From an uncultured SAR116 cluster alpha proteobacterium (GTDB lineage Bacteria > Pseudomonadota > Alphaproteobacteria > Puniceispirillales > Marisalimonadaceae), in contig CACIRZ010000005.1 in NCBI GenBank assembly GCA_902589185.1, forward strand, positions 1-64,000: DNA of 64,000 nucleotides, read 5' to 3'. A program made the translations under genes and the position numbers. Position 1 is the stretch's first letter. The number at the start of each line of letters is the position of its first letter. Below are positions 1-64,000 of the stretch, piece by piece. The notes below the pieces were generated by a model. The model did not search any database, was not told the DNA's origin, and saw nothing but the letters and a program-made list of their open reading frames with translations.

Positions 1-702
1 ATTAAAGAAAATCAAATTCTAAAAAATCAATTTAAAAATATTTCTATTTTAATTACAGCTGGACCAACAATAGAAGAAATTGATCCAATTAGGTTTGTAA
101 GTAATAAATCATCAGGCAAACAAGGTTTTGAGATTGCTTCTGAATTAACAAGAAGGGGAGCGCAAGTAACTCTGATAAGTGGTCCTGTCAATATACCTTT
201 TCCAAATTGTAAAAATATTATACAGGTTAAAACTGCGAAGGAAATGCTAGATAATGTAACTCAACAACTACCTACTGATATCTTGATCTGTAGTGCGGCA
301 GTAGCAGACTGGAAATTAATCCCTAAAACATCATTAAATAATGAGATTGACACAAATAATAAAATAAAAAAAACTAATAAAAAATTATTTTTTGAAACCA
401 AAAAAAATCCTGATATTTTAGAATCAATTTCAAAAAGCAACGTTAGACCAAAAATTGTAATCGGATTTTCAGCAGAAACTACTAATATTAATGCAAATGC
501 TTATTCTAAGTTAATGTCTAAAAATATTGATTTAATTATTGCCAATGATGTAAGTAACAATAAAGTTTTTGGGAAAGATTTTAATAAGGTATCTCTTATT
601 GAAAAAAATAATTATGAAGAATGGGAAAAACAAAGCAAAAAATCTGTAGCTTACAATTTAGCAAATAAAATTAATGATCTTTTGATTAATTATAACAAAT
701 GA
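1..702 (+). CDS. coaBC: CoaBC, C-terminal phosphopantothenoylcysteine synthetase part (5' truncated by window)
   Basis: The reading frame is open from the first base of the window, so this is the 3' part of a gene that starts upstream. It encodes the CoaB domain, which joins cysteine to 4'-phosphopantothenate using CTP in coenzyme A synthesis. Visible family motifs are ITAGPTIEEIDPIRFVSNKS near fragment residue 18, SAAVADW near residue 97, KNPDIL and GFSAET further on, and the usual NDVS...VFG stretch near the end. The decarboxylase (CoaC) half is outside the window. The stop at 700-702 sits 7 bases before the next start. In many alphaproteobacteria dut follows coaBC; here a MoeB-like gene follows directly. 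Confidence 0.95.
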   Translation: MKENQILKNQFKNISILITAGPTIEEIDPIRFVSNKSSGKQGFEIASELTRRGAQVTLISGPVNIPFPNCKNIIQVKTAKEMLDNVTQQLPTDILICSAAVADWKLIPKTSLNNEIDTNNKIKKTNKKLFFETKKNPDILESISKSNVRPKIVIGFSAETTNINANAYSKLMSKNIDLIIANDVSNNKVFGKDFNKVSLIEKNNYEEWEKQSKKSVAYNLANKINDLLINYNK

Positions 703-709
703 GGGGTAA

Positions 710-1459
710 ATGCTTAATGATGACGATTTAAACAGATATGCTAGGCAAGTAATTATTCCTAATTTTGAAGAGGATGGTCAAGAAAATTTACTTAACACCA
801 AATGTTTGATTGTTGGAGCTGGCGGTTTAGGTTGTCCAGTAGCACTTTATGCTTCTGCAGCAGGATTTGGATATATTGAGATTTACGATGAGGATATTAT
901 TGAAATTAGCAACCTAAATAGACAAATTGCTCACAAGAACGATCATATTGGTAATAATAAAGCTGAAAATTTAGTACAAGAGTGTCTTAAAATAAATCCA
1001 AATATTTCAATAATTTCAAGAAAAAATATTTTTGATGAAACTATAGATGTAAGTAATTTTGATTTGATTTTTGATTGTTCTGACAATCCTGAGACGAAAT
1101 ATATTTTGAATTCTTTATCACATAAGTTTAAAAAAATTTTGATTTCGGGTTCCGCGGTACAAATGGAAGGACAATTAGCGATTTGGAAAAGCGGATTAAA
1201 CAAAAACTATCCTTGTTATGAATGTATTTTTCCAAGAACTAAGGAAAAAGCTCCTATTACAAATTGTAGAGACGCTGGAATAATTGGTCCTGTGACAGGC
1301 TTAATTGGAAGTATGCAAGTTAATGAAGCTATAAAAGAAATAGCACTAAAAAATTATCAATCTTCAGCAGGAAATTTATTTTTATATGATGGGTTAACTT
1401 TAAATCTAGATAAAATCAGGCTTAAAAAGAATCACCAATGTCCTGTGTGTTCAAATTAA
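710..1459 (+). CDS. moeB: MoeB/ThiF/HesA-family adenylyltransferase
   Basis: This 249-residue protein belongs to the E1-like enzymes that adenylate the C-terminal glycine of a ubiquitin-fold sulfur carrier such as MoaD or ThiS. The nucleotide-binding loop GAGGLG lies at about residues 36-41, followed by DEDIIEISNLNRQ at about 60 and FDCSDNPETKYILN at about 121. Two CxxC pairs (YPCYEC and the terminal CPVC) look like the structural zinc site. NCRDAGIIGPV holds a conserved cysteine. The ATG follows a GAGGGG ribosome site that overlaps the coaBC stop. The family call is firm, but sequence alone does not say whether the partner is MoaD, ThiS or another carrier, so the symbol is tentative. Confidence 0.88.
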   Translation: MLNDDDLNRYARQVIIPNFEEDGQENLLNTKCLIVGAGGLGCPVALYASAAGFGYIEIYDEDIIEISNLNRQIAHKNDHIGNNKAENLVQECLKINPNISIISRKNIFDETIDVSNFDLIFDCSDNPETKYILNSLSHKFKKILISGSAVQMEGQLAIWKSGLNKNYPCYECIFPRTKEKAPITNCRDAGIIGPVTGLIGSMQVNEAIKEIALKNYQSSAGNLFLYDGLTLNLDKIRLKKNHQCPVCSN

Positions 1460-1464
1460 ATGTC

Positions 1465-1995
1465 ATGAATATATATATTTTTAACTCTAAAATAATTTTG
1501 TATGTTCCAATCTTATTGATAATAATTTTTATATCTTCAAAAAATGCTTTATCAAACCAGATAGAACCCAAGATGTCGATTAATGGGAGCGGTTTAGAAA
1601 TACCAAGAATAGTTTCATTAAAAAAATCAATAACTTACATGAGATCTGGTCCAGGAAAAGAGTTTCCAGTAAAATTCGAACTAAAACAAAAAGGATATCC
1701 CTTAAAAGTTGTTGCTGAATTCAATAATTGGAGAAAAGTAATAACATATAGTAAAATCACTGGATGGATACACACACAATTATTGTCTTCATTTAGAACA
1801 GGATTATTAACTAAAACTACTTTTTTAAAAACAATACCATCTAATTCGAGTAATTCTATAGCCAAACTTCTGCCTAATTTGTTAATTAATGTAATTATTT
1901 GTAAAAAAAACTGGTGTAAAATTGAAATAGTAAAAAGTAAAGTGTATGTAGGTTGGGTGAAAAAAGAAACTATTTGGGGTTCAACAAAAAATTAG
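1465..1995 (+). CDS. exported bacterial SH3-domain protein
   Basis: The predicted protein of 176 residues begins with a hydrophobic segment (about residues 8-28) that looks like a signal peptide or membrane anchor. Two SH3-like repeats follow. The first contains YMRSGPGKEFPVKFEL and the paired tryptophan motifs NNWRKV and TGWIHT; the second ends with KNWCKIEI and VGWVKKETIWG. This layout fits the alphaproteobacterial COG3807-type SH3 proteins, thought to act in the periplasm, perhaps on the cell wall. I chose ATG 1465 over an upstream in-frame start at 1438, which would overlap moeB and put charged residues before the signal. The exact role is unknown. Confidence 0.85.
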   Translation: MNIYIFNSKIILYVPILLIIIFISSKNALSNQIEPKMSINGSGLEIPRIVSLKKSITYMRSGPGKEFPVKFELKQKGYPLKVVAEFNNWRKVITYSKITGWIHTQLLSSFRTGLLTKTTFLKTIPSNSSNSIAKLLPNLLINVIICKKNWCKIEIVKSKVYVGWVKKETIWGSTKN

Positions 1996-2069
1996 TTCCT
2001 ATAATTGTTTTATTTATTGTTTTTTTATGATTATTGTAAGATAGTTTAATAATTATAAGGTATATCATT

Positions 2070-2576
2070 TTGGCTTTATTTAAAGATTCATTTAATTATC
2101 AAGAATTGATTGACTGCGCAAAAGGAAAGCTTGCTGGAGTAGATTTTCCCAAATTACCCTTGCCTCCTATGTTGATGTTTGATGAGGTAACATGCATCAA
2201 AGAAACTGGTGGTGCTTACAATAAGGGTACAGCACATGCTCAGTTTAATATTACACCTGACAAATGGTTTTTTCCTTGTCACTTTGAAAATGATCCTGTT
2301 ATGCCTGGATGTTTAGGAATGGATGCATTATGGCAACTACTAGGTTTTTCCCTAGGAAATATGGGTGGCAGAGGAAAAGGAAGAGCTATATCGGTAGGAG
2401 AAGTTAAATTTACTGGCCAAATATTACCCATAGCTAAAAAGGTAGAATATTTACTTGATTTTAAACGTATTATTATGAGGAAACTAATTCTTGGAATTGC
2501 TGATGGTAAAGTTGTATGTGATGATAAATTAGTTTTTGAAGCATCTGATATTAGAGTCGGGCTTTTTAAAGATTAA
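2070..2576 (+). CDS. fabA: FabA, 3-hydroxydecanoyl-ACP dehydratase/isomerase
   Basis: FabA dehydrates 3-hydroxyacyl-ACP and isomerises trans-2-decenoyl-ACP to the cis-3 form, the branch point for unsaturated fatty acids. The 168-residue protein has the catalytic His71 in CHFENDPVMPG and Asp85 in GCLGMDALWQ, matching His70/Asp84 of the E. coli enzyme. The only sensible start is TTG at 2070, preceded by ATAAGG about ten bases upstream; no ATG lies in frame near it. It leads a fabA-fabB-fabI block, a usual alphaproteobacterial order, but the irr regulator gene often found beside it is absent here. Confidence 0.97.
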   Translation: MALFKDSFNYQELIDCAKGKLAGVDFPKLPLPPMLMFDEVTCIKETGGAYNKGTAHAQFNITPDKWFFPCHFENDPVMPGCLGMDALWQLLGFSLGNMGGRGKGRAISVGEVKFTGQILPIAKKVEYLLDFKRIIMRKLILGIADGKVVCDDKLVFEASDIRVGLFKD

Positions 2577-2603
2577 TTTATACTTAAATAGACAGGATTA
2601 AAG

Positions 2604-3833
2604 ATGACTAGTAAAAAAAGAGTAGTTATTACAGGTATGGGTATTGTAAGTTCAATAGGTAATAATTTAGAAGAGGTTAAAGACTCTTTGATAAACCAAA
2701 ATTCAGGAATTGTTAGATCTGACACTTACAAAGAAATGGGCTTTAGAAGTCAAATACACGGTGAAGTAAAGCTAAATCTTGAGGATCATATTGACAAAAA
2801 ACAACTTAGGTTTATGGGTGCAGGTGCAGCTTATTCTGTACTTTGTATGGAGCAAGCGATTAAAGACTCAGGACTAACTCCTGAAGAAGTTTCTAATCCC
2901 AAAACAGGTCTAATTGCAGGATCAGGAGGTCCAAGCACTGCTAATATGCTACAATCGTTTGATATTGCAAGAGAAAAAGGGCCAAAAAGAGTTGGTCCTT
3001 TCATGGTTCCAAGATGTATGAGCTCAACTGTATCAGCATGTATTGCAACTTTTTTTAAAATTAAAGGAATTAATTTTTCTATAACATCTGCTTGTTCTAC
3101 TTCAGCTCATTGTATAGGTATTGGTGCTGATCAAATTAAGTATGGTAACCAAAACATTGTTTTTGCTGGTGGTGGTGAAGAGTTAGATTGGACACTATCT
3201 GTCCTTTTTGATGCAATGGGAGCTATGTCTAGCAAGTATAATGAAACACCAGAGTTAGCATCAAGACCTTACGATTTAAATCGAGATGGTTTTGTTATTG
3301 CTGGAGGTGGAGGTATGCTTGTTCTAGAAGAGCTTGAACACGCAAAAGCTAGAGGCGCGAAAATATATGGTGAAATTGTTGGACATTGTGCTAATTCAGA
3401 CGGTTATGACATGGTTGCACCAAGTGGTGAAGGCGCAATAAGATGTATGAATGAAGCTCTGAGTGGTATTAATGAAAAAGTTGATTACATAAATGCCCAT
3501 GGAACCAGTACACCCGTTGGAGACATGCAAGAGCTTCATGCCATAAGAGAGGTCTTTAAAAATAAAGAGTATCTCCCAAAACTATCAAGCACCAAGTCTA
3601 TTACAGGCCATTCTTTAGGAGCAACGGGTGTTCACGAAGCTATTTATACCTTGATTATGATGAACAATAATTTTATCTCTGGTTCGGCAAATATCAGTGA
3701 CGATGATCCAGAAATTGGATCTATTGAAATACCAAGAAAAACAATAAAGGATATAGAAATAAATTTAGCATTATCTAATTCCTTTGGCTTTGGTGGAACA
3801 AATGCCTGCCTTGCATTTAGTAAATTTAATTAA
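2604..3833 (+). CDS. fabB: FabB, beta-ketoacyl-ACP synthase I
   Basis: FabB condenses malonyl-ACP with acyl-ACP and is needed to elongate the cis-3-decenoyl intermediate made by FabA. At 409 residues it has normal length. The thiolase-fold triad is visible: Cys164 in TSACSTSAH, His299 in [12 protein letters not shown] and His336 in [14 protein letters not shown]. It also has the C-terminal glycine-rich [10 protein letters not shown]. It starts 27 bases after fabA and is probably in the same transcript. Pairing with fabA supports FabB rather than FabF. Confidence 0.97.
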
Positions 3834-3844
3834 GAGAAAATATT

Positions 3845-4648
3845 ATGTCTATAATGAATGGTAAAAAAGGTCTAATAATGGGCGTGGCGAATGAACGTTC
3901 AATAGCTTGGGGTATTGCAAAAACGCTATCTGAAAATGGTGCTCAACTAGCTTTTTCATATCAAAACGAAGGTTTTAAAAAAAGACTAATCCCATTAATG
4001 AACACTTTAAACTCAGACAAATATTTTGAATGTGATGTTTCTAAGTCTGCGAGTGATTTTAATTCTATTGAAAATATGTTTGAAAAAATTTCTAAAGTTT
4101 GGAATGAAATTGACTTTATTGTTCATGCTCTAGCATATTCTGATAAAGAAGAATTAAAAGGAAAATATGTTAATTGTAGTAGAGAAAATTTTTTAAATTC
4201 CCTTGATATTTCTGCGTTCAGTTTTACAAGGATTGCAAAATCATCTTTGCCTCTAATGTCCTTAAAAGGTGGTAGTCTGTTGACGCTATCTTACCTTGGT
4301 GCAGAAAGAACTACACCTAACTATAATGTAATGGGTGTTGCAAAATCAGCATTGGAGGCTTCAATAAAATATTTAGCTATGGATTTAGGTAGGAATAATA
4401 TTAGAGTAAACGCATTATCTGCAGGCCCAGTAAAAACTCTGGCAGGTGCTGCTATTTCTGGAGCTAGACATGTATTTAGATATTCAAAGGATGTAGCTCC
4501 TCTTAAATTTAATCCACAGTTAAAAGAAGTTGGCAGTGCAGCATTATACTTAACTTCTGAATTGTCATCTGGAGTTACAGGAAATATTCATCACGTGGAT
4601 GGTGGATTACATAGTGTCGCCATTCCTAAGCAAGAAGATTTAGAATAA
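3845..4648 (+). CDS. fabI: FabI, enoyl-ACP reductase (NADH)
   Basis: FabI performs the last reduction of each fatty-acid elongation cycle. The 267-residue short-chain dehydrogenase fold begins with the nucleotide-binding GVANERSIAWGIA. Its catalytic residues are Tyr150 and Tyr160 and Lys167 in SYLGAERTTPNYNVMGVAKSA, matching Tyr146/Tyr156/Lys163 of E. coli FabI. NALSAGPVKTLAG is the substrate-loop region. The gene lies 11 bases after fabB and completes the fabABI cluster. It ends 8 bases from the convergent crotonase gene; I see no clear intrinsic terminator between them. Confidence 0.96.
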   Translation: MSIMNGKKGLIMGVANERSIAWGIAKTLSENGAQLAFSYQNEGFKKRLIPLMNTLNSDKYFECDVSKSASDFNSIENMFEKISKVWNEIDFIVHALAYSDKEELKGKYVNCSRENFLNSLDISAFSFTRIAKSSLPLMSLKGGSLLTLSYLGAERTTPNYNVMGVAKSALEASIKYLAMDLGRNNIRVNALSAGPVKTLAGAAISGARHVFRYSKDVAPLKFNPQLKEVGSAALYLTSELSSGVTGNIHHVDGGLHSVAIPKQEDLE

Positions 4649-4656
4649 TTTTCAGA

Positions 4657-5448
4657 TTATTTATTTTTCCAGACTGGTTTGCGCTTTTCTGAAAAAGCTC
4701 CCATACCTTCAACATGATCATCTAGTGCAAAAGTTGAATAAAATAAGGCTCTTTCAGACCGAATACCCTCTTCTAACGTTGTTTCGAAGGCCACATTTAC
4801 AGCTTGTTTAGCTAGTTTAGCTAATGGCTTTGATTGATTAGCAATTTTAACGGCTATATCTTTTAGAGAAATATCAAACTCTTCTCCTTTAAATACTTTA
4901 GCAACCAAACCGCAATTTTCAGCTTCATCTGCCGACATCATATCTCCAGTAAGTACAGCTAACATAGCTTTCGATTTCCCAATTGATCTTGTAAGTCTCT
5001 GAGTACCGCCGGCACCTGGTATCGCACCAATATTAATTTCAGGTTGTCCAAATTTTGCATCATCTTTAGCTATTATGAAGTCACACATCATAGCAAGCTC
5101 ACAACCTCCCCCTAGCGCATATCCTTTTACACCAGCAATAATTGGAGTTTGAATTTTAGGTATATTAAGCCAACCATTTTCTATATATCTACTTTCAGTT
5201 ACGGAGGCATAATTAAGTTTAATCATTTCTTTCAAATCTGCACCAGCTGCAAAGGCTTTATCAGAACCTATAAGAACGATACAACCTATAGAAGGATCAT
5301 TGTCAAATTTTTCAGCTGCATCTTTAATAGCTAAAATAAATGAAGCTGACAAAGGGTTTAGTTTATTTTCATGATTTAACTGTATCCAACCTACACCATT
5401 TTCTGACCATGTTTTTATCCATTCAGTTTTTGGAATTATGTTATTCAT
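4657..5448 (-). CDS. enoyl-CoA hydratase (crotonase family)
   Basis: This 263-residue crotonase hydrates trans-2-enoyl-CoA in beta-oxidation or related acyl-CoA degradation. The two catalytic glutamates are present: Glu117 in ALGGGCELAMMCD and Glu137 in FGQPEINIGAIPGAGG, with the oxyanion-hole motif AFAAGADLKEM near residue 66. Both glutamates argue for a true hydratase rather than another crotonase activity. The ATG has an AAGGGG ribosome site. It stands alone in the gap between the convergent fabI gene and pnp, which is read in the same direction 15 bases upstream. The physiological substrate cannot be read from the sequence. Confidence 0.92.
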   Translation of the reverse strand: MNNIIPKTEWIKTWSENGVGWIQLNHENKLNPLSASFILAIKDAAEKFDNDPSIGCIVLIGSDKAFAAGADLKEMIKLNYASVTESRYIENGWLNIPKIQTPIIAGVKGYALGGGCELAMMCDFIIAKDDAKFGQPEINIGAIPGAGGTQRLTRSIGKSKAMLAVLTGDMMSADEAENCGLVAKVFKGEEFDISLKDIAVKIANQSKPLAKLAKQAVNVAFETTLEEGIRSERALFYSTFALDDHVEGMGAFSEKRKPVWKNK

Positions 5449-5463
5449 AATCTGCCCCTTATC

Positions 5464-7581
5464 TTATTTATCATCCTGATTTACATTTTCAATATCTTTG
5501 CCAGTTTCTTGATCAACTCTTTTCATTGATAATTTTACTTTTCCTCTATCATCAAAACCAATGACTTTAACTTTAACTGTATCTCCTTCTTTACAAATAT
5601 CAGTAGTTTTTTCAGTTCTTGCATTTTGTAATTCAGAAATATGCACTAACCCATCTTTAGTTCCAAGAAAATTCACAAACGCACCAAAATCAACAGTTTT
5701 TACTACTTTACCAGTATATATTACTCCTAATTCAGCTTCCGCAACTATATCATTGATTTTCTTTAATGCAGCCTCTGAGGATTCATTATCTGACGCAGCA
5801 ATTTTAACTGTTCCATCGTCTTCAATATCAACTTTAGCACCTGTTGTCTCACATATTTCTCTTATAACCTTTCCGCCTGGGCCTATAACATCTCTGATTT
5901 TTTCTAGCTTTATTTTCAAAGTTGTTATTTTAGGTGCTGTATCTGCTAAAACTTCCCTAGAAGAGGTGATAGCTTTACTCATTTCATTTAAGATGTGAAT
6001 TCTTCCTTCTCTAGCTTGTTCCAAAGCAATTTTCATAATCTCCTTTGTGATAGAAGTAATTTTAATATCCATTTGAAGACTAGTAATTCCGTCTGTAGTT
6101 CCAGCAACTTTAAAATCCATATCTCCTAAATGGTCCTCATCGCCAAGAATATCTGAAAGTACAGAAAACTCTTTTTTCTCTTTTATTAAACCCATAGCTA
6201 TACCTGCAACTGGTTTCTTAATTGGAACACCAGCATCCATTAATGCTAAAGAAGTTCCACAAACAGTTGCCATAGAAGAGGATCCATTTGACTCTGTTAC
6301 CTCAGAAACAATTCTTACAGTGTAAGGAAAATCCTCATCTGTAGGCAGTAAAGGATTAACTGCTCTCCATGCTAACTTGCCGTGTCCGATTTCTCTTCTA
6401 CCAGGAGAACCAACTCTTCCAGCCTCACCAACAGAATAAGGTGGAAAATTATAATGCAACATAAATTTTGACCTATATTCACCTTCCAGTGCATCAATTA
6501 TTTGTTCATCTTGACCAGTTCCTAAAGTTGCAACTACTAAAGCCTGCGTTTCTCCTCTAGTGAAAAGTGCAGAACCATGAGCTCTAGGCAAAGTTCCAAC
6601 TTCTGCTACAATTGGTCTTACTGTACTAGTGTCTCTACCATCAATTCTTTTTTTTGTTTTAAGAATATTTCCTCTTACTATATCAGCTTCTAAATCTTTT
6701 GTTAAAGACGATATTAAGGCATAGTCAGATGTTTCATCAAATTCAGACAAAATTTCAGTTCTTATATCTGATAATAATTTTGATCGAATACTTTTATCAA
6801 TCTCTTTATAAGCTTTCTCAACCTTTTTTTTGTATGGTTTTATTAATTTTGAGTATTCACTTTTTTCAGAAGGCTCTTCTGGTAAAGGTCGGGCTTCTTT
6901 CGCAGCAACTTCAGCTAATTCTATGATTGCTTTAATAACATTTCCTATCTCCTGATGACCATAATCAACTGCGCCCAACATTATTTCTTCAGAAAGCTCT
7001 GAAGCTTCTGATTCAACCATTAACACGCCTTCTTTTGTTCCAGCAACAACTAAATCTAGGCTTTGATCTTTCATTTGTTCAATAGTTGGATTCAAAATAT
7101 AATCATTTCCATTCCATCCAATTCTGCAAGCACCAATAGGACCCATAAAAGGCAAGCCAGAAATCGTTAAAGCGGCAGACGCACCTATCATTGCAACAAT
7201 GTCTGGATCATTTTCCATATCATGAGCAAGAACCGTTGCTATTATTTGAGTTTCGTTTTTATAATTTTTATGAAAAAGAGGTCTAATTGGTCTATCGATT
7301 AATCTAGATACCAAAGTTTCCTTTTCAGATGGCCTGCCTTCTCTTTTGAAAAAGCCACCAGGGATCCTGCCTGCTGCAAAAGTTTTTTCTTGATAATTTA
7401 CCGTCAAAGGAAAAAAATCTATACCTGGTTTAGCAGATGTTGCACCAACAGCTGTGCATAAAACTGTTGTACCTCCATAAGTAACCATAACAGCTCCATC
7501 AGCTTGACGAGCAATTTTACCAGTTTCAAATGTTAATAATTTACCACCCCATGTTATTTCTTTTCTATATACTTCAAACAT
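5464..7581 (-). CDS. pnp: polynucleotide phosphorylase
   Basis: PNPase degrades RNA 3' to 5' by phosphorolysis and forms the core of the RNA degradosome. The 705-residue protein shows two RNase PH-like domains, the first with [18 protein letters not shown] and DRPIRPLF and the second with the catalytic [16 protein letters not shown] domain ([12 protein letters not shown], about residue 555) and an S1 domain ([13 protein letters not shown]...GLVHISEL, about 625-690) follow. The start has an AAAGGA ribosome site. It follows rpsO after 53 bases containing a small hairpin, the same arrangement as in many proteobacteria. Confidence 0.98.
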
Positions 7582-7598
7582 TACATTTCCTTTGAATT

Positions 7599-7615
7599 CA
7601 GATTTTTTTAATCTG
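7599..7615 (-). other. small hairpin in the rpsO-pnp intergenic region
   Basis: CAGATT and AATCTG form a perfect 6-bp inverted repeat with a 5-base A-rich loop, between the rpsO stop and the pnp ribosome site. In E. coli the equivalent region contains an rpsO terminator and an RNase III hairpin used in pnp autoregulation. Here the stem is short and has no GC clamp, so its role as a processing or pausing site is only suggested by position. Confidence 0.35.
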
Positions 7616-7634
7616 TTTATTATTTAATTTTCAA

Positions 7635-7907
7635 TTATCTTCTTAAACCAAGTTTTTTAATGAGATTTGAATATCTATCCTCATTTTTATTTTTGATATA
7701 TTTTAATAGATTTCTACGTTGCCCAACCATACTTAAAAGACCACGTCTCGAACCAAAATCTTTTTTGTGTGTTTTTAAATGTTCAGTTAAATTTTTAATT
7801 CTTTCAGTTAATATAGCAACCTGAACATCCGCGGATCCTGAATCATGCTCATTACTTCCAAAATCTTTAATAATCTTAATAGTTTTATTTTTTTCAATCG
7901 ACATCAT
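7635..7907 (-). CDS. rpsO: 30S ribosomal protein S15
   Basis: S15 binds the central domain of 16S rRNA early in 30S assembly. The 90-residue protein carries the standard signatures: [33 protein letters not shown] and [10 protein letters not shown]. Two adjacent ATG codons follow an AAAGG ribosome site; starting at the second gives the usual 89 residues with better spacing. It sits between truB and pnp, as in most proteobacteria. Confidence 0.98.
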
Positions 7908-7921
7908 ATCTACCTTTCTAC

Positions 7922-8857
7922 TTAATAGTTTATAACACGCTTAGGTTTAACAATTCCTTCATCAATCTCAATAAGAGCAATAATTTTACTGTCACTTATA
8001 GTATAAATTCTTTCAAATTTTTTATAATTTGGATATTCTTTAATTAAATTATAATGAAATTTAAATGAGTCTAATGTATTTTTTTGTCCTTGCCTAATTT
8101 TTGTCGCCTCTGTTTCAGTTAAAAAAAGTGCCGGGATGTCGTCTAGCACTTTTTCAATTGGTTTTATTTTTTTTAAAAACGATGGACTATGAATTATTTC
8201 TTCAGAAAAATCTATAAAAATCGTATCTTTTTCATCAAAATTTCCGACAAAATTTCTTCTTAGTTTTATTACATGCCCTATAGTGTTTAACTTTTCTGCT
8301 AGATCTCTAGCTAGTGATCTTACATATGTACCTTTCCCACATATCACTTCAAACTCGGCACAATCAATATTTACAATTTTTTTTAAATTAAATTTGAAAA
8401 TTTCAACCTGTCTTGGTTTATGTCTAACAGCTAAATTTTTCCTTGCTAAATTATAAGACCGCTCACCGTTAATTTTAATTGCTGAAAAACTTGGTGGAAT
8501 TTGATAAATTTTACCTATAAATGATTGTAATGCACTTTGAATTTCTTTTTTATTTGGTCGTGAGTTTGATTTTTTTAAAATAATCCCTTCAATATCATCA
8601 GTATCTGTTGCCTCACCCCATTTAATTGTAAATGAATATTTTTTCTTTTTGTTTTGTATAAAAGAGATTAATTTAGTTGCTTCACCTAGAGCTATTGGTA
8701 AGATACCTGTAGCTAACGGGTCTAAAGTTCCCCCGTGTCCAACTTTCTTTAATTTAAAGATTTTAGAAATTTTAGAAACGGCTTGGCGAGAAGTTATTCC
8801 GCTTTGTTTGTCTAATATTATCCAACCACTAATTTTATTAGAATTTTTTTTAATCAT
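7922..8857 (-). CDS. truB: tRNA pseudouridine-55 synthase TruB
   Basis: TruB makes the universal pseudouridine at position 55 in the T-loop of tRNAs and also acts as a tRNA chaperone. The catalytic aspartate is Asp46 in [15 protein letters not shown], close to Asp48 of E. coli. GERSYNLAR and the late [11 protein letters not shown] motif are also typical. At 311 residues the length is normal. It is followed by rpsO after 14 bases and preceded by rbfA after 18, all on the minus strand in the nusA-infB operon. Confidence 0.97.
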
Positions 8858-8875
8858 AAAATTTAATAAGAATTT

Positions 8876-9274
8876 TTATTTTTTAATTTTATCAAGTATC
8901 TCATTAATTTTTTTTGCATACTCGAAAGTTTCATCAATCTTGAATACAAGTTTGGGTGTTTGTCTTAAGCTTATATTGTTTGATATGATTTTTTTAAACT
9001 TACCTGAAACTTTATTTAAACTGTTTAAAACGTCCAGTTTATTTTCACCTCCCAAGGGCATTACATAAACTTTGGCATTTTTTAGGTCTGGACTAACATT
9101 AACTTCAGTAATTGTAATATTGTTATTCTTGATATATTCGTCATAAAAACTCTCACGAAGGAGAGCATTCGAAATTAAGTGCCTTAATTCTTCTCCGACT
9201 CTTAGTTGTCTTTGAGATTTAACAGAACTGTCTTTGTATTTTTTATTAGAATTAAATAAAAAATTATTTACCAT
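8876..9274 (-). CDS. rbfA: ribosome-binding factor A
   Basis: RbfA binds pre-30S particles and helps mature the 5' end of 16S rRNA. The 132-residue product has the KH-like core with SQRQLRVGEELRHLIS near the N terminus, ITITEVNVSPDLKNAKVYVMPLG in the middle and FKIDETFEYAKKINEIL near the end. It lies between infB (11 bases upstream) and truB (18 bases downstream), the expected place. No strong ribosome site precedes the ATG, which suggests translational coupling with infB. Confidence 0.95.
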   Translation of the reverse strand: MVNNFLFNSNKKYKDSSVKSQRQLRVGEELRHLISNALLRESFYDEYIKNNNITITEVNVSPDLKNAKVYVMPLGGENKLDVLNSLNKVSGKFKKIISNNISLRQTPKLVFKIDETFEYAKKINEILDKIKK

Positions 9275-9285
9275 TATGTAAATCT

Positions 9286-11853
9286 TTACCCAACTTTTTT
9301 ATCAATTGACTCTAAACTTCTTGCTACTTCTTTAACTTCAAAACACTCCATTAAATCACCTACTTGAATGTCATTATAATTTTCAAAACCCATTCCGCAC
9401 TCAGTACCTTCACGAACCTCTTTTACTTCATCTTTAAATCTTCTTAACGTTTTTAACATTCCTTGATGAATTACGGTATTATCTCTAAGCAATCTGAAAC
9501 TACAACCTTTCTTTACGACACCTTCAGTAACAAGACATCCAGCAATTTTCCCAATTTTAGAAACAGAGAAAACCTGTTTTATTTCGGCATAACCTATGAA
9601 ACTCTCTTGCAAATCAGGATCCAACATTCCCGTCAATGCTAGTTTTGCATCTTCAATTAATTCATAAATAATAGAATGATATCTTATTTCAACATTGTCT
9701 CTTTTTGATAATTCTCTAGCTTGTGGAATTGCTCTTACATTAAATGCAAATACAAGAGCAGAAGATGCAGAGGCCAAAGTGATATCAGATTCACTAATTG
9801 CACCAACGGCACCTGATAACACTTTAATTTTTACTGCTGTATTACCTATTTTTTCTAATGCTGCTTTAATAGCTTCTAAGGATCCGTGAACATCTGTTTT
9901 GATAATCACAGGTAATTCAGAGGCTTCTCCTGTCTGTATGTTTTCTAACATTTGTTCTACAGAACCCCTTGCAGTCAGCTTTGCTTCTTTTTGCTTCGAC
10001 TTTCTTTGTCTATAATCTGCAATTTCTCTTGCCCTAGCTTCAGTTTCCACAACGTGCGCTAAGTCACCAGCATCAGGAGTTCCTGATAAACCAAGTACTT
10101 CAACTGGCATTGATGGACCTGCTTTGTTTATTCTTTCACCTTCATCATTTAATAACGCTCTAACTTTACCCGATTCTGTTCCTACAACTATAATATCCCC
10201 AACATTCAATGTTCCTGCTTTTACAAGTAAAGTTATGACTGAACCCTTGCCTCGTTCAACTTTAGATTCTACAACAACTCCATTAGCATTTATGGTAGGA
10301 TCGCTCTTTAATTCCATCAGATCAGCTTGCAACTCAAGCGCTTCAATTAAATCATTCAATCCATTTTTGTTTTTAGCAGAAACGTCAATACATTGAACAT
10401 CACCACCCATTTCCTCTGGCATCAAGTCATGTTGCAATAGTTCTGTCCTAACTTTTTGTGGATTAGCTTCTGGCTTATCACATTTATTAACAGCCACTAT
10501 TATTGGACAATCTGCAGCTTTAGCATGCTTGATTGCTTCAATAGTTTGGGGTTTGATACCATCATCAGCTGCGACAACTAAAATTACAATATCTGTTACA
10601 TTTGCCCCTCTAGCCCTCATTTCTGTAAAAGCTTCGTGCCCAGGCGTATCAATAAAAGAGATCTTAGATTTTGTTTTAGTTGTAATTTGGTATGCTCCGA
10701 TATGCTGAGTAATTCCACCAGCTTCTCCATCAGCAACTTTACTTTCTCTTAAAGCATCTAATAGAGACGTTTTTCCATGATCAACGTGACCCATAATTGT
10801 CACTATTGGAGGACGGGTAACTAGATTTTCTGGATTACTTTCTTCCAAACCAAGGTCTAATTCTACATCTGACTCAGAAATTCTTTTTGGTTTATGTCCA
10901 AATTCAGTAGTTATTAATTCAGCTGTGTCAGAATCAATTACTTCTGTTGCAGTTGCCATAATTCCATTTTTCATCAATTCTCTAACAATATCAGCTGTTT
11001 TTTCCGTCATTCTGTTAGCTAACTCAGATACTGTTATTGTATCAGGAATAATAACTTCTCTAAACTGTTTAACCGCCGGTGTTTGATCAGCTTGCATTCT
11101 TACCTTCTCACGTCTTCTTTTTATTGACGCCAAAGATCTAACTCGTACATTTTCTGATTCTAAAGCACGAGCAATTGTCATTTTCCCCTGTCTTTTTTCT
11201 TGAAAACCTCTATTCCAAGAAGGTTTCTTTAAATTTTCTCTAAAAATTTCTTTTTCTTGAATCTTAGGACCAGTCCACGATTTGTTTGCATTCGGTAATA
11301 ATTCGGCATCAGCTATTTTTTGTCTGTCTTTTTCAGCTTGTAATGCCGCTTCTTCAGCTTTCTTAGCATCTAATTGTAGTTTAAGTTGTTCTTCTTCAAT
11401 TTTTTTTATTTCAAGTATTTCTTCAGTTTCCACTTTCCTTCTAGCTAATATTTTGTCTCTAGGTCCTAAAGAAGATGCTGCTTCTGCAGCTTCTAGAGCA
11501 TTAGCAGCAATACGAGCTTCTTCTAGTTTAGCTTTTTCTATTTTTTCAGAGACAATCACTTCTGCTTCAGCAGCAGTCTTTGCTAAATCTTCTTGTAATT
11601 TCTTACTTCGATATTGAATTTCTTTAGCACTCAAACCTGAGGTGTTTTCTTGAGAAGCATTCTCATTGATGTTTGATCTATTAGAAATTCTTTTAGTTCT
11701 TTTTACCTCGACTTGAACAGTGCCTCTACCAGACCTTGAGTTAGCAGTAATACTATTAGAAGGTTTATTGGGAAAAATAGAATTTTTTAAGGTTAATTTT
11801 CCACCGGAAGAAAGACTTAATTTTTTTCTTTCTCCATTTACTTTATTTTCCAT
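9286..11853 (-). CDS. infB: translation initiation factor IF-2
   Basis: IF-2 is the GTPase that brings initiator tRNA to the 30S subunit and promotes subunit joining. The 855-residue protein opens with a variable, charged, Lys/Glu/Ala-rich region with likely coiled coil (about 75-190), then an IF2-N domain (about 270-320). The G domain has GHVDHGKT at 355-362, DTPGHEAF and NKCDKP. The IF-2 C domains complete it. An AAGGAA ribosome site precedes the ATG. It directly follows nusA (24 bases); the small ylxR gene commonly found between them is missing. Confidence 0.98.
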
Positions 11854-11877
11854 AACAAAAATTCCTTTATTTCTGCG

Positions 11878-13398
11878 TTATTCCTCAATTTTATCTTCTG
11901 TAAACCAATGCTGCCTAGCTTTCATTATTACTGATCCTGCATCATCTTCATTTATAAAAACTTTATTGCCTAAAATACCAAAAAGTTCGCCGCTGTCTAA
12001 TTCAGCAAGTTCATCTAAAGTTTTAATATTATTCTCTGCTAAAGTTAAAATATTTGATTTACTAAGTTCAGAAAATTCATATAAATCATTTTTTACCTTA
12101 AGTTCTTTAAGAGCACTGTCAATTCTTTGATTCTCTGTTTTTACAAAATTCTGCGCTCTTGCACTTAACTCAGAGGATATATCTTCATCAAAACCTTCGA
12201 TTGACATCAATTCCTCAAGAGAGGCTTCAGCTATATCAGAGATCGTGATGAAACCCTCACTAACCATGAGATGGGCAATAACATCGTCAATATCAAGAGC
12301 TTCAATAAAAATCTTACTTCTTTCAGAAAACTCCTCTTGTCTTTTTTCTGATTCCTCTGCTTCTGTGAAAATATCAACAAACCAACCAGTCAATTGTGAT
12401 GCCAGTCTTACATTCTGTCCTCTTCTGCCTATAGCTAAAGACAATTGATCATCAGGGATAACAACTTCCATTCTATTTGCATCCTCATCCATGACAACTT
12501 TTGAAGGTACAGCGGGTGCTAAAGCATTAATAACAAAAGTAACTGGATCATCTGTCCACGGAATTATTTCAATTTTTTCACCTTGTAATTCACTAACTAC
12601 AGCTTGAACTCTTGATCCTCTCATTCCAACACAAGCGCCAACCGGATCAATGCTAGGATCATTAGAAAAAGCAGAAATTTTAGCCCTACTACCTGGCTCT
12701 CTTGCAACACCTTTTATCTCTATAATACCATCATAGATTTCTGGAACTTCTTGTGTAAACAGGGCAGCTAAAAAATCATTTGAGGCTCTTGATAAAAATA
12801 TTTGAGGCCCCTTTACCTGTTCACTAACCTCAATGATAAAGCACCTTAATCTGTCACCAGGCCTTAATTGTTCTCTTGGGATCATTTGATCTTTTTTAAT
12901 TATACCCTCTGCTCTACCTAAATCAATTGTAACTGATTGATTATCAACTCTCTTTATAGTTCCAACAACAATCTCTCCTACACGATCTTTGTATTCTTGG
13001 AATTGTCTTTGTCGTTCAGCTTCTCTTACTTTTTGAGAAATAACTTGTTTTGCAGTTTGTGCCGCGATCCTTCCAAAATCAATTGGTGGAAGTGATTGCT
13101 TATAAAATTCTCCAATTCTAACATTTAAGTTTCTTCTTTGAGATTCTTTATATGTCATTTGAGTAGACTCGTTTTCGACAATGTCAACAACCTCGGTGAA
13201 TTGAGCAATATTTATTGATCCATTTTTTCTATCTATATTGGCTCTTATATCTCTTTCTAAACCATATTTTGACCTTGCTGCTTTCTCTATTGCTTCTTCC
13301 ATAGCAGTAATTACTTCTTCTTTGTCGATTGACTTTTCTCTAGACACAGCTTCTGCTACTTGTATCAGTTCTAATCTTGGCAAGGATTTAACTTCCAT
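11878..13398 (-). CDS. nusA: transcription elongation/termination factor NusA
   Basis: NusA binds RNA polymerase and nascent RNA and modulates pausing, termination and antitermination. The 506-residue protein has the N-terminal polymerase-binding domain, an S1 domain (about 130-200, GEIVVGTIKRVDNQSVTIDLG), and two KH domains (DPVGACVGMRGSRVQAVVSEL, and AIGRRGQNVRLASQLTGW near 325). The C terminus carries helix-hairpin-helix-like repeats (LMSIEGFDEDI and NIKTLDELAELD). A clear AAGGAAG site precedes the ATG. It follows rimP after 33 bases in the conserved operon. Confidence 0.97.
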   Translation of the reverse strand: MEVKSLPRLELIQVAEAVSREKSIDKEEVITAMEEAIEKAARSKYGLERDIRANIDRKNGSINIAQFTEVVDIVENESTQMTYKESQRRNLNVRIGEFYKQSLPPIDFGRIAAQTAKQVISQKVREAERQRQFQEYKDRVGEIVVGTIKRVDNQSVTIDLGRAEGIIKKDQMIPREQLRPGDRLRCFIIEVSEQVKGPQIFLSRASNDFLAALFTQEVPEIYDGIIEIKGVAREPGSRAKISAFSNDPSIDPVGACVGMRGSRVQAVVSELQGEKIEIIPWTDDPVTFVINALAPAVPSKVVMDEDANRMEVVIPDDQLSLAIGRRGQNVRLASQLTGWFVDIFTEAEESEKRQEEFSERSKIFIEALDIDDVIAHLMVSEGFITISDIAEASLEELMSIEGFDEDISSELSARAQNFVKTENQRIDSALKELKVKNDLYEFSELSKSNILTLAENNIKTLDELAELDSGELFGILGNKVFINEDDAGSVIMKARQHWFTEDKIEE

Positions 13399-13431
13399 TT
13401 TTCTTCCTTATTTAAAAATAAACTAATTAAA

Positions 13432-13905
13432 TTAATCGTTATTTATGGCCCAGTTTGGGTCAATGTTTGCTTTTTCAATATCAAAAAAATTAAATTTTAT
13501 TTTATTATTCTCAGTTTCAAGTAAAATTTTACCATTTTTATCAACGCCTTTAAGAAAACCTTTAAATGTTTTTTTTCCTAAAAGTTTATCTTTTAATACT
13601 ATTTTAGCCTTATTGTATTTAAATTGTTCATAATCATCTATCATAGTCAAAGGTCTTGCTAATCCTCCAGAAGAAACTTCTAATATGTAAGAAGAACTAA
13701 TTGGATCATAAACTTCTAAAAAAGTAGATATATGCTTACTTAAAAAAACACAATCTTCAATATCCATCTTTTTATCTTTAATTCTCTCTGCCATAATCTG
13801 CAATGTTTTTTTTGTGTTGATGTTAATTAGTTTAACACGAATAAGATGATATCCTAACTTCTTTAACCTTGGTAACAAAGTGTCTCTTATTTGTTCTTCA
13901 ACCAT
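13432..13905 (-). CDS. rimP: ribosome maturation factor RimP
   Basis: RimP assists 30S subunit maturation. The 157-residue protein starts MVEEQIRDTLLPRLKKLGY and contains the family signature YILEVSSGGLARPL near residue 75, followed by the C-terminal SH3-like beta domain (GFLKGVDKNGKILLE). A longer open frame extends to 13950 but would run through the hairpin upstream, and the family usually begins at the ATG at 13905. It opens the rimP-nusA-infB-rbfA-truB operon and has its own candidate leader hairpin and promoter. Confidence 0.93.
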   Translation of the reverse strand: MVEEQIRDTLLPRLKKLGYHLIRVKLININTKKTLQIMAERIKDKKMDIEDCVFLSKHISTFLEVYDPISSSYILEVSSGGLARPLTMIDDYEQFKYNKAKIVLKDKLLGKKTFKGFLKGVDKNGKILLETENNKIKFNFFDIEKANIDPNWAINND

Positions 13906-13923
13906 AAATAAAAAATTCCATAA

Positions 13924-13952
13924 ATAAAAAAAGCGAGTCAAAGGACTCACTC
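13924..13952 (-). terminator. terminator-like hairpin with U-tract between trmB and rimP (possible rimP attenuator)
   Basis: Read on the minus strand, GTGAGTC-CTTT-GACTCGC forms a 7-bp stem with one G-U pair, extendable by an A-U and a G-U pair, and is followed by seven U residues. This is a good intrinsic terminator for its size and the best-formed one I see in the window. It lies 19 bases before the rimP start codon, so it could end the metK-trmB transcript or act as an attenuator in a short rimP leader. A rimP leader hairpin family has been reported in proteobacteria; I could not compare against it. Confidence 0.6.
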
Positions 13953-13962
13953 TTAAATTTAA

Positions 13963-13990
13963 ATAATAAATTTTTTTACAAAAAAATCAA
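13963..13990 (-). promoter_or_regulatory. candidate sigma-70-type promoter for rimP operon
   Basis: On the minus strand TTGATT is followed after 16 bases by TATTAT, a reasonable -35/-10 pair. Initiation from it would place the leader hairpin at the very 5' end of the rimP transcript. In DNA this rich in A and T such matches arise often by chance, so the support is mainly the position upstream of the first gene of the operon. Confidence 0.3.
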
Positions 13991-14019
13991 CTAACTTTCC
14001 ATAAATAATAAAGGTATAA

Positions 14020-14694
14020 TTATTTTTTTCTGAAAATAAACCAACTTGGTTTTCTTTGCTGATTAATTGATTTCAGTTCGTATTTTGTTTGAAAACAATC
14101 ATTAGGCCTTGAACGCCAGTCATATGGACTTTCAGCTATCCATTCAAATTCTGTATAGTTTTGAAATTTTTCTAACACCCATCTTTTTAGTATATCATGA
14201 TCTGTAGCAATAGTGATTGTTCCTTGTTTTTTGATGATTGGATGTATTATTTTTATAAACTCGTTCTGAATTAATCTTCGGTTTTTATGCTTTTTTTTTG
14301 GCCATGGATCAGGGAAAAGTATTTTTATTTCTGAAATACTTTTACGAGGAAAAAACTTTAAAATTTTTCTAACATCGTCTGGCCAAATAACAATATTCTT
14401 TAAATTATATTGAAGAATTTTACTCAAGCATTTAGCTGTTGTATTTAAAAAAGGATCAGCACCAATATAAAAAGAATTAGGATTTGTTTTTGCGGAATTA
14501 ATAAAATTTTCACCATCTCCAAAACCAATTTCAAGAACTATATTTTTTGGATACCGAAAAATATTAGAAATATTTCCTTCTTGAATTAAATAATCTTTTC
14601 CATATTTCATTGCCAATTGGCCAGATTTTGATAGTTTTCTACCTCTTCTTCTGCCATAGAATTTAGGGTTATCGACGAAAGTATGAATGTTCAA
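14020..14694 (-). CDS. trmB: tRNA (guanine-N7-)-methyltransferase TrmB
   Basis: TrmB uses S-adenosylmethionine to make m7G46 in tRNA variable loops. The 224-residue protein has the SAM-binding motif [13 protein letters not shown] near residue 52, the family signature [14 protein letters not shown] near 126 and [11 protein letters not shown] further on. Its start overlaps the metK stop by four bases, so the two genes are translationally coupled; metK supplies its methyl donor. The pair is adjacent in many alphaproteobacteria. Confidence 0.97.
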
Positions 14695-15875
14695 CTTTTA
14701 TGCATGCTCTCAAGAATGTCATTAATAAGATCAGTTTTTTCCCAAGAAAAAGAACCCTCAACACTTTCATCAGGAACTCTTCCAAAATGCCCATATGAGG
14801 ATGTTGGAACATAAATAGGTTTGTTAAGTTTTAAATGTTCTCTAATCCCTCTTGGTGACATATCAACAAGATTTGTAAGGATTTTTTCTATTTTATTATC
14901 GTTAATCTTCCCCGTTCCTTCAGTATTAACGTATAGAGATAGTGGTTTAGCGATACCAATTGCGTAGGCAATTTGGATTGTGCATTTAGTCGCAAGACCA
15001 GCTGCAACGACATTTTTGGCTAAATATCGAGTTAGGTAAGCAGCTGATCTGTCAACTTTTGTAGGATCTTTCCCAGAAAATGCTCCACCACCATGAGGTG
15101 ATGCTCCACCATAAGTATCGACAATAATTTTTCTTCCAGTAAGCCCGGCATCTCCGTCAGGACCTCCAATTTCAAAGATACCTGTCGGGTTAACATAAAA
15201 TTCATCTTCCGGGCACATCCACCCATCTGGTAAAACTTTTATTACAGCATCTTTTACAATTTCACGAATATCGTCTTGAGAGCAGTTTTTTTTGTGTTGT
15301 GTAGAAACAACAACAGAATTTGCTTTTACTGGTTTACCGTCTTTATATTCTAGTGTTATTTGTGATTTACTATCCGGTAACAAAATAGATTTTTTGTCTT
15401 TATGTCTTATTTCTGCTAATTCTTTTAAAATCTTATGTGAATAATAAATTGGAGCAGGCATTAATGCGTCTGTCTCATTGCAAGCATAGCCAAACATTAA
15501 ACCTTGATCACCTGCACCTTCGTCTTTGTTTCCCGATTTGTCTACACCAATAGCAATGTCTGAAGATTGCGAATGAAGATGACATTCAAAATGCAATTTT
15601 TCCCAATGAAACCCTTCTTGCTCATACCCAATATCATAAACTGTTTTCCTAACTAATTTTTCAATTTCATCATTAGTAATTTCAATTCCTTTTGGAAGTC
15701 TGTATTCACCAGCAATTATTGTCCTATTTGTTGATACCATTGTCTCACATGCAACCCTAGCTTCAGGAAATTTGTTCAACATTAAATCTACAACAGCATC
15801 TGATATTCTATCACAAATTTTATCTGGGTGGCCTTCTGAGACAGACTCAGAGGTGAAAAGGTAATTATTCTTCAT
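14691..15875 (-). CDS. metK: S-adenosylmethionine synthetase
   Basis: MetK makes S-adenosylmethionine from methionine and ATP. The 394-residue protein shows the three conserved regions: [18 protein letters not shown] at about 13-30, [12 protein letters not shown] near 120, and the phosphate-binding loop [19 protein letters not shown] near 262. An AAGGAAG ribosome site lies inside the end of lnt, which overlaps by 11 bases. Many alphaproteobacteria place a SAM-II riboswitch before methionine genes, but the lnt overlap leaves no room for one here. Confidence 0.98.
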
Positions 15876-17403
15876 TAAGTTTTTCTTCCTTAAAATTCAT
15901 ATGGTATATTGAGTTTATAACTAATAATATTAAAATTAAAACAACAAAAATATATTCTCCATAAATTTTATATAGCGTACTATCCAATGCAGGAATTAAA
16001 TCAAAAGTTTTCACTCCTTTCATATCAAGAGGAATTCTACCAATTATTTCTCCATACGGTGAAACATAAGCTGAAATACCAGTGTTAGCAACCCTTGCTA
16101 GAGGCAATCCAAATTCTACTGCCTTAATTTTTGCTAGAGCTAAATGCTGATAAGGCCCAATTGTTTTACCAAACCATGCATCATTTGTAATGTTAATTAA
16201 GAAATTTGTATTTTTAGACAGTCTTTTGACTATTTCATTTGTAAATAAGATTTCATAACAAATTAAAGTTATAATATTTTCAAAGCCATAAACAGTTGCA
16301 TTAGATTTTAATTTTCCACTAGTAAAATCTTTTGGTGCTAACATATCTGTTAAATTACCTAAATATTGTCTAAAAGGGATATATTCTCCAAAAGGCACTA
16401 ATTTTATCTTGTCATAGTTATGTATTATATTTCCCTCGGAATTTAAAAAAACAAGTGAGTTAAAAACTTTTTCTTCATCAGTTCTCAAAAGACCTAAAAT
16501 CAATGTTGTATTTTTGTTTTTTAATATTTTTTTACTTATATTAGATAGTAATTTTATTTCATTAGGGATTGATCCTTCAAAACTAGTTTCTGGCCAAATT
16601 ATTATTCTATTTTTATTATTAAAACTATTACGATGTTTAGTAGATAAATCTAACAAGTTGTTTAAATGTTGTTCTCTATTTTTTAGAATCCATTTATTTT
16701 TTTGCTTAATATTAGGCTGTACAATGGTAACTAATTGATTAGTATTTTTCAGAGAATTTTTATTGTAATATTTTAAAATTCCACAAAAAAATAAAATTAT
16801 TATTGGTATTAGTAAAACCAATGATAGGGTGTTTTTTCTTTTAAAATTTGAGAAAAAAACAAATGGCAAAGTACTTATTGTTAAAACTATTATGTTTGTT
16901 GAGAAACTACCAACAAATGAGAATATTTGAATTAGATAAACATTTGAAGCAAATGTCATGGAAGGCATTAACCAGGGAAACCCAGTAAATAATTGTGCTC
17001 TTAAATATTCAAACAATGAAAAAAAGATAATTATATACAGAATTGAAAATTTTGTCTTTTTATTAATTATTTTAGCACAGACACAAGCACATCCCCAAAA
17101 TACTGCTAATAAACTTGGCAAAAGTATGATAGCAATTGGCATTAAAAAAACATGATAAGTGTCAGCCATAAAAAAGGCTGAACCAATCCAATATAAACCA
17201 AACGAAAACCAGCCAAATCCTAAAAACCAGGCTGATAAAAAAATCTTAATTAATGAAGATTGAAAATTTATTCGATATAGACCAAATCCAATACCAATTA
17301 TAAGCGGAAGAATTGAAAAAGGAGGGAGTGATAAAGTTGCTATAGCCCCAGCAATATAAAGTGATATGTAATTAAATATTGGTGAAATAGGATATTTATT
17401 CAT
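15865..17403 (-). CDS. lnt: apolipoprotein N-acyltransferase Lnt
   Basis: Lnt adds the third acyl chain to the N-terminal cysteine of lipoproteins in the inner membrane. The 512-residue protein has a hydrophobic N-terminal half with about six to seven membrane segments, a periplasmic nitrilase-type domain and a final membrane helix near 485-505. The catalytic triad is visible: Glu in [10 protein letters not shown], Lys in [12 protein letters not shown] and Cys in TLICYEILF. It lies between corC and metK, the usual neighbours. The window encodes at least three predicted lipoproteins that would be its substrates. Confidence 0.96.
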
Positions 17404-17417
17404 ATATACATTTATAA

Positions 17418-18281
17418 TTATAATTCATTTAAGTATGTCATATTATTAAGTCCAGTGAGTTTAACTAATATAACTTTTCTAGGATCTGCTTCTAATATTT
17501 CGAATTTCAATCCTGAAGGAGAGTACTTAATCACTTCACCTTTTACAGGCACTCTTCCAGCAATACTTACAATAAAGCCTCCTAATGTTTCAATTTCATC
17601 ATTTAAATCTTCTTTTCTTATAGATTGAATAAAACCCTCAACCAAATCAATAATGATTCTTGCTTCAACAACTATCGATCCATCTTCCATTTTTTCTAAT
17701 CTACATTCTGATGAGAAATCATGTTCATCTTCAATCTCACCAACAAGTTCTTCAACTAAATCCTCAATCGTAACTAAACCGTCTATGCCACCATATTCAT
17801 CTATAATAAGGGCTAAATGACGTCTTTTAATTCTCATCTCATAAAGTAAGTCTAATAAACTAATTGATGGAGAAACAAAAATTGGCTTTTTTAAAATAGA
17901 TTTGATATTTTGTTTTTCTTTTAAAAATAAATTAGCTAGTACATCTTTTATATGAAGTATACCTACTATATCGTCTAGACTTTCATTTCTTACCGGAACT
18001 CTACTATGGTTTGTTTTAATTAACTGTTTAACTATCTCATCAAAATCGTCTGACATTGCTACAGAGACTATATCAACTCTAGGAACCATAACATCTGAAG
18101 CAGTTATTCCTCTTAAACCAGCAAGATTTTTTAGTAACTCGTTTTCATGACTTAATTTTTTTCCGTTAGAATCGTCTGCATTTATCCTTTTTGCAACAAA
18201 TTGCTCTAATTCCTGATCTAGATTTTTATTTAGATTATTTGAGTTTATTTTTTTAAAAAAACTTGGAAGGCTTATTTTCAT
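17418..18281 (-). CDS. corC: CorC/TlyC-like CBS-domain protein
   Basis: This 287-residue cytoplasmic protein has a pair of CBS domains (about 65-190, including GITASDVMVPRVDIVSV, RVPVRNESLDDIVGILHIKD and LALIIDEYGGIDGLVTIEDLVEELVGEI) followed by a CorC_HlyC domain (about 205-285). The family has been linked to magnesium and cobalt efflux and was named hemolysin in some genomes. It lacks the membrane DUF21 domain of larger relatives. The order ybeY-corC-lnt matches many proteobacteria. The precise function of the soluble form remains uncertain. Confidence 0.93.
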   Translation of the reverse strand: MKISLPSFFKKINSNNLNKNLDQELEQFVAKRINADDSNGKKLSHENELLKNLAGLRGITASDVMVPRVDIVSVAMSDDFDEIVKQLIKTNHSRVPVRNESLDDIVGILHIKDVLANLFLKEKQNIKSILKKPIFVSPSISLLDLLYEMRIKRRHLALIIDEYGGIDGLVTIEDLVEELVGEIEDEHDFSSECRLEKMEDGSIVVEARIIIDLVEGFIQSIRKEDLNDEIETLGGFIVSIAGRVPVKGEVIKYSPSGLKFEILEADPRKVILVKLTGLNNMTYLNEL

Positions 18282-18308
18282 CGATTTTGTTCTTCATTAA
18301 TTATTAAT

Positions 18309-18821
18309 TCAATTGTAGGGATTTTCTATTTTAAGATTGTTCAAAATTTGTAACTCTAAATGTTCCATTTTTTTTGCTTGCTCTTCTGTTTCATGGTCAT
18401 AACCTAATAAATGCAGCACAGCGTGAATAAATAAATGCGTTAGATGATTTTCTACAGTTTTATTATCCCTTTTTGCTTCTTTAAGGATAGTTTCAATTGA
18501 AAAAATTATGTCGCCTAAAAATAATGTGTTATTAAATTTACTGTTAGATGGAAAACAGAGTACATTTGTAGCTGATTTTATTTTTCTAAAACAACTATTT
18601 AGTTCCATAATTTTATTATCACCTGAAAAAGAAATCGATATTAAAGTTTTTGAATTATTTGGAAATAAGTCAATTCTTTCATAAATTTCATCTAAAATCT
18701 TATTTAGTTTTTCATGAAAATCATTAATTAATATTTCATCCCATAGTTTTACAGTTATTGTGGATTCAATAACAAATTTTTTATTTTTCCATATTCTGTA
18801 ATCTTTTTCAGCTACTTTCAT
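18309..18821 (-). CDS. ybeY: endoribonuclease YbeY (rRNA maturation factor)
   Basis: YbeY is a metal-dependent RNase involved in 16S rRNA 3' maturation and ribosome quality control. The zinc-binding triad is clear in THLFIHAVLHLLGYDHETEEQA (HxxxHxxxxxH), near residues 128-140, and SATNVLCFPS is the conserved upstream strand. The 170-residue length is normal. It lies between phoH and corC, as in most bacteria. The N-terminal 25 residues before the core are unusual in charge but still in frame from an ATG. Confidence 0.95.
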   Translation of the reverse strand: MKVAEKDYRIWKNKKFVIESTITVKLWDEILINDFHEKLNKILDEIYERIDLFPNNSKTLISISFSGDNKIMELNSCFRKIKSATNVLCFPSNSKFNNTLFLGDIIFSIETILKEAKRDNKTVENHLTHLFIHAVLHLLGYDHETEEQAKKMEHLELQILNNLKIENPYN

Positions 18822-18839
18822 GAATTGTTTTTTTATATA

Positions 18840-19874
18840 TTAATTTTTAGTGAATTTATCATACGCTTTAATAATTTTAGCAACAATTGGATGCCTTATC
18901 ACGTCATTAGCTTCCAAACATATTATCTTAACATCTTTAATTTTACTAAGTATTTTTTTTGATTCCTTTAATCCAGAAACTTGGCCTGTTGGTAAATCAA
19001 CTTGACTTAAATCACCATTAATTACCATACGAGATCCCTCACCAATTCGAGTTAAAACCATTTTCATTTGAATTGATGTAGTGTTTTGCGCTTCGTCTAC
19101 TATAACAAAAGAGTTTGTAAACGTTCTTCCTCTCATAAATGCTAAAGGTGCAATTTCTATTTCTCCAGATATAATTTTTTTTTCAACTCTATCTGCTGGC
19201 ATCATTTCATATAATGCATCGTAAATAGGTCTAAGATAAGGATCAATCTTTTCTTTCATATCTCCTGGCAAGAAACCAAGTCTTTCTCCTGCTTCGACAG
19301 CTGGTCTTGTTAAAATAATCTTTTCAATAAGACCTTTTTTTAACATGTGAATACCTTTTGCAACAGCTAGATATGACTTTCCAGTTCCAGCAGGCCCAAG
19401 TCCAAAAACTAATTCAAAATTATTTAAGGCTTCAAAATATTTTTTTTGACCAAAACTCTTAGGGATAATAGTTTTTTTCCAAGTTTCAAATTTTAAATCT
19501 TCATTTTGACCAATTTTTTGATTTAATTTTGGATTAGAAGGCATACCCTCTATCATTCTTAATTCAGTTTTAAAGGTTGAAAAATCAAACTCAGAAATTT
19601 CAGATTTTTTTAGAGATAATTTATGGTAAACATTTGAAATAATTAATTTGGCTTTATTTATGTTTTCTGAATTTCCTGAAATATTAAATTGGTTGCCAAA
19701 CAAGTTTATGTTTACATCTAACAACTTTTCTAATTTTACAATATTAATGCTATGATGACCAACTAAAACTGCTATTAGGGAATTACTAGGAAGTTCAAGT
19801 AAAATTTGTTCTTTTTTTATTTTATTATTCAATACATATGAGCTTTCAATTTTATTATTAAAAATCAGTGACAA
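18840..19874 (-). CDS. phoH: PhoH-like ATPase
   Basis: The 344-residue protein is a PhoH/YbeZ-type P-loop ATPase, predicted to act with YbeY in RNA metabolism. The Walker A motif is GLGPAGTGKSYLAVAKG near residue 157, and FVIVDEAQNTT is Walker B. TRPAVEAGERLGFLPGD is a family signature. An N-terminal KH-like part precedes the ATPase core. The only start near the family's usual N terminus is TTG at 19874, which overlaps the end of miaB by 17 bases. miaB-phoH-ybeY is a conserved order. Confidence 0.94.
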   Translation of the reverse strand: MSLIFNNKIESSYVLNNKIKKEQILLELPSNSLIAVLVGHHSINIVKLEKLLDVNINLFGNQFNISGNSENINKAKLIISNVYHKLSLKKSEISEFDFSTFKTELRMIEGMPSNPKLNQKIGQNEDLKFETWKKTIIPKSFGQKKYFEALNNFELVFGLGPAGTGKSYLAVAKGIHMLKKGLIEKIILTRPAVEAGERLGFLPGDMKEKIDPYLRPIYDALYEMMPADRVEKKIISGEIEIAPLAFMRGRTFTNSFVIVDEAQNTTSIQMKMVLTRIGEGSRMVINGDLSQVDLPTGQVSGLKESKKILSKIKDVKIICLEANDVIRHPIVAKIIKAYDKFTKN

Positions 19875-21204
19875 TATTACCCGTTAAACTATTTTGAAAT
19901 GCTTCACTTATATATAAATCTATAAATGATCCTATCAAGTTCTCGTTCTTGGAACCAAAGTAGACAGACTGATTAAACGGTGATCTTCCTATATATTGAT
20001 TTTTTTTCTTTCCTTTTTTAAGGACTAATACTTTCATTTTAGAGTTTATAGTATTTGTATTGAAAGATAATTGTTGAGATCTTAATAACTCTTGAACTTC
20101 ATATAATCTAGAATTCTTTATATCCTCGTTAACTTGATTAGGTAGAATGCTTCCTGGCGTTCCAGGTCTTTTAGAGTATTTGAATGAATAAGCTTGTGCA
20201 TAATTGATCTGTTTAATTAGGTTTAAAGTTGAAAAATGATCCTTGTCTGTTTCTCCAGGAAATCCAACAATAAAATCCCCTGATATGGCAATCTTGGGAT
20301 TATAGTCTCTAACTTTTTCTACAATATTTAAATATTCTTTAACTGAGTGTTTTCTGTTCATCATTTTAAGAATATTATCTGAACCTGATTGCACAGGAAG
20401 ATGGAGATAAGGCATTAATTTTTTGTTATCCCTATGAGATTTGATTAATTCAATGTCCATGTCAAGAGGATGCGAGGTAGTATATCTAATTAATTTAAGC
20501 TCATTAATTTTAGCTAACTCATCTATTAATCTACCTAGACCCCAATTTTGACCATCTAAACCTTTGACACTCCAAGCGTTTACGTTTTGTCCTAATAAAG
20601 TAATTTCTTTAACACCAACATCTATTAATTTTTTTGCTTCATCTATAATAGACTTTAAAGGCCTCGAATATTCAGCTCCTCTTGTGTAAGGAACAACGCA
20701 AAAAGTACAAAATTTGTCACATCCTTCTTGAATTGTTAAAAATGCAGAAGGACCTCTTTCTTCAATTTTGGCATTTAACTGATCAAATTTTGGGATAGTG
20801 GGAAAGTCAATATTAACGTTTTTATTTTTATTAATTGGATCAACTTTAGCAATTAACTCAGGAAGATTTTGATATGATTGAGGTCCAACAACTATATCAA
20901 CCCATGGGGAACGCTTTATTATTTCTTTACCTTGGGCTTGGGCAACACAACCAGCAACGGCTACTATCGATTTTTTTCCATTTTTTTCTTTTCTGGCGTT
21001 AATTTTATCTCTTATACGCCCTAACTCAGAGTATGTTTTTTCAACCGCCTTTTCACGTATATGGCATGTATTCAAAACTATAAGATCCGCATCATCTTCA
21101 TTATCATCTAATTGATAACCATGAGGTTTTAATAAATCTGTCATTTTATCAGAGTCATAAAAATTCATCTGACATCCATGAGTTTTAATAAATAGCTTTT
21201 TCAT
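19858..21204 (-). CDS. miaB: tRNA-2-methylthio-N6-dimethylallyladenosine synthase MiaB
   Basis: MiaB is a radical-SAM methylthiotransferase that adds the 2-methylthio group to i6A37 in tRNAs. All six cluster cysteines are present: Cys11, Cys47 and Cys86 of the N-terminal UPF0004 domain for the auxiliary cluster, and Cys162, Cys166 and Cys169 in GCDKFCTFCV for the radical-SAM cluster. A TRAM domain ends the 448-residue protein. In many alphaproteobacteria a fur/mur-type regulator gene lies just before miaB; here it is missing and an acyltransferase gene is found instead. Confidence 0.97.
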   Translation of the reverse strand: MKKLFIKTHGCQMNFYDSDKMTDLLKPHGYQLDDNEDDADLIVLNTCHIREKAVEKTYSELGRIRDKINARKEKNGKKSIVAVAGCVAQAQGKEIIKRSPWVDIVVGPQSYQNLPELIAKVDPINKNKNVNIDFPTIPKFDQLNAKIEERGPSAFLTIQEGCDKFCTFCVVPYTRGAEYSRPLKSIIDEAKKLIDVGVKEITLLGQNVNAWSVKGLDGQNWGLGRLIDELAKINELKLIRYTTSHPLDMDIELIKSHRDNKKLMPYLHLPVQSGSDNILKMMNRKHSVKEYLNIVEKVRDYNPKIAISGDFIVGFPGETDKDHFSTLNLIKQINYAQAYSFKYSKRPGTPGSILPNQVNEDIKNSRLYEVQELLRSQQLSFNTNTINSKMKVLVLKKGKKKNQYIGRSPFNQSVYFGSKNENLIGSFIDLYISEAFQNSLTGNIVTDF

Positions 21205-21249
21205 TAATACTTCATCATAAATTAACGATACTTACTGCCAGTTATAAAG

Positions 21250-22074
21250 TTATTTTGCAAGTTTTTTTGATAAATCTCTAGAATAAACTTTTCTTATTCT
21301 GTCTTCTAAATGATTACTTAAATCTTTTCTGTTTTCAAAATTTTGAGTATTTACTGGTTCTAAATAAATTAGTTTAGCTTTAATTGACATCAACCCAACT
21401 AATTTAGATAAATGTGGCTTAAGATCCATGTCTCCATACCAAGCTATCATAGGTCTTAACCATCTGTTAATAGGAATGCCATTAAAATCTGAATAAACAA
21501 TAACTATAGGTTGAATTGTGAAATTTTGATTTTCTACTGACGAAAATGAACTTGATTTAAATTCTAAAACCCTATTTCCATCAGATGTTGTTCCTTCAGG
21601 AAAAATAAAAATCTTCTCTCCAGATGAAAGCAAATCTAGTATTTTGTTTTTTTGGATAAAACTGTCTGTTTTATTCCTTCTTATAAAAATTGATCTACCT
21701 TTCTTTGCTAAAAAACCAAAAATTGGCCAGCTCTCAACTTCAGATTTTGCTACAAATCTTATTGGGAATTTAGATCCTAATATTGGAATATCTAAATAAG
21801 ATAAATGATTGCTAATAAATAAGTTACTTTTTTTGGATTGGTATGTTTCATCTACTATTTCCACTTCTATAGACAATAACCATAGTAACATTTTGTGAAA
21901 TAATACCGGCAACCATTTTTCAACTGATGGTATTATTTTACCAAGTAGTACAGATAAAATGATTAAGAGAGAGAAAGCAACTATAAAAAGTACAAGTTTT
22001 GAGTAAAAAATTAAATTATCTATAAATGATAAGTTGTTAATAGGACTATAATAAAAATTTTCTTCAGTTATCAT
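21250..22074 (-). CDS. olsA: PlsC-family 1-acyl-glycerol/lyso-ornithine acyltransferase (OlsA-like)
   Basis: The 274-residue protein has a hydrophobic N terminus (about 25-48) and the glycerolipid acyltransferase motifs: His90 and Asp95 in SNHLSYLDIP (HxxxxD) and FPEGTTSDG near 160. Members acylate lysophosphatidic acid or lyso-ornithine lipid. The gene starts right after the OlsB-like gene, with 6 bases between them. In Rhizobium-type genomes this arrangement encodes ornithine lipid synthesis, so OlsA is my preferred reading. A general PlsC role is possible, and no other plsC is in the window to decide. Confidence 0.8.
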   Translation of the reverse strand: MITEENFYYSPINNLSFIDNLIFYSKLVLFIVAFSLLIILSVLLGKIIPSVEKWLPVLFHKMLLWLLSIEVEIVDETYQSKKSNLFISNHLSYLDIPILGSKFPIRFVAKSEVESWPIFGFLAKKGRSIFIRRNKTDSFIQKNKILDLLSSGEKIFIFPEGTTSDGNRVLEFKSSSFSSVENQNFTIQPIVIVYSDFNGIPINRWLRPMIAWYGDMDLKPHLSKLVGLMSIKAKLIYLEPVNTQNFENRKDLSNHLEDRIRKVYSRDLSKKLAK

Positions 22075-22080
22075 ATTTTA

Positions 22081-22971
22081 TTAATGTAAATATTTCTTCT
22101 TATATTTTTCATCTATATTATCAGTTTTCACAACCACACATAGGTCTATTGTATTGAATTTATCGTCAACAAAACAATCATGACTGACCTTTCCACCTAT
22201 TCTAAGATATCCTTTTATAAGCGGTGGCAATTTTACAAAAGTTCTTAAATCATTAGTGTTTGAATTAATTTCAGTATAAGCAGGATATATTTTTCTATCT
22301 AAACTTTTTACTGACAACTCATCTGATAAAGAAAAATTCTTTCTTAAGTAAGATAATTCATTAGTGTATTTCATTACATCAGTCCCGTGAAAACTTGCGC
22401 ACCCTAATAAGATTTTTATATCATATAATTTTACATACACAGCAATGGCTTTCCAAAGAAGATTCACTATGGTTCCATTTCTATAATCTTGATGAATACA
22501 TGACCTTCCTAATTCAAGTATTTGATTATTTTTATAAGAATTCAATATCTTAGATAAATCAAATTCTGAAGAAGTATAAAACCCACCACAATGAGCTGCT
22601 ATATCACCACGAAGAAGTCTATAAGTCCCTACAATTTTGTTTTTAATACCTTTTCTATTCTTGTCTATTACAATGAGATGATCAGCAAATTTATCGACTT
22701 TGTCAAAATCTAATCTTAAAATTTTTTTTGATATTGTTGGTATAGCTTTTTTTTCTTTGTAAAAAATTGAATACCTAAGAGCTTGAGCTTTTTTTAATTC
22801 TGATTTTTTCTCAACAATTTTAATAATAAAATTATCGACTTCAATTTTAGAAAAATTTTTTTTTGTTATTAGAGGTTCTAAAGAATAAATTTTTCTTTTA
22901 AAAATTGAATTTAATTTTCTTACTTTAAGATCTTTTTTTACAATATTATCTTTTACTTTAGCGATTAACAT
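22081..22971 (-). CDS. olsB: OlsB-like ornithine N-acyltransferase (hemolysin-type GNAT)
   Basis: This 296-residue protein belongs to the acyltransferase family that includes OlsB, which moves a 3-hydroxyacyl chain from ACP to ornithine. Typical stretches are LRYSIFYKE near the N-terminal third, VGTYRLLRGD, ELGRSCIHQDYRNG, LLGCASFHG and the C-terminal LPPLIKGYLRIGGKVSHDC followed by DLCVVV. Coupling with the PlsC-type gene downstream supports ornithine lipid synthesis. The N-terminal 60 residues are lysine-rich and poorly conserved. The substrate is inferred from family and context. Confidence 0.82.
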   Translation of the reverse strand: MLIAKVKDNIVKKDLKVRKLNSIFKRKIYSLEPLITKKNFSKIEVDNFIIKIVEKKSELKKAQALRYSIFYKEKKAIPTISKKILRLDFDKVDKFADHLIVIDKNRKGIKNKIVGTYRLLRGDIAAHCGGFYTSSEFDLSKILNSYKNNQILELGRSCIHQDYRNGTIVNLLWKAIAVYVKLYDIKILLGCASFHGTDVMKYTNELSYLRKNFSLSDELSVKSLDRKIYPAYTEINSNTNDLRTFVKLPPLIKGYLRIGGKVSHDCFVDDKFNTIDLCVVVKTDNIDEKYKKKYLH

Positions 22972-23027
22972 AAAACACCTACTAAAAATTTATTGTTATA
23001 AAATAAATTTTAAGTATTTCACTTTTA

Positions 23028-23459
23028 TTAAAACTCAAATAACAATCTCAATGCATCTATTCTTTGCTTATTAACCTTATAGTAAGCTTTTCTTATTCCA
23101 ATTTTTTTGAAGCCATTTTTTAAATAAAAATTTATTGCTTGTGTGTTTTCAACAGATACTTCAAGAAAAATTTTTCTTATATCTTTAAGTTTTTTTATTT
23201 TATTGACTATTAGAGATCCATAATTCTTTCTTTGGCAGGATTTCATGATACCAATTTGTATTATTTCGATTTCGTCTCTAACATGATAAAAAATTACAAA
23301 TCCAAAAATTTTTTGAGTTGAAATTTTCCAAATTTTAATTGTGTCTTCTTTAAAATAATTTTCAAAATCTTTTATAGATATAGGATAATCAAAAATATCC
23401 TTTTCAATTTCAATTAATTTTAATAGATCGCCTTTTTTTACTTGCTTTATATTAATCAT
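23028..23459 (-). CDS. rimI: ribosomal-protein-alanine acetyltransferase RimI-like
   Basis: This is a compact 143-residue GNAT. Its acetyl-CoA site is in IGIMKSCQRKNYGSLIVNKI (variant R/QxxGxG/A, near residue 75-85), followed by FLEVSVENTQAINFYLKNGFKKIG, which is diagnostic of RimI. RimI acetylates the N terminus of ribosomal protein S18 in E. coli. The start overlaps the tsaB stop by 4 bases, and tsaB-rimI is a conserved pair, which supports the name. Confidence 0.9.
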   Translation of the reverse strand: MINIKQVKKGDLLKLIEIEKDIFDYPISIKDFENYFKEDTIKIWKISTQKIFGFVIFYHVRDEIEIIQIGIMKSCQRKNYGSLIVNKIKKLKDIRKIFLEVSVENTQAINFYLKNGFKKIGIRKAYYKVNKQRIDALRLLFEF

Positions 23460-24178
23460 TTTAAGTTAATTTGTGCAGACCGAGCATAAATAGGTTTAAA
23501 TTTGTCAAATGCGTAGGTGATTTTATTGATACTGATTTTATTTAATATTATACATGAAGCAAGTTTTCCAACTCCCAAAGAATCTGGATTTTGTGTTGAG
23601 TTTTTAGAAACGTTCAAATTTTCTATTATGTTTTTTGCTGTATTAGATTGATGGCCAACAAATAAAACTTCTGTTGAAATTAAATTGTTAATCACAAAAT
23701 AATTGTGTAATTTTTCAATCTTTATTGTATCGATATTATTTATAGCAACAATTGGTAATATTTTGTCTTTAGTATAATTAATCTCAAATAACTGCATAAA
23801 AAGATCATCCTTTTTACTATCAATAGAGCTGATTACATATTTAACTTTCAAAGTTTTGGCTTCTTGAAATGCAGACATTGCTAAACCAGCCAATGAATTA
23901 ATGCCTATACTTTTAATATGACTTTTAGAAACAGTTATACCTAAAGCAGTTGAAATGATAGCACGAATGCCTGTAAAACCGCCTGGTCCACAACCAACTG
24001 CCAAAAACGAAATATCATCAAAAGATATAGAGTTATCTTTTAAAAACATTTTAATTGTTGGTACAATAATTTCAGATAATTCATTCTTAATAGGTATAGA
24101 TATGTGACTTAAAATACTTTCTGTGTTTAATAAAGTAAGTGATAAATCTGATGTACTTGTTTCTATGGAAATAATCAT
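23456..24178 (-). CDS. tsaB: tRNA threonylcarbamoyladenosine protein TsaB
   Basis: TsaB is the non-catalytic partner of TsaD in the complex that makes t6A37 in ANN-decoding tRNAs. The 240-residue ASKHA-fold protein starts MIISIETSTSDLSLTLL and contains the signature AVGCGPGGFTGIRAIISTALG near residue 60 and SIGINSLAGLA near 92. It leads the minus-strand tsaB-rimI-olsB-olsA-miaB series. It is divergent from the polysaccharide deacetylase gene across 103 bases that must hold both promoters. Confidence 0.94.
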   Translation of the reverse strand: MIISIETSTSDLSLTLLNTESILSHISIPIKNELSEIIVPTIKMFLKDNSISFDDISFLAVGCGPGGFTGIRAIISTALGITVSKSHIKSIGINSLAGLAMSAFQEAKTLKVKYVISSIDSKKDDLFMQLFEINYTKDKILPIVAINNIDTIKIEKLHNYFVINNLISTEVLFVGHQSNTAKNIIENLNVSKNSTQNPDSLGVGKLASCIILNKISINKITYAFDKFKPIYARSAQINLK

Positions 24179-24281
24179 GAAAATCTTTTAATCAACAATA
24201 AGAAATATGTAGTATTATCTAGATTAATTATATAATAAAGTTATTTGTCTTTGAATTAAATTATTGAGTATTGAGGATTAA

Positions 24282-25307
24282 ATGAAGTTATTGCTTACTT
24301 TTTTACTTTTTATTGTACCTACTTTTTCATTATCTCAAACTAATGAAACAAGACATGTATCAAATGCCAATCATGCTGCATTTATAATGTATCATAGATT
24401 TGGGGATAGTAGATATCCATCTACTAATATAAAAAAAGAACAGTTTATGAAACACATAAACGAATTATTGAAACCCAAATATAACGTAATAAGTATTGAA
24501 AAAGCTCTTACAGCAATTAATTATGTTGAACAAATAAAAGACAGGTCTGTAGTCATCACAATTGATGACGCCTATTCTTCAGTATACAAATACGCTTGGC
24601 CAATATTTAAAAAACATAATTTGCCTTTTACTTTATTCGTATCAACAGATGTTATCGATAATAAAACACCTGGATATATGAATTGGGAACAAATCAGAAC
24701 TTTAAGAGATCATGGAGTTACTATTGGTAGCCAAACTAAGACACACCCTCATATGTTTAAGTTAACAAGAGAAAAAATTATAGAAGAATTATCAATTTCA
24801 AATAAAAGATTTATTGATGAAATTGGGAGCGCACCAAAGTATTTTGCCTATCCGTATGGAGAATATAATTTAGAAGTTATAGAGCAGGTCAAAAAACATG
24901 GATTTATTGCTGCTTTTGGTCAACATTCAGGAGTAGCACATAAAAGTTTAGGTATGTATGAGCTACCAAGGTTTGCTATGAATGAAAAATATGGAGATAT
25001 GGATAGATTTTTATTAGCAGTGAACGCCTTACCAATGCCAATTTCAGATCTATCACCTAAAGATCCAGTTGTCTCAAAAAATCCGCCCTCTTACGGATTT
25101 ACGTTATCTGATAAAATTGAACCAAAAAACGCTGTTAGATGCTTTGCGAATAACGGATTAAAAACTAATACTAAAAGATTAGGTAAATACAGAATTGAAA
25201 TAAGGTTAAATGGTCCATTTTCGAAAGGTAGAGGTAGAATAAATTGTACTATGGCTGGTAATGACAACAGGTGGCGATGGCTTGGAAGACAATTTATTAT
25301 TAATTAA
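24282..25307 (+). CDS. exported polysaccharide deacetylase family protein
   Basis: The 341-residue protein has a typical cleavable signal peptide (residues 1-19, ending near SLSQT). The NodB-type fold follows: YHRFGDSRYP, TIDDAYSSVYKYAWPIF with the catalytic and metal-binding aspartates, SQTKTHPHM with the two metal histidines, and YFAYPYGEYN. These enzymes remove acetyl groups from N-acetylglucosamine in surface polymers or peptidoglycan. A C-terminal region (about 265-341) is not part of the fold and ends in a conserved-looking RWRWLGRQF. The real substrate is unknown. The gene faces a glucosaminidase gene eight bases away. Confidence 0.88.
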   Translation: MKLLLTFLLFIVPTFSLSQTNETRHVSNANHAAFIMYHRFGDSRYPSTNIKKEQFMKHINELLKPKYNVISIEKALTAINYVEQIKDRSVVITIDDAYSSVYKYAWPIFKKHNLPFTLFVSTDVIDNKTPGYMNWEQIRTLRDHGVTIGSQTKTHPHMFKLTREKIIEELSISNKRFIDEIGSAPKYFAYPYGEYNLEVIEQVKKHGFIAAFGQHSGVAHKSLGMYELPRFAMNEKYGDMDRFLLAVNALPMPISDLSPKDPVVSKNPPSYGFTLSDKIEPKNAVRCFANNGLKTNTKRLGKYRIEIRLNGPFSKGRGRINCTMAGNDNRWRWLGRQFIIN

Positions 25308-25315
25308 ACATTGGA

Positions 25316-26290
25316 CTAAAATGTTGCTAAACTAGAATTTTCGAACTTGATTAATTGATTTTTTTTAATCATTTTTTTTACCTTAGTCACATACTCTAAA
25401 CCTATTTCCGCATATTTATCCAAAAAATTTGCCATGTCATTTCCGGTAATTTTTTTACCATGATTATGTTGTGACATTCTAAAATTTCTCAACTCCTTAT
25501 AAGCTGGGTGGGTATTTAGATTCAATATGTATGAGTTCACAGAGTCTAATAAACTATCAAAACTTTTAACAGAAAAGTTTGCATCTAGATTTCCTTTTGG
25601 TTTAATTCCGTCGTCATTTATCCATGTCCATTGACCAAAAAGTGCATTTCCTTCTTGTGCAAACCTAGATGCCCCCCATCCACTTTCAATTATAGATTGG
25701 GCTAAAATTAATGAAATTGGTATACTGTTAATTTTATTTAACAATTCTAATTTTATCCTTCTAAGTTCTGATCTATTTAGGGTACTAAAATTAATTTTCT
25801 TAAAATTTTTAATTTTATATTTTTTTGAAAAGCGCTCAATTTGGAATATATTATTAGTAGAAAAAGCTATCTTCATTTGCTTCCTTTCTTCAAGTACCAG
25901 TTCATTTCCCTTTAGAGCAATAGGTAATAAAATAGCTGTAAAAACTGACTTCTTCTTATTTGTTTCATATTTACTGATATTTTTAGGGATGTAAGGGAAA
26001 TACATTCTTGGAATGGGTATATCTTTTTTTATATAATTCAAAATATTTTCGGACCACCTAAATACCACTACTTTATTATTGAATTGATCTGAAGATAAAT
26101 AATTATTGTTAGAATAAAATTGATTTAATTTATCAATACTTACAACAGGATTACTAAAATTATACTGAATAGATTTAAAACTAAATATTGGTTGTGATAT
26201 CTTCCAAAATTTTGGCCCTAAAAAACCAATCATAAAAAATGAAATAATAATTATTAAAAACAAAACTTCATTGTAACGACGTAAACTCAT
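25316..26290 (-). CDS. Bax-type mannosyl-glycoprotein endo-beta-N-acetylglucosaminidase domain protein
   Basis: The 324-residue protein has one N-terminal membrane segment (about 8-26), a spacer and a glucosaminidase-family domain (about 195-315). The catalytic glutamate is in LILAQSIIESGWGASRF, followed by NALFGQWTW, DANFSVKSFDSLLDSVNSYI and NTHPAYKELR, all typical of Bax/FlgJ-like enzymes that cut the peptidoglycan glycan chain. Together with the neighbouring deacetylase it suggests a small envelope-remodelling pair. The spacer between membrane anchor and enzyme (about 30-190) shows no known motif. Confidence 0.85.
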   Translation of the reverse strand: MSLRRYNEVLFLIIIISFFMIGFLGPKFWKISQPIFSFKSIQYNFSNPVVSIDKLNQFYSNNNYLSSDQFNNKVVVFRWSENILNYIKKDIPIPRMYFPYIPKNISKYETNKKKSVFTAILLPIALKGNELVLEERKQMKIAFSTNNIFQIERFSKKYKIKNFKKINFSTLNRSELRRIKLELLNKINSIPISLILAQSIIESGWGASRFAQEGNALFGQWTWINDDGIKPKGNLDANFSVKSFDSLLDSVNSYILNLNTHPAYKELRNFRMSQHNHGKKITGNDMANFLDKYAEIGLEYVTKVKKMIKKNQLIKFENSSLATF

Positions 26291-26333
26291 AACATGATTT
26301 TAGGTTATAAAATTATTTTAAATTAAATTTTTT

Positions 26334-26891
26334 TTATAATTCTGCTGCCCTTACTTCAGTAACTTCAGGAATGTAATGTCTAAGCATATTCTCAATACCC
26401 ATTTTTAAAGTAGCCGTACTAGAAGGACATCCAGCGCATGCTCCTTTCATTTGCAATGTTACAACACCTGATTCAAAAGAACAAAATGTAATATCTCCTC
26501 CATCCATAGCGACAGCCGGCCTAACACGAGTTTCTAATAAATCTTTAATTTGTTTTATAGTTTCTGAATCTTCAATATTATTTAATTCAGAGTTTTTTTT
26601 CTCTGTATCATTAATTGCTGGAAGACCGGAAGAATAATGTTCCATAATTCCTGTTAATATTGAAGGCTTTAGGTTATTCCATTGTAATTGAGGATCTTTT
26701 GTTACTGAGATAAAGTCCGTTGCTAAAAAAACTCTACTAACTCCATCAATTTCAAATAACCTTAAAGCCAATGGTGAATCCGAGGCAACCTCTTTACTTG
26801 AAAAATCTGCAGTTCCAGTTTTAAGAATGATATCGCCAGGAATAAATTTTAATGTTTCTGGATTTGGTGTGTCTTCAGTTTGAATAAACAT
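26334..26891 (-). CDS. nfuA: NfuA/NifU-like iron-sulfur scaffold protein
   Basis: The 185-residue protein has an Nfu N-terminal domain (MFIQTEDTPNPETLKFIPG, ending near residue 87) and a C-terminal NifU-like domain with the cluster-binding CxxC in MKGACAGCPSSTATLKMGIE near residue 153. This architecture carries Fe-S clusters to target enzymes; MiaB and other cluster proteins encoded nearby are possible clients. The gene has a perfect AGGAGG ribosome site at 26898-26903, unusually strong for this window, which suggests high expression. It is monocistronic or leads into bax. Confidence 0.94.
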   Translation of the reverse strand: MFIQTEDTPNPETLKFIPGDIILKTGTADFSSKEVASDSPLALRLFEIDGVSRVFLATDFISVTKDPQLQWNNLKPSILTGIMEHYSSGLPAINDTEKKNSELNNIEDSETIKQIKDLLETRVRPAVAMDGGDITFCSFESGVVTLQMKGACAGCPSSTATLKMGIENMLRHYIPEVTEVRAAEL

Positions 26892-26949
26892 AATTAACCT
26901 CCTGATAATTATATAATCATTTTTTTTTAAATTACTACAAATTTACTTT

Positions 26950-27984
26950 CTAAATCACAAAACCAACTAATTCTTTTACTTGTTTTAATACAGGTTCTGC
27001 AATTTTTCTAGCATTGTCTGCACCAATCCTTAATATTTTATCAATTTCTTTACGATCATTTAATAACTTATTCATTTCAAATGAAATTGGGTTTAATGTT
27101 TCAATGGCCAAGTCAATGAGTTTAGGTTTAAAAGAAGAAAACCCTTGTCCGCAAAATTGACTTAAAGTTTGGTCAATTGATTGATTGGATAATGATGAAT
27201 AAATATTTATTAAATTTAAGGCCTCTGGTCTTGCACGAAGTTCTTCTAAGGTTTCAGGTAATGGGTGAGGATCAGTTTTAGCTTTTTTGATTTTATTTGA
27301 AATTTCTTCTTTAGTATCAGTTAAGTTTATTCTAGATGCATCAGAAGCATCAGATTTACTCATTTTTTTTGTTCCATCTCTGAGACTCATAACTCGTGTA
27401 GCCTGACCTAAAATTTGTGGCTCAGGTAAAGAAAAAAAATCCTTTTGATTATCATGAGCAAACATATTGTTAAAAGAGGATGCTATATCCCTGGCTAATT
27501 CAATATGTTGTTTTTGATCGTCTCCCACAGGAACATGTGTGGCTCTATATAACAGAATATCTGCAGCCATTAGAACTGGATATCCATACAAACCAACAGT
27601 GGCTTTTTCTCTATTTTTCCCAGCTTTTTCCTTAAATTGTGTCATTCTATTTAACCATCCTATTCTACACACACAATTGAATATCCAGGCTAATTCTGCA
27701 TGTTCTTTTACTGAAGATTGGTTAAATACAATGGCACTTTTAGGATCTATTCCTGATGCAATAATTGCCGCTGTTACTTCATGAGTTGAAGATTTAAGTT
27801 GGGAAGGTTCTTGAGGAACGGTAATTGCGTGTAAATCTACGATTGAAAATATTGAAAAGATATCTCCTTGAAGATTTACCCAATTTTTTATTGCACCCAA
27901 ATAATTACCTAAATGTAAATTACCTGTTGGTTGTATGCCTGAAAATATTCTTTTATTACTTTTTTTTAATCGTAAATTTATCAT
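26950..27984 (-). CDS. trpS: tryptophanyl-tRNA synthetase
   Basis: TrpRS charges tRNA-Trp. The 344-residue class I enzyme has the HIGH-equivalent motif in [18 protein letters not shown] near residue 17-32 and the KMSKS loop in [14 protein letters not shown] near residue 207. [18 protein letters not shown] is another family signature. It is 4 bases from murJ, part of the conserved alphaproteobacterial mutS-glnD-murJ-trpS series. Confidence 0.98.
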
Positions 27985-27988
27985 TGTA

Positions 27989-29623
27989 TTATTTTGCTTT
28001 CTTGAGTTTCAGAGATAAAAATTGGTATAATTCTTGAGGAATATATCTAAAAATCTTAGATGTCAAAATATACAATAAAAAACCAAATATACATAAAATT
28101 ATTAATGCAAAAGTATCGTTGATATTGTTAATTTCTAATATGTGTTGAACTAGTTTCATGCATAATATCATCAAAGAAGAAATAAGAGTGATTTTCAGAC
28201 CATACAAAATAACTGAAAATAAATTTGAATCTTCTTCTTTAAATGAAAATTTAGGCTTTATAATTTTCTTAGCTTTTATTAAGAGTGTTATATAAATTAT
28301 TGTTCCTATCCAAGATACTATTGAGGTGGCTAAGGCAATACCAGTATGCTTTAGAAAAAACATTAAACTAAATGATAAGATTATATTTAAAATTAAAATT
28401 ACAAAACCAATATACATGGGAGTTTTTGTATTACCTTCTGCCAAAAATGCTGGTTGACATGATTTAAGCAAAATGAAAGCTGGAACTCCAAATGCATATG
28501 CTAATAATGCATGTGATGTTTGAATTGTTTCTTGAAAACTAAACTCTCCTCTTTCAAATAATACTTTTACTAATAAATCACTAAAATTAATAAAAACTAA
28601 TGCTGCAGGAATTGAAAAAAACAAGCCTATCTTTAATGAAATAATTAATTCTTTTGAAAATTGATTAGTATCTTTGCTGGCAATTGATTTTGACAGTGAA
28701 GTTAAAAGAGTTGTTCCTAAAGCAATTCCAATTATACCTAAAGGTAACTGAGCTATTCTGTCAGCAAAATAAAGATAAGAAATAGATCCAAATCCAAGTA
28801 AGCTAGCTAAAATAGTATCAACTAATAAATTTATTTGTAAAATACCACCACCAAATGCCGCCGGTAAAAATTTTTTCCAAGTTTGGCTTAATTGAAATTG
28901 TATTTGTTTATTAATATTTCTATTATTTATATTTTTTTCTAAATTTTTAAAATTGAAAATCTTAAATTTTTTTATCATTATTAGTATAAATATTATTTGA
29001 ATTAATCCTCCAAAAACAGTTGCAATAGCCAGAGGTAAGGATTTTATAATCCAATAATCATTAATAAAAAAACATCCTAGAATTATACTTGTGTTTAAAA
29101 TTGTTGGAGTAAATGCTAGAACCCAAAATTTTCCAGAAACATTTGTTGCAACACCAAGAATAGCTACGATTGAAATTAATGGCATGAAAATTATTGTTAT
29201 TCTTGAAAGTGTTGTTGTTTGGTCTACGACATTTTGGTTATTCAAAAATCCAGGAGCTAAAAAATGAACTATAAATGGCATAATGATTTGAAATATAATC
29301 ATTAAAATAAACAAAGAGAAAATAACCCTGTATAAAACTTTTTTAAAATAAATAAACGCTAAGACTTCTCCATTTTGTGTCTTTAATTTAGAGTAAATTG
29401 GCAAAAACGCAGAAGTAAGGGCTCCTTCAGCCGTAATTCTTCTGAATAAATTAGGCAATTTAAATGCTATTAGAAATATATCTGAAAAAATGCCCGCACC
29501 TAAAAAACCTGCAATAAAAATATCTCTAATAAAACCAGATATACGACTTATAACTGTTAGAAAGGCTGATTGGGTAAAACCTCTTATGAAAAAAGATGTT
29601 TTGTTTTTTTCTGGATTTCTCAT
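27989..29623 (-). CDS. murJ: lipid II flippase MurJ (MviN)
   Basis: MurJ moves the peptidoglycan precursor lipid II across the inner membrane. The 544-residue protein is almost entirely hydrophobic, with about 14 membrane segments. It has the family signatures [19 protein letters not shown] near the N terminus, [22 protein letters not shown] at about 50-72, and [11 protein letters not shown] near 365. The order glnD-murJ-trpS is conserved in the class. Confidence 0.97.
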
Positions 29624-29637
29624 GTGTTTAATTTTTA

Positions 29638-32496
29638 TTAAGTATAATTGATTTCTTCTAGTATTTTAGAAATTGACTTCTTTATTTTATCTATTGTTGT
29701 TGTGTCATCAACTTTTGAGCCAAATGCATTTTTTATGTAAAAAATATCTACCACTCTGTCACCATATGTAGAGACATTTGCAGTGTTTATTTGAATACCT
29801 AAACTAGTTAAAGTTTTTGTAATTTTATATAAAACTCCCGGTGCATTTTTGCATTTAATATCCAAAATAGTAAAGTTTTCACTTGTTTTATTATCCACTT
29901 TTATTCTTGTAGGAGCCTTTACAGCTCTGAAACGGGCAGGAATTTCTTCCCATTTTATATTTAATGCTTTTTCTATGTCAAAATTACCTTCTAAGCCAAG
30001 AGAAATTGTTTTAATTAATTTTTTTTTAAGATAATCTTCTAAAATTGGTTTTTTTTCTTTATTTTGAATAAAAAATGTATCTAACGCATAACCATCTGAT
30101 CTTGTAATAATTTTTGCACTAACAATATCATATCCCGATGCGGCTACCAGGCCTGATATAAGAGAGAATAGACCATGATGATCTGGTGCAATAACAATCA
30201 GCTCAGTTGCTTGTAAATCACTTTCTTCAGATAGATATATTTTAAACTTTTTTCTGTCGTCTTCCATTTTTTTAAATATATGAAAGTGATTAATGAGAGT
30301 TTGTAAACTGAATATTTCCCAGTAATTTTTATAATAATTCTTGCAGTACTGTTCTATTGACTCGTTCTTGATACCATTTTTAAACAAATCGCTTTTAAAT
30401 AACTCCTTTGTTGTTTTGACATTTTCATAAACATTTTTAGTAGATGTTCTTTTTTGAAGAAAATTTAAGCATTTTAAATATAAGTCAGAGATAAGTGAGC
30501 CTTTCCAGTCATTCCATATTTCTGGCCCAACACCTTTTATATCTGCTACAGTTAGAACTAATAATAATTTCAATTTTTCAACAGTTTTTACTTTTTCTGC
30601 AAAATCTTTGATTATTTTTGGATCTCCTAATTCATATCTAAAAGCCGTCTTGCTTAATAGTAAATGGTTGAGTACTAGCCATTTAACAATTTCAGTTTCA
30701 TCGTCACTTAACCCTAACCTAGGACAAACTGTTGATGCAACTATGGCGCCATTGACTGAGTGGTCCCCTTTCCTTCCTTTTGCAATATCATGAAGTAGCA
30801 TTGCTACAAAAAGACATCTATAAGAGCTTATTTCTAGTATTACTTTACTGGCAAGTGGAGCAAAATCTTTAAATTTTCCATTTTTTAAAGAGTGAAGATT
30901 AGAAATTGTAAAAATTGTATGTTCGTCTACTGTATAGGAGTGATACATATCAAATTGCATCAAACAAACAATTTTTTGAAATTCAGGTATAAATTTGCCT
31001 AATAGGTTGGATTCATTCATCAACCTCAGAGTTCTTGTTGAATCTCTCTGACTTGTTAATATATCTAAAAACATTTGGTTTGCTGTAAAGTCATACCTTA
31101 CTTCAGAATTAATTAACTTTGTTAAACTTGTTATTAATCTCAATGTAATAGGGTGAATGTCTATATTTTTTTCGTGAGAAATATAGAAAAGTTTTATTAT
31201 ATTTACAGGGTTTTCTGTGAGTATATTTTTACTTTTTACATATAAACGGCCTGTTTCAATACTAAAAGGATCTACATTTTCGCTTTTTTTAAAGTTTAAA
31301 AAACTTAATCTAAAATGCTTGTTGAACTCCGTTTCAATAGCTGCACAAAAAATTCTTGTTAAATTTCCGACTGTTTTTGTGGCGAGGAAATATCTTTTCA
31401 TAAATCTTTCAACATCTTTATGCGTAATAGTATTTTTAAAGTTCATACTTTTGGCAATTTCTAATTGTGCATCCATTGCTAGCCTGTCATCTTCTCTTTC
31501 GGCCCTATAATGAAGATGACATCTTACTGAGAGCAAAAAGCGTTGTGCTTCTGCAAATGTTAGAGCCTCGTTTTTAGAAAAAGCGCCCATTTTAATTAAC
31601 TTAGATATAGTATCTACCTTATATGCAAACTTTGAAATCCAGATTAAGGTGTGGAGGTCTCTTAATCCTCCCTTACCATCTTTAACGTTAGGTTCAACAA
31701 CATAACGAGATCCACCAAACTTTTTATGTCTTAAGTCAGCTTCTTTTAACTTTTCTTCTACAAAATTTAACGTTTTACTGTTTGAAATGAAGGAGTTAAA
31801 TTTAGAGTTTAATAAATCAAAATTTTGTTCATTGCCTGCTATGAATCTTTTCTCTAATAAACTTGTCGCAACAGTAAGATCTAGCTTACTTTCTTTAATG
31901 CAATCTAAAATAGTTCTTGTAGAATGCCCTACCGTGTAACCTAAATCCCATAATAAATATAGAATTAACTTAATAAGAGCTTCTATATTTTTAGTTTCAG
32001 TTTTATTTAAATCATCTTGAATAAGAAACAATAAATCTAAATCAGAATAAGGTGCAAGTTCACCTCTGCCATATCCACCAACAGCTATGATCGATAATTT
32101 AAAATCAATGTTCCTAAAAATATGTTTATAAGTATTGTTTATAATCTCTATTAACATACTATCAATTAAAATTACATTTAGACCAACATTAAGTGAACCG
32201 TCAGATGTTTTTAAAAACTCTTGTCTTATTTTTTTTTTGTATTGATCTAATTGTTTCTTTAAATCATTGAATAGTAATTTTTTGAAATTTTTTGTATCTT
32301 TATGATTAATTTTTATTTTTTTGAATTTATATAATTTTTTTCCTTTTTTTTTAGCGTAGGTGAGAGGTTCCATACTTTGAAACCAGTTTGCGTTAGTATT
32401 AATATTTTCTTCTAATTCAAAATTACTGTTATTGGAGTTAATTTCTTTAGACTTATTAAGAAATGAAAATTTATTTTTTAAATTTACTTTAACCAT
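29638..32496 (-). CDS. glnD: bifunctional uridylyltransferase/uridylyl-removing enzyme GlnD
   Basis: GlnD senses glutamine and adds or removes UMP on PII proteins, setting nitrogen status. The 952-residue protein has the nucleotidyltransferase motif AVGGYGRGELAPYSDLDLLFL near residue 140, the uridylyl-removing HD domain in MLLHDIAKGRKGDHS near 570, and two C-terminal ACT domains (about 735-815 and 850-930, ELIVIAPDHHGLFSLISG and CKNAPGVLYKITKTL). Its presence shows that PII control was kept despite signs of genome reduction. The start overlaps the end of mutS by 8 bases. Confidence 0.97.
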   Translation of the reverse strand: MVKVNLKNKFSFLNKSKEINSNNSNFELEENINTNANWFQSMEPLTYAKKKGKKLYKFKKIKINHKDTKNFKKLLFNDLKKQLDQYKKKIRQEFLKTSDGSLNVGLNVILIDSMLIEIINNTYKHIFRNIDFKLSIIAVGGYGRGELAPYSDLDLLFLIQDDLNKTETKNIEALIKLILYLLWDLGYTVGHSTRTILDCIKESKLDLTVATSLLEKRFIAGNEQNFDLLNSKFNSFISNSKTLNFVEEKLKEADLRHKKFGGSRYVVEPNVKDGKGGLRDLHTLIWISKFAYKVDTISKLIKMGAFSKNEALTFAEAQRFLLSVRCHLHYRAEREDDRLAMDAQLEIAKSMNFKNTITHKDVERFMKRYFLATKTVGNLTRIFCAAIETEFNKHFRLSFLNFKKSENVDPFSIETGRLYVKSKNILTENPVNIIKLFYISHEKNIDIHPITLRLITSLTKLINSEVRYDFTANQMFLDILTSQRDSTRTLRLMNESNLLGKFIPEFQKIVCLMQFDMYHSYTVDEHTIFTISNLHSLKNGKFKDFAPLASKVILEISSYRCLFVAMLLHDIAKGRKGDHSVNGAIVASTVCPRLGLSDDETEIVKWLVLNHLLLSKTAFRYELGDPKIIKDFAEKVKTVEKLKLLLVLTVADIKGVGPEIWNDWKGSLISDLYLKCLNFLQKRTSTKNVYENVKTTKELFKSDLFKNGIKNESIEQYCKNYYKNYWEIFSLQTLINHFHIFKKMEDDRKKFKIYLSEESDLQATELIVIAPDHHGLFSLISGLVAASGYDIVSAKIITRSDGYALDTFFIQNKEKKPILEDYLKKKLIKTISLGLEGNFDIEKALNIKWEEIPARFRAVKAPTRIKVDNKTSENFTILDIKCKNAPGVLYKITKTLTSLGIQINTANVSTYGDRVVDIFYIKNAFGSKVDDTTTIDKIKKSISKILEEINYT

Positions 32497-35113
32497 TGCT
32501 CTGTCTATGTCTTTTTGATTTGAGTTTATATAAAAAGTCTAGAGACTGACGTGGACTTATGTCATCAACGTCTATTTTATCAAACTCTTCTAAAAAATTC
32601 TCAATTTCTTTTGCATTAACTGTGACTGTTTCTTTATTATAATTTTTCTTTTTTTGGTTTTTACTTTGAAGATCAGATAAAATTTTTGCTGCATTATCAG
32701 TTACTATGGATGGAATTCCTGCTAATTTTGCAACATGAATTCCATAAGATTTATCAGCTTCTCCATCTAAAATTTTATGCATAAAAATTATTGAATTATT
32801 CCATTCTTTAACAGACATCTTATGGCATGATAGATTTTTTAGATTATCTTTTAGAGCTGTTAATTCATGATAATGAGTTGCAAATAATGTTATTGGTTTA
32901 ATTTTCTCATGTAAATACTCTAAAACTGACCAAGCAATTGCTAAACCATCAAATGTAGAAGTGCCTCTTCCAATTTCGTCAAGTATTACTAAGGACTTTT
33001 CAGTAGACGTATTTAAAATTAGAGAGGTTTCTATCATTTCAATCATAAAAGTAGATTGTCCTTTTGCCAAATCATCAGATGCCCCCACTCTAGAAAATAT
33101 TTTGTCAAACAAGCCTATTTTTGCTTTTTTTGCAGGTACAAATAAACCAGCTTGTGCCATTATAACTATTAATGCATTTTGTCTAAGATATGTGGATTTT
33201 CCTGCCATATTAGGACCAGTTATTAACCATATCAAATCTTCATTATTTAATTTACAATCATTTGAAATAAATGAATCTTCTGAAAGTTTCATCTTTTGTT
33301 CTACAACAGGATGTCTTCCACCAGTAATTTCTAATATTTTGTTGTTAGAAATATTAGGACAAATATAATTTCTCGATACTGACTGGTTAGCTACCATAAA
33401 AAAAATGTCTAATTCCGAAATAGAATGTACAATATTTAAAATCTCTTTGCCTTTTTGTAATATTTGATTAGCAAAATCACTGAAAATTTCTAGTTCTATT
33501 TTAATTGCTTTTTCAAATGAGTTTAGTATTTGTGTTTCTATGTCGACAAGTTCATTTGTTGTAAATCTTGATGCTTGAGCAGTGGTTTGCCTATGAATAA
33601 ATAAATCAATATTTCTTATTGATTTATCATGCATAGCTCTTACTTCAATGTGATAACCAAGCATTCTGTTGTGTTTAATTTTCAATGAATTAATTTTAGT
33701 AATTTCTGAGTACTTCTTTTGAAGTTTCATTATTTGATTTAACTCATTATTTCTAAGATTTCTCAAGAAATCTAGTTCTGCATTAAAACCATCTTTTATA
33801 AATCCACCTTCTTTAGAAATTAATGGTACCTCTGATTTTAGAGCTTTTTTAATATTCAAGAAAAGATTATAGTCTATCTTAAGACTATCCAAAATTGAAT
33901 TTAGCAACCTAGGTTTTAAGTTTTTTTTCTGATTTAATTTCAAATTTTCGGAAATTTCTTTTGTACTAACTAGGCCTTTAGAAATTAATAGCAAGTCTTT
34001 GGGACTGCCTCTTGATAATGAAATTCTCGATAAAGATCTCTCAAGATCTGGGATGCTTTTTAAGCTATCTCGATAATTATTTATATCAATATTATTTCCT
34101 AAAATCCAATTGATCACATCATATCTGTCCTGTATGAGACTGAGATCATAAAATGGCTCAATTATTCTCTGCCTTAGTAACCTTGCACCACTAGCAGTTT
34201 TTGTTTCATCTATACAAGAAATTAAACTTCCTTCAATATCTCCTGACAAATTTTTAAGAATTTCAAGCGATTTTTGGGTAAAATAATCAATCTCTAAAAA
34301 TTCATTAGTATTTTCAGATTTAATCATTGAAAGAAATGGTATTTTTCCACATTGAGTTAATTTTAAGTAAGATAACAATACACCAGCTGCGATAATTTCT
34401 CCTTTGCTAAAGGAGCCAACACCCTCTAATGAAACAACCGAATAATATGAACAAATCTGATCAAAGCAAGATTGGTAGTGGAATAAACTAGGAGATTGTT
34501 TTTTTATTAAAGGTCGCCATTCATCAATTATATAATCCATATCCATATCATCAGAGATCAATATTTCTGAAAAATCCTTCCGTAACATAAAATTGGTTAA
34601 TAATTGTTTTTGATTTGGATTATTTTCTTTTCCAATAAGTCTAGATTTAAAATATCCTGTCGAGACATCTACCCATGCAACAGAAATTGAACCATTAAAT
34701 ATTGATATAGCCCCTAAATAATTATTGTTTTTTCTCTCTAGCAAATTATCTTCTGTTAAAGTGCCTGGTGAAATTATTCTTACAACTTCTCTTTTAAGAG
34801 GTCCTTTTTTTAAATTAAGTTTAGCCTCTTCAGCAGTTTCTGTTTGCTCACATACAGCAACATTAAAACCTTTTTTAATTAATTTTGGCAAATAATTGTC
34901 AGCTGATTGAAAAGGAACACCACACATGGGAATATCTTTACCATTAGATTTACCTCTTTTAGTTAAAGCAATGTCTAATGCGTCTGAAGCTACAATTGCA
35001 TCTTCAAAAAATAACTCATAAAAGTCTCCCATTCTATAAAACAATAAGGCATCTTTATATTTATTTTTAATATTTAAATATTGCTCCATCATTGGAGTAT
35101 GTACATTTTTCAC
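32489..35113 (-). CDS. mutS: DNA mismatch repair protein MutS
   Basis: MutS recognises mispaired bases and starts mismatch repair. The 874-residue protein has the mismatch-binding Phe-x-Glu in LFYRMGDFYELFFEDA near residue 25-40 and the Walker A motif TGPNMAGKSTYLRQNA near 625. Further ATPase motifs are GRGTSTFDGLAIAWS and FATHYHEL. I take GTG 35113 as start because VHTPMMEQYL matches the family's usual TPMMxQYL; ATG codons lie a few residues inside. It is divergent from maeB, a common arrangement in the class. Confidence 0.97.
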   Translation of the reverse strand: MKNVHTPMMEQYLNIKNKYKDALLFYRMGDFYELFFEDAIVASDALDIALTKRGKSNGKDIPMCGVPFQSADNYLPKLIKKGFNVAVCEQTETAEEAKLNLKKGPLKREVVRIISPGTLTEDNLLERKNNNYLGAISIFNGSISVAWVDVSTGYFKSRLIGKENNPNQKQLLTNFMLRKDFSEILISDDMDMDYIIDEWRPLIKKQSPSLFHYQSCFDQICSYYSVVSLEGVGSFSKGEIIAAGVLLSYLKLTQCGKIPFLSMIKSENTNEFLEIDYFTQKSLEILKNLSGDIEGSLISCIDETKTASGARLLRQRIIEPFYDLSLIQDRYDVINWILGNNIDINNYRDSLKSIPDLERSLSRISLSRGSPKDLLLISKGLVSTKEISENLKLNQKKNLKPRLLNSILDSLKIDYNLFLNIKKALKSEVPLISKEGGFIKDGFNAELDFLRNLRNNELNQIMKLQKKYSEITKINSLKIKHNRMLGYHIEVRAMHDKSIRNIDLFIHRQTTAQASRFTTNELVDIETQILNSFEKAIKIELEIFSDFANQILQKGKEILNIVHSISELDIFFMVANQSVSRNYICPNISNNKILEITGGRHPVVEQKMKLSEDSFISNDCKLNNEDLIWLITGPNMAGKSTYLRQNALIVIMAQAGLFVPAKKAKIGLFDKIFSRVGASDDLAKGQSTFMIEMIETSLILNTSTEKSLVILDEIGRGTSTFDGLAIAWSVLEYLHEKIKPITLFATHYHELTALKDNLKNLSCHKMSVKEWNNSIIFMHKILDGEADKSYGIHVAKLAGIPSIVTDNAAKILSDLQSKNQKKKNYNKETVTVNAKEIENFLEEFDKIDVDDISPRQSLDFLYKLKSKRHRQSNG

Positions 35114-35252
35114 AATAACATAATTTTCCTTTAAAACTTAATGCAACTTTATTTATAATCGAAATATCTGTAATAAAATACAATTTATTAAGATCTTTTA
35201 AAAAATTTAAGTTATAATCTGAAATTAATTATTTTTAGTTTTTGAGGAAAAA

Positions 35253-37541
35253 ATGTCTACTACCAATAACGATGCTGATAACAAATCTAACCTAGAAAAA
35301 GAAGCCTTGGAGTATCACAAAAAAGGTCGCCCCGGAAAACTAGAAATAACACCAACGACACCTCTTATTAGCTCTAATGATTTGTCTTTAGCATATTCCC
35401 CTGGTGTTGCTACTCCATGTCTAGAAATTGAAAAAAATCCTGATAAAATTTACGATTATACATCAAAAGGAAATATCGTTGCCGTTATTTCTAATGGTAC
35501 TGCAGTGTTAGGGCTTGGGAACATTGGGGCTGCTGCTTCAAAACCAGTTATGGAAGGAAAATCAGTATTATTTAAAAAATTTGCAGACGTGGATGGAATA
35601 GATCTAGAAGTAGATACAGAAGACACAGAAAGATTTGTTGATGCAGTTTCTTTGCTCGAACCTAGCTTTGGAGGAATTAATCTAGAAGATATTAAGGCTC
35701 CTGATTGTTTCATAATTGAACAAAAATTAAGAGAAAAAATGAATATTCCAGTTTTTCATGATGATCAACATGGAACAGCTATTGTAACCGCAGCAGGAAT
35801 CATAAATGCTCTTCATTTAACTAATAGAAAAATAGAGGATACTAAATTTGTAAGTAATGGCGCTGGCGCCGCTTCCATAGCTTGCGTTGAACTCTTAAAG
35901 GCGATGGGAGCAAAAAATAATAATATTATCTTAGTTGATAGAGATGGTGTATTATATAAAGGTAGACAAAGTAATATGAATCAGTGGAAATCTGGTCATA
36001 CAGTTGATACCAAATTAAGAACTTTAGAAGATGCTCTAAAAAATGCAGATGTTTTTTTAGGTTTATCAGTTCCTGGTTCAGTAACAAAAAAAATGGTAAA
36101 AAGCATGGCTGAGAAGCCAATAATATTTGCTATGGCCAATCCTATTCCTGAAATCATGCCAGAGGATGTTAAAAGCGTAAGATCCGATGCAATTGTCGCT
36201 ACTGGAAGATCAGATTACCCAAACCAAGTTAATAATGTACTTGGATTTCCGTATATCTTTAGAGGTGCTCTTGATGTAAGAGCTACAACAATTAATGAGG
36301 AAATGAAAATTGCAGCTGCCAATGCTATAGCTGAATTAGCTAGAGAAGATGTGCCAGATGAAGTAAATGCCGCATACCACGGTGTTCAACTCCATTATGG
36401 CAATGATTATATAATACCAGCTCCTTTTGATCCAAGGCTGATTTCGTCAGTATCATCTGCTGTAGCTAAAGCAGCAATGGATAGTGGTGTTGCAAAACAA
36501 CCTATCAAAAATTTAGAGGCATATAAAAGAGAATTAGAAGGAAGAACTAATCCTATAGCTTCTATTTTAGAGCCAATTAAAGCTAGAATAAAAGGGAAAA
36601 AACAAAAGGTTGTTTTTGCAGAAGGAGAGGAGGAGAAAACTATAAGAGCAGCTTTATCATTTTATAATTCAGGGTTTGGAATACCAATATTAATTGGTAG
36701 AGAAAATCGAGTTAAAGAAACAATGGACAGGGTAAATTTAGAGGGGCTTAATGAGCTTATAATACATAATGCTAGTCTTAGTAAAAAAAATCAAAAATAC
36801 ACAGACAATTTATATAAGTTACTTCATAGAGATGGACATTTAAGAAGAGATTGTCAAAGACTAATTAACCAAGATAGGAACGTATTTGCAGCATCTATGG
36901 TATCTGCTGGTGATGCAGATGCGATGGTTACTGGAGTTACTAGACCATTTGGCAGATGCTTTAACGACATTACTAAAGTAATTTCTTCAAAAAATAACCA
37001 AAGTTTTTTATCTATGTCTATGATGGTGTCAAAAGAGAGAACTGTTTTTATTGGAGATGTAAATATACATGACACACCAAACTCAGAACAATTGGCCAAT
37101 ATAGCAACAGGTATTGCTAATACTGTTAAAAACCTTGGTTATAAACCTCGTGTAGCTTTATTGTCATTCTCTAATTTTGGAAGCTTATCTAGACCTAGTT
37201 CAAAAGATTTAAAAGAAGCAGTAAATATACTTGATAAAAAACAAGTTGATTTCGAGTTTGATGGTGAAATGACACCAGAGGTTGCTTTAGATTATAATCT
37301 GATAAAAGAAAATTATCCATTCTGCAGACTATCTGGTCCTGCTAACGTTTTAATAATGCCAAGCCTCCTTGCAGCAAATATATCTTTTAAATTATTGCAA
37401 AAACTTGGTGGCGGATCTATTTTAGGACCACTTATGATAGGTGGCGAAAAGCCCTTCCAAATTGTTCAAATGGGTTCGTCTGTATCAGATATTGTTAACT
37501 CTGCATCAATTGCTACATATAATGCAATTTTTTCAAGATAA
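35253..37541 (+). CDS. maeB: NADP-type malic enzyme with C-terminal phosphotransacetylase-like domain
   Basis: MaeB decarboxylates malate to pyruvate with production of NAD(P)H. Residues 1-430 form the malic enzyme part, with SLAYSPGVATPC, VFHDDQHGTAIVTAAG and the nucleotide-binding VSNGAGAASIACVELL. Residues 430-762 form a phosphate acetyltransferase-like domain (VVFAEGEEEKTIRAAL, SMMVSKERTVFIGD, GGGSILGPLMIGG), usually regulatory rather than catalytic. The length equals the family's hybrid form. A GAGGAAAAA ribosome site precedes the ATG. It probably links dicarboxylate use to pyruvate and acetyl-CoA supply. Confidence 0.96.
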   Translation: MSTTNNDADNKSNLEKEALEYHKKGRPGKLEITPTTPLISSNDLSLAYSPGVATPCLEIEKNPDKIYDYTSKGNIVAVISNGTAVLGLGNIGAAASKPVMEGKSVLFKKFADVDGIDLEVDTEDTERFVDAVSLLEPSFGGINLEDIKAPDCFIIEQKLREKMNIPVFHDDQHGTAIVTAAGIINALHLTNRKIEDTKFVSNGAGAASIACVELLKAMGAKNNNIILVDRDGVLYKGRQSNMNQWKSGHTVDTKLRTLEDALKNADVFLGLSVPGSVTKKMVKSMAEKPIIFAMANPIPEIMPEDVKSVRSDAIVATGRSDYPNQVNNVLGFPYIFRGALDVRATTINEEMKIAAANAIAELAREDVPDEVNAAYHGVQLHYGNDYIIPAPFDPRLISSVSSAVAKAAMDSGVAKQPIKNLEAYKRELEGRTNPIASILEPIKARIKGKKQKVVFAEGEEEKTIRAALSFYNSGFGIPILIGRENRVKETMDRVNLEGLNELIIHNASLSKKNQKYTDNLYKLLHRDGHLRRDCQRLINQDRNVFAASMVSAGDADAMVTGVTRPFGRCFNDITKVISSKNNQSFLSMSMMVSKERTVFIGDVNIHDTPNSEQLANIATGIANTVKNLGYKPRVALLSFSNFGSLSRPSSKDLKEAVNILDKKQVDFEFDGEMTPEVALDYNLIKENYPFCRLSGPANVLIMPSLLAANISFKLLQKLGGGSILGPLMIGGEKPFQIVQMGSSVSDIVNSASIATYNAIFSR

Positions 37542-37549
37542 ATAATATA

Positions 37550-38524
37550 TTATAAAATTGCTTTGAGTGAAGTTTTAGGACGGGCTCCGATATATTTTAT
37601 GATTTCTGAGGCTGCTTTGTTTCCTAAATGTCCACATTTTTCAATTGAGTATTTATTAATAAAACCAAACAAAAAACCAGCAGCAAATAAATCACCTGCA
37701 CCAGTTGTATCAACTAGCTCTTCTAAACTTATTGGATCTACAAAATATTCAAGTTTATTTTCAAAGACAACAGAGCCTCTTGAACCAAGTGTTATAGCAC
37801 CAAAATCAACATTGTTTTTTATGTTATTTATGCTTTCTTTCAATTCTGATTGATACAAACTTTTAATTTCTTCTTCATTTGCAAAAATAATATCAACATA
37901 TTCATCAATTAATTTAAAAAAATCTTTTCTATGTCTATCAACACAAAATAAATCTGATAAGCTCAAAGCTATTTTTTTATCATGAGATTTTGCCAAATTA
38001 CAACAATAATATATTGCCTCTTTTGCCTCAGGTTGGTCAAATAAATAACCTTCAATATAAATTATATTACTATTAATTATAAATTGTTCGTCAAAAGATT
38101 TAATATTAAATTTGTTACTAGCTCCTAAAAAAGTATTCATACTTCTCTCTGCATCAGGAGTAACTAAAACAATACTTTTAGAAGTTTTTTCTTGTAATTG
38201 AAGATCTTTATCTTGAAAAAGTACACCAGAATTATTTAGATCCTTTGAAAACAAATCCCCAAACTTATCGTTACCAATTTGACCTATAAAGCAACATTTA
38301 CCTCCAAATGAGTTGTAACCCACTGCTGTATTTGCTGCGCTTCCACCAGAAATAATTGATGGGTTTTGAATATGTTTCAAAATTTTTTCACATGTATCTT
38401 GGTCAACAATTTGCATAGAACCCTTGGGTATTCTGAGCTTATGGAGCATTTCATTGCTTGTTTTAGATAAAATATCTACAATTGCGTTACCAATAAAACA
38501 AATTTCAACTTTAGATTTTTTCAT
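37550..38524 (-). CDS. PfkB-family carbohydrate/adenosine kinase
   Basis: The 324-residue ribokinase-fold protein has the N-terminal PfkB signature SGGSAANTAVGYNSFGGKCCFIG near residue 59 and the C-terminal catalytic signature DTTGAGDLFAAGFLFGF near 270, which contains the aspartate base and anion hole. Alphaproteobacterial relatives are usually annotated as adenosine kinase or sugar kinase. MNTFLGASNKF and a YLFDQPEAKEAI stretch fit that subgroup. The substrate is not certain. It has a GAGG ribosome site and is convergent with maeB. Confidence 0.88.
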   Translation of the reverse strand: MKKSKVEICFIGNAIVDILSKTSNEMLHKLRIPKGSMQIVDQDTCEKILKHIQNPSIISGGSAANTAVGYNSFGGKCCFIGQIGNDKFGDLFSKDLNNSGVLFQDKDLQLQEKTSKSIVLVTPDAERSMNTFLGASNKFNIKSFDEQFIINSNIIYIEGYLFDQPEAKEAIYYCCNLAKSHDKKIALSLSDLFCVDRHRKDFFKLIDEYVDIIFANEEEIKSLYQSELKESINNIKNNVDFGAITLGSRGSVVFENKLEYFVDPISLEELVDTTGAGDLFAAGFLFGFINKYSIEKCGHLGNKAASEIIKYIGARPKTSLKAIL

Positions 38525-38586
38525 TTAATCCTCAAAATGATTTTTTAAATAGACTTCTTTACTAAGAATATTTATGAATATGATTT

Positions 38587-39111
38587 ATGAAGTCTATTCT
38601 TATTAAAATTATCTTTGGTTTTTGTATAGTTTTTTCTATTAATGCATGCCACACCTTTGAACACCAAAACATTTTTAATCAAAATGTCAATAAAAATTCT
38701 AATGTGGAGGTGTTAGATAAAAAAAATAAATCATCAAAATATTCTTTTGAAAAATTTACGAAAAATAGCGAAATGGCTCCAATAGAAATGCCTAAACAAA
38801 CACAAACAGTTCAAAAGCTAGCTTTACAAAGACAAGTAAAAATACAAAATACTAATAAATTTAGTTTAGATAAGTTTATAAATTGGGATGAAGAAAAACT
38901 TGTCAAGACACTTGGTAAAAGCCACTTTGTCAAAGAAGAGGGAAAATTAAAAAATTACCAATATCATTTTAAAGAATGTTTTATAGATGTGTTTTTGCTA
39001 AAAAAAAATAGAATTTATTTAGTAAATTATATTGAAAAAAGACCCACAAAATTAGATGGAACAGTTAATATTAAGTCTTGTTTAGAAGAAATAAAACAAA
39101 TAATGAATTAA
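38587..39111 (+). CDS. predicted lipoprotein of unknown function (conserved alphaproteobacterial type)
   Basis: The 174-residue protein has a lipoprotein signal peptide ending in the lipobox SINAC (Cys at about residue 21). A low-complexity, Asn/Lys-rich stretch follows (about 25-90) and then a compact C-terminal domain (about 95-174). That domain has LVKTLGKSHFVKEEGKLKNY, then ECFIDVFLLKKNRIY and a final cysteine before EEIKQIMN. The pattern (L-x-x-x-L-G-x-P/S-x-F, R/K-E-G, Cys, L/I-D-x-F-L) resembles small alphaproteobacterial lipoproteins with no known role. It is divergent from the PfkB kinase and convergent with dapB. Confidence 0.75.
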   Translation: MKSILIKIIFGFCIVFSINACHTFEHQNIFNQNVNKNSNVEVLDKKNKSSKYSFEKFTKNSEMAPIEMPKQTQTVQKLALQRQVKIQNTNKFSLDKFINWDEEKLVKTLGKSHFVKEEGKLKNYQYHFKECFIDVFLLKKNRIYLVNYIEKRPTKLDGTVNIKSCLEEIKQIMN

Positions 39112-39117
39112 TTATAT

Positions 39118-39930
39118 TTATCCACCATTTTCCAACACATCTGCAAGAGAATAAAAACCTGGTTCTGCACTTGCGGCCCAATATGAAGCACGTAAAGCTC
39201 CAGAAGCAAAAATCGACCTGTCTGTAGCTTTATGAGCTAATTCTATTCTCTCTCCAGAGTTACAAAATAATACTGAGTGTTCTCCAACAACATCACCGCC
39301 TCTTAAAACTGCGAAACCTATTTCATCTGATTTTCTTTTTCCAACTAATCCATCACGTGAAATGGATTTTACATTTGACAGATCTTGTTTTCTTGCGTCT
39401 GCAGCCGATTTTCCAAGCAATAATGCAGTCCCAGATGGCGAGTCAACTTTTTGTTTATGATGCATTTCTAAAACTTCAATATCCCAGTCAAAGCCAAGTG
39501 TTTTTGTGGCGTTTGAAACTAGTTGAGACAACAAAGTTACTCCTATTGAAAAATTAGCAGAATAAACAATAGGTATTTTTTTAGAAAAAGATCGTAATTC
39601 ATTTTCTTGATCAGCGTTTAATCCAGTTGTACCAATTACAATTGCCATATTGTTTTTATGACATTCTTTAGCATGAAACATTGTTGCATCTGGAGCAGTG
39701 AAATCGATTAGTACATTAGAGTTTTGAAACATTGAAGAAGGTTCTGCATTTATTTCCTTATTAATTTTGCTTTTTCCAGCAAACAAACCAACGTCAACAC
39801 CTACTTCGTCCTCATTGGGTAAACATGTTGCTGATGCTATTTCATATTTAGAACTTTCTAATATAAGGCTTAGGAGAGTTTTACCCATCTTGCCATTACT
39901 GCCAGGGATAGAAATAGATATTTTTTTCAT
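39118..39930 (-). CDS. dapB: 4-hydroxy-tetrahydrodipicolinate reductase
   Basis: DapB reduces hydroxy-tetrahydrodipicolinate on the route to diaminopimelate and lysine. The 270-residue protein begins with the dinucleotide-binding SIPGSNGKMGKTLLSLILES, then has IGTTGLNADQENEL near residue 98 and the family signature EVLEMHHKQKVDSPSGTALLLG near 152, which holds the catalytic histidine and lysine. The C terminus FASGALRASYWAASAEPGFYSLADVL is typical. It follows dnaJ on the same strand, a usual order in the class, with nested palindromes in the 48-base gap. Confidence 0.97.
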   Translation of the reverse strand: MKKISISIPGSNGKMGKTLLSLILESSKYEIASATCLPNEDEVGVDVGLFAGKSKINKEINAEPSSMFQNSNVLIDFTAPDATMFHAKECHKNNMAIVIGTTGLNADQENELRSFSKKIPIVYSANFSIGVTLLSQLVSNATKTLGFDWDIEVLEMHHKQKVDSPSGTALLLGKSAADARKQDLSNVKSISRDGLVGKRKSDEIGFAVLRGGDVVGEHSVLFCNSGERIELAHKATDRSIFASGALRASYWAASAEPGFYSLADVLENGG

Positions 39931-39944
39931 AGTAATCTCTTTTA

Positions 39945-39990
39945 TTAATTCAGTGTATAAGTATACACAAATTTTAAATTACTGAATTAA
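39945..39990. repeat. nested inverted repeats between dapB and dnaJ
   Basis: A perfect 10-bp inverted repeat (TTAATTCAGT at 39945-39954 and ACTGAATTAA at 39981-39990) flanks a perfect palindrome, GTGTATA-AG-TATACAC, at 39953-39968. The outer right arm covers the dnaJ stop codon. The two structures share two bases, so both hairpins cannot form fully at once. No U-tract follows on the minus strand, where both genes lie, so it is not a standard terminator for dnaJ. It may be an operator, an RNA end-stabilising hairpin or chance in AT-rich DNA. Confidence 0.45.
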
Positions 39991-41079
39991 TTTTTTAAAT
40001 CTACTAGTTTTAGGACTGATTTTTTCTAATCCTGAATCTTTAATTTGATTAAATAACTCTTCTTGTTTTCTTGAGAGGCCGACCGGCGTTTCAACATTAA
40101 TTTGTACATATTGATCGCCTCTAGTTCCACCTCGTAATGCAGGCATACCTTTACCCTTCATTCTTAAACGAGTTCCACTTTGTGTTCCAGCACTTAAGTT
40201 CATTTTTGCTTTAGACCCATCAATACATGGAACTTGAATGGAATTTCCTAAAACAGCGTCAATAAAGTTTACCGGCACCTCGATAAAAGTATCTTTTCCG
40301 TCTCTTTGAAAAAGGGAATGATCTTTTATATCAATAAAAATGTATAAATCGCCAGCGGATGCACCTCTTGGACCAGCTTCTCCTTCACCAGAAAGACGAA
40401 TACGCGTGCCGTTATCTACACCAGCTGGGACATTCACTGATAGCTTTTTATTTTTATTAACTCGTCCCTGACCTTTACAGGGTCTACAAGGATCACCAAT
40501 AATTTCTCCTGCACCAGAACATGCCGCACAAGTCCTTTCTATTGTAAAAAATCCTTGTTGAGCTCTTACTTTTCCATATCCACCACATTGACCACACTGC
40601 TTTGGTTGTGAACCTTTATTAGCTCCGGTTCCATTACATGATTCACATTTTCCAGGTACTGTTAGGGAAATTTCGACTTGGTCCCCAGAAAAAGCTTGTT
40701 CAAGAGAAATAGATAAATCATATCTTAAATCTGAGCCCGCAGAAGCAGATCTTCTCCTTGAATCACTTCCCATTCCAAACATATCTTCAAAAATATCTGA
40801 AAAACCACCACTTCCAAAACCCGAAAATCCTCCACCTGGACTTCCTCCACCAGCTTGAGAGAATGCTGCATGTCCAAACTGATCGTAAGCAGCTTTTTTT
40901 TGGGGATCTTTTAAAATCTCATAAGATTCTGATATCTCTTTGAATTTTTCTTCTGCTTTTTTATCACCAGGATTTCTGTCAGGGTGATACTTCATAGCTA
41001 ATTTACGGTAAGAAGATTTTATTTCACTATCCGACGCAGATTTAGATAAACCAAGTATCTCGTAATAATCACGTGCCAT
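39979..41079 (-). CDS. dnaJ: chaperone protein DnaJ
   Basis: DnaJ is the J-domain co-chaperone that delivers substrates to DnaK and stimulates its ATPase. The 366-residue protein has the J domain with the HPD motif in MKYHPDRNPGDKKA near residue 33, a Gly/Phe-rich linker (about 75-110), four CxxCxGxG-type zinc repeats (about 137-205, beginning CESCNGTGANKG) and the substrate-binding C-terminal domains. A TAAGG ribosome site precedes the ATG. It lies 31 bases after dnaK. Confidence 0.98.
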   Translation of the reverse strand: MARDYYEILGLSKSASDSEIKSSYRKLAMKYHPDRNPGDKKAEEKFKEISESYEILKDPQKKAAYDQFGHAAFSQAGGGSPGGGFSGFGSGGFSDIFEDMFGMGSDSRRRSASAGSDLRYDLSISLEQAFSGDQVEISLTVPGKCESCNGTGANKGSQPKQCGQCGGYGKVRAQQGFFTIERTCAACSGAGEIIGDPCRPCKGQGRVNKNKKLSVNVPAGVDNGTRIRLSGEGEAGPRGASAGDLYIFIDIKDHSLFQRDGKDTFIEVPVNFIDAVLGNSIQVPCIDGSKAKMNLSAGTQSGTRLRMKGKGMPALRGGTRGDQYVQINVETPVGLSRKQEELFNQIKDSGLEKISPKTSRFKKLIQ

Positions 41080-41110
41080 AAATTATGCCTTAAGTTTATC
41101 TTTAGTCTAT

Positions 41111-43030
41111 TTACGAAGCATCTTTCTTTTCTTCATTATCTTTGACTTCTTCGAAATCAGCATCCACAACATCTTCTTTACTTTCACCAGTATCATCTGC
41201 ATTGTCTGCGCTCTCAGCATTGTTTGCTTCATTTGCTTTGTAAGCTGCTTCTCCCATCTTCATCATAACTGCTGATAAAGACGATGTTTTTTCTTTTATT
41301 ATTGAAATATCTTCGCCTTCTAAAGCCGTTTTGAGTTCAGCAACAGCATCTTCTACCTCTTTCTTTGCATTTTCCTCAGCCTTATCACCTAAATCTGATA
41401 GTGATTTTTGGGCTCCATGTATCATTGACTCAGCTTGATTTCTAGCATCTATGGCTTCTCTTTTTTCTTTATCCGCTTCAGCATTATCCTCGGCTTCTTT
41501 TACCATTCTTTCAATTTCATTTTCTTCAAGTCCACCTGATGCTTGTATTGTAATATTATGAGCTTTTCCAGTAGCTTTGTCTTGAGCACTTACGTTAACA
41601 ATACCATTTGCATCAATATCAAATGTGACTTCGATTTGGGGTACTCCTCTTGGAGCAGGTGCAATACCCTCCAAGTTAAATTCGCCTAAAGATTTATTAT
41701 CTGAGGCCATCTCTCTTTCACCCTGAGAAACTCTAATTGTGACAGCTGATTGATTATCTTCAGCAGTTGAAAAAATCTGAGATTTTTTTGAAGGAATGGT
41801 TGTGTTTCTTTCAATTAATCTTGTAAACACACCACCCAATGTCTCAATTCCTAATGATAACGGAGTAACATCCAATAGAAGAACGTCTTTTACGTCACCC
41901 ATTAAAACCCCACCTTGTATAGCTGCACCTGAGGCAACAACTTCGTCAGGGTTTACACCTCTATGAGGTTCTGTCTTAAAAAATGAGGTTACAGCTTCAA
42001 CTATTTTTGGCATTCTAGTCATTCCACCGACAAGAATAACCTCATCAATATCACTTGCATTAACTCCTGCATCTTTCAAGGCTGCTTTGCATGGATTAAT
42101 GCTTTTAGTAATTAGATCATCTACAATACTTTCAAAATGTGATCTTGTTAATTTTACATTAAGATGTTTTGGCCCACTTGCATCAGCTGTTACAAAAGGT
42201 AGATTGATATCAGTTTGAGCTGCACTAGAAAGTTCTATTTTAGCTTTTTCGGCAGCCTCTTTCATTCTTTGAAGAGCTAATTTATCAGACCTTAAGTCAA
42301 TTCCATTGTCTTTTTTGAATTGATCAGCTATGTAATCAATTATTCTTTGATCAAAATCTTCTCCTCCTAGAAATGTGTCACCATTTGTTGATTTTACTTC
42401 AAAAACACCATCTCCAACTTCTAGGATTGATACATCAAATGTTCCGCCACCTAGATCATAAACTGCAATTGTACCACTTTCTTTTTTGTCAAGACCATAA
42501 GCTAGAGCAGCGGCAGTTGGTTCATTTATAATTCTGAGGACCTCTAATCCAGCAATTTTTCCCGCATCTTTTGTTGCTTGTCTTTGTGCATCATTGAAGT
42601 AAGCAGGCACTGTAATTACGGCTTTTTCTACTTTTTCTCCAAGAAATGCTTCCGCATCTTCCTTGAGTTTTCGCAAGATAAAGCTAGATACCTCAGAGGG
42701 TGCATAGTCTTGTCCGTTAGCTTTAACCCATGCATCCCCATTTTTGGCGGATATAATTTTATATGGTACTAATTCAGAAAATTTTTTGGAATATTCGTCA
42801 TCATGTCTTCGACCTATCAATCTTTTAATGGCAAATAAAGTGTTTTCAGGATTTGTTACTGCCTGTCTTTTAGCAGGTTGTCCAACTAATCGTTCGTCAT
42901 CTGTAATGCCTACCATAGACGGTGTTGTTCTGGCACCTTCACTATTTTCAATAATCTTAGGTGATTTACCATCCATCACAGATACACATGAATTCGTTGT
43001 ACCTAAATCGATACCTATAACTTTTGCCAT
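41111..43030 (-). CDS. dnaK: chaperone protein DnaK (Hsp70)
   Basis: DnaK is the ATP-dependent Hsp70 chaperone. The 639-residue protein starts [19 protein letters not shown] and has [19 protein letters not shown] near 195 and [17 protein letters not shown] near 335, the three Hsp70 signatures. The acidic C terminus ([14 protein letters not shown]) matches the bacterial DnaK tail. An AGGGAG ribosome site precedes the ATG. A sigma-32-type promoter lies about 65 bases upstream, between grpE and dnaK. Confidence 0.99.
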
Positions 43031-43093
43031 TAATGCGCTCCCTAAATTCAGAATAATTCCTACGAATTAATTATTTAAATTATATAAATTTTT

Positions 43094-43122
43094 ATATGGG
43101 TTAAGTTGTTGAATTTACAAGA
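43094..43122 (-). promoter_or_regulatory. sigma-32 (RpoH)-type promoter upstream of dnaK
   Basis: On the minus strand TCTTGTAA is followed by a 14-base spacer and CCCATAT, close to the heat-shock consensus CTTGAAA-N13/14-CCCATNT. The C and G positions of both elements match in otherwise very AT-rich DNA, which makes a chance match less likely. The decamer TCTTGTAAAT recurs upstream of grpE. It implies RpoH control of dnaK; no CIRCE operator is visible nearby. Confidence 0.65.
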
Positions 43123-43141
43123 TTATAAATAAAAATTATTT

Positions 43142-43786
43142 CTATTCATTTTTTTTATTATTTTGTTCTGAAGTTTCTTCTTCAGATTTTTTTGATATTC
43201 CTACCATTGCTGGCCTAACTAGTCTGTCATGTAAAAGAAATCCTTTTTGTGAAACTTCAACAACATACCCTGGTTCTTTTTCATTTGTTGGAACTTCAAA
43301 CATTGCTTGGTGAAGGTTATAATCAAACTTCTCTCCTAGTGGATTAATTTGTTTTAAACTATGTTTTTCAAACGTGTTTAATATTTCCTTTTCAACAATT
43401 TCTAAACCAATAACTAAGTTCTTTATTGGCTCAGAGAGTTGTGATTTATCATCTGGAACTGCCTCTAGTGCTCTTTGTAGATTATCAACCGATGAAACTA
43501 AGTCTCTTATAAAATAAATGTGACTATATTTTTTAGCGTCGGCAATCTCCTTAATTGTTCTTTTTCTTAAGTTTTCACTTTCAGCTAAAGTTCTTAAGAG
43601 TTGATCTTTAAGTTCTTTAATTTCATTATTCTGATTTTCAACTTTTTGTTCGATTGAAATATTTTCATCTTCATTTCCATCTACTTTAACTTCGCCAGTA
43701 TTTGTATCTGGTTCAATGTTGATGTTTTCTTCCAAAGAGTTTTCATCTTTATTATCTGTTTTTGATGTCACCTTATTTTTAGACAA
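43142..43786 (-). CDS. grpE: nucleotide exchange factor GrpE
   Basis: GrpE releases ADP from DnaK. The 214-residue protein has an acidic, poorly conserved N terminus (about 1-55), a long coiled-coil region (about 50-100, QLLRTLAESENLRKRTIKEI) and the C-terminal beta domain with FDYNLHQAMFEVPTNEKEPGYVVEVSQKGFLLHDRLVRPAMVGIS, read here in two parts around residue 160-195. The start is TTG at 43786 with a GGAG ribosome site seven bases upstream. hrcA, normally the gene before grpE in this class, is absent; the divergent neighbour rph is as expected. Confidence 0.95.
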   Translation of the reverse strand: MSKNKVTSKTDNKDENSLEENINIEPDTNTGEVKVDGNEDENISIEQKVENQNNEIKELKDQLLRTLAESENLRKRTIKEIADAKKYSHIYFIRDLVSSVDNLQRALEAVPDDKSQLSEPIKNLVIGLEIVEKEILNTFEKHSLKQINPLGEKFDYNLHQAMFEVPTNEKEPGYVVEVSQKGFLLHDRLVRPAMVGISKKSEEETSEQNNKKNE

Positions 43787-43922
43787 TTTCAGACTCCAAA
43801 TTTTTAATAATTAATATTCACATAATAAATATTAGGTTGATTTACAAGAGTTAAAAAATTATAAAGCTAAAAACAAATTTATGTAATTTGTGCAAACTAT
43901 GAATAAATTTTACTAATTATAA

Positions 43923-44654
43923 ATGCTAATGTTTAAACGACCTTCAAATAGAAATTTCGACGAATTAAGAAGTATATCACTTGAAGCAAATTTTTCTCCT
44001 TATGCTGAGGGATCATGCTTTGCAAAATTTGGAAAAACTCATGTTTTGTGTACTGCTTCAGTTGAAAGTAAATTACCACTATGGTTAAGAAATTCTGGTA
44101 AAGGATGGATTACTGCAGAATATGGAATGCTCCCAAGATCCACTCATTCTAGAATGGATAGAGAAGTGACTAAAGGAAAGCCTTCAGGGCGAACTCAAGA
44201 AATTCAAAGACTTATTGGAAGATCACTCAGATCAGTTGTTGACTTAGGAAAATTGGCTGAATTTCAGATAAAGATAGATTGTGATGTTATACAAGCCGAT
44301 GGAGGTACAAGAACTGCATCTATAACTGGGGCATGGGTAGCCCTTTATCAAGCGATTCACTTTTTACTCAAATCAGGAAAATTATCAGAAAACCCAATAA
44401 TAGACCAAGTTGCAGCTATATCCTGCGGTATTTGCGAAAATCAAGAATTAATTGATTTGGACTATGAAGAAGACTCAAGCGCAGAAACTGATGGAAATTT
44501 TGTTATGACTTCAAATAATGGAATTGTTGAGATACAGACAACAGCTGAGGAAAAACCATTCAATAAAGAACAATTTCAAAGACTTTTAAATCTGGCAGAA
44601 ATAGGTACAAAGAATATATTTAAAATTCAAATGGAAGCTCTAGGTTTAAATTAA
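43923..44654 (+). CDS. rph: ribonuclease PH
   Basis: RNase PH trims the 3' ends of tRNA precursors using phosphate. The 243-residue protein has [14 protein letters not shown] at the N terminus, the [18 protein letters not shown] signature near residue 62 and [22 protein letters not shown] with the catalytic aspartate near 120. Two ATG codons two residues apart are possible starts. It begins the plus-strand rph-rdgB-hemW operon, a conserved order in the class, divergent from grpE. Confidence 0.97.
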
Positions 44655-44659
44655 ATTTT

Positions 44660-45277
44660 ATGAAAAAACATATATTTAACGATAATAAATTAGTAATTGC
44701 TAGTCATAATGAAGGCAAGGTTGAAGAAATTAAAATTATGCTAAAACCTCTACAAATTCAGGTTTTGTCTGCAAATGATTTCAATTTAAAAGAGCCAATT
44801 GAAAATGGTAATACCTTTGAAAAAAACGCTTTAATTAAATCATCTTACGTGTGTAAAAAAACAGGAATTCCAAGTTTGTCAGATGATAGTGGAATTTGCT
44901 TTTGTGATCTAAACAATGAACCAGGTATTTATTCTGCTAGATGGGCAGGAAAAGAAAAAAATTTTAATCTTGCAATGTCTAAAATCAACGATTCAATGAA
45001 TAAAGTAAAAAATCCGAATTATAAATGCTTCTTTGTATGTGCTTTGTCACTTAGTTGGCCCAATGGAAATAACATAACAGTATCTGGAAAAATTGATGGT
45101 AAATTTTCATGGCCACCTAAAGGTAATTTTGGATTTGGTTATGATCCAATCTTTAAACCATTGGGATATAATTATACATTTGGTGAGATGGATCCAGAGT
45201 TTAAACATAGTATCAGTCACAGAGCTTTAGCATTTAAGAAGTTAAAAAGTTTGTGTTTTCCTAGTTTAGAAAATTGA
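44660..45277 (+). CDS. rdgB: RdgB/HAM1 non-canonical purine NTP pyrophosphatase
   Basis: RdgB hydrolyses dITP, ITP and XTP and so keeps deaminated purines out of DNA and RNA. The 205-residue protein begins with the substrate motif VIASHNEGKVEEIK, near residue 12, and has SLSDDSGICFCDLNNEPGIYSARWAG near 72 and GFGYDPIFKPLG near 155, the three HAM1 signatures. It starts 5 bases after rph and its stop overlaps the TTG start of hemW. Confidence 0.96.
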   Translation: MKKHIFNDNKLVIASHNEGKVEEIKIMLKPLQIQVLSANDFNLKEPIENGNTFEKNALIKSSYVCKKTGIPSLSDDSGICFCDLNNEPGIYSARWAGKEKNFNLAMSKINDSMNKVKNPNYKCFFVCALSLSWPNGNNITVSGKIDGKFSWPPKGNFGFGYDPIFKPLGYNYTFGEMDPEFKHSISHRALAFKKLKSLCFPSLEN

Positions 45278-46446
45278 ATAAATATAATCAAAATTTATTA
45301 AGCCTTTATGTTCACTGGCCTTATTGTGAGTCAAAATGTCCCTATTGTGATTTTAACTCTCATGTAAACGAAAAAATTGAAGTAAATGATTGGATCAAAT
45401 CATATAAAAATCAATTATTAGCTATGAAAGAAGAATTAATTGAAAACAATATAAATTTTAGACACCTTGATACACTTTTTTTTGGTGGAGGTACCCCTTC
45501 ATTAATGCCATTAAAAATAGTAGAGAGTATTATAGATATATCCAAAAAAATATTTGGTTTTAAAAAAGATATTGAAATAACACTTGAGGCAAATCCAAGT
45601 TCGTACGAAACCAAAAAATTTATTAAATTTAAACAATTAGGAATAAACCGGATATCGATTGGTGTACAATCTTTAAATAACAAATATTTAGAATTTCTAG
45701 GAAGATTACACAATATTAAAGATGTCAAAATTGCATTAAATGATGCATGCGAAATATTTGACAATATTTCTGTTGATTTAATTTATGCTTTTCATGGTCA
45801 AAAGATGAATGACTGGATAAATGAATTAAAAAGTTTTCTAAATTCTTATGATTTACAACATCTCTCTTTATATCAATTAACAATTGAGGAAGGCACAAAG
45901 TTTTTCAAAGAACATAAAAATGGTAATATTAAATTAATAGAAAATGACAAAGCTGCTGAGTTTTATGATATCTCTAACAAAGTGCTCAGTGATTTTGGAT
46001 TTATCAAATATGAAGTCTCAAACTATGCAAAAAAAGGTTTTAAATGTAAACATAATTTAAATTATTGGAACTCTGAAAATTGGATTGGCATAGGACCAGG
46101 TGCATATGGTAGATTGTGGTCATCAAAGAAAAATGAAAGAAGAATTGAATATCAAAATTATAAGAATCCAAAAACTTGGTTGTCTAAAAATTTGTTGCAA
46201 CCAGAATTTGAGAAAATTACTAAATTAAATACTAACGTTTCTGACATTGATACACTTACAATGGGATTAAGATTATATAAAGGTTTAGAAATTTCAAAGA
46301 TAAATAATTTATCTATAATAAATTTTAATTCTCTTAAAGAATTACAAAAACAAAAAATGTTAACATTTAAGGACGATGTCTTAAAAGTAAACAAAAAACA
46401 TATGATAAAATTAAATAGTATTTTAGATTATTTAATTAGTCATTAG
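45274..46446 (+). CDS. hemW: HemW-like radical SAM heme chaperone
   Basis: HemW is a radical-SAM protein, once annotated as oxygen-independent coproporphyrinogen oxidase, that binds heme and is thought to deliver it to respiratory enzymes. The 390-residue protein has the cluster motif HWPYCESKCPYCDFNSH near residue 14-30 and FFGGGTPSLMP near 70. The order rph-rdgB-hemW supports HemW over HemN, as does the short N terminus. The start is TTG at 45274, overlapping the rdgB stop (TTGA), with no alternative ATG before the motif. Its end overlaps the convergent lipoprotein gene by 11 bases. Confidence 0.92.
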   Translation: MNKYNQNLLSLYVHWPYCESKCPYCDFNSHVNEKIEVNDWIKSYKNQLLAMKEELIENNINFRHLDTLFFGGGTPSLMPLKIVESIIDISKKIFGFKKDIEITLEANPSSYETKKFIKFKQLGINRISIGVQSLNNKYLEFLGRLHNIKDVKIALNDACEIFDNISVDLIYAFHGQKMNDWINELKSFLNSYDLQHLSLYQLTIEEGTKFFKEHKNGNIKLIENDKAAEFYDISNKVLSDFGFIKYEVSNYAKKGFKCKHNLNYWNSENWIGIGPGAYGRLWSSKKNERRIEYQNYKNPKTWLSKNLLQPEFEKITKLNTNVSDIDTLTMGLRLYKGLEISKINNLSIINFNSLKELQKQKMLTFKDDVLKVNKKHMIKLNSILDYLISH

Positions 46447-47926
46447 ATTTACTGCATTCTTTTATGTTGGTTAATTTTCCTAAATCTTCTATTTGCATAA
46501 CTTGAACAGGCTTTTTGACAAAACCATTATCATCAAAAATTAATCCAGTTATTGGACCTTCAACATTGTTTAAATATTGAAGATTTTTTTGCAAATTATT
46601 AATATAGTTTATTCCTATTACACCAGCATCAAAACCTGCATTTGAAAAATAATCATTAGAATCCCCCCAAATATCTTTCCAAAGAAATTTTAACTGCTCG
46701 TTGTTCTTACTTAGTATCACAGGAAACCAAGATTTTTCTAATGATGGTTCATTTTTAATTTCTTCATTATTAAATGTTTCAGTGCCCAAAATTTTCACAA
46801 ATCTTGAGTCTACATTAAAGAAAGCTAACAAAGGTGCTATTTCTAATATAAACTCTTTTCTTCCTCCAATAAGAATAGTGTCAAACTTTGTGTGTGTTTC
46901 TTCAGATTCAGAATACCGTAAAAATTTTCTCAAATTTGAGTAAAGATTTGTTTTATTGTTTAATTCTTCATTTGAAAGAAAAAGTGAGCTGTAGTTATTT
47001 TTTTTATCTACTGAAATCAAATCAATTGATTGTCCAGAAATGATTTTCCCGTACAGATTATCTGGAGCTATAATGCCAAATTTACTATATCCTTGCAATA
47101 AGGCACACGAAATTACACTTTGAACCTGTTCTTCTGGAGAGAATCCCAAGGACCATACATTACTCTCCACCATTGCTATGTCATTTGAAAATGTTAGGAT
47201 TGGTATGTTATCCTTCTTTGCGAATGGCTTAATTTTTAATAATACTTCTCTTGTAAATGGGCCAATGATAAATTTGGGGTTAAGTAAATTAAATAAACTT
47301 GATATAAGCTCTAGATCAATAATTTTTCCAGTATCAAAATAAATTAATTTTATTTTACTGTTACCATAATTTAACATACTTAAATCAAGTGATTTTCTTA
47401 TTTTATTTCCAAAACTTGAATACTTACCTGTTAAAGGTAAAAAAACTATAATGTTTTGATAATGAATAGTCTTATTTGATTCAAACATATACCTTTTCAA
47501 AGTAGAAATATTTTCGTTGTTTTTTAAGTTGAGTTCAGTGTCACTTGAGCTTAAATTTTTTTTAAACATTTTCTGAACGGCTGATAATGCTAGCCTCGTT
47601 TTTTTATCTTCGACGTTATTTGAAATATTTCTGCCTTGAAGCAATCTTTCATTTCTAAATTCAAAAATAATATCACTTGTTTGTTTTTCTTTGGGTATTA
47701 CTATATTTTTTTTTAATATTGTACTTTTTAATACTTTTTTCTTTAAATTGTTGTTATTAACAAATACTTTTTTAATTATCTTTGATTTTTCTTTTGTTAT
47801 TTTTAGTTTTTCTGGTGTGCTTTTATTTTCAATTATTAATTTACTGTTTTCTCTATTACATCCATTTATCATTAATAATATACAAAAAATCATAATAAGA
47901 TTATGTTTAATATTATTTAAAAACAT
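46436..47926 (-). CDS. LpoA/LppC-like penicillin-binding-protein activator lipoprotein
   Basis: The 496-residue protein has a lipoprotein signal with lipobox LMINGC (Cys near residue 23). A lysine-rich linker follows, and then a periplasmic ligand-binding-type fold (about 155-480) including NIIVFLPLTGKYSSFGNKIRKSLDLSM, FIIGPFTREVLLKIKPFAKK and FGIIAPDNLYG. This matches the LppC/LpoA family that activates PBP1A in gammaproteobacteria and sits beside rsmI in both groups. The N-terminal TPR-type domain of E. coli LpoA is missing, which is usual in alphaproteobacteria. Role in cell-wall synthesis is inferred. Confidence 0.85.
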   Translation of the reverse strand: MFLNNIKHNLIMIFCILLMINGCNRENSKLIIENKSTPEKLKITKEKSKIIKKVFVNNNNLKKKVLKSTILKKNIVIPKEKQTSDIIFEFRNERLLQGRNISNNVEDKKTRLALSAVQKMFKKNLSSSDTELNLKNNENISTLKRYMFESNKTIHYQNIIVFLPLTGKYSSFGNKIRKSLDLSMLNYGNSKIKLIYFDTGKIIDLELISSLFNLLNPKFIIGPFTREVLLKIKPFAKKDNIPILTFSNDIAMVESNVWSLGFSPEEQVQSVISCALLQGYSKFGIIAPDNLYGKIISGQSIDLISVDKKNNYSSLFLSNEELNNKTNLYSNLRKFLRYSESEETHTKFDTILIGGRKEFILEIAPLLAFFNVDSRFVKILGTETFNNEEIKNEPSLEKSWFPVILSKNNEQLKFLWKDIWGDSNDYFSNAGFDAGVIGINYINNLQKNLQYLNNVEGPITGLIFDDNGFVKKPVQVMQIEDLGKLTNIKECSKSND

Positions 47927-47968
47927 GAAAACTCGCTAATTATTTTAAATAGATTTTAAGGTAATATA

Positions 47969-48865
47969 TTGAAAAAAGTAAGTAAAGAAGATCTGAGACT
48001 TCCTGATAAAGAGATAAAGGGATGTTTATATTTAATCGCTACTCCTATAGGTAATTTTGATGATATTAGCCTAAGAGCAATCAAATTATTGGAGACTGTA
48101 GAAATTTTACTTTGTGAAGATACCAGAAAAACTAAAAAATTACTTTCACATCTTAATATTAAACGTAAAAATCTTATTTCTTATAACGATAATAATGCTT
48201 CAAATAAAAGGCCATACATTATTAATAAACTCCTTTCAAAAATAAGTATTGGAATAGTTAGTGACGCAGGAACACCATTAATATCTGATCCTGGTTATAA
48301 ACTTGTCAAAGAATGCCAGTTAAATAATATCAAAGTAACTCATGCACCAGGTCCTTCTTCTGTTATTAATGGATTAATACTATCTGGCCTTCCAACAAAT
48401 CAATTTTATTTTGGCGGATTTGTTTCTTCCAAGAAAAATTTAAAAAAAAAACAATTCTTAGCCACTCAAACATATGTCATGACAGGAATATGGTTTGATA
48501 CTTGTTTGAGAATTAGTAATACACTTAAAGTAATGCACGAAGTGTTTGGAAACAGAAAAATTTCAATTGCAAGAGAGCTGACAAAAACATATGAGGAAAT
48601 TATTACTAGTGATTTAAAAAATATTCTTAACATCATTGACAAACGAAAGAAAGATGACAATCCCCTTAAAGGAGAAATTATTTTAATAGTAGACGGGTAT
48701 GCCAAAGAAGACTTTAAAATTGAAACATTAAATTTAATTATCAAAAATAAACTAAAGAAATTATCACTTCGTGACACTGTAAATGAAATTATAACTGAGA
48801 CTAAATTACCGCGAAGGGTAATTTATAACGAAGCAATAAGAATAAGGAATGATAAATGTACTTAA
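47969..48865 (+). CDS. rsmI: 16S rRNA cytidine-1402 2'-O-methyltransferase RsmI
   Basis: RsmI methylates the ribose of C1402 in the ribosomal decoding centre. The 298-residue protein has GCLYLIATPIGNFDDISLRA near residue 17, LCEDTRKTKKLLSH near 48, VSDAGTPLISDPGYKLV near 95 and APGPSSVINGLILSGL near 122, the tetrapyrrole-methylase-fold signatures. The start is TTG at 47969 with an AAGG site seven bases before it. It is divergent from the LppC-like gene. The yraN gene that often follows it is absent. Confidence 0.96.
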   Translation: MKKVSKEDLRLPDKEIKGCLYLIATPIGNFDDISLRAIKLLETVEILLCEDTRKTKKLLSHLNIKRKNLISYNDNNASNKRPYIINKLLSKISIGIVSDAGTPLISDPGYKLVKECQLNNIKVTHAPGPSSVINGLILSGLPTNQFYFGGFVSSKKNLKKKQFLATQTYVMTGIWFDTCLRISNTLKVMHEVFGNRKISIARELTKTYEEIITSDLKNILNIIDKRKKDDNPLKGEIILIVDGYAKEDFKIETLNLIIKNKLKKLSLRDTVNEIITETKLPRRVIYNEAIRIRNDKCT

Positions 48866-48924
48866 AATTAACGATGACAATTTTTATTTTTAATTTATTG
48901 TTCTTTATTTAGAAAGGGTCAAAT

Positions 48925-49500
48925 ATGAGAAATTTATTATTTATATTAATTATTACTTTATTTGTGCAATCATGTGCTCCTTTAGTTGGCACTGTTGGAA
49001 TGGTTTCTCTTGGAGCTGCATCTAAAGAAAAGGGGTTTGGTACATCTATAAACGATAGCCTTATAAAAACAAAAATATCTAATTTGATTTATAAATATGA
49101 TAAAGGTTTAATAGCAGACACAAAAGTTTTTGTTAATAATGGTTCAGTTTTATATACAGGAAAATTGAATGATCCAAACGACAAAATTGAGTTTACTAAG
49201 TTAGCTTGGAGTATAAGAGGTGTTAGAGAAGTTAACAATGAGATACAAATTATTGATACATCTTCTATCAAAAATATTGCAAGAGACATAGCTTCAGTAG
49301 GTGAAATTAGAGCACGAATAATGGCAGACAAATCCATAAATAGTATTAATTTTTCAATAGATGTAGTCAATGATACGGCTTACATTAGTGGTGTTGCTAC
49401 TAGTGAACTTGAGATGAACCTTGTAAAAAGTCATGCTTCAAGTGCAAGGTTTATTAAAGAAGTCTACAATTATATTATACTTAATAAAGATACAAGATGA
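48925..49500 (+). CDS. dual BON-domain outer-membrane lipoprotein (DolP/YraP-like)
   Basis: The 191-residue protein has a lipoprotein signal with lipobox VQSC (Cys near residue 17). Two BON domains follow: the first about 45-112 (DTKVFVNNGSVLYTGKLND, VREVNNEIQI) and the second about 122-190 (FSIDVVNDTAYISGVATSE, IKEVYNYIIL). Such proteins bind phospholipid and support outer-membrane integrity. In E. coli the like-named dolP also lies near rsmI and lpoA. An AAAGGG ribosome site precedes the ATG. The stop overlaps the gshB start (ATGA). Confidence 0.88.
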   Translation: MRNLLFILIITLFVQSCAPLVGTVGMVSLGAASKEKGFGTSINDSLIKTKISNLIYKYDKGLIADTKVFVNNGSVLYTGKLNDPNDKIEFTKLAWSIRGVREVNNEIQIIDTSSIKNIARDIASVGEIRARIMADKSINSINFSIDVVNDTAYISGVATSELEMNLVKSHASSARFIKEVYNYIILNKDTR

Positions 49501-50450
49501 GTCGTAGTCTTAATATAGCATTCTTAATGGATCCCTTAGAAACATTGGATCTTGAAGGCGACACAACTTTCGCTCTTGCTATAGAAGCTCAAAGAAGAAA
49601 ACATCATATAAGTTTTTTTAAACCTGAGGATCTGATGTTCAGCAATAACGATGTGTTAGCAAACATATGTGAATTAGAGTTGTCTGAATCTAAAAATTTA
49701 TATGAGTTTAAATATCATGATACATTTATAAAACCATTATCAAAATATGATGTGATTATGATGAGACAAGATCCTCCTTTCAATATGGCTTATATAAGTG
49801 CAACTCATATTCTCGAAAAACTTTCAAATTCTACATTAATTGTAAACAATCCATTTGAAGTTAGAAATTCCCCAGAAAAAATCTTTGTTACAAATTTCTC
49901 ACATTTAATGCCCAAAACATTAATCAGTCGTAACATCGATGCTATTAAAGAATTTCGTAAACAGTTTAAAGACATCATCATAAAACCACTATATGGAAAT
50001 GGTGGACAGGGTATATTTCACATTCTTCCAGAAGATGAAAATTTAAATTCAATTTTAGAGATGTTTTTTAGTCAAAACAAAGAACCTTTAATGATACAGG
50101 AATATTTGAAAGACGTTAGAAACGGAGATAAAAGAATTATCTTATTGAATGGAGAGGCAGTTGGTGCAATCAATAGAGTTCCAAAATCAGGTGAAAGTAG
50201 GTCAAACATGCATGTTGGAGGAAAACCTGAAAAAACAGAATTAACTGAAAGAGATAAATTTATATGTAACGAAATTTCACATTCTTTAATAAAAAAAGGA
50301 CTTTATTTTGTTGGAATAGATATAATTGGTGACTACATCACTGAAATAAACGTAACTTCTCCAACTGGAATAAGAGAAATAAAAAATTTGGACTCAATAG
50401 CGATTGAAGAAATGTTTTGGGATTTCATTGAGAAAAAATTAGAAGTTTAA
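49497..50450 (+). CDS. gshB: glutathione synthetase
   Basis: GshB joins glycine to gamma-glutamylcysteine to make glutathione. The 317-residue ATP-grasp protein begins with the typical IAFLMDPLETLDLEGDTTFALA and contains VIMMRQDPPFNMAYI near 82, IIKPLYGNGGQGIFHI near 160 and EINVTSPTGIREI near 285. It is translationally coupled to the BON-domain gene and convergent with hinT (3 bases between stops). Glutathione synthesis fits an aerobic lifestyle. Confidence 0.97.
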   Translation: MSRSLNIAFLMDPLETLDLEGDTTFALAIEAQRRKHHISFFKPEDLMFSNNDVLANICELELSESKNLYEFKYHDTFIKPLSKYDVIMMRQDPPFNMAYISATHILEKLSNSTLIVNNPFEVRNSPEKIFVTNFSHLMPKTLISRNIDAIKEFRKQFKDIIIKPLYGNGGQGIFHILPEDENLNSILEMFFSQNKEPLMIQEYLKDVRNGDKRIILLNGEAVGAINRVPKSGESRSNMHVGGKPEKTELTERDKFICNEISHSLIKKGLYFVGIDIIGDYITEINVTSPTGIREIKNLDSIAIEEMFWDFIEKKLEV

Positions 50451-50453
50451 GAC

Positions 50454-50816
50454 TCAACCAATCATTCTCCCTAAATTTTCTCCTCCTAGGAGATGAACAT
50501 GAAAATGAGGTACGTCTTGATTACCGTTGTTTCCTGAATTTGTTATAATCCTAAACCCTTCTTTTTCAATTTTATAGTGCTCAATAACATCATTAACCAG
50601 TTTCCAAAAACTTTCATGTTCTTTATTTGATGCATTTTTTGTAAAGTCATAAAAATTGATATAAGGATTTTTAGGAATTACTAATATATGAATTGGGGCT
50701 TGAGGATTAATATCAGAAAACGCCAATGCAAATTCGTTTTCTAATATTTTGTTGCAAGGAATTTCAGATCTTAATATTTTGGCAAATATATTGTCTAGAT
50801 CATATAAATTATTCAT
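50454..50816 (-). CDS. HIT-family hydrolase (HinT-like)
   Basis: This 120-residue histidine-triad protein is likely a purine nucleoside phosphoramidase. Typical features are DNIFAKILRSEIPCNKILENE at the N terminus, AFSDINPQAPIHILVIPK in the middle and the nucleotide-binding PHFHVHLLGGENLGRMIG at the end. It overlaps the end of hisE by four bases and closes the his operon, an arrangement common in proteobacteria. The physiological substrate is not known. Confidence 0.93.
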   Translation of the reverse strand: MNNLYDLDNIFAKILRSEIPCNKILENEFALAFSDINPQAPIHILVIPKNPYINFYDFTKNASNKEHESFWKLVNDVIEHYKIEKEGFRIITNSGNNGNQDVPHFHVHLLGGENLGRMIG

Positions 50817-51133
50817 TTTACACCTCTATTTTTTTTTTCTTCCATCCCTGATATTAGCTTTCTAGAAGATAACTCTTTCCAAATTTCCTCTGGATTTATA
50901 CCTAAAGAGACCCAAATAACTAAAACATGATAAATTAAATCTGCAGATTCTTTTATTGCACCTTCTTTGTTGTTTTTAATAAAGTCTATTATTAGTTCTG
51001 ATGATTCTTCACCAATTTTTTTGGCTAGAAATTCAGGATTTTTTATCAAATGAGATGTATATGATTGTTTTTCACTAGATTTTTTTCTTTGTGTTAAAAT
51101 ATTAAATACTTCTTCTATGATATGTTCATTCAT
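50813..51133 (-). CDS. hisE: phosphoribosyl-ATP pyrophosphatase HisE
   Basis: HisE hydrolyses phosphoribosyl-ATP to phosphoribosyl-AMP, the second step of histidine synthesis. The 106-residue protein (from the ATG at 51133) has SYTSHLIKNPEFLAKKIGEESSELII near residue 25 and ESADLIYHVLVIWVSLGI near 62, the metal-binding Glu-rich helices of this MazG-like family. A GTG at 51145 would give four more residues but overlaps hisF by 11 bases. No HisI domain is fused to it. Confidence 0.94.
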   Translation of the reverse strand: MNEHIIEEVFNILTQRKKSSEKQSYTSHLIKNPEFLAKKIGEESSELIIDFIKNNKEGAIKESADLIYHVLVIWVSLGINPEEIWKELSSRKLISGMEEKKNRGVK

Positions 51134-51134
51134 T

Positions 51135-51908
51135 TTAATTTTCACAATCTCTTACAAGTATACCATTTTTAGACATTTCATTTTTTACAGAATTTATTGT
51201 ATGAATACCATAATGAAAAATTGATGCAGCTAGAACTGCTGATGCGCCAGCTTTTAACACGACCTCAACCATATCTTTGGGGCTTCCAGCGCCTCCTGAT
51301 GCAATCACGGGAACAGAAACATTTTTAGAAATTAAATTTGTTAGTTTTAAATTGTATCCTCTTTTTGTTCCATCTGATTTCATTGATGTTAATAAGATCT
51401 CACCGGCTCCATTTTTTTCGCCCTGTTTTGCCCATTTAAGAGCATCTATATTTGTTTTTTTTCTTCCTCCATGAGTTGTTACCTCATATCCGCTAGGCAT
51501 TGATATATTTTCTATGGCATCAATTGCTAAAACAACACACTGGTTTCCAAATTTGTCTGAGGATTGTCTAATTAATTTTGGGTTATAAACTGCAGATGAA
51601 TTTATTGATACTTTATCCGCTCCAGAGTTTAATAAGTCCCTAAAATCAGAAAGATCACTTACACCTCCTCCAACAGTAAGTGGAACAAAACAAGTCTCGG
51701 CTGTTTTAGAAATCACATTAAACATAGCCCTTCTTTTTTCATGAGTAGCAGAAATATCTAAAAAACAAATCTCATCAGCTCCAATTGTACTATATTGCTT
51801 CGCTTGTTCTACTGGATCACCTGCATCTTTTAAGTTAATAAAATTTATTCCTTTAACTGTCCTTCCATTGTGCACATCTAGGCATGCTATTACCCTAGTT
51901 GAAAGCAT
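51135..51908 (-). CDS. hisF: imidazole glycerol phosphate synthase, cyclase subunit HisF
   Basis: HisF closes the imidazole ring using ammonia from its partner HisH. The 257-residue TIM-barrel protein begins MLSTRVIACLDVHNGRTVKG with the first catalytic aspartate at about residue 11. The second is in CVVLAIDAIE near 130. TVGGGVSDLSDFRDLLNSGADKVSINSSA and PVIASGGAGSPKDM are the phosphate-binding loops. The start overlaps hisA by 14 bases. Confidence 0.97.
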   Translation of the reverse strand: MLSTRVIACLDVHNGRTVKGINFINLKDAGDPVEQAKQYSTIGADEICFLDISATHEKRRAMFNVISKTAETCFVPLTVGGGVSDLSDFRDLLNSGADKVSINSSAVYNPKLIRQSSDKFGNQCVVLAIDAIENISMPSGYEVTTHGGRKKTNIDALKWAKQGEKNGAGEILLTSMKSDGTKRGYNLKLTNLISKNVSVPVIASGGAGSPKDMVEVVLKAGASAVLAASIFHYGIHTINSVKNEMSKNGILVRDCEN

Positions 51909-52662
51909 TAGATTTTGCCTCTTTTATCTTTTGCAACGCGTCTGAGAATGTAAACTTTTTATCATACAATGCCCGTCCAACTATGACCCCTTGTACTCCA
52001 TTTGAAAACTCTTTGGCTAATCTTGAAATATCATTTAATGATGAAACTCCCCCTGAAGCAATAACAGAATGAGGAATTGATTTAGCAAAATTTACCGTTT
52101 GTTCTAAACTTACGCCTTTTAAACTCCCATCTTTAGTTATGTCAGTGTATATCACAGAACTAACAATAGAAGAATTTAGATCTTTAATTAAGTCTACAGC
52201 AATAATATCTGATTGTTTTTTCCAACCGTGAGAAGCAATTTTCCCATTTCTGACATCTGCCCCGACAACAATTTTTTTTGAGTACAATTCGTCGAGTTGA
52301 TTAATAAAGTTTGGATTTTCAAGAGCTAATGTACCCAAAATTACTCGATCTACTGAATTCTGTATCCAGAAATCAATATCGTTAATATTTCTTATACCTC
52401 CGCCTAATTGAATTTTTACTTTGTTTTGAAGTTTGTACAAAATTTCTTCAATTACCCTTTTATTTATATTTTCTCCAGTAACTGCGCCATCTAAATCAAC
52501 AATATGCAACCACTCTGCTCCTTGATCAACAAACCACATAGCTTGATCTAATGGATTATTATTATAAATTGTTTCTTTTTCCATTTCTCCAAAAAGAAGT
52601 CTAACGCATTTTCCATCTTTAATATCAATGGCGGGGTATAATGTAAAAAAGTTATCCTTCAT
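51895..52662 (-). CDS. hisA: ProFAR isomerase HisA
   Basis: HisA converts ProFAR to PRFAR in histidine synthesis. The 255-residue half-barrel duplicate has the catalytic aspartate in LYPAIDIKDGKCVRL at about residue 13, QLGGGIRNINDIDFWI near 80 and YTDITKDGSLKG near 172, which holds the second acid. SVIASGGVSSLNDI is the C-terminal phosphate site. Its ATG overlaps the upstream acetyltransferase stop by one base (TAATG). The usual direct neighbour hisH is displaced by that gene. Confidence 0.97.
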   Translation of the reverse strand: MKDNFFTLYPAIDIKDGKCVRLLFGEMEKETIYNNNPLDQAMWFVDQGAEWLHIVDLDGAVTGENINKRVIEEILYKLQNKVKIQLGGGIRNINDIDFWIQNSVDRVILGTLALENPNFINQLDELYSKKIVVGADVRNGKIASHGWKKQSDIIAVDLIKDLNSSIVSSVIYTDITKDGSLKGVSLEQTVNFAKSIPHSVIASGGVSSLNDISRLAKEFSNGVQGVIVGRALYDKKFTFSDALQKIKEAKSNAFN

Positions 52663-53198
52663 TATTTAATTTCTTTATAATAATAATAGCCGGCTATATA
52701 TTTTCCATCTATGAAAACTGACTTTGGATTAATACCAGATCTAACATATCCAGCCTGTTCATATAATTGAATTGCTCGTAGCTGAGTTTCTCTTACTTCC
52801 AAGTTAATGATTTTAAAGCCATCTTGTTTTGCCTTTAATTCAGCTTTTTCAAAAACAGCTTTGGCAAGACCAAATCCCCTTGCCCAAGAGGCAAAGAAAA
52901 AAGTACTTAATGTACAAGAATGAGACTGAGCTTCATTATTTTTAGCTGGTTTAATTAGTTGAGCAGATCCAGCTACAACATTATCTAATTTTCCAATAAT
53001 CAAAACTCTTTCTGGTATAAGCAAAACCCCTTTCCAGTAATCTTGAAGAGTTTTTAATGATGGAGGTGAAACCCATCCAAAACCTCCTCCAGCTAAAATT
53101 GCTTCTTCAGTTGCGTCACATAGTTCTTGTAAATCAACCTTACTTAAAGTTTTACATAATTCAGCTTTGACATTGTATTTTTTAAATTTCGTTTCCAT
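52662..53198 (-). CDS. GNAT-family N-acetyltransferase inside the his operon
   Basis: The 178-residue protein has an acetyl-CoA site in FASWARGFGLAKAVFEKAELKA near residue 107, then INLEVRETQLRAIQLYEQAGYVRSG, both typical GNAT strands and helices. The N-terminal part (LCDATEEAILAGGGFGWVSPPS) is distinctive. It sits exactly between hisH and hisA, with a one-base overlap to hisA and 15 bases to hisH, so it is cotranscribed with histidine genes. No known histidine step needs it. It may modify a small molecule or protein; I could not assign a substrate. Confidence 0.85.
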   Translation of the reverse strand: METKFKKYNVKAELCKTLSKVDLQELCDATEEAILAGGGFGWVSPPSLKTLQDYWKGVLLIPERVLIIGKLDNVVAGSAQLIKPAKNNEAQSHSCTLSTFFFASWARGFGLAKAVFEKAELKAKQDGFKIINLEVRETQLRAIQLYEQAGYVRSGINPKSVFIDGKYIAGYYYYKEIK

Positions 53199-53213
53199 TT
53201 AATCTCTCTAATA

Positions 53214-53873
53214 TTATGGACACCATTTAAGCCAGTTATATATAAATTTTTGACCCGAATTACCACTCTTTTCTGGATGAAATTGAACTCCAATATAATT
53301 GTCTTTCCCAATTATTGCTGGAATTTTTTGACTATAATTAGTGCTAGCTATAATTTGGTTGGTATTCTTACTCTCTAAAGCAAAAGAGTGAACGAAATAG
53401 AATTGTTCATTTTCAGTAATATTTTCTAAAACAGGGTGATTATTATACTCAAATTGTAAGTTATTCCATCCCATATGTGGAATTTTATAATCTCTGCCAA
53501 GATAATCTAAACCCTTTTTAGCAATTTTTTTGAAGCAACCATCAAGCCAACAAAATCCTTCAGTTCTTTGTTTTTCGAGGCTAAAACCAACCATTAGTTG
53601 CATACCTACACAAATTCCAAGAAATTTTTTTCTGTTATTTATAACTTCATCTGTTAATAAATTAACTAAACCTCTTATATCTTCTAGACCTTTTTTGCAA
53701 TCAGGAAACGACCCAACACCAGGTAGAACCAAATGATCTGCTATAGAAATTACCTCTAATTTATTAGTAACTTGAATTGTAAAATTTAGTTTATTAATGC
53801 TAACAGAATTTTTAAACGCATTTTCTACAGATCTTAAATTACCTGAACCATAATCGATTATAACTAGGTTCAT
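53214..53873 (-). CDS. hisH: imidazole glycerol phosphate synthase, glutamine amidotransferase HisH
   Basis: HisH releases ammonia from glutamine for HisF. The 219-residue class I amidotransferase has the nucleophile in FLGICVGMQLMV near residue 93 and the histidine-glutamate pair in VQFHPEKSGNSG near 200. VIIDYGSGNLRSVENAF at the N terminus and LVLPGVGSFPDC are also diagnostic. It follows hisB after one base. Confidence 0.97.
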   Translation of the reverse strand: MNLVIIDYGSGNLRSVENAFKNSVSINKLNFTIQVTNKLEVISIADHLVLPGVGSFPDCKKGLEDIRGLVNLLTDEVINNRKKFLGICVGMQLMVGFSLEKQRTEGFCWLDGCFKKIAKKGLDYLGRDYKIPHMGWNNLQFEYNNHPVLENITENEQFYFVHSFALESKNTNQIIASTNYSQKIPAIIGKDNYIGVQFHPEKSGNSGQKFIYNWLKWCP

Positions 53874-53874
53874 G

Positions 53875-54492
53875 TTAGTTGTTTCCTTTTAAAGTTCCTT
53901 TTGTTGATGGAACATTGTCTAAGTTTCTAAAATCAAGTTGAATTGCATTTCTGAGAGAAACAGCCATAGACTTAAAGCATGATTCTATTATGTGGTGTGT
54001 GTTTTGACCATAAATATTTTCAATATGAATTGTGATTTCTGCAGATTGCGAAAAAGATTGAAAAAATTCTTTAAATATTTCAGTTTCAATATTTTTAATA
54101 GTTACATTTGGTAAGAAAACATTCCAAACTAACCAAGGACGACCAGATATGTCAATGCAACATCTGGTGAGACACTCATCCATAGGTAAATAACTGACAC
54201 TGTATCTTTTTATGCCTTTCTTATTACCTAATGCTTCATTAATAGCTTTCCCAAGTGCCCAACCCACATCTTCCATTGTATGATGTGAATCAATTTCAAG
54301 ATCACCGTTACATTTTATATCAATGTCAATTAAACTATGTTTTGAGAGTTGCTGAATCATATGGTCAAAAAAAGGTACGCCTGTTGTAATCGAGTTTTTA
54401 CCACTACCATCTAAGTTAACACTTACTCTAATCTTAGTTTCATTTGTATTTCTTCTAACAGACGAAATTCTATCATGAATTTTTATTGTCAT
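53875..54492 (-). CDS. hisB: imidazoleglycerol-phosphate dehydratase HisB
   Basis: HisB removes water from imidazoleglycerol phosphate in the sixth step of histidine synthesis. The 205-residue monofunctional form has GVPFFDHMIQQLSKHS near residue 38, the metal-binding EIDSHHTMEDVGWALG near 66 and THHIIESCFKSMAVSLRNAI near 165. No phosphatase domain is fused, as is usual in this class. It opens the hisBH-GNAT-AFE operon. Confidence 0.97.
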   Translation of the reverse strand: MTIKIHDRISSVRRNTNETKIRVSVNLDGSGKNSITTGVPFFDHMIQQLSKHSLIDIDIKCNGDLEIDSHHTMEDVGWALGKAINEALGNKKGIKRYSVSYLPMDECLTRCCIDISGRPWLVWNVFLPNVTIKNIETEIFKEFFQSFSQSAEITIHIENIYGQNTHHIIESCFKSMAVSLRNAIQLDFRNLDNVPSTKGTLKGNN

Positions 54493-54505
54493 TTATCATC
54501 CATAA

Positions 54506-54973
54506 TTAATAATTAAATTTTTTGAATCTGTTTTTTATTCTTACCAATAAAGCGCCGTCGCCTCCAAATTGAGTTGGCGCCACATTAAAATTTACAACAT
54601 ATTTGTTTAATAATTTATCGCTTAACCATTTTGGCACTTCTTCCTTTAAAGCTCCTTTATTATTTTGCCCTTTTCCAGTTATAATTAAAACATTCCGTTT
54701 ATGTTTTTCATAACAATTAGAAATAAATTTTTGTAATACTGACTTTGCAGAATACAGCGTATAACCATGAAGATCTAAACTTATATCTGGTTCTATTTTT
54801 TTTTTCTTAAAATTTTTTAAACTATTTAATGATTTTTCTTTTTTTGTAACAATTTTACTGTTGCTTACTTGTCTTCTTTTTAGGCCATCATTTTTTAAAG
54901 ATATAACAGATTTCTCAAAGTTAGAGACGTAATTTTCCCAATCTTTTTTATCATTTTTTGAGATTGTAATCAT
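54506..54973 (-). CDS. Smr-domain protein
   Basis: The 155-residue protein has a lysine-rich N-terminal half and a C-terminal Smr domain (about 70-150) with DISLDLHGYTLYSAKSVLQKF, VLIITGKGQNNKGALKEEVPKWL and the late GGDGALLVRI. Small Smr proteins can be nicking nucleases or RNA-processing enzymes. I prefer ATG 54973; a TTG at 54997 would overlap the Tim44-like gene. The mltA gene often found between tim44 and smr in the class is missing. Confidence 0.88.
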   Translation of the reverse strand: MITISKNDKKDWENYVSNFEKSVISLKNDGLKRRQVSNSKIVTKKEKSLNSLKNFKKKKIEPDISLDLHGYTLYSAKSVLQKFISNCYEKHKRNVLIITGKGQNNKGALKEEVPKWLSDKLLNKYVVNFNVAPTQFGGDGALLVRIKNRFKKFNY

Positions 54974-54977
54974 TTTT

Positions 54978-55607
54978 TTAATTGCTTTTGGTTTCAACTA
55001 GTGTCCAGTTAGGATTACTGTCTTTTATTTTTCTTTCAAAAACCCACTCATCTTTTACAAGAATTTCGTTGTCAGTATCTCCATCAATAATTTGATCGTT
55101 TTTATCTATTAACGCTCTTATTTGGAAAGTTTCAAAAGCTACGTTTAATTTTATAGATGTTTTTGTTATTGTTGCTTTTATTATTTTGTTTTCTTTTATT
55201 GACTTTAAATCAATAATAAGTGTTTCTTTTTCCTTTTTTCTTTCATCAATAGCAGATTTAAAGCTTTTGTAGACTGATAATTTAGTAAATTCTTTAATGT
55301 TTTCTAAATTTCCACTAACAAAGCTTTCTAAAACCATTCCAAAAAAATTTTTTGATCCAGACAAGAAATCATTAACATCAAAACTAGGATCAATATTTAT
55401 AATTTTGTTTAATTCTAAATCTACAACATCGCCTTTGTTAGATTTTAAAGATACTACATTAGTAAATTGTTTATCTTCATTTTTTTTATTTACATTTGTT
55501 TCTTCAAAACCCGTTTTTGTACCTAATATATTTTTGAGTCTAAAAATAAGAAAAATTGCTATTACTCCAAAAATTAGAATATCAATATACGGGAAACTAT
55601 TTTGCAT
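54978..55607 (-). CDS. Tim44-like domain protein, membrane anchored
   Basis: The 209-residue protein has one N-terminal membrane helix (about 7-24), then RLKNILGTKTGFEE, a linker, and a Tim44-like domain (about 70-205) with FDVNDFLSGSKNFFGMVLESF, KLSVYKSFKSAIDERKK and VKDEWVFERKI. Alphaproteobacterial relatives are proposed ancestors of mitochondrial Tim44, with a possible role at the inner membrane. It is divergent from secB, the usual neighbour, across 124 bases. Confidence 0.9.
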   Translation of the reverse strand: MQNSFPYIDILIFGVIAIFLIFRLKNILGTKTGFEETNVNKKNEDKQFTNVVSLKSNKGDVVDLELNKIINIDPSFDVNDFLSGSKNFFGMVLESFVSGNLENIKEFTKLSVYKSFKSAIDERKKEKETLIIDLKSIKENKIIKATITKTSIKLNVAFETFQIRALIDKNDQIIDGDTDNEILVKDEWVFERKIKDSNPNWTLVETKSN

Positions 55608-55731
55608 GTTTTTTAACCACCATTACTTAGAATATTATTATAATTTTATTATACAAAAAAAATTAAAAATTAATATCCATTATTATTTATTTCATATATA
55701 CATATGAATAATTAATTATTTAGAGAATTAA

Positions 55732-56160
55732 ATGAGTAATGTAAACGTAAATAAAGATGATAGTATTAAAATAATAAAAAGTTTTATTCAAGATTTGTCC
55801 TTCGAGAACCCACAAAATATCAATGAAAATAATTCTGCTAATAACAACGACAACGACATAGATGTTAACATGAATGTCGTTTATAAACCCTATGACAACA
55901 ATTTTTTCAGTCTTAATTTAAAATATACTTTAGATTGTTCATCTAAAATAAGTAATAAAAAATTATTCAATTTTGAACTAGATTACTTTGGTTTTTTTGA
56001 AGCTTTAGGCAAAAATAATCATGATCAAAAATTACTGACTGAAAAAGGTATAAAATTATTATTTCCTTTTGTTAAAGAAATAATTGAATACATTACCCGT
56101 AAAGGGGGGAGTGTACCTATTTTATTGAATGATGTAGACTTTAGTTTAGAAAAAGATTAA
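55732..56160 (+). CDS. secB: protein-export chaperone SecB
   Basis: SecB keeps precursors unfolded and hands them to SecA. The 142-residue protein has the family motif IQDLSFENPQNI near residue 18 and the C-terminal LLFPFVKEIIEYITRKGGSVPILLNDVDF near 105-137, read here in two parts. Between them an asparagine-rich stretch (about 30-48) replaces more usual charged residues. The gene is on the plus strand between divergent tim44 and convergent dnaQ, and its stop overlaps the dnaQ stop region by four bases. Confidence 0.92.
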   Translation: MSNVNVNKDDSIKIIKSFIQDLSFENPQNINENNSANNNDNDIDVNMNVVYKPYDNNFFSLNLKYTLDCSSKISNKKLFNFELDYFGFFEALGKNNHDQKLLTEKGIKLLFPFVKEIIEYITRKGGSVPILLNDVDFSLEKD

Positions 56161-56870
56161 TTATTAATTTTTTGCCAAATACTATTCTTTATTGTTTGAA
56201 TGGTTTTCAGATGCAATTTATAATCTTCTTCATTAATGTTTAAATGATTTACTTTTTTTAAACTCATATTTTTATAGTATTCATCTACATTAAATAAATG
56301 ATCTTCCTCTGCATAACTTATCTTGTCAGTTATGATTTCAAAATTTAATTTTGATTGTCTTCCTCCTATTAATTCTAAATATACAGAGGCTAGAAGTTTA
56401 GCATCTTTTATGGCACCATGCATTTCTCTTCCAGTTAAATCAATATTATATTTTTTACACAGTGAGTCTAAGCTGACAGATTGGCCTATGAACTTTTGTT
56501 TTGCCAAGACTAATGTGTCTATAATTTTGTCGTAATTTAACTCTTTCATATTACATCTGGCTAATTCTGCATTTAAAAAACCAACATCAAATGATGCATT
56601 GTGAATAATTATTTTGCTATCTGATATATAATTGATAAACTCGTCAGCTATTTCTGAAAATTTTGGTTTGTCTTTTAAGAATTGTCTACTTAATCCATGT
56701 ATTTCTTGTGCTTTTTTGTCTGAATCTCTTTCTGGATTTAAGTAGTAATGAAAATAATTGCCTGTTGGTAAGTAATTTTCTAACTCGACTATTCCTATTT
56801 CAATAATCCTATGACCATCCTCATGATCTAATCCTGTGGTTTCAGTATCAAGCACTAATTCTCTTGTCAT
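56157..56870 (-). CDS. dnaQ: DNA polymerase III epsilon subunit (3'-5' exonuclease)
   Basis: DnaQ is the proofreading subunit of the replicative polymerase. The 237-residue protein has the Exo I motif VLDTETTGLDHEDGHRIIEIG near residue 6-25 (read as DTETTG), Exo II in IIHNASFDVGFLNAEL near 90 and Exo III in MHGAIKDAKLLASVYLEL near 155, giving the four acidic residues and histidine. Its AGGAAG ribosome site lies inside the end of coaE. coaE-dnaQ is a conserved pair beside the origin in this class. Confidence 0.96.
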   Translation of the reverse strand: MTRELVLDTETTGLDHEDGHRIIEIGIVELENYLPTGNYFHYYLNPERDSDKKAQEIHGLSRQFLKDKPKFSEIADEFINYISDSKIIIHNASFDVGFLNAELARCNMKELNYDKIIDTLVLAKQKFIGQSVSLDSLCKKYNIDLTGREMHGAIKDAKLLASVYLELIGGRQSKLNFEIITDKISYAEEDHLFNVDEYYKNMSLKKVNHLNINEEDYKLHLKTIQTIKNSIWQKINN

Positions 56871-56871
56871 T

Positions 56872-57474
56872 TTATCTTCCTATAAATTTTATTTTAAACA
56901 AATAAAATATAACTAAAATAAATGTTATTAATTTACCAAAAGATGTATTTATTACAAAAGGCCTTTCTTTATATTTCTTTTCAAAGCTCCATTGAGAATT
57001 ATTTATTAATTCAAATTTTTCATCGGTCATATTTGGTCTCATTAAGACTCTTTTTTTTTGAATTTTCTTTGAAGTATGTACTAAAAAAATATAATCACAT
57101 TCTTTATTCATCCCTGTTTCATATAATAAAGGTATATCTAATCCAACTATAAAATATTTCTCAAATTTTTTTAGAAACGATTTTCTTTCTTTTTTAACAA
57201 TTGGGTGTATTATTCTCTCTAATTTTTTTCTTTCTTTTTTACTTTCAAATATTTTATTGCTTAGGATTCTTTTGTTAACTTTTTTTTGTTTTTGATTAAG
57301 CGACACTGATTCGGGCCATAATTTTGATATCTTGTCTATAATATACGAGTTTTTTTCCAATATTTCTTTTACTTTTTTATCTGAATCAAAAACTGGTATT
57401 TTTAAAATTCTTAACATATTAGATACAGTTGTTTTACCCATACCTATCGAACCTGTTATGCCAATTATTATCAT
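56872..57474 (-). CDS. coaE: dephospho-CoA kinase
   Basis: CoaE phosphorylates dephospho-CoA, the last step of coenzyme A synthesis. The 200-residue P-loop kinase has GITGSIGMGKTTVSNML at residues 4-20, FDSDKKVKEIL near 30, HPIVKKERKSFL near 87 and VGLDIPLLYETGMNKECDYI near 110. The last 20 residues are unusual: after FVINTS the family normally ends in a charged helix, but here LITFILVIFYLF is hydrophobic. It is divergent from hemE, with the likely replication origin between them. Confidence 0.92.
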   Translation of the reverse strand: MIIIGITGSIGMGKTTVSNMLRILKIPVFDSDKKVKEILEKNSYIIDKISKLWPESVSLNQKQKKVNKRILSNKIFESKKERKKLERIIHPIVKKERKSFLKKFEKYFIVGLDIPLLYETGMNKECDYIFLVHTSKKIQKKRVLMRPNMTDEKFELINNSQWSFEKKYKERPFVINTSFGKLITFILVIFYLFKIKFIGR

Positions 57475-57499
57475 GAAATATTTTCTTTGCTGAATAAAT

Positions 57500-57508
57500 T
57501 GTTGATAA
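57500..57508 (-). promoter_or_regulatory. DnaA box, one mismatch
   Basis: The complement reads TTATCAACA, one base away from the consensus TTATCCACA. Taken alone it would be weak evidence, but it lies in the candidate origin with three better boxes. Confidence 0.4.
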
Positions 57509-57567
57509 TTATTATTTTGTCTTGATGAATTTGATGTCCTTTTTCCATTTAAATATCTATCCAGATT

Positions 57568-57582
57568 TTAATTACATGTTAA
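57568..57582. promoter_or_regulatory. CtrA-type motif TTAA-N7-TTAA in the origin region
   Basis: TTAA-TTACATG-TTAA matches the full CtrA binding consensus. CtrA represses replication by binding the Caulobacter origin, and sites have been described in the Rickettsia origin. The base composition here makes chance matches fairly likely. Confidence 0.35.
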
Positions 57583-57608
57583 TAATACTAAATTTAAATA
57601 TTATAATT

Positions 57609-57617
57609 TGTGAATAA
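57609..57617 (-). promoter_or_regulatory. DnaA box (TTATTCACA)
   Basis: The complement reads TTATTCACA, fitting the relaxed consensus TTATNCACA. It lies directly beside an AT-only stretch, a common arrangement for box and unwinding region. Confidence 0.6.
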
Positions 57618-57660
57618 CTTTATTTGCTTATATAATTCAGTAGGATTATTTTTAAAAATA

Positions 57661-57669
57661 TGTGGATAA
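57661..57669 (-). promoter_or_regulatory. DnaA box, perfect consensus
   Basis: The complement reads TTATCCACA, the exact high-affinity DnaA box. It is 16 bases from the next box, which points the other way. Confidence 0.75.
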
Positions 57670-57684
57670 AAAACTTTTTTTCTT

Positions 57685-57693
57685 TTATTCACA
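57685..57693 (+). promoter_or_regulatory. DnaA box (TTATTCACA), opposite orientation
   Basis: TTATTCACA fits TTATNCACA and is inverted relative to the perfect box 16 bases to the left. It is 50 bases upstream of the hemE start, so bound DnaA might also affect hemE transcription. Confidence 0.6.
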
Positions 57694-57742
57694 ACTTTAT
57701 AAAATACAACAACATCATTCAACTTTTTATTAAAGTATTTTT

Positions 57743-58774
57743 GTGCAAGAAAATTTAATTAGCAAAACTCTTAAAGGTAATAAATCTGACATACCTATTT
57801 GGTTTTTACGTCAAGCAGGGAGACACATACCTGAATATTTCGAAATTAGAAAAAAAGAAACAAATTTCATTAAGTTCTGTTTAAATGAGGAGTTAATAAT
57901 TAAAAGTACAAATTTGCCTTTAAAGTATTATGACCTTGATGCTGCTATAATATTTTCTGATATTTTAATGATACCTTGGGCTATGAATAGGAATGTAAAG
58001 TTCACTAAAAATTTTGGTCCTTCCTTGAATCCTATGATTCCGAATGAAACAAATATTATACAAAATATATCTATATTTTCCAAACTCAAACCTTTAAAAA
58101 ATGCAATTAGTTATCTTAGAAATACTTTACCAAAAGACATAGGTTTAATTGGTTTTGCAGGCGCTCCTTGGACTTTAGCTTGCTATATGATTGAAGGAAG
58201 TGGAAGTAAAGATTTTATTAATACTAGAAAAGCTCTTTGGAGTTCAAATAAATGGTTTATGCAATTAATTGAAACACTTATAGTTTATGTTGCTGATAAG
58301 TTAGAAATGCAAGCAAGAGCTGGAGCTGATATCTTAATGCTTTTTGACTCATGGTCTCATATGATACCTAATAACTTTTTTAATGATTGTGCAATAAGGC
58401 CAACTGCAAAAATTATAGATATTTTAAGATCTAGAAAAATTTTTATTCCTGTTATTGGTTTTCCGTTTAAAGCAGGAGCATCTATTGTAAGATATTCTTT
58501 TGAAAGTAAAGTTGATTGTATCGCGTTAGATTGGTCAGTTGATTTACGTTGGGCAATAATGAATATTAATAAAGATATTGCTATACAAGGTAATCTTGAC
58601 CCAGCATCACTTATTCCATCTCATAGTGATTATTTAAGTCAGAATGTTTTATCTTGTTTAGATATTATGAAAGAGAAGAGATTTATATTTAACGTTGGTC
58701 ATGGTCTAACTCCCGATTGCAAGATAAATAATGTAAAAGAAGTTATTAATATTGTCAGAAATTATACCAGGTAA
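57743..58774 (+). CDS. hemE: uroporphyrinogen decarboxylase
   Basis: HemE decarboxylates uroporphyrinogen III to coproporphyrinogen III in heme synthesis. The 343-residue protein has the N-terminal signature PIWFLRQAGRHIPEYFEIR near residue 17, AAIIFSDILMIPWAM near 70, GFAGAPWTLACYMIEG near 138 and FNVGHGLTPDC near 318. The start is GTG at 57743; no ATG precedes the first motif. It is the first gene right of the likely origin. hemH, often next, is absent and hemJ follows after 9 bases. Confidence 0.97.
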   Translation: MQENLISKTLKGNKSDIPIWFLRQAGRHIPEYFEIRKKETNFIKFCLNEELIIKSTNLPLKYYDLDAAIIFSDILMIPWAMNRNVKFTKNFGPSLNPMIPNETNIIQNISIFSKLKPLKNAISYLRNTLPKDIGLIGFAGAPWTLACYMIEGSGSKDFINTRKALWSSNKWFMQLIETLIVYVADKLEMQARAGADILMLFDSWSHMIPNNFFNDCAIRPTAKIIDILRSRKIFIPVIGFPFKAGASIVRYSFESKVDCIALDWSVDLRWAIMNINKDIAIQGNLDPASLIPSHSDYLSQNVLSCLDIMKEKRFIFNVGHGLTPDCKINNVKEVINIVRNYTR

Positions 58775-58783
58775 ATATAACTA

Positions 58784-59224
58784 TTGTTTTATGATATCAT
58801 TAAATCTTTTCATTTGATTTCAATAATTTCCTGGATGGTGGGATTATTATATTTGCCGAGGCTTTTTGTGTATCACAATGATACTAAAAATTTTAGTGAA
58901 ATGGATGAAACTTTTTTACTAATGGAGTATAGGTTGTTGAATTACATAATGACACCAGCTCTACTAGTTACTTATGTGTTAGGTTTTATTTTATTGTATG
59001 AAAACACTTACTTTATAAATGAAAATTATTTTTTAATAAAACTATTTCTAGTTTTATGTTTAACTATATTTCATTTCTATTTATATGTTCTTTACAAAGA
59101 TTTTAAAAAAGGGTATAGAATCAAAAATACAAAATTTTACAGAATAATAAACGAAATACCAACTCTATTAATGATTTTTATTATTATTTTGATTTTAGTC
59201 AAACCAAACTTCCAAATTTTATAA
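58784..59224 (+). CDS. hemJ: protoporphyrinogen oxidase HemJ
   Basis: HemJ oxidises protoporphyrinogen IX to protoporphyrin IX in the inner membrane. The 146-residue protein has about four membrane helices and the signature SWMVGLLYLPRLFVYH near residue 16-31, with the conserved histidine in FHLISIISW and MEYRLLNYIMTPALL near 46. FHFYLYVLYKDFKKG near 95 is also conserved. The TTG at 58784 is the only start that gives the normal N terminus. It sits between hemE and rho, the usual place in the class. Confidence 0.93.
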   Translation: MFYDIIKSFHLISIISWMVGLLYLPRLFVYHNDTKNFSEMDETFLLMEYRLLNYIMTPALLVTYVLGFILLYENTYFINENYFLIKLFLVLCLTIFHFYLYVLYKDFKKGYRIKNTKFYRIINEIPTLLMIFIIILILVKPNFQIL

Positions 59225-59246
59225 ATTTCTATCAAATGAGAATTAA

Positions 59247-60506
59247 ATGCATTTAAAAGATCTTAAAGCAAAAAACCCATCAGATTTATTAACTTATGCT
59301 GAGAGTTTAGAAATAGAAAATGCAAGCACTTTAAGAAAACAGGACATGATGTTTGCCTGTTTAAAAAAACTTGCTGACAACGATATAGCAATATATGGAG
59401 ATGGAGTACTTGAAGTCTTATCTGATGGATTTGGTTTCTTAAGATCACCAGAATCTAATTATCTTGCTGGACCAGATGACATTTATATATCCCCTAACCA
59501 AGTTAGAAAATTTGGTCTTCGTACAGGTGACACAGTTGAGGGGCAAATAAGAGCCCCCAAAGAAGGTGAAAGGTATTTTGCATTACTAAAAGTTGAATAT
59601 ATAAATTTTGAGGTCCCAGAATCTGTTCGTCATAGGATAAATTTTGATAATTTAACACCTCTTTACCCTCAAGCAAAAATTAATTTTGAAACTGAGTTTA
59701 ATCCAAACAATAAAGATATAACAACTCGAGTTGTAGAAATGGTTGCTCCTATGGGTAAAGGACAACGCGGTTTAATTGTCGCTCCACCGAGAACAGGAAA
59801 GACAATGATGTTACAATCAATAGCACAAGCTATATCTAAAAATCATCCTGAGATTTATCTAATTGTTTTATTAATTGATGAAAGACCTGAAGAAGTAACA
59901 GATATGCAAAGATCTGTTAATGGCGAAGTTATTAGCTCAACATTTGATGAACCTGCTTCAAGACATGTTCAAGTTACAGATATGGTTATAGAAAAGTCTA
60001 AAAGATTAGTTGAACACAAACGAGATGTAGTAATTTTATTGGATTCTATAACTAGATTAGCCAGAGCTTATAACACTGTAATACCATCTAGCGGCAAAGT
60101 GTTAACAGGAGGAGTTGATGCAAATGCTCTTCAAAGGCCAAAAAGATTCTTTGGTGCAGCAAGAAACATTGAAGATGGAGGTTCTTTAACTATCATCGCC
60201 ACGGCATTGGTTGAAACAGGATCAAGAATGGATGAGGTGATTTTCGAAGAATTCAAAGGCACTGGAAATAGTGAAGTGATACTTGATAGAAAGTTATCGG
60301 ATAAACGAACTTTTCCAGCTATTGATGTAACTAAGTCAGGAACAAGAAAAGAGGAGCTTCTAGTTGAGAAAGATACATTATCCAGGATGTGGGTTTTGAG
60401 AAGAATTTTGATGCAAATGGGACCGGTAGACGCAATGGATTTTCTTTCAGACAAACTTAAACAAAGCAAATCTAACGAAGATTTCTTTAGAGCAATGAAT
60501 AAATAA
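59247..60506 (+). CDS. rho: transcription termination factor Rho
   Basis: Rho is the hexameric RNA helicase that ends transcription at rut sites. The 419-residue protein has the N-terminal RNA-binding domain with [23 protein letters not shown] near residue 60-82, the P-loop APPRTGKT at 179-186 and [13 protein letters not shown] near 272, with the secondary RNA site in [11 protein letters not shown]-type sequence ([11 protein letters not shown]). Few intrinsic terminators are visible in this window, so Rho may end most of its transcripts. A parS site lies two bases after the stop. Confidence 0.98.
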
Positions 60507-60508
60507 GA

Positions 60509-60524
60509 TGTTTCACGTGAAACA
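60509..60524. other. parS centromere site 1
   Basis: TGTTTCACGTGAAACA is a perfect match to the bacterial parS palindrome bound by ParB. It lies in the 39-base gap between rho and mnmE, about 3 kb from the likely origin. ParB spreading from it would organise the origin region for segregation. Confidence 0.95.
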
Positions 60525-60545
60525 TTTTTAAAAAAGAGCAAAAAC

Positions 60546-61844
60546 TTGGACACAATCTTTTCTTCAGCTTCAAGTTCACAAAAAAGTGCAATTAAAATCA
60601 TTAGGGTTTCTGGAAGCGAAACAAAAAAAATACCTCAAATTTTTTCGTTCAAACCAACGCAACCTCGTGAAGCATCTCTTAGAAAAATTTATGATTTAAA
60701 CAATAATATTATTGACAATGCATTAATAATCTATTTTCCAGGGCCAAACACTGCAACTGGAGAGGACATTGTTGAGCTTCATATTCATGGAAGCACAATA
60801 ATCGAGAAAAAAATATATGAAGTTCTTATCAAAACAAAAAAATTTCGTATTGCTGATAGGGGTGAGTTTACAAAAAGAGCATTTTTAAATGGTATTTTAG
60901 ATTTAACCCAAGCGGAGGGTTTAAACGATTTAATAAATTCAGAAACCGAAAGTCAATTCAGTTTGTCTATGTCTCAGTATGAGGGGGCTCTATCAAATAA
61001 AATAAATTTGTGGAGAGAAGAAGTGGTTTGGTTGTTGTCAAAGTTAGAAGCCCTTATTGACTTTTCAGATGAAGAGCTTCCACTTGAACTCGAACAAATT
61101 TTTGATGTCAAAGTATCAAAAATCCTAGAAGATATGAAGAAATCTTTGAAATACAGCAATTATGGAGAAAGAATCAGAAATGGATTTATTATAACTCTTT
61201 TAGGTCGACCTAACGTAGGAAAAAGTTCGCTTATAAATTATTTATCAGATAAGAGGGTTGCTATCGTTACTGATCAAGCAGGAACGACAAGAGATATTTT
61301 AGAAGTTACTATGGATTTTGAAGGATTTCCTGTTATTTTAAATGACACCGCTGGCATAAGAAAAGCAGCATCTGAAGTGGAAAAAATTGGAGTAAAGAGA
61401 GCCTTAGAAAAAGCAGAATCATCTGATTTAGTCCTTATTTTATCTGATAATGAAGATTTTTCATATCCAGAAGTCAAGTCAAAATGTAAAAAAATTTTGA
61501 TACATACAAAATCAGATTTAAAAATAATATCCAAAAAAGGTATCCATAACATATCTGTTAAAGAAAAAACAGGGATTGATGAGCTAATCAATTCAATCGT
61601 AAAACATTTAAGGTCATTGGCTCCTAAACAAAATGCTTTGCTTACTAGAAAAAGGCATGTAGAGGCAATAAAAAGATCAATATATGCCTTGAATGATGTG
61701 CAGAAAATTGATTTAAATATTAATCCTGAAATAGTATCTGAGAATTTAAGAATAGTTGCAAAAGAAATAGGTAATATAACTAATATCATTGACGTAGAAG
61801 AAATTTTAGATGATATATTTAGTAGTTTTTGTATTGGAAAATAA
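60546..61844 (+). CDS. mnmE: tRNA modification GTPase MnmE
   Basis: MnmE works with MnmG to place the cmnm5 group on U34 of certain tRNAs. The 432-residue protein has the N-terminal folate-binding domain starting MDTIFSSASSSQKSAIKIIRVSG (shown with its first residue read from TTG), GEFTKRAFLNG near 113, the GTPase motif LGRPNVGKSSLINYLSDKRVA near 220 and DTAGIRKA near 268. It ends in CIGK, the catalytic C-terminal motif. No ATG start is available. mnmG follows after 15 bases. Confidence 0.97.
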   Translation: MDTIFSSASSSQKSAIKIIRVSGSETKKIPQIFSFKPTQPREASLRKIYDLNNNIIDNALIIYFPGPNTATGEDIVELHIHGSTIIEKKIYEVLIKTKKFRIADRGEFTKRAFLNGILDLTQAEGLNDLINSETESQFSLSMSQYEGALSNKINLWREEVVWLLSKLEALIDFSDEELPLELEQIFDVKVSKILEDMKKSLKYSNYGERIRNGFIITLLGRPNVGKSSLINYLSDKRVAIVTDQAGTTRDILEVTMDFEGFPVILNDTAGIRKAASEVEKIGVKRALEKAESSDLVLILSDNEDFSYPEVKSKCKKILIHTKSDLKIISKKGIHNISVKEKTGIDELINSIVKHLRSLAPKQNALLTRKRHVEAIKRSIYALNDVQKIDLNINPEIVSENLRIVAKEIGNITNIIDVEEILDDIFSSFCIGK

Positions 61845-61859
61845 ATTTTGGCAAAAAAT

Positions 61860-63734
61860 ATGAAAAGTTTTGATGTAGTAGTAATAGGAGGAGGACATGC
61901 CGGTGTTGAAGCAGCTGCTGTTTCATCAAGAATGGGTGCTAAAACTGTTCTAATTACTATGAAAATTGGTACTATTGGTGAAATGTCTTGCAATCCAGCA
62001 ATAGGTGGCTTGGGAAAGGGCCATCTAGTAAGAGAAATAGATGCGCTTGATGGAATAATGGCCAAGGCGATAGATGTTTCAGGAATTCAATTTAGAATGC
62101 TTAATCGATCAAGAGGACCAGCAGTGCATGGACCAAGGTCACAGGCAGACAGAAAGCTATACAAAAAAGCTGTTAAAAATTTGCTACAATTAAATAAAAA
62201 TTTAACAATTGTAGAGGGAACAGTAAAAGACCTTACGATAGAAAAAAATGTAATTAAAAATGTTGTTTTAGATAATGATATATCCATAAAAGCAAAATCA
62301 GTAGTATTAACAACAGGGACCTTTTTAGGTGGGGTTATTCATATTGGAAATGAAAGAATTCAAGCAGGTAGAATAGGGGACGAACCATCCAATCACTTGT
62401 CAAAAAAAATTAGAGAATTAAATTTACCAATTGGTAGATTGAAAACAGGCACACCGCCTAGATTGCTTAAATCTAGTATTAATTGGAATAAAGTTGAAAT
62501 GCAGTCAGCAGACATTGATCCAATACCGTTCTCCTACATGACTAAGAAAATATTGGTCCAACAAATTAAATGTGGCATAACAAGAACTAATATAAACACT
62601 CATAAAATAATATTTGATAACTTAAATTTATCTCCAGTCTACTCAGGGTCAATTCAAGGGTCTGGTCCAAGATATTGTCCTAGCATAGAAGACAAAATTA
62701 GTAGATTCTCTGAAAAAGATTCGCATCAAATTTTTCTTGAGCCAGAAGGCTTAGATAGTCCTTTAGTCTATCCTAACGGCATATCAACAAGTTTACCAAA
62801 AAAAATTCAGAACGAATTTTTGAAAACAATTCCTGGATTAGAGAATGCTATTGTAAAACAACATGGTTATGCAATTGAATATGACTATATGGACCCAAGA
62901 GCTCTAAAAGACACTTTAGAGACAAAAAAAATAAAGGGACTGTTTTTTGCCGGTCAAATAAATGGTACAACCGGATATGAAGAGGCCGCGGCTCAAGGTT
63001 TAATTGCAGGAATTAATGCTTCAATAAATCTTAATGCTCATCCCATATGGTTTACACTTGATAGATCAGAAGCATACATCGGAGTTATGATTGACGATTT
63101 GATAAGTAAAGGAGCACCTGAGCCTTATAGAATGTTTACATCTAGAGCGGAGTTTAGGCTGCTTTTAAGATCTGACAATGCAGACCAAAGGCTGACTGAG
63201 AAGGGATTAAAATTTGGCATTATTGGCACAAAAAGACAAAAATTATGGGAAGCAAAGAGACAGAATTTAAAAAATTCATACAAAATGATTGATAATTTAA
63301 GTGCCAAGCCCAGCTTATTAAAAAAATATAATTTGCCAAGCACAAGGACTGGAAAACCAAGGTCTCCAAAAGATATTTTATCGTCTGGTAAACATTTCAT
63401 AAAAGATCTTTTTCAAATCTGGCCAGATTTGAAAACAATCCCAGATGAATTACATTCACAGATAGAAACAGACTGTATATATAATGTTTATCTCAAAAGA
63501 CAAAAAGAAGACATAAAAATGTATAGGCAAGAAAATAAAACTAAAATACCTATAAATTTTGATTTTAATATTATCAAGGGACTGTCTAATGAGATAAAGG
63601 ACATTCTGAAAAAAAACAAACCAAGCACTGTTGCTCAAGCATCAAGTCTTCCAGGATTCACACCAACAGCCACCTTGTTACTTCTTAGACATTTAAAACA
63701 AGAGAAAAAATATAAAGTTGTTAACGAATATTAA
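61860..63734 (+). CDS. mnmG: tRNA uridine-5-carboxymethylaminomethyl modification enzyme MnmG (GidA)
   Basis: MnmG is the FAD-binding partner of MnmE. The 624-residue protein begins with the dinucleotide fold [14 protein letters not shown] and has [21 protein letters not shown] near 47, [11 protein letters not shown] near 197, [14 protein letters not shown] near 265 with a conserved cysteine, and [18 protein letters not shown] near 365. The C-terminal MnmE-interacting domain is present and ends [11 protein letters not shown] 61860 is preferred; a TTG at 61848 would add four residues. Confidence 0.98.
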
Positions 63735-64000
63735 TACATATGAAAAATTTAGTTCACATGTATTTGTTTCACGTGAAACATATGAAAAATTATGTGTTTT
63801 CGAAAAAATTCTAATTAAATGGCAAAACTCAATAAATTTAATAAGTAGAAGCACTATAAAAAGTATTTGGGTAAGACACTTCTTAGATTCTGCACAACTA
63901 TATACATTCGTAAAAAATATAGAAGGAAACATAATAGATTTTGGTTCTGGGGCAGGTTTTCCAGGTATGGTGCTTGCAATAATGGGTAAAAAAAACATTC
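63718..64000 (+). CDS. rsmG: 16S rRNA (guanine-527-N7)-methyltransferase RsmG, 3' truncated by window
   Basis: RsmG (GidB) methylates G527 of 16S rRNA. The frame runs through [44 protein letters not shown] and the SAM-binding [19 protein letters not shown], all diagnostic. There is no ATG in this frame. The nearest plausible start is TTG at 63718, overlapping mnmG by 17 bases, though another rare start inside cannot be ruled out. The residues VSRET are encoded by the second parS site. The C-terminal part is beyond the window. Confidence 0.88.
63765..63780. other. parS centromere site 2 (inside rsmG)
   Basis: A second perfect TGTTTCACGTGAAACA lies within the 5' coding part of rsmG, where GTTTCACGTGAAACA is translated as VSRET. 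It is 3256 bases from parS site 1 and about 6 kb from the likely origin. In many alphaproteobacteria parA and parB follow rsmG, which would place them just outside the window. Confidence 0.95.

Follow-up and report, generated by a model that had tools for sequence, protein, structure and literature searches.

Chromosomal origins adjacent to hemE have been published for Caulobacter (Cori), Rickettsia prowazekii and Wolbachia (PMC1914354). In Caulobacter and Rickettsia the other flank of the origin is COG1806, and the identity of this flank varies across the published hemE origins and is therefore not strictly defining (PMC1914354). In the DnaA-trios of Bacillus subtilis, the guanine is held by residues Arg202 and Glu228 of DnaA and the middle adenine by Asn187, and a middle T supported less initiation than a middle C (PMC10721633). 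The same study notes that conservation of these trio-reading residues is not universal (PMC10721633). The published spacer between DnaA box and trio peaks at 10-13 bp (PMC8287927). TTGT is one of the single-strand motifs described for Escherichia coli (PMC10316083).

The gap between coaE and hemE

The window, i.e., the whole stretch of 64,000 nucleotides (64 kb) that was analyzed, comes from an AT-rich SAR116 (Puniceispirillales) genus. Its contig (70,241 bp) is part of a 1.47-Mb draft assembly that is 62% complete. The gap at 57475-57742 is, with little doubt on the comparative evidence, the single bidirectional origin of the chromosome. The following features were identified in and around it:

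56872-57474, minus strand: coaE, dephospho-CoA kinase (Pfam PF01121, above cut-off)
57475-57742, no strand: putative chromosomal origin (oriC) between the divergent coaE and hemE
57500-57508, minus strand: DnaA-box-like near-match TTATCAACA (sequence and genus alignment)
57557-57565, plus strand: weak DnaA-box-like site CTATCCAGA (sequence and alignment)
57568-57582, no strand: CtrA-type match, TTAA-N7-TTAA (sequence search)
57577-57585, minus strand: weak box-like site TTATTAACA, its position in the alignment being well conserved (genus alignment)
57608-57636, plus strand: promoter-like TTGTGA-17-TATAAT toward hemE (motif search)
57609-57617, minus strand: DnaA box TTATTCACA (sequence and genus alignment)
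57661-57669, minus strand: perfect DnaA box TTATCCACA (sequence and genus alignment)
57685-57693, plus strand: DnaA box TTATTCACA beside the triplet array (sequence and genus alignment)
57694-57706, plus strand: 13-nt spacer from box 57685 to the array (sequence)
57707-57718, plus strand: C-phased triplet array CAA CAA CAT CAT (CAACAACATCAT), candidate ssDNA-capture (deviant DnaA-trio) element
57743-58774, plus strand: hemE, uroporphyrinogen decarboxylase (PF01208, above Pfam cut-off)

The gap is 268 bp long with 82% AT and is the longest in the window, the runner-up being 139 bp. It is directly adjoined by hemE. Like the two flanking genes, most open reading frames of the window point outward from the gap (42 of 58 on the minus strand to the left, five of six on the plus strand to the right). 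AT-only blocks are located at 57505-57518, 57589-57609 and 57645-57661. An earlier note, made from the letters of the window, had described the gap as the longest one, with outward genes, AT-only blocks, one perfect box, two further boxes and a near-match, and all of these were recovered here. It had also described two inverted boxes separated by 16 bases; the pair at 57661 (minus) and 57685 (plus) is indeed inverted, but the spacing is 15 bases.

The cluster of DnaA boxes was well above chance: the gap holds four sites that have no more than one mismatch, whereas among 5000 dinucleotide shuffles none held four and one held three. The box at 57661 is the sole perfect one in the 64 kb. At the alignment position of the weak site 57557-57565, several genus members carry TTATCCAAA or TTATCCATA. 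The CtrA-type pattern was matched in 10 of 26 genus members and the IHF-type pattern WATCAN5WTR in 17 of 26, and patterns of this kind are common in AT-rich DNA.

The number of promoter-like matches in the gap was not above that in shuffles. The -35-like hexamer of the candidate hemE promoter (57608-57636) overlaps the DnaA box at 57609-57617; as a guess, this overlap could link hemE transcription to DnaA.

The C-phased triplet array

The complement of the array reads 5'-ATG-ATG-TTG-TTG-3' and belongs to the strand where the B. subtilis trios lie. Arrays were scored in five-triplet windows with C at every third place and A or T elsewhere, A not being favored over T. A score of at least 8 was reached in 88% of the genus gaps; the figure for shuffles was 2% and that for the opposite strand 4%. 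The corresponding values were 61% in other SAR116 and 46% in the class sample, each against 2% in shuffles; some members of the class lack a recognizable array. The triplets in arrays scoring at least 8 were CAA (83), CTA (65), CAT (50) and CCA (17), counts that come from related rows and are not independent. The three-base phase of C was kept across families, while the middle base varied.

Of the 25 genus arrays, 23 are preceded by a box deviating at two positions or fewer, usually at a distance of 12-13 nt (6% by chance). Where such an adjoining box exists, the spacer is 12-13 nt in 18 of 23 genus members, which places it inside or near the published peak (PMC8287927). At box 57685 of the window, no run of at least three middle-A triplets (3'-NAN-5') was found, the array there being 3'-GTT-GTT-GTA-GTA-5'. 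NAN runs do occur near other boxes of the gap; a run of this kind is likewise present in 30% of shuffled genus gaps. Next to the perfect box a second such run extends leftward, but the genus alignment does not show it, and it was treated as chance. We regard the array as a conserved sequence pattern for which a deviant DnaA-trio is the candidate mechanism, and on balance it probably serves as a DnaA-loading element.

DnaA residues were numbered as in B. subtilis (Asn187, Arg202, Glu228) by mapping. Among 98 alphaproteobacterial DnaA proteins, position 187 was occupied by Tyr in 84, Phe in six, His in five, Asn in two and Arg in one; position 202 was Lys and position 228 Glu in all 98. The B. 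subtilis residues Asn187/Arg202/Glu228 were thus not found as a set in these 98 proteins. In 27 DnaA proteins from outside the class position 187 was Ala, Gln or Thr, and therefore Asn is not general there either. The closest relative (G002) has Tyr at this position, the window's own dnaA being outside the assembly. The residue pattern is consistent with guanine setting the phase and the middle base being free, as a class-level correlation in which nearly all sampled members carry Tyr. A relation between residue 187 and the middle base was not found in the literature searched, which was that outside subscription papers. Quite possibly, although the balance is slightly against it, Alphaproteobacteria open the origin with a variant DnaA-trio, in which guanine alone is phased and the middle base is free (T > A) because residue 187 of DnaA is aromatic.

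In the proposed mechanism, DnaA would bind the box cluster (57500-57693), and DnaA would form a filament growing from the rightmost box (57685) toward hemE across the 13-nt spacer. The filament would reach the strand complementary to the C-phased triplets (57707-57718) and capture its bases in threes. The DNA would then melt just upstream of hemE, allowing helicase loading; forks would depart in both directions and ParB, acting at the two parS sites close by, would drive segregation of the new origins. Within this scheme, we infer both the loading of DnaA onto the array and a relaxed reading of the middle base by Tyr-type DnaA.

It is conceivable but rather unlikely that unwinding follows the E. 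coli type, in which DnaA held on the boxes would grip T-rich motifs (TTGT, TTATT) on the melted strand, the triplet phase being incidental. The CAA repeats do read TTGTTG on the complementary strand and so contain an E. coli single-strand motif (PMC10316083), whereas the three-base C phase is conserved across families despite the varying middle base, and the distance from box to array varies little within the genus.

More improbable is an origin confined to the box cluster, with the C-phased triplets being a hemE leader or translation element outside it. The array stands about 25 bp upstream of hemE, and this nearness alone could account for it. However, an in-frame stop (TAA) separates the array from the start of hemE, and therefore the array is no N-terminal extension of hemE in the window's genome; a coding extension was ruled out for the window by this stop. 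G063 and G183, both drafts, carry hemE and ppsR on separate contigs; in these two genomes no array was found upstream of hemE and an array-like stretch adjoins ppsR. Among 30 hemE genes of organisms outside the class, three attained the same array score, leaving a generic hemE feature unsupported.

Chromosomal position of the origin

An origin at hemE is expected and ordinary in kind. Skew was sampled in 20-kb stretches over the whole chromosome in relatives, the window's own genome being a draft. In two single-contig relatives of the same order the GC skew flips at hemE. In G048 hemE starts at about 1.491 Mb; the sampled skew is minus before this point and plus after it, and dnaA (1.567 Mb) lies away from the switch. 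In G042 the switch occurs at about 1.809 Mb, at hemE, while dnaA (1.722 Mb) is inside a stretch without sign change. The distance between hemE and dnaA is 75-87 kb in these two genomes, and dnaA as the origin position, the place that the earlier note had named for a competing skew minimum, was ruled out by their skew.

On the window's contig the strand skew likewise switches at the gap, with the minimum of cumulative purine skew at base 57742 and that of cumulative GC skew at 58131. The sole large same-genus contig sampled (G012) has its purine-skew minimum at 495,437, inside the gap. The GC-skew minimum of this contig (461,734) was less sharp, GC skew being noisy in G012 and flat over about 60 kb there.

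Two perfect parS sites were detected to the right of the gap; the earlier note had mentioned parS sites close by:

60509-60524, no strand: perfect parS TGTTTCACGTGAAACA between rho and mnmE
63765-63780, no strand: perfect parS TGTTTCACGTGAAACA just past mnmG

The genes parA and parB are located at 64364-66003 on the same contig, beyond the second site, so that both parS sites and parAB are all within 9 kb of the gap. The gap and its flanking genes were kept throughout the genus wherever both flanks are sequenced (26 members; gap length 259-289 bp), and most of the 26 have DnaA boxes at aligned positions. Skew, box cluster, parS with parAB and the conserved gap agree with the likely origin first noted between coaE and hemE. 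The location and anatomy of this putative origin are demonstrated by sequence and comparison. That the gap merely contains the divergent promoters of coaE and hemE, with boxes regulating transcription and the origin elsewhere, e.g., at dnaA, is highly improbable: the promoter-like TTGTGA-17-TATAAT does aim at hemE with its -35 overlapping a DnaA box, but the skew switches at hemE and not at dnaA in both single-contig relatives, parS and parAB are close to the gap, and the location is that of published hemE origins (PMC1914354).

The dnaA gene was not seen in the window's own assembly (62% complete). Genes of the window are collinear with those of G012, where dnaA is located about 5 kb past the position corresponding to the first base of the window, and by synteny dnaA would sit about 5 kb beyond the left end of the window's contig. 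The gene is thus missing from the assembly because the contig ends ahead of it, and true loss was ruled out.

Some other genomes differed in DnaA matches. G067 and G181 are of the same class and belong to a single family (f11); they measure about 1.4 Mb and are 92-93% complete. A search for DnaA in them found none: PF00308 had no match in G067 and only one of E=9e-4 in G181, and PF08299 had none in either. This family is a candidate alphaproteobacterial family without dnaA, or the result reflects an assembly gap. In G302 and G292, PF00308 gave 16 and 21 separate matches, respectively, compared with the usual one to three per genome. A match to the window's hemE was absent from 22 of 144 class-sample genomes, some of which may lack hemE or have a divergent copy; therefore, hemE is not a universal marker for origins.

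Comparison with described origins and unwinding systems

Like the alphaproteobacterial hemE origins, the locus has a gap beside hemE that contains DnaA boxes, is AT-richer than the genome and has genes pointing outward (PMC1914354); the positional match to the Caulobacter and Rickettsia origins stated in the earlier note is borne out. It differs from them in the other flank, which is neither COG1806 (ppsR) nor COG1253; the neighbor is coaE. The ppsR gene (PF03618, COG1806) was found in none of the 37 members of the genus (g1), two of which are 99-100% complete, and was present in 21 of 24 other members of the order. Thus, coaE forms the other flank because the genus is without ppsR. The gap is also shorter (268 bp versus 383-620 bp for the hemE origins tabulated in PMC1914354), and its one CtrA-type match is present in a minority of the genus.

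The array may be a deviant form of the origin-opening element, resembling and yet breaking the published middle-adenine rule, and appears to be common to many alphaproteobacteria. It provides a concrete class-wide trio candidate that is paired with a matching change in the DnaA protein. Whereas about 30% of shuffled genus gaps satisfy the middle-A rule by chance, the C-phase criterion offers a way to find alphaproteobacterial origins in AT-rich drafts.

The arrangement resembles the basal unwinding system of B. subtilis, with a box, a 12-13 nt spacer and triplets on the same side and strand (PMC6669920, PMC8287927, PMC10721633). The DnaA box of the window lies within 16 bp of the triplets (13-nt spacer), and the G of each triplet is retained. 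Unlike the B. subtilis DnaA-trio, the middle adenine is often T on the strand that would be loaded, and the equivalent of Asn187 is mostly Tyr in alphaproteobacterial DnaA. As in the E. coli DUE with its TTGT and TTATT motifs, the strand complementary to the CAA units carries TTGT (PMC10316083); unlike in that DUE, the triplets here are phased and stand at a fixed distance from the box.
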